NCBI GenBank assembly: GCA_946885925.1
Contig: CAMPHP010000286.1
Span: forward strand, 1-5,377
Reading direction: 5' to 3'
Source: an uncultured Litorilinea sp.
GTDB lineage: Bacteria > Chloroflexota > Anaerolineae > Caldilineales > Caldilineaceae
DNA length: 5,377 nucleotides
Positions 1-5,377 of the stretch are shown here, piece after piece; position 1 is the stretch's first letter; each line of letters begins with the position of its first letter. Under the pieces are notes generated by a model. That model had not been told where the DNA came from and made no database searches. It worked only from the letters and a program-made list of their open reading frames with translations. Position numbers and translations under genes: made by a program.

Positions 1-2
1 AT

Positions 3-857
3 GCCGGGTTTGATGTTGACTTCTGCAAGGCAGTTGCTGCCGCCATCTTTGGAGATGCAGAAGCAGTTGAGTACCGCAGCGCCAGCGCGCAGGAACGCTT
101 TACCCTAGTCAGCACAGGCGAAGTTGACGTTCTGTTCCGCAACTCCACCTGGACGCTCACCCGCGATAGCTCCGAGGTTGCCATGGAATTCATGCCTGTG
201 AACTTCTATGACGGTCAGGGAATGATGGTGCGCGCAGACAGTGGCATCACCAGCCTGGAAGATATGGAGGGCGCAACCGTCTGTGTGCAGAGTGGAACCA
301 CCACCGAACTCAACCTGACAGACTCTTTCCGCGCCCTGGGTCTCGAATTCACCCCCGTAGTTTTTGAAGACAACGACGCTACCGCGGGAGCCTATGACGA
401 AGGGCGCTGTGATGGCTTCACCACCGACAAGTCGGGTTTGGTCTCCAGCCGCACAAAAATGCAGAATCCGGACGAGCATGTGATCTTGGATGTCACCATG
501 TCCAAAGAACCTCTGGCGGGTGCTGTGGCACAGGGTGATGCACAATGGGCTGATGCAGTGCGCTGGACCGTCTATGGCCTTATCTCTGCCGAAGAGTTGG
601 GAGTAACCAGCGAGAACATTGACGAGATGCTCACCAGCGAAGACCCCAACGTTCGTCGTCTGTTGGGCGTAGAAGGTGACCTGGGAGCCAAAATTGGCCT
701 GTCCAATGACTTCATGGTGCAGGTCATTCGTGCGGTAGGCAACTACGGCGAAATCTACGACCGCAACTTGGGGCCCGATACGCCCTTTGCCTTGCCACGC
801 GGCCTTAACGAACTCTATACCAATGGCGGTATTCAATACGCCATGCCTTTGCGCTAA
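3..857 (+). CDS. aapJ: General/polar L-amino-acid ABC transporter substrate-binding protein, AapJ/BztA type (5' partial)
   Basis: The frame is open from the left edge, so the ATG at 183 is internal and the true start lies outside the window. The 284 visible residues lack the signal peptide and roughly the first 55-60 residues of a family member of about 340. Seen directly: GFDVDFCKAVAAAIFGD at residues 2-18, the ligand-site stretch RNSTWTLTRD (46-55), VCVQSGTTTE (93-102), GRCDGFTTDKSGL (134-146), SKEPL, AEELG, and the family C-terminus GNYGEIYDRNLGP to GGIQYAMPLR. These are hallmarks of the AapJ/BztA branch of the family 3 solute-binding proteins. The protein should bind amino acids outside the membrane and deliver them to AapQM. 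Asp142 is the likely contact for the ligand amino group, and Cys94 and Cys136 could form a disulfide; both are inferred from the family. It is the first visible gene of the operon, followed by a strong hairpin before aapQ. Confidence 0.95.
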   Translation, partial: AGFDVDFCKAVAAAIFGDAEAVEYRSASAQERFTLVSTGEVDVLFRNSTWTLTRDSSEVAMEFMPVNFYDGQGMMVRADSGITSLEDMEGATVCVQSGTTTELNLTDSFRALGLEFTPVVFEDNDATAGAYDEGRCDGFTTDKSGLVSSRTKMQNPDEHVILDVTMSKEPLAGAVAQGDAQWADAVRWTVYGLISAEELGVTSENIDEMLTSEDPNVRRLLGVEGDLGAKIGLSNDFMVQVIRAVGNYGEIYDRNLGPDTPFALPRGLNELYTNGGIQYAMPLR

Positions 858-881
858 ATCGTCAGCCTCGAAGATTGGATC

Positions 882-914
882 GCCGGTGCGCCACAGTGGT
901 TGTGGCGCACCGGC
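882..914 (+). promoter_or_regulatory. Intercistronic stem-loop between aapJ and aapQ
   Basis: A perfect 14-bp inverted repeat: the left arm GCCGGTGCGCCACA (882-895) pairs with TGTGGCGCACCGGC (901-914) around a 5-nt loop GTGGT. The sequence is seen directly. It begins 25 nt after the aapJ stop and ends 32 nt before the aapQ start. No T-run follows (TTCATCAGG), so it is not a classic intrinsic terminator. Stable hairpins after binding-protein genes in ABC operons often protect the upstream mRNA or cause partial termination, which gives excess binding protein over permease. That role is inferred here. Confidence 0.7.
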
Positions 915-946
915 TTCATCAGGCATAACCCAACACGAAATCCCAC

Positions 947-2386
947 ATGGCGAGCACAACTCGACCCACTTCTACTACAACGACCCCCTTCTGGCGCAAC
1001 GAGAAGGTTTTGGAGATTTTAGCCCAAGCCATCTTTGCTGTCGTCGTGGTGCTGGTCTTTTGGTTCTTGATCAGCAATATGCAAGCACGGTTGTTGGCAA
1101 CCAAAGGCGCAAATGCCTTGCAGTTCAACTTTCTGCGCACTGCCGCAGGCTTTCAGATTGGCGAAGGTCTTGCCTTTTCGCCCCAAGAAAGCTATGGCCG
1201 CGCCTTTGTCGTCGGCCTTGCCAACACCCTACGCATCGCTCTCATCGGTATCATCCTGGCTTCTATTCTTGGCCTCATTGCAGGCATTGCTCGCCTCTCT
1301 AGCAACTGGTTGGTAAGTCGTCTGGCGGGCGTTTACATTGAAATTATCCGCAGCACACCGCTGTTGGTACAATTATTCTTCTGGTATTTTGGCGTAATTT
1401 TGGCCCTGCCCGACATCAACACGCCACAGGTAATCCCCGGCTTTGCCATCCTCACCAATCGTGGCATTTCGATTGCCGCCTTGCACCTAAGCGCAACGGG
1501 CGCACCCTGGCTATGGTGGCTGTTGGGTGGACTTATTGCCGGTATCGTCGTGGGGTTTATTCGCCGCCACCAGCTACAGCGCGAGGGGCGCGTGGGCAGC
1601 GGTGCGGGCATGGGATTCGCCGCCTTTTTGCTGGTTGCGGTCGTTGGCTACATTGTCACCACCGCGACCGCTACCCTGCCAGCCAATACAGCCTATGAAC
1701 TCAACCGCGGTGACCGCGGTGTTTTATTTGTAGATAGCAATAGTGATGGCGTTTATCAAGAGGGCGAGGAACGCCCCCTGCAACATGTCAGCGTCACCTT
1801 GCTCGATAGCGCGGGCATCGAACTAGGCACAACACGCACAGATAGCGACGGAAGCTATCGCTTCTATGATCTACCTGAAGGGAGCGAAGGGGCAACACTA
1901 CGCTGGGAGACGCCTGCGCTCATCGTCATAGACCGGCCTGTGCGCCAGGGGTTCAACTTTGTTGGCGGCGCGCAAATGACACCAGAGTTTGCAGGATTGC
2001 TCTTGGGGCTGGTCATCTATACAGGTGCATTTATTGCCGAGATTGTGCGCGCAGGCATCAATGCTGTCTCCAAAGGCCAATGGGAAGCCAGCCGAGCCTT
2101 GGGTCTTTCCGGCGCTACCATTCTACGGCTTGTCGTATTGCCTCAAGCCCTGCGCGTGATCATCCCGCCTCTCACTAATCAATATCTCAACCTGACCAAG
2201 AACTCCAGTCTCGCCGTTGCCATTGGCTACCCGGATCTCTTTAATGTCTCGATGACGATCTTGAACCAGACTGGGGCAGAAATTCAGATGTTTGCCTTGA
2301 TCATGGTGGGCTATCTCTCTTTCAGCCTGATCACATCGCTTATCATGAACTGGTATAACAGGCTCATCGCCTTCTCGGAACGGTAG
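947..2386 (+). CDS. aapQ: Amino-acid ABC transporter permease AapQ with an inserted SdrD B-like domain
   Basis: A 479-residue membrane protein; usual AapQ/YhdX proteins are near 390-400. Predicted membrane segments lie at about 22-43, 86-114, 130-153, 185-204, 222-240, 347-367 and 445-468. Family signatures are GRAFVVGLANTLRIALIG (84-101), EIIRSTPLLVQLFFWYFGVI (132-151), GFNFVGG (335-341), TPEFAGLLLGLVIYTGAFIAE (345-365) and the EAA loop, which contacts the ATPase (about 380-413, EASRALGLSGATILRLVVLP). Residues 253-312 are foreign to the family and look like a calcium-loop B domain (separate entry). ATG 947 is the first ATG after an in-frame stop at 926-928, and no convincing Shine-Dalgarno sequence precedes it. 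With AapM it should form the membrane channel for amino acids bound by AapJ. The frame is intact, so the insertion is tolerated at least at the coding level. Confidence 0.95.
   Translation: MASTTRPTSTTTTPFWRNEKVLEILAQAIFAVVVVLVFWFLISNMQARLLATKGANALQFNFLRTAAGFQIGEGLAFSPQESYGRAFVVGLANTLRIALIGIILASILGLIAGIARLSSNWLVSRLAGVYIEIIRSTPLLVQLFFWYFGVILALPDINTPQVIPGFAILTNRGISIAALHLSATGAPWLWWLLGGLIAGIVVGFIRRHQLQREGRVGSGAGMGFAAFLLVAVVGYIVTTATATLPANTAYELNRGDRGVLFVDSNSDGVYQEGEERPLQHVSVTLLDSAGIELGTTRTDSDGSYRFYDLPEGSEGATLRWETPALIVIDRPVRQGFNFVGGAQMTPEFAGLLLGLVIYTGAFIAEIVRAGINAVSKGQWEASRALGLSGATILRLVVLPQALRVIIPPLTNQYLNLTKNSSLAVAIGYPDLFNVSMTILNQTGAEIQMFALIMVGYLSFSLITSLIMNWYNRLIAFSER
1703..1882 (+). other. SdrD B-like (SD-repeat/Cna-B-like) domain inserted in AapQ
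   Basis: Residues 253-312 of AapQ contain GVLFVDSNSDGVYQEGEERP, then VSVTLLDSAG, then TRTDSDGSYRFYDLPEG. The order G-x-F-x-D-x-N-x-D-G-x-x-x-x-G-E, V-x-V-T-L-x-D and T-D-x-D-G-x-Y-x-F-x-x-L-P matches SdrD B-like domains of surface adhesins. The DxNxDG loop (D263, N265, D267) is the expected calcium site. The insert lies between the membrane segment ending near 240 and the one starting near 347. The EAA loop after the latter must be cytoplasmic, and the basic RRHQLQREGR stretch before the former also suggests inside. The domain should therefore face outward, towards AapJ. Domain identity is pattern recognition; the function is unknown. Confidence 0.85.
1704..1721 (+). repeat. Perfect 9-bp tandem duplication at the start of the inserted domain
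   Basis: ACCGCGGTG occurs twice back to back (1704-1712 and 1713-1721), encoding the N-R-G-D-R-G turn where the B-like domain begins. Each copy contains the palindrome ACCGCGGT. A second, imperfect 9-bp tandem (GAAGGGAGC then GAAGGGGCA, 1877-1894; Glu-Gly-Ser/Glu-Gly-Ala) lies at the other end of the domain. Confidence 0.7.
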
Positions 2387-2406
2387 CCACATACGATGGC
2401 ACTACA

Positions 2407-2436
2407 ATGACAATACAAATAGCAATACAACTATGA
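2407..2436 (+). other. Possible 9-codon leader ORF overlapping the aapM start
   Basis: ATG 2407 opens a short frame encoding MTIQIAIQL. Its TGA (2434-2436) overlaps the aapM ATG in an ATGA arrangement, which would allow translational coupling. The region looks like a diverged 26-bp duplication of the aapM start: ATGACAATACAAATAG at 2407 resembles ATGACGACACAAATTG at 2433, so both frames begin Met-Thr-x-Gln-Ile. Neither start has a clear Shine-Dalgarno sequence. It may be only a slippage product with no function. Confidence 0.3.
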
Positions 2437-3613
2437 CGACACAAATTGATCAATCGCGCTGGGTGACTCCTACGAAGCCCCCCATAACTCAAAGTGGTCT
2501 TATCGGCTGGTTGCGCCACAATCTCTTTAGCAGCGTGGGCAACAGCATTTTGACCATTGTCACCCTAATCCTGCTCTATCTTGGGCTATCAGGATTGATT
2601 CGTTGGGTACTCAATGCCTACTGGATACCTGTTTGGGAAAACCGCAAACTCTTTGCAGTAGGATCCTGCTCTGCCTGCTCTTTGGTCTAAGCGCAGGGCG
2701 TTGGGGCAGCTTGCTGCGCGACCTTGCCATTGGTCTGGCTGCGCTCTTGGCTGTCCTCGCCATTATACCGTTGGGAATCAATGCACAGATTGCGTTGGCA
2801 GGTGGATTGGGGCTGTTGATCATCGGTTATATCGTGGGAGTCAAAGGGTTTGTGTCCACTCGGCTGCTCACGATTTTGTGGGTTCTCACCCTTCCCCTTA
2901 CATTTATCATACTGTCGGGTGGCATTGGGCAGTGGCTCTTTGCCCTTCCCGTTCCAACCAACCTGTGGGGCGGGTTGATGTTGACGCTGTTGCTGGCAGC
3001 CGTAGGGATTGCCTTTAGCTTTCCGCTTGGCGTCCTGCTTGCCCTGGGGCGGCGCAGCCATCTCCCGGTTATCCGTGGTTTCTGCGTAGGCTATATCGAG
3101 TTGATCCGCGGTTCGCCGCTGATTGCCTTACTCTTTATGGGGATTGTGCTGCTGCCACTCTTTCTGCCGCCCACTTGGGCCACACCTTCTCCGCTTGTGC
3201 GCGTAATGGTCGCAATTACGCTCTTCAGCGCGGCGTATATGGCCGAAACCGTGCGTGGTGGCTTGCAGGCAACTCCCGGCGGTCAATATGAAGCAGCCGA
3301 CGCATTAGGCTTTAGCGTGATCGACAAATTACGCCTGATCATCTTGCCGCAAGCCTTGACCAAGGTGATTCCGGCACTGGTCGGGCAGTTTATCTCGCTC
3401 TTTAAGGATACAGCACTCGTGGCGCTTGTTGGCTTGCTGGACGTGCTGGGTGTCGCCAGATCGGTTGTGCAACAACCCATGTGGTTAGGAGTTCCCGGCG
3501 GTATTACCAAAGAGGTCTACCTCTTTACGGCGGCGCTCTATTTTCTCTTCAGTTTTGGCATGAGTCTTGCCAGCAAGCGTCTCGAAACGCACCTCAACGT
3601 GGGGAAACGGTAG
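2433..3613 (+). pseudogene. aapM: Amino-acid ABC transporter permease AapM, interrupted by a frameshift
   Basis: The gene is read in two frames. Frame one (2433-2690) gives 85 residues: the AapM N-terminus with GWLRHNLFSSVGNSILTIVTL and one membrane segment, then WENRKLFAVG, eight unrelated residues and a stop. The rest of AapM continues in the -1 frame from about 2660 (RILLCLLFGLSAGRWG) to 3613. It includes NLWGGLMLTLLLA, LGRRSHLPVIR, YIELIRGSPLIALLFM, SAAYMAETVRGGLQA, the EAA loop (3290-3388, YEAADALGFSVIDKLRLIILP) and LFKDTALVALVGLLD. Joined, the two parts give about 394 residues, a normal family size. All transport-domain helices lie in the second part. That part could start separately at TTG 2603, which has AGGA at 2591-2594, but its first 19 residues would then be out-of-frame sequence. 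AapM is the partner of AapQ in the channel. The gene may be truly split, mutated, or intact with a sequence error. Confidence 0.88.
2655..2690 (+). other. Frameshift junction in aapM with a missing conserved segment
   Basis: The reading switches from Leu-Phe-Ala-Val-Gly (ending 2663) to Arg-Ile-Leu-Leu-Cys (starting 2660), and the first frame stops at 2688-2690. AapM proteins as I recall them have a short segment of the type YPxxxxWR between these blocks, and it is absent here. Loss of 3n+1 bases would explain both the gap and the frame change. The junction overlaps the palindrome AGGATCCT (2660-2667) and a 9-nt-period repeat (CCTGCTCT at 2665-2672 and 2674-2681), both features prone to indels. 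Confidence 0.65.
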
Positions 3614-3622
3614 GCAAAGCTT

Positions 3623-3642
3623 TGTAGAATCGTGCCCCTACA
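3623..3642. repeat. Small inverted repeat downstream of aapM
   Basis: TGTAG (3623-3627) and CTACA (3638-3642) form a 5-bp stem with a 10-nt loop, beginning 10 nt after the aapM stop. The right half CGTGCCCCTACA resembles one arm of dispersed palindromic intergenic repeats seen in GC-rich environmental bacteria. That likeness is from memory and uncertain. The stem is too short to be a convincing terminator. Confidence 0.3.
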
Positions 3643-3657
3643 GAATTTTGCATAAAC

Positions 3658-3685
3658 TTGCGATTAAAGGTTTCATGCTGCTAAT
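3658..3685 (+). promoter_or_regulatory. Possible sigma-70-type promoter before aapP
   Basis: TTGCGA (3658-3663) and GCTAAT (3680-3685), spaced by 16 nt, each match 4 of 6 consensus bases. They lie just upstream of the 13-bp tandem repeats in the 169-nt spacer before aapP. The call is weak. It is supported mainly by the unusual length of the spacer within an otherwise compact operon. Confidence 0.2.
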
Positions 3686-3695
3686 AGCTCGGCAG

Positions 3696-3747
3696 TACAT
3701 GCAGTATATACATGCAGTATATACATGCAGCATATACATGCAGCATA
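3696..3747. repeat. Four tandem 13-bp units upstream of aapP
   Basis: Units 1 and 2 are TACATGCAGTATA (3696-3708, 3709-3721). Units 3 and 4 are TACATGCAGCATA (3722-3734, 3735-3747). They are contiguous and differ only at one T/C position, with two copies of each version. The joins create GTATATAC palindromes flanked by TGCA. The array is AT-rich compared with the flanking genes and lies 35 nt before the aapP start. It may be a tandem operator/iteron-like regulator site or a slippage-prone variable repeat in the 5' leader. Confidence 0.85.
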
Positions 3748-3763
3748 AACATTAGGTAAAGGT

Positions 3764-3772
3764 AGGAAAGGA
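3764..3772 (+). promoter_or_regulatory. Ribosome binding site for aapP
   Basis: The purine-rich AGGAAAGGA lies 10 nt before GTG 3783 and supports that GTG as the start. It is the only strong Shine-Dalgarno sequence seen in this operon; the aapQ and aapM starts lack one. Confidence 0.7.
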
Positions 3773-3782
3773 TAGTTTAACT

Positions 3783-4532
3783 GTGTCCGGTCAGTCAGAG
3801 CCAAATGACATTATTGTCATGCACAATGTCAGCAAGTGGTATGGAAACTTCCAGGCGCTGCGTAATATCAATCTCACGGTCAAGCGCCAAGAAGTGGTCG
3901 TTGTCATTGGCCCTTCTGGTTCCGGCAAGTCAACCTTGATCCGCACCATCAACCGCCTGGAAGAACACCAAAGCGGTGACATTGTCGTGGATGGCATCCC
4001 CCTCACCCACAATGTCCGCAACATTGAGAAGGTGCGCATGGAAACCGGCATGGTCTTCCAGCAGTTCAATCTCTTTCCCCACTTGACTGTGCTTAAGAAT
4101 ATTACGCTTGCTCCGATCCATGTACGCAAGCGCCGCAAGCAAGAAGCCGAAGTGATGGCAATGGAGTTGTTGGAGCGTGTTGGCATTCCTGAACAGGCCA
4201 ACAAATACCCGGCGCAACTCTCCGGCGGGCAGCAACAGCGTGTGGCAATTGCCCGCGCCTTGGCGATGGAGCCAAAGATCATGCTCTTTGATGAGCCGAC
4301 CTCTGCCCTTGACCCGGAGATGATCCGTGAGGTGCTGGATGTTATGCGCGAGCTTGCTCACACAGGGATGACCATGCTGGTCGTCACCCATGAAATGGGC
4401 TTTGCCCGCGAGGTTGCCAATCGCATTGTCTTTATGGACAGCGGCGAAATCGTTGAGATCAACACTCCCGCCGATTTCTTTTCTAACCCTCAACACGAGC
4501 GCACCAAAGAATTCTTACAGAAAATCCTCTAA
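3783..4532 (+). CDS. aapP: Amino-acid ABC transporter ATP-binding protein AapP
   Basis: A 249-residue ABC ATPase of the polar amino-acid uptake group (AapP/BztD/GlnQ-like), of normal length. Motifs in order: aromatic A-loop Tyr20 ([12 protein letters not shown]), Walker [10 protein letters not shown] (43-51), Q-loop [13 protein letters not shown] (91-103), signature [15 protein letters not shown] (146-160), Walker [16 protein letters not shown] (166-180) with catalytic Glu171 and the D-loop, and H-loop His203 in [13 protein letters not shown]. All key residues are present, so it should hydrolyse ATP at the cytoplasmic face and drive AapQM. The start is GTG, chosen because of AGGAAAGGA upstream. 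The gene is 169 nt behind aapM and preceded by tandem repeats, so it may be transcribed or regulated partly apart from aapJQM. It could also serve other importers; its operon position makes the AapJQM role most likely. Confidence 0.96.
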
Positions 4533-4587
4533 GCGCAGTTCGGTCAGAATTCGCTAGAAATCCGCCCCGTAACGTGCCCTGTCACCC

Positions 4588-4611
4588 GGCAAGGGTCTCT
4601 CTGCCCTTGTC
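4588..4611. terminator. Weak hairpin between convergent genes
   Basis: GGCAAGGG (4588-4595) pairs with CCCTTGTC (4604-4611), with one G-T pair and an 8-nt loop. It lies 56 nt after the aapP stop and just beyond the stop of the - strand gene, where a bidirectional terminator would be expected. There is no clear T-run on either side, so termination activity is uncertain. Confidence 0.3.
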
Positions 4612-4618
4612 CCGTCTG

Positions 4619-5377
4619 CTATGCTTCAATGCGTATTGCTTCAAAGAGATTCAGGGAAGGCACGCGCAGGCTCAGCCGCCCCTCGTGCCAGGTGTGGTCA
4701 ATTGCATTCCCTCCGACCAATCCGCGCACGCCCTGCGGCGGCTGTGGATAGCTCACCACGATCTCCAGGTTTTGCATCGGGATAGGTGCAAAAAAGCTCG
4801 TGCCAAAGTGCCCCGATGTATTCACCAGATGCACCAGATCAAAATTGCTATTGCCATCAGCAGCATTGGTAAAGTGTGTCACCTCCACCTGGGGTGGTAG
4901 ATTGCCCTCCACCTGCACAATCCCCGCCACCTGCGCCAGTAGATCGCCAATAAAGTCACTGGTATTCGGATAGCCCTGGCGTTGGAAGAGTGCGCCCGGC
5001 AGCCAGGGTAGATAGATGCCCCGGCCTGCACCATGTTGGTGGATCACCAATCCCGGATGCTCTGTCACCTGCGTATAATAACAACGCTCTGGCGGGCCAA
5101 AGGAGTGAGGGGGATTGAGCTTGAGCCGTGGTTCGGCAGCCGCCACGTAGTCGGCATAGACATAGGGACCATCCAAATAGATTAGATCGGTCTCGGCAAG
5201 ATGGGGGAAGCCGCTCTTATCTTCCACCTTGAAATAGCACGATCGGGTATCTGTGCGAATGCGTTGTACTTGTTGGATGGGGAGGCTCTTGAGCGCGGGG
5301 CGGGTACGCAAGTCGCCATTCTCATCGCGCAAGCCACTGCGCCCCGACGCAATCAATGTGCCGCCCGACGCCACAAA
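4619..5377 (-). CDS. Glycosidase-like protein, C-terminal part with beta-galactosidase-trimerisation-like domain (5' partial)
   Basis: The frame is open to the right edge: a Phe codon precedes the GTG at 5374, so that GTG is probably internal. The stop is TAG at 4621-4619. About 252 residues are visible. The first visible stretch FVASGGTLIASGRSGLRDENGD resembles the end of a glutamine-amidotransferase-like fold as found in beta-galactosidase trimerisation domains. It is followed by HPGLVIHQHGAGRGIYLPWLPGALF, then a C-terminal beta-rich part with FDLVHLVNTSGHFG and VSYPQPPQGVRGLVGG. This order is typical of large putative glycoside hydrolases of Chloroflexota and related environmental bacteria whose catalytic barrel is N-terminal; here the barrel lies outside the window. 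No catalytic residues can be seen, so substrate and activity are unknown. The gene converges on aapP and shows no sequence sign of a functional link to the importer. Confidence 0.7.
   Translation of the reverse strand, partial: FVASGGTLIASGRSGLRDENGDLRTRPALKSLPIQQVQRIRTDTRSCYFKVEDKSGFPHLAETDLIYLDGPYVYADYVAAAEPRLKLNPPHSFGPPERCYYTQVTEHPGLVIHQHGAGRGIYLPWLPGALFQRQGYPNTSDFIGDLLAQVAGIVQVEGNLPPQVEVTHFTNAADGNSNFDLVHLVNTSGHFGTSFFAPIPMQNLEIVVSYPQPPQGVRGLVGGNAIDHTWHEGRLSLRVPSLNLFEAIRIEA

Follow-up and report, generated by a model that had tools for sequence, protein, structure and literature searches.

Outer domains of importers and B domains of adhesins

MalF of the maltose importer bears a region, MalF-P2, that has an immunoglobulin-like fold and precedes the conserved core helices. 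As described in PMC3150292, MalF-P2 is extracytoplasmic, comprises residues 91-271 with beta sheets, and contacts MalE directly through one segment. In GlnPQ-type permeases, according to PMC8025302, additional extracytoplasmic domains are covalently joined to the amino-acid permease, and these are substrate-binding domains. PMC11414716 describes a scoop loop in PotC, lying between its last two helices, which reaches into the binding protein; a similar feature is reported there for MalG and SugB. In a quite different setting, the B domains of SdrD and UafA (PF17210; structures 10ps, 4jdz and 3irp) stand in tandem copies in a wall-anchored stalk. Those of SdrD are assigned, in the preprint PMC13174682, an EF-hand-like calcium site and two exposed low-affinity sites that use a last-strand aspartate.

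Alignment and tree suggest that in the window analysed here, a stretch of 5,377 nucleotides, a shortened SdrD B-like (CnaB-type) domain has been inserted once into the permease AapQ, in the extracytoplasmic loop before the GFNF-GG-TPEF core helix. Each part of this arrangement is already known. Narrow phrase searches of the open-access literature, most subscription journals being outside their scope, found no account of an ABC permease with an SdrD_B domain and no mention of this combination of parts.

The importer operon and its permease

The open reading frames of the window and their Pfam matches amount to an operon for a polar amino acid importer, in the gene order aapJ-aapQ-aapM-aapP. The gene of the binding protein, aapJ (3..857, + strand), has its 5' end cut by the window; its product matches SBP_bac_3 with E 4.2e-9 and is 93% identical to the protein of L001, a related Caldilineaceae locus. 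It is followed by aapQ (947..2386, +), an open reading frame for an AapQ-type permease of 479 residues with the inserted domain. Its matches to BPD_transp_1 (E 3.4e-15; 56.7 bits, cut-off 26.4) and HEQRo_perm_3TM (64.9 bits, cut-off 42.2), together with the gene order, place it among the AapQ-type proteins. With the polar amino acid (HAAT-type) permeases AapQ shares both profiles, the GFNF-GG-TPEF block, the EAA loop and the J-Q-M-P order. A profile of the AapQ family finds the amino-acid permease 4yms as its best solved relative (E 9.9e-36), and positions 259-323 of the same profile lead, among the solved structures, to SdrD (E 7.8e-10). Some sources name AapQ relatives general L-amino acid transport system permeases; this substrate range is putative for AapQ, by similarity only. 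Ten insert-less AapQ proteins used as controls are frames of 391-416 residues without an SdrD_B match. A frame artefact in the longer window protein was ruled out, as homologues read through the same frame.

An SdrD B-like domain in AapQ

The sequence-only reading of this DNA had proposed an adhesin-type B domain in an ABC importer permease, at 1703-1882, i.e., AapQ residues 253-312, in frame within the open reading frame 947-2386. Pfam confirms the domain: SdrD_B (PF17210) matches AapQ residues 260-313 (1724..1885, +) with E 2.7e-9 and 37.6 bits, above the curated cut-off of 29.7. The signature had been called full, and in this respect the proposal went too far, since the match covers only positions 7-59 of the 112 in the Pfam model, its N-terminal half, and the C-terminal half of the inserted domain was matched by no profile. 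In an alignment of the window protein with 80 of its 120 listed homologues (81 members), 66 reach E <= 0.001 against SdrD_B and the other 15 fall short of it, and none of the ten insert-less controls matches at E <= 0.01. Because of the profile match and this difference between relatives and controls, the similarity exceeds chance, and chance composition was rejected as its cause. The AapQ segment scores 27.1-28.5 bits in three of four carrier genomes, just below the cut-off.

Among solved structures, the best relative of residues 240-339 by sequence is SdrD 10ps, with a whole-chain E of 2.4e-11 that sums two B domains; the best single stretch gives E 1.1e-5, and UafA 3irp gives E 4.7e-6. The AapQ domain and the SdrD and UafA B domains have in common the sequence profile, an EF-hand-like loop after the first strand and the T-D-x-D-G-x-Y-x-F motif. 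To judge from the AlphaFold model, a beta sandwich may be shared as well. They differ in that AapQ, a polytopic permease, has one SdrD_B stretch of about 83 residues against a profile of 112 positions, and not the tandem B domains of an MSCRAMM, which belong to a secreted stalk anchored to the wall.

Alignment with insert-less AapQ proteins, with L018 as reference, reveals that about 83 residues have been inserted cleanly at a single site, at approximately residues 240-322 (1664..1912, +), with modelled strands running on to about residue 334. The insert is flanked by the helix that ends near GYIVTTATA and by the segment that leads up to GFNF-GG-TPEF, so that the proposed location in the loop before this block is borne out. 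The span 1703-1882 falls inside the insert and is too short, the inserted unit being 1664-1912. AlphaFold predicts an ordered beta domain with strands between residues 248 and 334, the ten-residue blocks over 241-340 having pLDDT 80-89. A disordered loop was thereby ruled out, and what would have spoken against a B domain, a disordered model together with the lack of a profile match, is the opposite of what was found.

In this importer family the EAA loop is cytoplasmic. The insert is preceded by a transmembrane helix (AlphaFold; residues 220-241, 1604..1669, +), which would run from inside to outside, judging from the positive stretch RRHQLQREGR ahead of it. After the insert come transmembrane helix 346-372 and then the EAA coupling segment 376-386, with the EAA-type sequence GQWEASRALGL (together 1982..2104, +; AlphaFold helices). 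Because the helix after the insert runs into the cytoplasmic EAA segment and the positive stretch stands before the preceding one, the insert is placed outside the cell, as had been proposed. The same parity with the EAA loop and the model helices give it a MalF-P2-like outer position on a type I permease. In both systems one of the importer's permeases has an extracytoplasmic region that contains beta sheets; MalF-P2 precedes the core helices, whereas the AapQ domain stands just before the core helix that leads to the EAA loop and has a calcium-type loop. The comparison is one of how the parts work, and homology is not claimed. GlnPQ-type permeases are similar in carrying added outer domains, but AapJ stays separate in the AapQ system.

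Two AapQ relatives, L029:2956-4608 (551 residues) and L032:2962-4653 (564 residues), have additional hydrophobic stretches before the TPEF-type block. This site of AapQ may therefore tolerate expansions.

Calcium-type loop and constraint

The EF-hand-like loop of the domain comprises residues 263-275 (D263, N265, D267, Q271, E275; 1733..1771, +) and is comparable to SdrD site B-I as described in PMC13174682. Residues were counted over the best 120 of 8000 scored homologues, which are 55-100% identical to the window protein. Among these listed homologues, position 263 is D in 120/120, 265 is N in 100 and D in 20, 267 is N in 68, D in 50 and S in 2, and 275 is D in 93 and E in 27. The proposed calcium-type loop is thus supported at the level of sequence, with ligand-type residues at 263, 265 and 275 in all 120 and N or D at 267 in 118. 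Position 271 is D in 65, E in 24 and another residue in 31, and positions 264, 269 and 272 vary widely. The loop has the length of SdrD's in five sequences and is one residue longer in 115 of the 120. It is among the most constrained parts of the domain. The listed homologues are invariant at P245, G255, R257, G258, D263, T298, G302 and P323. In the turn and strand T-D-x-D-G-x-Y-x-F (residues 298-306; 1838..1864, +), T298 and G302 are found in 120/120 and F306 in 119/120.

An acid of the N-terminal strand, D256 (1712..1714, +; D in 117, E in 3 of 120), may be the counterpart of a low-affinity ligand in SdrD. Residue 329, a possible last-strand acid whose strand equivalence with SdrD is uncertain, is D in 49, E in 3, S in 67 and N in 1. 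Since just 52 of the 120 have an acid there, and since the Pfam match ends at position 59 of 112, we read the AapQ domain as a putative shortened B domain that retains the first calcium site. The insert is under purifying selection, with dN/dS of 0.14-0.34 in six pairs, in each pair above the C-terminal core and with dS partly saturated.

Outside the cell, calcium would be permanently bound and serve the structure, and would not act as a signal. The sequence-only reading had considered, besides docking, calcium sensing or gating. On such a reading, external calcium would switch transport through folding of the domain. Such a switch is possible but improbable. In its favour, the calcium loop is strictly conserved, SdrD B1 is described in PMC13174682 as loosening in EDTA, and according to PMC6232131 the unfolding forces of B domains fall about fourfold on chelation. 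Against it, the retained site matches the one that the PMC13174682 text calls likely high-affinity, which would stay filled, and no regulatory partner was seen.

Distribution and origin

All 120 listed homologues (best of 8000 scored; 446-522 residues, 55-100% identity) have the domain, in part because the query itself bore the insert. A search with the insert only, whose reach is confined to proteins that are similar in length and have exact words in common, found 22 proteins, all of them AapQ-type. Searching whole genomes is less biased. In the host order, which we take to be Caldilineales from the family of the L001 genome, an AapQ match at E <= 1e-40 is present in 35 of 46 genomes. It runs end to end with the insert in 8 of the 35 and lacks the insert in 27, of which 22 were read in alignment and 5 judged by match spans. 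A profile of the insert (E <= 1e-6) finds the same eight AapQ frames and then only frames of 699-2501 residues at far lower scores. As to how widespread the insert is, it turned out to belong to a minority of AapQ in the order (8/35 genomes). An ordinary AapQ loop was ruled out, given the 27 insert-less genomes and the lack of any further AapQ-length frame among the insert-profile matches. In a sample of 298 genomes of the class, with at most five candidates per genome scored, six match at E <= 1e-60 and three of them end to end, all three being among the eight carriers.

In an AapQ tree built without the insert, a single branch (support 100/98), present in all of 200 bootstrap trees, sets apart the 19 carrier rows out of 77, and the carrier clade includes no row without the insert. 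The tree took in 10 of the 120 listed proteins and L034-L042 except L040, and was made without L029, L030, L031, L032, L033, L040, L044 and L045; the comparisons of AapM and AapJ were made without L034-L042. L046-L080 stand outside the comparisons except for five ORF spans, and L111 and L119-L121 are copies of the places of L001-L004. Because all carriers form one clade, the simplest account is that the domain was apparently gained once, in the ancestor of one uncultured Caldilineaceae-type branch; among the records that bear names, the carriers L001, L002 and L004 come from assemblies of Caldilineaceae and L003 from a bacterium without placement. On this account a calcium domain of the adhesin type entered the outer face of a transporter on one occasion and has been retained. 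The case also provides a natural pair, with and without the insert, inside one bacterial order, in which one can ask how an additional outer domain affects the docking of a binding protein.

The insert could in principle be a functionless passenger of recombination, tolerated where it landed, and the longer AapQ proteins of L029 and L032 (551 and 564 residues) hint that the region may accept other expansions. We hold this to be very improbable in view of residues that stay invariant even across the 55-100% identity range of the 120 listed homologues, a dN/dS well below 1 and zero losses among the 19 carrier-clade rows.

SdrD_B matches (E <= 0.001) number 14, 28, 40 and 23 in the four carrier genomes G001-G004, many in frames longer than 1000 residues, so a donor domain was at hand. 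No donor can be named, because the B domains of many large proteins of the same genomes match the insert profile at similar modest scores. The abundance of these repeats, many in long frames, and the remaining insert-profile matches in frames of 699-2501 residues would also suit an envelope or surface anchor, in which the AapQ domain binds another surface protein, perhaps a large protein of that cell with SdrD_B repeats, and so locates the importer. We give this little credence, as the repeats may be a mere donor pool and the carriers have a single compact copy near the membrane.

Partner subunits and the proposed role

The last outer loop of AapM (3461..3526, +, by operon comparison) has 22 residues in eight of nine carrier operons (window included; the loop of the ninth, L113, could not be read). 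It has 18 (37 operons) or 19 residues (11 operons) in the 48 operons without the insert that were compared, so carriers are 3-4 residues longer; the count is without L034-L042, L046-L080 and L029, L032 and L045, and three rows were dropped for want of an AapQ row. The outer segment of AapM before the core helices has 32-34 residues in eight of nine carriers (27 in the window) and 17-29 elsewhere. The lengthening of the AapM loop along with the AapQ insert is a new observation; since the carriers have one ancestor, it counts as a single event, which may be coincidental. AapJ gave no sign of being the co-changed partner: no carrier-specific insertion was seen among the rows listed, where the readable carriers are L001, L004, L112 and L118 (L003 is frame-broken, L113 a fragment and the window cut, and L002 and L117 are without AapJ), and the correlated change sits in AapM.

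By analogy with MalF-P2, and with a little less than an even chance of being right, we propose that the AapQ domain acts at the pore mouth as a brace stiffened by calcium, and that this brace and the longer AapM loop jointly dock AapJ. The calcium-type loop, held under strict constraint, would bind the ion, and the domain would fold, as modelled, into a stiffened sandwich at the pore mouth. An enlarged platform, made up of this domain and the lengthened last outer loop of AapM, would catch and orient AapJ, as MalF-P2 does for MalE. MalF-P2 touches MalE; for the AapQ domain, we infer both the contact with AapJ and an effect on transport. If docking is true, it is a convergent answer to the problem of MalF-P2, and the calcium loop offers a simple experimental handle.

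The strongest rival, possible but less probable, is a brace that leaves AapJ untouched: the domain would pack on the outer loops of AapM and AapQ and steady the heterodimer or shield the mouth. It fits the finding that, in the rows listed, the insert goes with changed AapM loops and not with AapJ, and the B domains of SdrD and SdrG are reported in PMC6232131 to be mechanically very stable and calcium-stabilised. However, a position at the pore mouth would make contact with a docked binding protein likely, and insert-less AapQ manages without such a brace. A stronger form of the docking proposal, in which docking of AapJ depends on calcium and the adhesin-derived B domain and the co-lengthened, scoop-type AapM loop make uptake calcium-conditional, seems rather unlikely; if true, it would be a convergent, ion-dependent counterpart of the MalF-P2 loop.

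Other features of the window

The aapM gene (2433..3613, +) is present as two overlapping open reading frames, the frame being broken near 2668. Compared with L001, the window is short of 43 bases after 2668 and of 15 bases after 2937, and the break may be either a real lesion or a sequencing or assembly error. On the minus strand, 4619-5377 is an open reading frame of at least 252 residues, open at the window end; the 251 residues searched matched nothing in Pfam at E <= 1 or in PHROG at E <= 0.1. The ATPase gene aapP (3783..4532, +) matches ABC_tran with E 1.8e-39. The gap before it contains, at 3696-3752, a tandem repeat of 4.4 copies of a 13-base unit, TACATGCAGCATA, and L001 is gapped there in the alignment.
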